From assembly GCA_012511925.1 (NCBI GenBank), contig JAAZFD010000025.1, positions 1 to 8,838 of the forward strand: a stretch of 8,838 nucleotides of DNA. The letters run 5' to 3'. The position numbers were made by a program, and so were the translations under genes. This document shows positions 1 to 8,838 of the stretch, piece by piece (position 1 is the first letter of the stretch; the number at the start of each line of letters is the position of its first letter). Below the pieces are notes generated by a model that saw only the letters and a list, made by a program, of their open reading frames with translations, had not been told where the DNA came from and searched no databases. This DNA comes from Clostridiales bacterium. GTDB lineage: Bacteria; Bacillota; Clostridia; Christensenellales; CAG-138.

Positions 1-62
1 ACGGTTAACTCGGTAAAACTCTTATAGTCCTTTAATAATTCAGCTATTCGTATGCTTTTCAT
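1..62 (-). CDS. Start of an unidentified gene, cut off by the window edge
   Basis: An ATG on the minus strand at 60-62 is preceded by AGGAG (68-72) with a 5-base gap, and opens a frame that stays open for 20 full codons to the edge. The peptide starts MKSIRIAELLKD and goes on with YKSFTEL; that is too short to assign a family, and I do not recognise it. It begins 16 bases after the stop of the acyl-CoA synthetase on the same strand, so it is probably the next gene of the same operon. It does not resemble the N-terminus of an IorA subunit, which would start directly into a thiamine-diphosphate enzyme domain. Existence is supported by the ribosome site, frame and operon spacing; function is unknown. 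Confidence 0.6.
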   Translation of the reverse strand, partial: MKSIRIAELLKDYKSFTELT

Positions 63-78
63 ATAATCTCCTAATGTT

Positions 79-2145
79 TTATAAATCTATTTTATCTCTT
101 TTGTCAAGTAATATTCTAACGTCGGCTACCACTGCACCGTGTTCATAAGCAAATACAGGGTTTATATCCGCTTCCGAAATACTTTCGTACATGAATGGCA
201 GCTTTGAAAGTTTTACAAGAATATCGCAAAGCGCATCTATATCTGCTTTATTGCCACCGCGCGCTCCCTGTAAAATCTCATAGCTTTTTGTTGATTTTAT
301 CATGTTAAGTGCGGCTTGGTGTGTTAAGGGTGCTATTCCTAATGCAATGTCCTTGAAAACCTCGGTATAGATTCCGCCCATTCCGAACATCACTACGGGT
401 CCGAATTGCGCATCACGAGTTAATCCCATCATCACCTCATAGCCCTTCTTGAGCATGGGATAGACGATAACGCCCAAGAATCCATAAAGCGTTTCTAATT
501 TTTTGAACGCCTCTATACATTCGAAGTCGTTTTTGATGTTAAGAATTACTCCGCCAACATCTGATTTATGAAGTATAGCAGGCGATACTACTTTCATGCA
601 AACAGGATACTCTATCTCGTTACACGCTTTTATAGCATCGTTGCTGTTGCTTGCGAATAGATGCTTTGGAATGCTTATGTCAACGCTGTCTAACAAGCGC
701 ATTGCTTGAGTTTCGAGTAGGCTTTTGCTGTCGCAACTGCACCCAAGCTCAAGCGACTCTATATCAGGGAAAAGGTCAATTTCCGTATTACTTGCCTTGT
801 ACTCATTATATTCAACGAGCTTTGATAGCGCGTTTGCTGCTCGTTCACCAGATGGGAACAGAACAACACCGCTGTTTGACAGCACTTTTTTAGCTTCTTC
901 TATATCGCTACCAATTTCAAATAAAGCGCATATGCACTTGTTGCTTTGCTTTGCAACCTTTGTTAATTCTTCTGCCACGGGCAAAGCCTGCAAGTGTGGA
1001 GTGCCAACATACATTACGATTGCTGCATCATACTCTTCCAAACAGGTGCTAAGTGCCTTTGCGTAGCCCATAGGCGTTGCACCTACTGTTAAATCGATTG
1101 GATTTGCAAGCCCTGCAAACGGGGGCAGGAACTCTTGTAGCTTGGATTTTACGGAATCCGACGGCGCACAAACTGTTAGCCCTGCATTCTCGCACATATC
1201 GGCAGTCATAACACCCGGGCCGCCCGAATTAGTGATGATTGCTACTTTCTTTCCGAAAATGTCTTTCTTAGCGGCAAAGATTTTCGCATAGTCGAACATA
1301 TCATCAGTTGTTATCGCACGAATACCACCGCAAACGGATATTGCCTTGTCGTAAACCATATCAGCACCAGCCATAGAGCCAGTATGCGACATTGCGGCGC
1401 GCTGTCCGCTTGATGTTCTGCCCGATTTAATAATGATTACAGGCTTAACAGCGGTTGCTTTTTGCAACACTTCCATGAATCGCCTGCCGTCTTTTATGTT
1501 TTCAACGTATAGCGTTATAACATCGATACTATCGTCATCTATAAGGTATTCTAAAAGCGAGGTTTCGTTTAGGTCTGCGCCATTTCCATAGCTTGCGAAC
1601 TTGCATATTCCTAAGCCGTTTTCGGTTGAAAGGTGCATTATTAAGCCGCCTACCGCTCCGCTTTGCGAAACGAGCGAAATTCTACCCTTGGCAGGTTGCG
1701 CTTCAATGGTTGCTAACAAAGAGTTTTCTGTGTTTGCTATGCCTGCGCAATTTGGACCTATGAAACGTATTGAATGCTTTTGTGCAATGCCAATAATTTC
1801 AGCTTCTAGTTCGTTATTGCCAGCTTCCGAAAAGCCAGAGCTGATAACTACAGCACCACGAACTCCAACCGCTCCACAATCCTCTAACACTTGAGGAACA
1901 GTAGCCGCAGGGCTTGAAATAAGCGCCAAATCAACTTTTTTATCGGCTAATTCCAGTATGCTTTTGTAGCCCTTTGAGTCTCCATGACCTATGCCTTTGG
2001 GGTTGATAATATAAATCTTTTTTGTATCGAAGCCGCCTTCAGTTAGGCGTTCCAATAATGCTCTGCCTAATTTTCCTTCCGAAACAGAGCCAAACAATGC
2101 AATAGAAGAGCAATAGAAAATTGAATCTATACGCAAATCACGCAT
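79..2145 (-). CDS. ADP-forming acyl-CoA synthetase (acetate--CoA ligase type), fused alpha and beta parts
   Basis: Predicted cytoplasmic enzyme of the NDP-forming acyl-CoA synthetase family, which converts acyl-CoA, ADP and phosphate to the free acid, CoA and ATP by way of phosphohistidine. The 688-residue chain has the usual length and order for an alpha-beta fusion: a CoA-binding Rossmann domain (about 13-105, SIALFGS), succinyl-CoA-ligase-like domains (about 150-445) and a C-terminal ATP-grasp domain (about 475-688). The SHTGSMAG motif holds the expected phosphorylated His254. LHKSDVGG holds the second conserved His526 of the beta part. FGPVVMFGMGG (581-591) and EADINPV (658-664) are typical ATP-grasp and metal-site segments. 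The ATG has GGAGGT (2151-2156) five bases upstream and lies inside the end of iorB (8-base overlap), so translation is probably coupled. Next to iorB, the likely substrate is an aryl- or branched acyl-CoA rather than acetyl-CoA alone; that is inference. No frameshift or missing motif is seen. Confidence 0.93.
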   Translation of the reverse strand: MRDLRIDSIFYCSSIALFGSVSEGKLGRALLERLTEGGFDTKKIYIINPKGIGHGDSKGYKSILELADKKVDLALISSPAATVPQVLEDCGAVGVRGAVVISSGFSEAGNNELEAEIIGIAQKHSIRFIGPNCAGIANTENSLLATIEAQPAKGRISLVSQSGAVGGLIMHLSTENGLGICKFASYGNGADLNETSLLEYLIDDDSIDVITLYVENIKDGRRFMEVLQKATAVKPVIIIKSGRTSSGQRAAMSHTGSMAGADMVYDKAISVCGGIRAITTDDMFDYAKIFAAKKDIFGKKVAIITNSGGPGVMTADMCENAGLTVCAPSDSVKSKLQEFLPPFAGLANPIDLTVGATPMGYAKALSTCLEEYDAAIVMYVGTPHLQALPVAEELTKVAKQSNKCICALFEIGSDIEEAKKVLSNSGVVLFPSGERAANALSKLVEYNEYKASNTEIDLFPDIESLELGCSCDSKSLLETQAMRLLDSVDISIPKHLFASNSNDAIKACNEIEYPVCMKVVSPAILHKSDVGGVILNIKNDFECIEAFKKLETLYGFLGVIVYPMLKKGYEVMMGLTRDAQFGPVVMFGMGGIYTEVFKDIALGIAPLTHQAALNMIKSTKSYEILQGARGGNKADIDALCDILVKLSKLPFMYESISEADINPVFAYEHGAVVADVRILLDKRDKIDL

Positions 2146-2728
2146 TTTTAACCTCCGAATTGAGTCCTATTTCAAGCGATTTAATGTTTAACTCTGAACC
2201 CTTTGAGAAGCGTTGAAGCATGGCAGTCTTTATATCTTGAGCTGTAAACATTTTCCCAACTGCGGTATGCGCAATACAAGCCCCTAATAGTACTATGTTT
2301 TGGGCAATATCTTCTGAATAATCCTCGGGGTTTAACACTTTGGGGTTTACTCCCTCTACCCTTGCAACAGAAATAACTGTGCTTACCTCGGGGTAGCTTG
2401 CACGCTTTAGCATAACATCGGTAGGCAACCATTTGTGTGCCCAAACCAAAATATCTCCGCCCTTTTTTATGTATTTTATAGCCTTTAAGGATTCCTGTAG
2501 CTCCATTGAGATTACGGCATCGGCGGTTTTTTCTGCGATTTCGGGTCCTGCTCCGCCCTGCCCTATACGCAACTGTGCCTTAACAAAGCCTCCTCTCTGT
2601 GCCATGCCCTTTGTGGGATAAAAGTTACACTCTAAGCCCTTGTTTTGAGCGGCAACGGCTAAAATCTCTGCAATCGTTAAAACGCCTTGACCGCCTATTC
2701 CTACAATATATAAATCTAACTTCTTCAT
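2138..2728 (-). CDS. iorB: Indolepyruvate/2-oxoacid:ferredoxin oxidoreductase beta subunit (gamma-domain type)
   Basis: 196 residues, the normal size for IorB, forming one pyruvate-ferredoxin-oxidoreductase gamma-type domain. The N-terminal glycine-rich motif VGIGGQGV (9-16) and the signature GMAQRGG (41-47), followed by a basic, hydrophobic strand (FVKAQLRIG), are diagnostic of this family. Together with IorA, which carries thiamine diphosphate and iron-sulphur clusters, the enzyme oxidises aryl pyruvates from aromatic amino acids to aryl-acetyl-CoA and reduces ferredoxin. The start ATG follows GGAGG (2733-2737). The stop TGA (2138-2140) lies within the start of the acyl-CoA synthetase gene, which would convert the acyl-CoA product to acid plus ATP. 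The catalytic IorA subunit is not next to it: the upstream neighbour is a carboxypeptidase and the downstream partial gene does not look like IorA. The true 2-oxo acid is not readable from sequence, and a related 2-oxoacid oxidoreductase gamma subunit is the main alternative. Confidence 0.87.
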   Translation of the reverse strand: MKKLDLYIVGIGGQGVLTIAEILAVAAQNKGLECNFYPTKGMAQRGGFVKAQLRIGQGGAGPEIAEKTADAVISMELQESLKAIKYIKKGGDILVWAHKWLPTDVMLKRASYPEVSTVISVARVEGVNPKVLNPEDYSEDIAQNIVLLGACIAHTAVGKMFTAQDIKTAMLQRFSKGSELNIKSLEIGLNSEVKNA

Positions 2729-2756
2729 GCTTCCTCCAATTATTTATTACACATAC

Positions 2757-2785
2757 ACTATAACCAATTTTGACGAATATAGCAA
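2757..2785 (-). promoter_or_regulatory. Possible sigma-A promoter for iorB and the acyl-CoA synthetase
   Basis: On the minus strand TTGCTA (2780-2785, 4 of 6 consensus) is separated by 17 bases from TATAGT (2757-2762, 5 of 6). It lies in the 76-base gap between the carboxypeptidase stop and the iorB start, giving an untranslated leader of about 20 bases that includes the GGAGG site. No convincing terminator hairpin is seen in the gap, so read-through from the carboxypeptidase gene is also possible. Confidence 0.42.
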
Positions 2786-2804
2786 TGTTTTGCAGGATAA
2801 TATA

Positions 2805-4214
2805 TTACATTCTCCTACGAACGCGATACTTGTTAGGGCGACTGTACTTAGCTCTCCTCGGCTTTCTTCTTGATAATTGAATAACAACTATTACGATTAC
2901 AATTCCTATACTTGCGGTTAGTAACCAAAACAGCCATGAGTAATAGGGGGTTTCTGGCGGCTCTACCGCTTCTACCTCTTGCCCTGCGCTTGTGCTTTCG
3001 TCCGATTTTTGAATCTTTTCAGAGGTTGTTAATGCGGCAGTGAAAATCACTTCATCGTTATATAGGTATTGCAGGCTTCCAACCGCTTCACCCGCATCCA
3101 CAGGTGCTTTTAACTCATTTTCACTTTCCGAATTGCTTAGTACAATCTTCAAGCCGAGCTTTGAAGCATTTTCTCGAATATCTTGAACATCGCTCTTTGG
3201 AATGCAAGCAAAGCTATTTTCTAAATCTATGTTAAGGGTAGTTTGCTTTATTAGAGAATCGGACACATTGCACGTAACTGTATTCGATAACCCTAAATCC
3301 GCAATATTTACAAGCTCAAAATTATTGAACCCAAAGTCAAATAGGCTTTTGGCTGCAACATATCTGTTTTCTCCGATTGTGGAATTATCGTCCATATCTC
3401 CAAACAATACTGCGATAAGCTCCATATCTCCTTTTTTAGCGGAGGTTACAATACATTTGCCAGCAAACATCGTATCACCAGTTTTTATGCCTGTTGCGTA
3501 TTCGTAAAGGAACGACTTTTTGTCGTCTACCTTTTTATGAATGAATCTGTTCGTGTTTTCAAGGATAAAGCCTTCAGAATGCCTGTTTGTTGAAGGTATG
3601 GTATGGACTTGAGTTGAAACAACCTGTCTAAATGTAGGGTTTTTCATAGCATAAGCAGAAGCAAGCGCAAGGTCATAAGCTGTTGTAAAATGCTCGGTAT
3701 TATCTAAGCCGTTGGGGTTTTTGAATTGAGTATCCTTCATGCCTAATGTAGCGCAATACTCGTTCATAATAACTGCAAAATCAGCAACCGAGCCAGAAAT
3801 ATGCTCGGCTATGGCACGTGCGGCATCGTTTCCCGAAACAAGCATCATTCCATATAATAAATCTTTTAGCTTCAACCTTTCACCAGGCTTTAAGCCCATT
3901 GATGAGCCTTTTGTCTCTACTCTATCGCCGATTGTAACCTCGGCTTCCAAATCGCCCTTTTCTATTGCGATTATTGCGGTAAGAACCTTTGTTGTGCTTG
4001 CAGGATACGCCTTTTCGTAGCCTCTTTTTTCGTATAAAACCTTGCCCGATTTTGCTTCATAAAGAAGCACATACTTAGAGCTGAAAGAAGCAAATTCAGC
4101 AGGGACTACAACTCCGTCAGTGCCGGTAGCCCTGGCACTACCAAAAAAACCTATGCAGTTTACGCATACAAATATCAGCGCAAACAGAAATATCGCAAGT
4201 CTAAAATTCTTCAA
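2805..4214 (-). CDS. dacF: D-alanyl-D-alanine carboxypeptidase (PBP5/DacF-like), membrane anchored
   Basis: A serine-type penicillin-binding protein that removes the terminal D-Ala from peptidoglycan pentapeptides, acting outside the membrane. All three active-site motifs are present (numbering from the start chosen here): STTK with Ser73 and Lys76, SGN at 127-129, and KTG at 244-246. A PBP5 C-terminal domain follows at about 297-395. The protein has a Sec signal peptide (residues 1-29, Lys/Arg then a hydrophobic core, cleavage probably after SARA). A single C-terminal transmembrane helix (about 427-447) is followed by a strongly basic tail of about 20 residues (RRKPRRAK, RRRM). The frame could open at a TTG at 4241, but I choose the TTG at 4214. 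It has AAGGAAGGG nine bases upstream, gives a textbook signal peptide, and lies about 36 bases after the predicted transcript start, whereas 4241 would lie only about nine. Length (469) is normal for clostridial DacF. The exact paralogue name (dacF versus dacA/dacB) is less certain than the family. Confidence 0.92.
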   Translation of the reverse strand: MKNFRLAIFLFALIFVCVNCIGFFGSARATGTDGVVVPAEFASFSSKYVLLYEAKSGKVLYEKRGYEKAYPASTTKVLTAIIAIEKGDLEAEVTIGDRVETKGSSMGLKPGERLKLKDLLYGMMLVSGNDAARAIAEHISGSVADFAVIMNEYCATLGMKDTQFKNPNGLDNTEHFTTAYDLALASAYAMKNPTFRQVVSTQVHTIPSTNRHSEGFILENTNRFIHKKVDDKKSFLYEYATGIKTGDTMFAGKCIVTSAKKGDMELIAVLFGDMDDNSTIGENRYVAAKSLFDFGFNNFELVNIADLGLSNTVTCNVSDSLIKQTTLNIDLENSFACIPKSDVQDIRENASKLGLKIVLSNSESENELKAPVDAGEAVGSLQYLYNDEVIFTAALTTSEKIQKSDESTSAGQEVEAVEPPETPYYSWLFWLLTASIGIVIVIVVIQLSRRKPRRAKYSRPNKYRVRRRM

Positions 4215-4223
4215 AATTTTTAA

Positions 4224-4232
4224 CCCTTCCTT
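4224..4232 (-). promoter_or_regulatory. Ribosome binding site that sets the dacF start
   Basis: AAGGAAGGG on the minus strand sits nine bases before the TTG at 4212-4214. It falls inside the longer reading frame that would start at 4241, which argues that those first nine codons are untranslated leader. The same nine bases precede the divergent pilin-type gene. Confidence 0.65.
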
Positions 4233-4256
4233 GGAATCCAAAATAAGTATAAGGCT

Positions 4257-4285
4257 ATTATAACGAATCTATTAGGTTTGTACAA
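4257..4285 (-). promoter_or_regulatory. Sigma-A-type promoter for dacF
   Basis: On the minus strand a perfect TATAAT (4257-4262) lies 17 bases downstream of TTGTAC (4280-4285, 3 of 6 consensus). Transcription would start near 4250. The -35 hexamer is part of an 8-base palindrome TTGTACAA (4278-4285), which might be an operator half or simply chance. Confidence 0.6.
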
Positions 4286-4594
4286 GTTGTTTGTGTATGA
4301 AATAGTTGTTATTCTCGAATCACTTTTCGCCTTCGCATAATTGGGGTAACCCCTTTTTTAATATTTTTGGCGTAAAAAAGATTTCACAAAAATATCACAT
4401 TTCATTTCATTCTAATCCTAACATTTTCGTAGCTTCGGTTAATGGCTTGTATTGTTTCATTTATTGGTGAAAAAATATGGCAAAAACGTATAAATTAAGT
4501 TCGGTTTATGTTGAATATGTGTCAATTAAGTTTTATAAAGTTTTAATATGGTTTAGTCTTATAACAAAATACAACGCATCTCTGTCTTAAATGT
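4286..4594. other. A+T-rich divergent intergenic stretch with no clear gene
   Basis: About 310 bases between the two divergent promoters. It is visibly richer in A and T than the genes on either side. A small perfect hairpin GGGG-TAA-CCCC followed by six T residues (4343-4359) resembles a minimal terminator on the plus strand, but no plus-strand transcript is known to end there. A 37-codon frame (4477-4590, plus) with a weak GGTGA site is the only notable small open frame and is not called as a gene. I see no tRNA, CRISPR, insertion-sequence end or long repeat. Confidence 0.6.
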
Positions 4595-4623
4595 TTGACA
4601 ATCAAAATGCCATGTATTAAAAT
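4595..4623 (+). promoter_or_regulatory. Near-consensus sigma-A promoter for the pilin-leader repeat protein
   Basis: A perfect TTGACA (4595-4600), a 17-base spacer and TAAAAT (4618-4623, 5 of 6 consensus) form the best promoter in the window. Transcription would begin near 4630, leaving a leader of about 107 bases. A perfect TATAAT at 4629-4634 is also present but has no matching -35 at the right distance. The strength of the match suggests substantial expression if no repressor or alternative control intervenes. Confidence 0.65.
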
Positions 4624-4665
4624 TAGAATATAATAGTACATACATATCGTAAGAAGTGTGCATTG

Positions 4666-4707
4666 TTTGGATTATTATGGTAGTAGGGGTAATAGCCTTA
4701 AGCCAAA
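4666..4707 (+). promoter_or_regulatory. Possible hairpin in the 5' leader
   Basis: In the predicted leader, TTTGG (4666-4670) can pair with CCAAA (4703-4707), and inside it TATTA (4673-4677) with TAATA (4690-4694), around a G-rich loop. The stem is weak and interrupted. I do not recognise a known riboswitch in it, including either cyclic di-GMP class. It ends 12 bases before the AAGGAAGGG ribosome site, so control of translation is conceivable but unproven. Confidence 0.2.
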
Positions 4708-4719
4708 TAACTAAAAAAT

Positions 4720-4730
4720 AAGGAAGGGAG
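4720..4730 (+). promoter_or_regulatory. Ribosome binding site of the repeat protein
   Basis: AAGGAAGGGAG ends seven bases before the ATG at 4738. In-frame stop codons at 4681, 4684, 4690, 4693, 4699 and 4708, with no other start codon after the last one, make this ATG the only possible start. Confidence 0.85.
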
Positions 4731-4737
4731 AGTTAGT

Positions 4738-4857
4738 ATGAAAAGAAATTACTCATACAAACGGGCTTTTACAATCGTAGAGTTAATTATTGTAATTGCG
4801 GTAATAGGTGTATTGGCGGCAATACTCATTCCCGCATTCACAAATATGATTGCAAAA
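4738..4857 (+). other. Prepilin-type leader and hydrophobic helix
   Basis: Residues 2-9 include Lys2, Arg3, Lys8 and Arg9, followed by Ala10 and then FTIVEL, with Phe11 at +1 and Glu15 at +5. The following residues to about 34 are almost all Ile, Val, Leu, Ala or Gly and end in LIPAF, as in pilins. A prepilin peptidase would cut between codons 4765-4767 and 4768-4770. The -1 residue is Ala rather than the usual Gly. Confidence 0.85.
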
Positions 4858-7800
4858 GCCAACGCAAAGGCAGCATTATCAGATGCTCGCAGCACGCTCA
4901 CCTCATATTTAGCCGAAAACTTGGCTATTATTGACGGTCAGATTGCAACAAGTATAGTAATCTTTATTCGAAAGGCTGGAGTATACTATATTTTCGGCTA
5001 TCAAAACAAAGGACCCGATATGGGTAAGCTGATGCAATCGGGAGGAAATCCATATCATTATGATGACCTCTCAGAACTCATCAACGACTACAACTGTACA
5101 GATGAAGACTTTATTGGTACTCCTGCAGAGGATCAATATGCCGTATATCTTAGAACCGAGCCATCTGGTTCAGGCGGCATGAAGTCGAAAACAAAAGATG
5201 GCGATATGGACGAAATAAACGACACATACGTAAATCTTACCGACAAGATGGGAGACGATTTACCGAATACATCAGAAGTGTTCGACGGTTTCCTAATCGG
5301 TATGATTTTTGATGCAGGCACTATTCCCCACGGTGGCGGTACGAACCCAGGAGAAAACCCCGGCGGTACGGAAACAGCTAAGGTAAAGATAACCTATGCA
5401 CCTGGTGGAGAAGGTGTAACAGGTATGCCCGAGCCTTTAGAGGTTGAGGTAGAAGCAAACAAGGAATTTCCGCTTCCTGTCGCACCGATAAGAACAGGTT
5501 ATAACTTTGATGGCTGGATGATTCCGGAAAGGGGTACATTTGGACCGACTCAGCTGGCAAAAGTGAGCAAACCCTGTACTATTACTGCCACTTGGGAAGC
5601 AAAAGAAGAATTTACATTAACATTTGACCCAGGTGAAGGCGGCACTTTTGTTCCTGCAAGCGGTTATTCATTTGTCGGCAACACGATTACGCTATACAAG
5701 GGCGAAGATATTGCTAATATCGTAATGAACTCAACGGCGACAAAAGCCAACCACGATTTCAAGGGCTGGTCGGATGACGGTGTGCGCTTCTTCTTAGACG
5801 ACTACTCGGGTCCCATTCAACTGAACGGCAACCTAACGCTTGTGGTTATTTGGGAGCAATCCAAGTACAGCATAACATATAGCCTTGATGACGGTGAGGG
5901 CGTAGGCACAAACGGCGGTAGCCATACAATGGGCTCAACCGTAAAGTTAACTAGCGATATTCCCACAAAGAGCGGCTATGTATTTTCGCGCTGGTATTGT
6001 GCTGAAAAGGATATGGAGTTCGGCGCTGGCGCAGATTATGTAATGCCTGGCAAAAATGTAACGCTTTTGGCGTTGTATATTCAAGAGTACACGATTACAT
6101 ACATAGCAGGCGGTGCAACAGGCACAGTGCCTACACAAGCGCCGGTAACACCAGGGACAGAGATTACAATTAAGTCGGCAGATGGTTTAACGGTGGATAA
6201 GAAAGTATTCGACGGTTGGAAATGTGCGGAAACCAACGAAACGAAATACCCCAACGATAAGGTTATTGTTAACCAAAACTTGAATTTCACAGCAATGTGG
6301 AAAGATGCTACTTACTATGTAACTTATGTTGACAATGACCATGGTAAAGCGCCTGTTGATGGCACTGCATACCAACAAGGCTTTCCATTTACTGTTAAGA
6401 ATATTACAGGCAACGTTGACGGCTATGAATTTATAGGCTGGCAAGCAAGCCATAACGGCACTGTATATCAGCCCAATGCAAATGTTGGAATGCCAAAGGA
6501 CGGTACAACGCTTACGGCTATTTGGAATAAGTTATCAAAGCTAACGCTCGTAATAGAGGGCTCAACCGAAAACGGTTTGACATTGGTTCAAGATGCAAGC
6601 AAAATCGTAGGCGGCAGCACATTCGTAAAAGAATACTTGAATGTTCCTGCTGGCAAAGACATTTACGACTACTTGTTCACAGACTCCAAGCTTTCATACG
6701 AAGCTGATTTGTACTACTTCAGAGGTTGGGTAAATAAGAATGACCCTGCTCAAACCTACAATGAAAATTATGTAGGTCCGATTGGTATGCCTACTAACGA
6801 TGCAACATTTGTAGTAGCTTGGGAGGGCAATCCGTTTAAGTTGACATTTGACCTAAACGGCGGTTCGGGTACGTTTAATTTGATTGAATTCTTCCCAGGC
6901 GATACGATTGCTATTCCTGCCACAGCTCCCACCATTGCAGGCGGTCAGTTGTTCATGGGATGGGAACGCTCCGATATGGTTGGCGGCGCTTTAATAGCTG
7001 CAGGCGGTAACATTATCAACGCTCCCGCAAACAATATCGAGCTTAAAGCTATGTGGGCGAACCCTGAATTCTATGTAGAGTACGACAAAAACGGCGGTAC
7101 AGCTGCCCCTGCTAATGCAACCGTAAACTGTGCAACTGCTGGTGAATATACCATACCCATGGCTCCGCCAATGAACAGAGCGGGATACACTTTTGGCGGT
7201 TGGGCGGCATCGCATAACGGGCAGACTTATCAGTCTGGTGGAAAAGTTCCCTATACACTAGATTTTGCAGGTTCAACAGTAACTTTAACAGCTCAATGGA
7301 CTGTTCAAACTCGAACCGTAACATATAATGCAAATGGTGGCACGGGTACATTAACAGACCCCAATAGTCCGTACAACTACAACTCTGTGGTTACTGTATT
7401 AAACAACACATTTACATTCAGCGGAAGCGAATTTATAAAATGGAACACTGCAGCCAACGGCACAGGTACTGATTATTTGGCAGGTGCGACATTCAGTATT
7501 ACAGCCAACACAACTCTCTACGCACAATGGGAGGCAAAAGCAGCACAAACCTACACCATTACCTTCACCCTCTACGATGCATTTAACGGTGAATCGGCTG
7601 GAACGAAGGATGTTGTAAAGGAGATGTCCCAAGGAGAGTCGATTACTATTAACAACGCAAACTTTACTACATACATACCCGGCTACAAACCCTATAGTAC
7701 ATCAAACTACTTTGCTTCCACGTACTCAAAGACGATAACAGCCGGTGCTCAAACAGCTATCAACGGCGGTTCGATTGATGTATATGCCTTTGTAGATGTA

Positions 7801-8838
7801 AGTGGCGCAGAGTACATCAAGCTAACCACATTAGCAGGGCTTAACAGGGTTGGCACTGATGCAACGCACTTGGGCAAGAACTACCAGATGCAGAAGAACA
7901 TCAATAATGCTGGTGCAAAGTTCACTCCGTTAGGTTGGGTTGGCGGTTCAAGCGGAAGCAGAATTGCGTTTACCGGCACATTTGATGGCAAATCGTTTGA
8001 GATACAAAACTTTACTGCTGACTGGGGAGCTAATGGACAACGATATGTTGGCTTGTTTGCACATAACAACGGTACTATTAAGAATGTTAAGCTTATTGCA
8101 ACTAACTCGATATTCGGTTTAACCTATGTTGGTGGCATAGCTGCCTATAACCAAGGCACGATTGATAATTGCTTGGTAAGAAACGATTCATACTCCATAG
8201 GTGCACAGGAGAACAACGGGCAACAGGGTGCAGGCTATGCAGGCGGTATTGCAGGGTATAGCACTTCAACAGGCAAAGTAACAAATTGTGTTAGCGAAAT
8301 AGCACAGGTATTTGCGTTCTGTTATGCTGGCGGTATAGTGGGCTATAACCAAGGCACAATTACAAGTTGTGAAGCTTATGGCGGTGTAAATGATAATTAC
8401 ACAGAAAACGCACCTTATTTGGAAATAACCCTCACTTATGCTGGCGGTATAGCTGGTGTAAACTACGGCACAATATCAAACAATAAAACAGTCGTTCAGG
8501 ATTGCTCGATATGTGGTTCAGGCATTGTTGGCGGTGTAACTGGCAGAAATTATAGCGGTGGTACGCTAAACAACAATACTGTATCGGTAACTAACAACCA
8601 AATGATTGTTTCTGGCGGTATGGTAGGCGGTATTGCCGGCATAAACCAAGGCACTATTACTGGCGGTAATGTTTACTTAAAGAGAACAAACGAACCTGGG
8701 GCAGGCAATTTAGGCACAGTGCTTTACAACGCTGTTTGCGCATTCGCTTCAACTGAATGGAATATCCCCGGTATAGGCAATTATACAGGTGGCTATGTTG
8801 GTGGCGAATCGGGCATGAAGGAAGGCACTGTCACACTA
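4738..8838 (+). CDS. Giant surface protein with type IV pilin-type leader, InlB B-repeats and GLUG repeats (3' end outside window)
   Basis: At least 1367 codons without a stop; the C-terminus is missing. Order of parts: residues 1-10 a short basic prepilin-type leader; 11-40 a pilin-type hydrophobic helix (FTIVELIIVIAVIG, Glu at +5); 41-197 a soluble segment I do not recognise, beginning with an amphipathic Ala-rich helix; 198-212 a Gly/Pro/Asn linker; 215-931 nine InlB B-type repeats; 932-1021 a degenerate unit; 1025-1100 the lead-in seen before GLUG arrays (FTGTFDGKSFEIQNF); and 1103-1367 GLUG-type repeats. InlB B and GLUG repeats are known from cell-surface adhesins, and the pilin leader from type IV pili and type II secretion pseudopilins. 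I infer an extracellular adhesin or fibre delivered by a pilus-like machine. There is no Sec-type cleavable signal and no sorting motif in the visible part. It stands alone under its own promoter, divergent from dacF, with no pilus assembly gene in the window. Domain calls are firm; function is inferred. Confidence 0.9.
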   Translation, partial: MKRNYSYKRAFTIVELIIVIAVIGVLAAILIPAFTNMIAKANAKAALSDARSTLTSYLAENLAIIDGQIATSIVIFIRKAGVYYIFGYQNKGPDMGKLMQSGGNPYHYDDLSELINDYNCTDEDFIGTPAEDQYAVYLRTEPSGSGGMKSKTKDGDMDEINDTYVNLTDKMGDDLPNTSEVFDGFLIGMIFDAGTIPHGGGTNPGENPGGTETAKVKITYAPGGEGVTGMPEPLEVEVEANKEFPLPVAPIRTGYNFDGWMIPERGTFGPTQLAKVSKPCTITATWEAKEEFTLTFDPGEGGTFVPASGYSFVGNTITLYKGEDIANIVMNSTATKANHDFKGWSDDGVRFFLDDYSGPIQLNGNLTLVVIWEQSKYSITYSLDDGEGVGTNGGSHTMGSTVKLTSDIPTKSGYVFSRWYCAEKDMEFGAGADYVMPGKNVTLLALYIQEYTITYIAGGATGTVPTQAPVTPGTEITIKSADGLTVDKKVFDGWKCAETNETKYPNDKVIVNQNLNFTAMWKDATYYVTYVDNDHGKAPVDGTAYQQGFPFTVKNITGNVDGYEFIGWQASHNGTVYQPNANVGMPKDGTTLTAIWNKLSKLTLVIEGSTENGLTLVQDASKIVGGSTFVKEYLNVPAGKDIYDYLFTDSKLSYEADLYYFRGWVNKNDPAQTYNENYVGPIGMPTNDATFVVAWEGNPFKLTFDLNGGSGTFNLIEFFPGDTIAIPATAPTIAGGQLFMGWERSDMVGGALIAAGGNIINAPANNIELKAMWANPEFYVEYDKNGGTAAPANATVNCATAGEYTIPMAPPMNRAGYTFGGWAASHNGQTYQSGGKVPYTLDFAGSTVTLTAQWTVQTRTVTYNANGGTGTLTDPNSPYNYNSVVTVLNNTFTFSGSEFIKWNTAANGTGTDYLAGATFSITANTTLYAQWEAKAAQTYTITFTLYDAFNGESAGTKDVVKEMSQGESITINNANFTTYIPGYKPYSTSNYFASTYSKTITAGAQTAINGGSIDVYAFVDVSGAEYIKLTTLAGLNRVGTDATHLGKNYQMQKNINNAGAKFTPLGWVGGSSGSRIAFTGTFDGKSFEIQNFTADWGANGQRYVGLFAHNNGTIKNVKLIATNSIFGLTYVGGIAAYNQGTIDNCLVRNDSYSIGAQENNGQQGAGYAGGIAGYSTSTGKVTNCVSEIAQVFAFCYAGGIVGYNQGTITSCEAYGGVNDNYTENAPYLEITLTYAGGIAGVNYGTISNNKTVVQDCSICGSGIVGGVTGRNYSGGTLNNNTVSVTNNQMIVSGGMVGGIAGINQGTITGGNVYLKRTNEPGAGNLGTVLYNAVCAFASTEWNIPGIGNYTGGYVGGESGMKEGTVTL
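5380..7530 (+). repeat. Array of nine InlB B-type (Listeria-Bacteroides) protein repeats
   Basis: Nine units follow the pattern: beta strand ending in [FY]xxxGG, a middle strand, GYxFxGW, a variable loop, then TLxAxW. Residue limits are about 215-286, 292-372, 376-447, 451-521, 526-596, 602-695, 700-773, 778-854 and 858-931. Most are 70-82 residues; unit 6 is longer at 94. Unit 3 ends in ALY instead of AxW, and units 3 and 9 have RW or KW in place of GW. Units 5 and 8 share the loop GWxASHNGxxYQ, suggesting a closer duplication history. Overall the units are strongly diverged, so the array is old rather than a recent tandem expansion. This repeat family forms a small ubiquitin-like beta fold used as stalk or adhesion modules. 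Confidence 0.88.
7531..7800 (+). repeat. Degenerate tenth InlB-like unit or spacer
   Basis: Residues 932-1021 start like an InlB unit (TYTITFTLYD, then a strand SITINNANF and PGYKPY) but lack both the GW and the terminal AxW tryptophans. It links the InlB array to the GLUG region. It may be a decayed repeat or a separate small domain. Confidence 0.5.
7810..8838 (+). repeat. GLUG-type repeat region (continues past the window)
   Basis: A lead-in (residues about 1025-1100, with a FDG turn) precedes at least eight units built on YxGGIAGxNxGTI. They start near residues 1103 (YVGLFAHNNGTI), 1130 (YVGGIAAYNQGTI), 1167, 1196, 1234, 1263, 1296 and 1353. Three consecutive units have Cys at the same place after the motif (residues 1144-1145, 1184 and 1211 region, as in DNC, TNC and TSC). 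At DNA level a 17-base exact repeat (8322-8338 and 8436-8452) and the motif AACCAAGGCAC (near 8149, 8347 and 8644) recur. Such repeats are expected to stack as a beta-helix-like rod; they occur in bacterial surface proteins, including near IgA-protease-type proteins, but no protease domain is visible here. Confidence 0.8.

Follow-up and report, generated by a model that had tools for sequence, protein, structure and literature searches.

How would a bacterium use a protein that starts as a type IV prepilin and continues as an arm of repeats more than 1,100 residues long? The question is raised by a contig of 8838 bases from a Clostridiales bacterium, the whole of which is the window analyzed here. 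Its source is a draft genome of 360 contigs (1.66 Mb, 86.6% complete), called G000 below; comparison is made with G016, a genome of the same genus (94% complete, 1.5 Mb, about 40 contigs), and with G022, from another genus of the family. An open reading frame on the plus strand (4738-8838) runs through 1367 codons with no interruption and is still open at its 3' end, where the contig ends. The minus strand carries ordinary metabolic and wall genes at 79-4241, encoding an acyl-CoA ligase, a subunit of a POR/IOR-type 2-oxoacid oxidoreductase and a D-Ala-D-Ala carboxypeptidase. The plus strand has the following features.

4720-4731, plus strand: likely ribosome-binding site aaggaagggaga, predicted by reading the sequence.
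4738-8838, plus strand: modular prepilin of 1367 aa, truncated at the 3' end where the contig stops (open reading frame list, family scans).
4738-4767, plus strand: class III leader peptide MKRNYSYKRA, predicted to be cut after A10 (N_methyl match; cut site deduced).
4768-4926, plus strand: pilin-type helix, residues 11-63, in which E+5 is E15 and P+22 is P32 (AlphaFold2 helix 13-63; PDB sequence search).
4738-5337, plus strand: shared head unit with the leader, residues 1-200 (alignments A1 and A3; AlphaFold2).
5323-5382, plus strand: Gly/Pro/Asn-rich linker from head to repeats (sequence).
5383-7557, plus strand: array of InlB B-repeats (Flg_new), 6 units scored singly and 8 at a lax limit (family scans).
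7558-7902, plus strand: spacer segment of the LYDAFNG... type, with similar text in sibling L016 (by eye).
7903-8838, plus strand: GLUG-type repeats, family score over the cut-off, array cut by the contig end (scan of the segment).

The sequence-only reading had described a prepilin leader, a helix and arrays of InlB B and GLUG repeats in one frame, and this was borne out in every part checked. The protein begins with MKRNYSYKRA, and FTIVELIIVIAVIGVLAAILIPAF follows the predicted cut. N_methyl matches residues 7-30 with 23.8 bits (cut-off 21.2), and the NCBIfam model IV_pilin_GFxxxE (TIGR02532) scores 21.7 (cut-off 16.3). The -1 residue is A rather than G (R9-A10, then F11), and E and P are found at +5 and +22, respectively. 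Pilins in the PDB were matched by sequence over the helix part only. The AlphaFold2 model of the head unit has a pLDDT of 82.1 and a pTM of 0.77. The segment between helix and repeats, proposed earlier to be a pilin-like head, is part of a shared head of about 190 residues, whose putative pilin fold is weakly supported. Identity with T2SS GspG or ComGC was considered and rejected, the equivalog scores in NCBIfam being 25.8 of 88.85 and 20.4 of 75 bits, far under the cut-offs.

The InlB B-repeats begin at about residue 216, and the GLUG motifs come after them. Flg_new scores 149 bits on the whole protein, with four stretches at E 1e-3, six places in the genome search and eight at a lax limit of E 5. 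GLUG is not listed when the whole protein is scanned at E 1e-3, and the segment 7903-8838 scanned alone gives 25 bits against a cut-off of 20.5, with four stretches at the lax limit. No beta-propeller family is listed for the protein at E 1e-3. The head thus carries extra modules, Flg_new and GLUG, that are unspecific to pilus biology, and the protein, as far as its sequence can tell, has the layout of a modular type IV prepilin.

A search for further proteins with the same leader had been proposed, and 21 open reading frames of G000 match N_methyl. The window protein had been pictured as a very large fiber that a machine may carry or be capped by; it does not stand alone but is one of about 20 leader-bearing proteins, of which 16 have a common head with exchangeable modules. 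This head of about 190 residues follows the leader in 16 of the 21. Their alignment also takes in one more pilin, from the pilus cluster, and I18, I31, P32, A46 and A50 (window numbering) are invariant in it. The five lacking the head are two in L010 and those of L011 (3153-3725), L012 and L024, and four of the five match the head model over the helix region only. InlB repeats are borne by the window protein, by L015, the longest sibling with start and stop (1879 aa), and by L017 (1007 aa); GLUG is found in L009 and L016. Big_2 is found in the second gene of L020 and in L023 (both over the cut-off) and, just under the cut-off, in the first gene of L021; in G016, L167 and L168 have this combination. 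The head of L013 (149 aa) has no recognizable module. In L021 (2187-4593), two pilin-headed genes of the Big_2 type stand in tandem, and the contig ends within the second. In L013 (2-1950), about 1.1 kb separates two short head-only pilins, of which the first is truncated where the contig begins; both are candidates for major pilins encoded outside the pilus cluster. The pilin-headed genes L018:114-4430, L162:4237-7044 and L163:3889-5900 are broken in the head region by an in-frame stop or a frame break, which could be decay, variation or sequencing error; uninterrupted relatives exist in the protein database. The giant surface proteins are predicted to be for the most part adhesive, one of them binding a nutrient.

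The layout recurs outside this contig: it is found in other assemblies, in G016 and in most of the homologues of the head. Among 39 database proteins that match the head (the longest of 2213 aa), N_methyl is accompanied by Flg_new and/or GLUG in 26 (772-2213 aa) and by neither repeat in 12, and one protein has repeats without N_methyl. P0001 (1844 aa) shares 75% identity over the head and contains both InlB and GLUG, and P0002 and P0005 look like siblings from the window's own species. The head model has 23 matches in G000, 27 in G016 and 19 in G022, counts that include pieces without a leader; of the 101 family genomes, 10, from 7 of 26 genera, have one match or more. At 14 of the 38 loci examined, three of these 14 from G016, a leader protein extends over at least 400 residues; these 38 were taken from 80 found, the other 42 being mostly non-Clostridia. 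In the fetched stretches, leader-bearing open reading frames total 11,649 residues in G000 and 11,692 in G016, about 2% of either genome, which is a lower bound since some run off their contigs.

A search for pilus machinery had also been proposed, and G000 encodes a prepilin peptidase, PilC, a PilT-like ATPase and part of PilB, so that neither a peptidase nor an assembly ATPase is missing from the genome. The L011 cluster contains the peptidase (A24_N_bact, Peptidase_A24), PilC with two T2SSF domains, the MshEN start of PilB and minor pilins; it is cut by the contig end, so that PilB is represented by its N-terminal MshEN part only. One prepilin peptidase and one PilC were found in G000. A second T2SSE ATPase (156 bits), PilT-like by eye, is encoded on L014, a contig that also carries another pilin-headed protein, cut after the head. 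The corresponding cluster of G016 (L174) is whole: besides PilB (T2SSE 447 bits), PilC and the peptidase, it encodes several pilins and a protein of PilM-like look without a Pfam family; that of G022 has PilC and a whole PilB.

The giant proteins are tied to this machine by two cluster pilins that match the head model. One is a pilin of the G016 cluster lacking Glu5 (L174:6994-7593), which scores 3.5e-24 when its orthologue L011:5618-6208 is included in the model and 4.3e-8, over positions 4-92, when that row is left out. The other (L198:2-313; E 7.6e-22) stands first in the G022 cluster; it is a short pilin with the head only, and its own start is missing. These scores come partly from the helix, and other cluster pilins also match at about 1e-6. 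A peptidase is found in seven of the ten family genomes with heads versus 11 of the 91 others (Fisher 1.6e-4, with genomes that are not independent of one another).

We therefore regard it as somewhat probable that the pilin-headed arm proteins are displayed in a type IV filament. We infer that the window protein is cleaved and assembled, either at the tip or along a short filament, and that it is exposed on the surface and adhesive. The prepilin would be inserted into the membrane by Sec, and the prepilin peptidase, the sole one found in the genome, would remove its first 10 residues, leaving the processed protein stored in the membrane by its helix. Helix and head would then be taken up into a filament together with the short head-only pilin L013 (149 aa), the tip being formed by pilins of the operon, which would keep the InlB and GLUG arm on the outer side of the cell wall. 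By exchange of arms on one head, many binding specificities could be obtained from one machine.

As the main alternative, the helix might simply be retained as a membrane anchor, the protein, cut or uncut, reaching through the wall by its arm and never entering a filament. This is taken seriously, if judged rather improbable, because of a sibling whose head carries a solute-binding domain. In L020 (3838-5163), leader and head are followed by Peripla_BP_2 (111 bits) in a protein of 441 aa; a FecCD permease gene begins 87 bases past it, followed by an ABC ATPase gene (L020:3838-7073). The fusion in G016 (L164; Peripla_BP_2 123 bits) is likewise followed by genes for a permease, FecCD-like by eye, and for an ABC ATPase. 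These fusions are the only Peripla_BP_2 proteins found in G000 and in G016, respectively, and no Peripla_BP_2 was found in G022. Contact between a solute-binding protein of this kind and its permease has to take place at the membrane, and here the same head carries the sole such protein found, directly before the genes of a FecCD-type importer. The pair of N_methyl and Peripla_BP_2 is listed in one of 90 database matches, the query itself, and as the G016 copy is also absent among the 90, its spread is not readable from them. The head can, moreover, serve non-pilus proteins: in G016, three lipoprotein-like open reading frames (L177:6343-8164; lipobox by eye) bear the head region without a pilin helix, matching about positions 37-110 of the model with E values of 6e-9 to 3e-5 (1e-7 to 1e-4 in a second search).

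Against retention as an anchor stands the helix itself. E5 is kept in 56 of 59 leader-bearing matches of the three genomes, and Glu5 has a presumed role in the docking of filament subunits (PMC10191384). Two of the three exceptions, in L011 and L174, belong to the pilus clusters, and the third, L199, lies beside another leader-bearing gene; a pilin without Glu5 is described as sitting at the filament tip (PMC10191384, PMC9934059). P+22 is kept in 21 of 21, 21 of 22 and 10 of 16 cases in the three genomes. Among the G000 paralogues, mean identity is 0.81 over mature residues 1-24 versus 0.45 over residues 25-52, and where the amino acids agree the same codon is used at 0.41 versus 0.36 expected from codon use, in a comparison of 54 sequences chosen by a motif that demands E5 (the E5 count was made separately without that filter). 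The exact helix is thus conserved in the protein while codon choice is near chance; therefore the likeness is not due to recent copying but is old and held by selection. As a membrane anchor would need only hydrophobicity, this speaks for, rather than proves, a packing role of the helix. The helix of the window protein is identical to that of the short pilin L013 at 41 of 52 positions versus 5 to 14 of 52 for three minor pilins.

The availability of ordinary routes for similar repeats also argues against a mere anchor. The sequence-only reading took a Sec signal with a wall anchor as the norm for InlB and GLUG proteins; in G000 the signal peptide is there, and dockerins stand in place of the wall anchor. 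All eight signal-peptide proteins with similar repeats have Dockerin_1, and no dockerin was found in the 21 pilin-leader proteins scanned (20 with a stop codon); therefore two display routes exist for similar repeats. The eight are those with a visible signal-peptide-like start (by eye) among 17 non-leader InlB-type open reading frames of G000, all scanned; in L036 the dockerin is internal instead of at the C-terminus, L044 and L041 fall short of any Flg_new cut-off, and L035 narrowly misses it. The other nine have no visible start: three have a dockerin (L030, L039 and L043), and six have none (L028, L031, L033, L038, L040 and L042), some of these with GLUG-type ends like the pilin-headed proteins. 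The contrast was noticed before it was counted, and its Fisher test (on 0 of 19 at that time) treats paralogues as independent, so that it should be read loosely. The dockerin bearers L029, L032, L034-L037, L041 and L044 have InlB, Big_2, GLUG, RCC1 or subtilase modules. Cohesin has four matches in G000 and two in G016, and dockerin and cohesin in G000 would form a surface system alongside the pilin-headed set. The genome has a single sortase match (G000:C297, L045; 31.5 bits).

An LPXTG or other anchor at the missing C-terminus, which had been thought of as the alternative to a pilus, is not seen in the siblings that have a stop codon; the window's own C-terminus lies beyond the contig. By simple tests, a C-terminal membrane helix or LPXTG occurs in none of 30 leader-bearing open reading frames with a stop in G000 and G016, three of which (L018, L162 and L163) are short fragments ended by an early stop or a frame break, and no C-terminal sorting signal or membrane helix occurs in the 39 head homologues, P0001 among them and some possibly incomplete.

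It is highly improbable that a short pseudopilus, of the T2SS or competence type, has the pilin-headed proteins as its cargo or components and pushes or releases them instead of keeping them as stable filament parts. The genome does encode both heads and machine, the siblings have no C-terminal anchor, and GspG and ComGC are matched weakly in NCBIfam, which is what such a system might show; these matches are, however, far below their cut-offs (scores above), and pseudopilus systems usually have no PilT, while a second, PilT-like T2SSE ATPase (L014) is present here. That leader and repeats were wrongly joined in assembly or binning, as a whole-contig window from a genome in 360 contigs might suggest, is refuted to near certainty by the same layout in other assemblies, in G016 and in siblings from G000 that have both a start and a stop.

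By their layout, these proteins match the modular type IV pilins, which were defined in 2021 with more than 1,200 proteins in 264 architectures (PMC8179133). The idea of an under-described system therefore needs restriction: the class is established, and it is in scale and modules that the present proteins differ. The window protein resembles Streptococcus sanguinis PilB and PilC, as described in PMC8179133 and PMC9934059, in its class III leader, pilin helix and monoderm host, and, like those modular pilins, it has a small pilin part, a linker and a module unspecific to pili. The most extreme multi-domain modular pilin that the survey names has 860 residues (PMC8179133), unlike the open reading frames here, which with start and stop reach 1879. 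The S. sanguinis accounts describe two modular pilins; here, 16 open reading frames of one genome share one head, and their modules include InlB, GLUG and solute-binding domains, unlike those described for S. sanguinis. Collectively, this set differs from known modular pilins in scale, in the number of paralogues on one head, in the dockerin alternative and in having a solute-binding member. An InlB-type modular pilin may be listed in Dataset S1 of PMC8179133. As in the PilY1/PilC tip adhesin of diderms, a very large arm is proposed at the pilus tip (PMC8179133, PMC9934059); unlike PilY1, which by these accounts is not a pilin, the window protein carries no listed beta-propeller. Within the open-licence literature, searched by title and the start of the abstract, no paper describing this system was found. 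Listeria InlB and others are B-repeat proteins exported by Sec. The window protein shares the InlB B-repeat (Flg_new) units with Listeria InlB, but a prepilin leader replaces the Sec signal peptide, the repeats stand on a pilin-type head, and the siblings lack LPXTG.

In the bindosome of Sulfolobus (Saccharolobus) solfataricus, sugar-binding proteins with prepilin leaders need a type IV machine, and archaea are also predicted to have proteins with prepilin leaders that are well over 1000 residues long (PMC4371748, PMC4471445). The likeness concerns the siblings, not the window protein: the substrate-binding protein of L020 has a prepilin leader, and a type IV filament machine is encoded in the same cell. 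Unlike the bindosome of these accounts, the host is a bacterium, a pilin-type head precedes the binding domain, a second machine, bas-like, is not seen, and Peripla_BP_2 adjoins FecCD, unlike the sugar-binding system. It is a speculative and on balance unlikely proposal that this is a bacterial counterpart of the bindosome, in which one machine, a short pilin and about 16-20 exchangeable pilin-headed proteins would form a mixed, retractable surface complex. Such a complex would join giant InlB, GLUG and Big_2 arms with the solute-binding protein of a FecCD-type importer, capturing surfaces and nutrients together.

If filament display is true, about 2% of the DNA of a small genome would be spent on one display platform with exchangeable pilin-headed arms, which exceed the most extreme modular pilin named in the published survey, and the use of the platform would extend even to the binding of a nutrient. 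Uncultured Clostridia would then offer an example of how a single pilus machine can serve many functions, and adhesion and uptake would be linked in a bacterium, much as is supposed for the archaeal bindosome.
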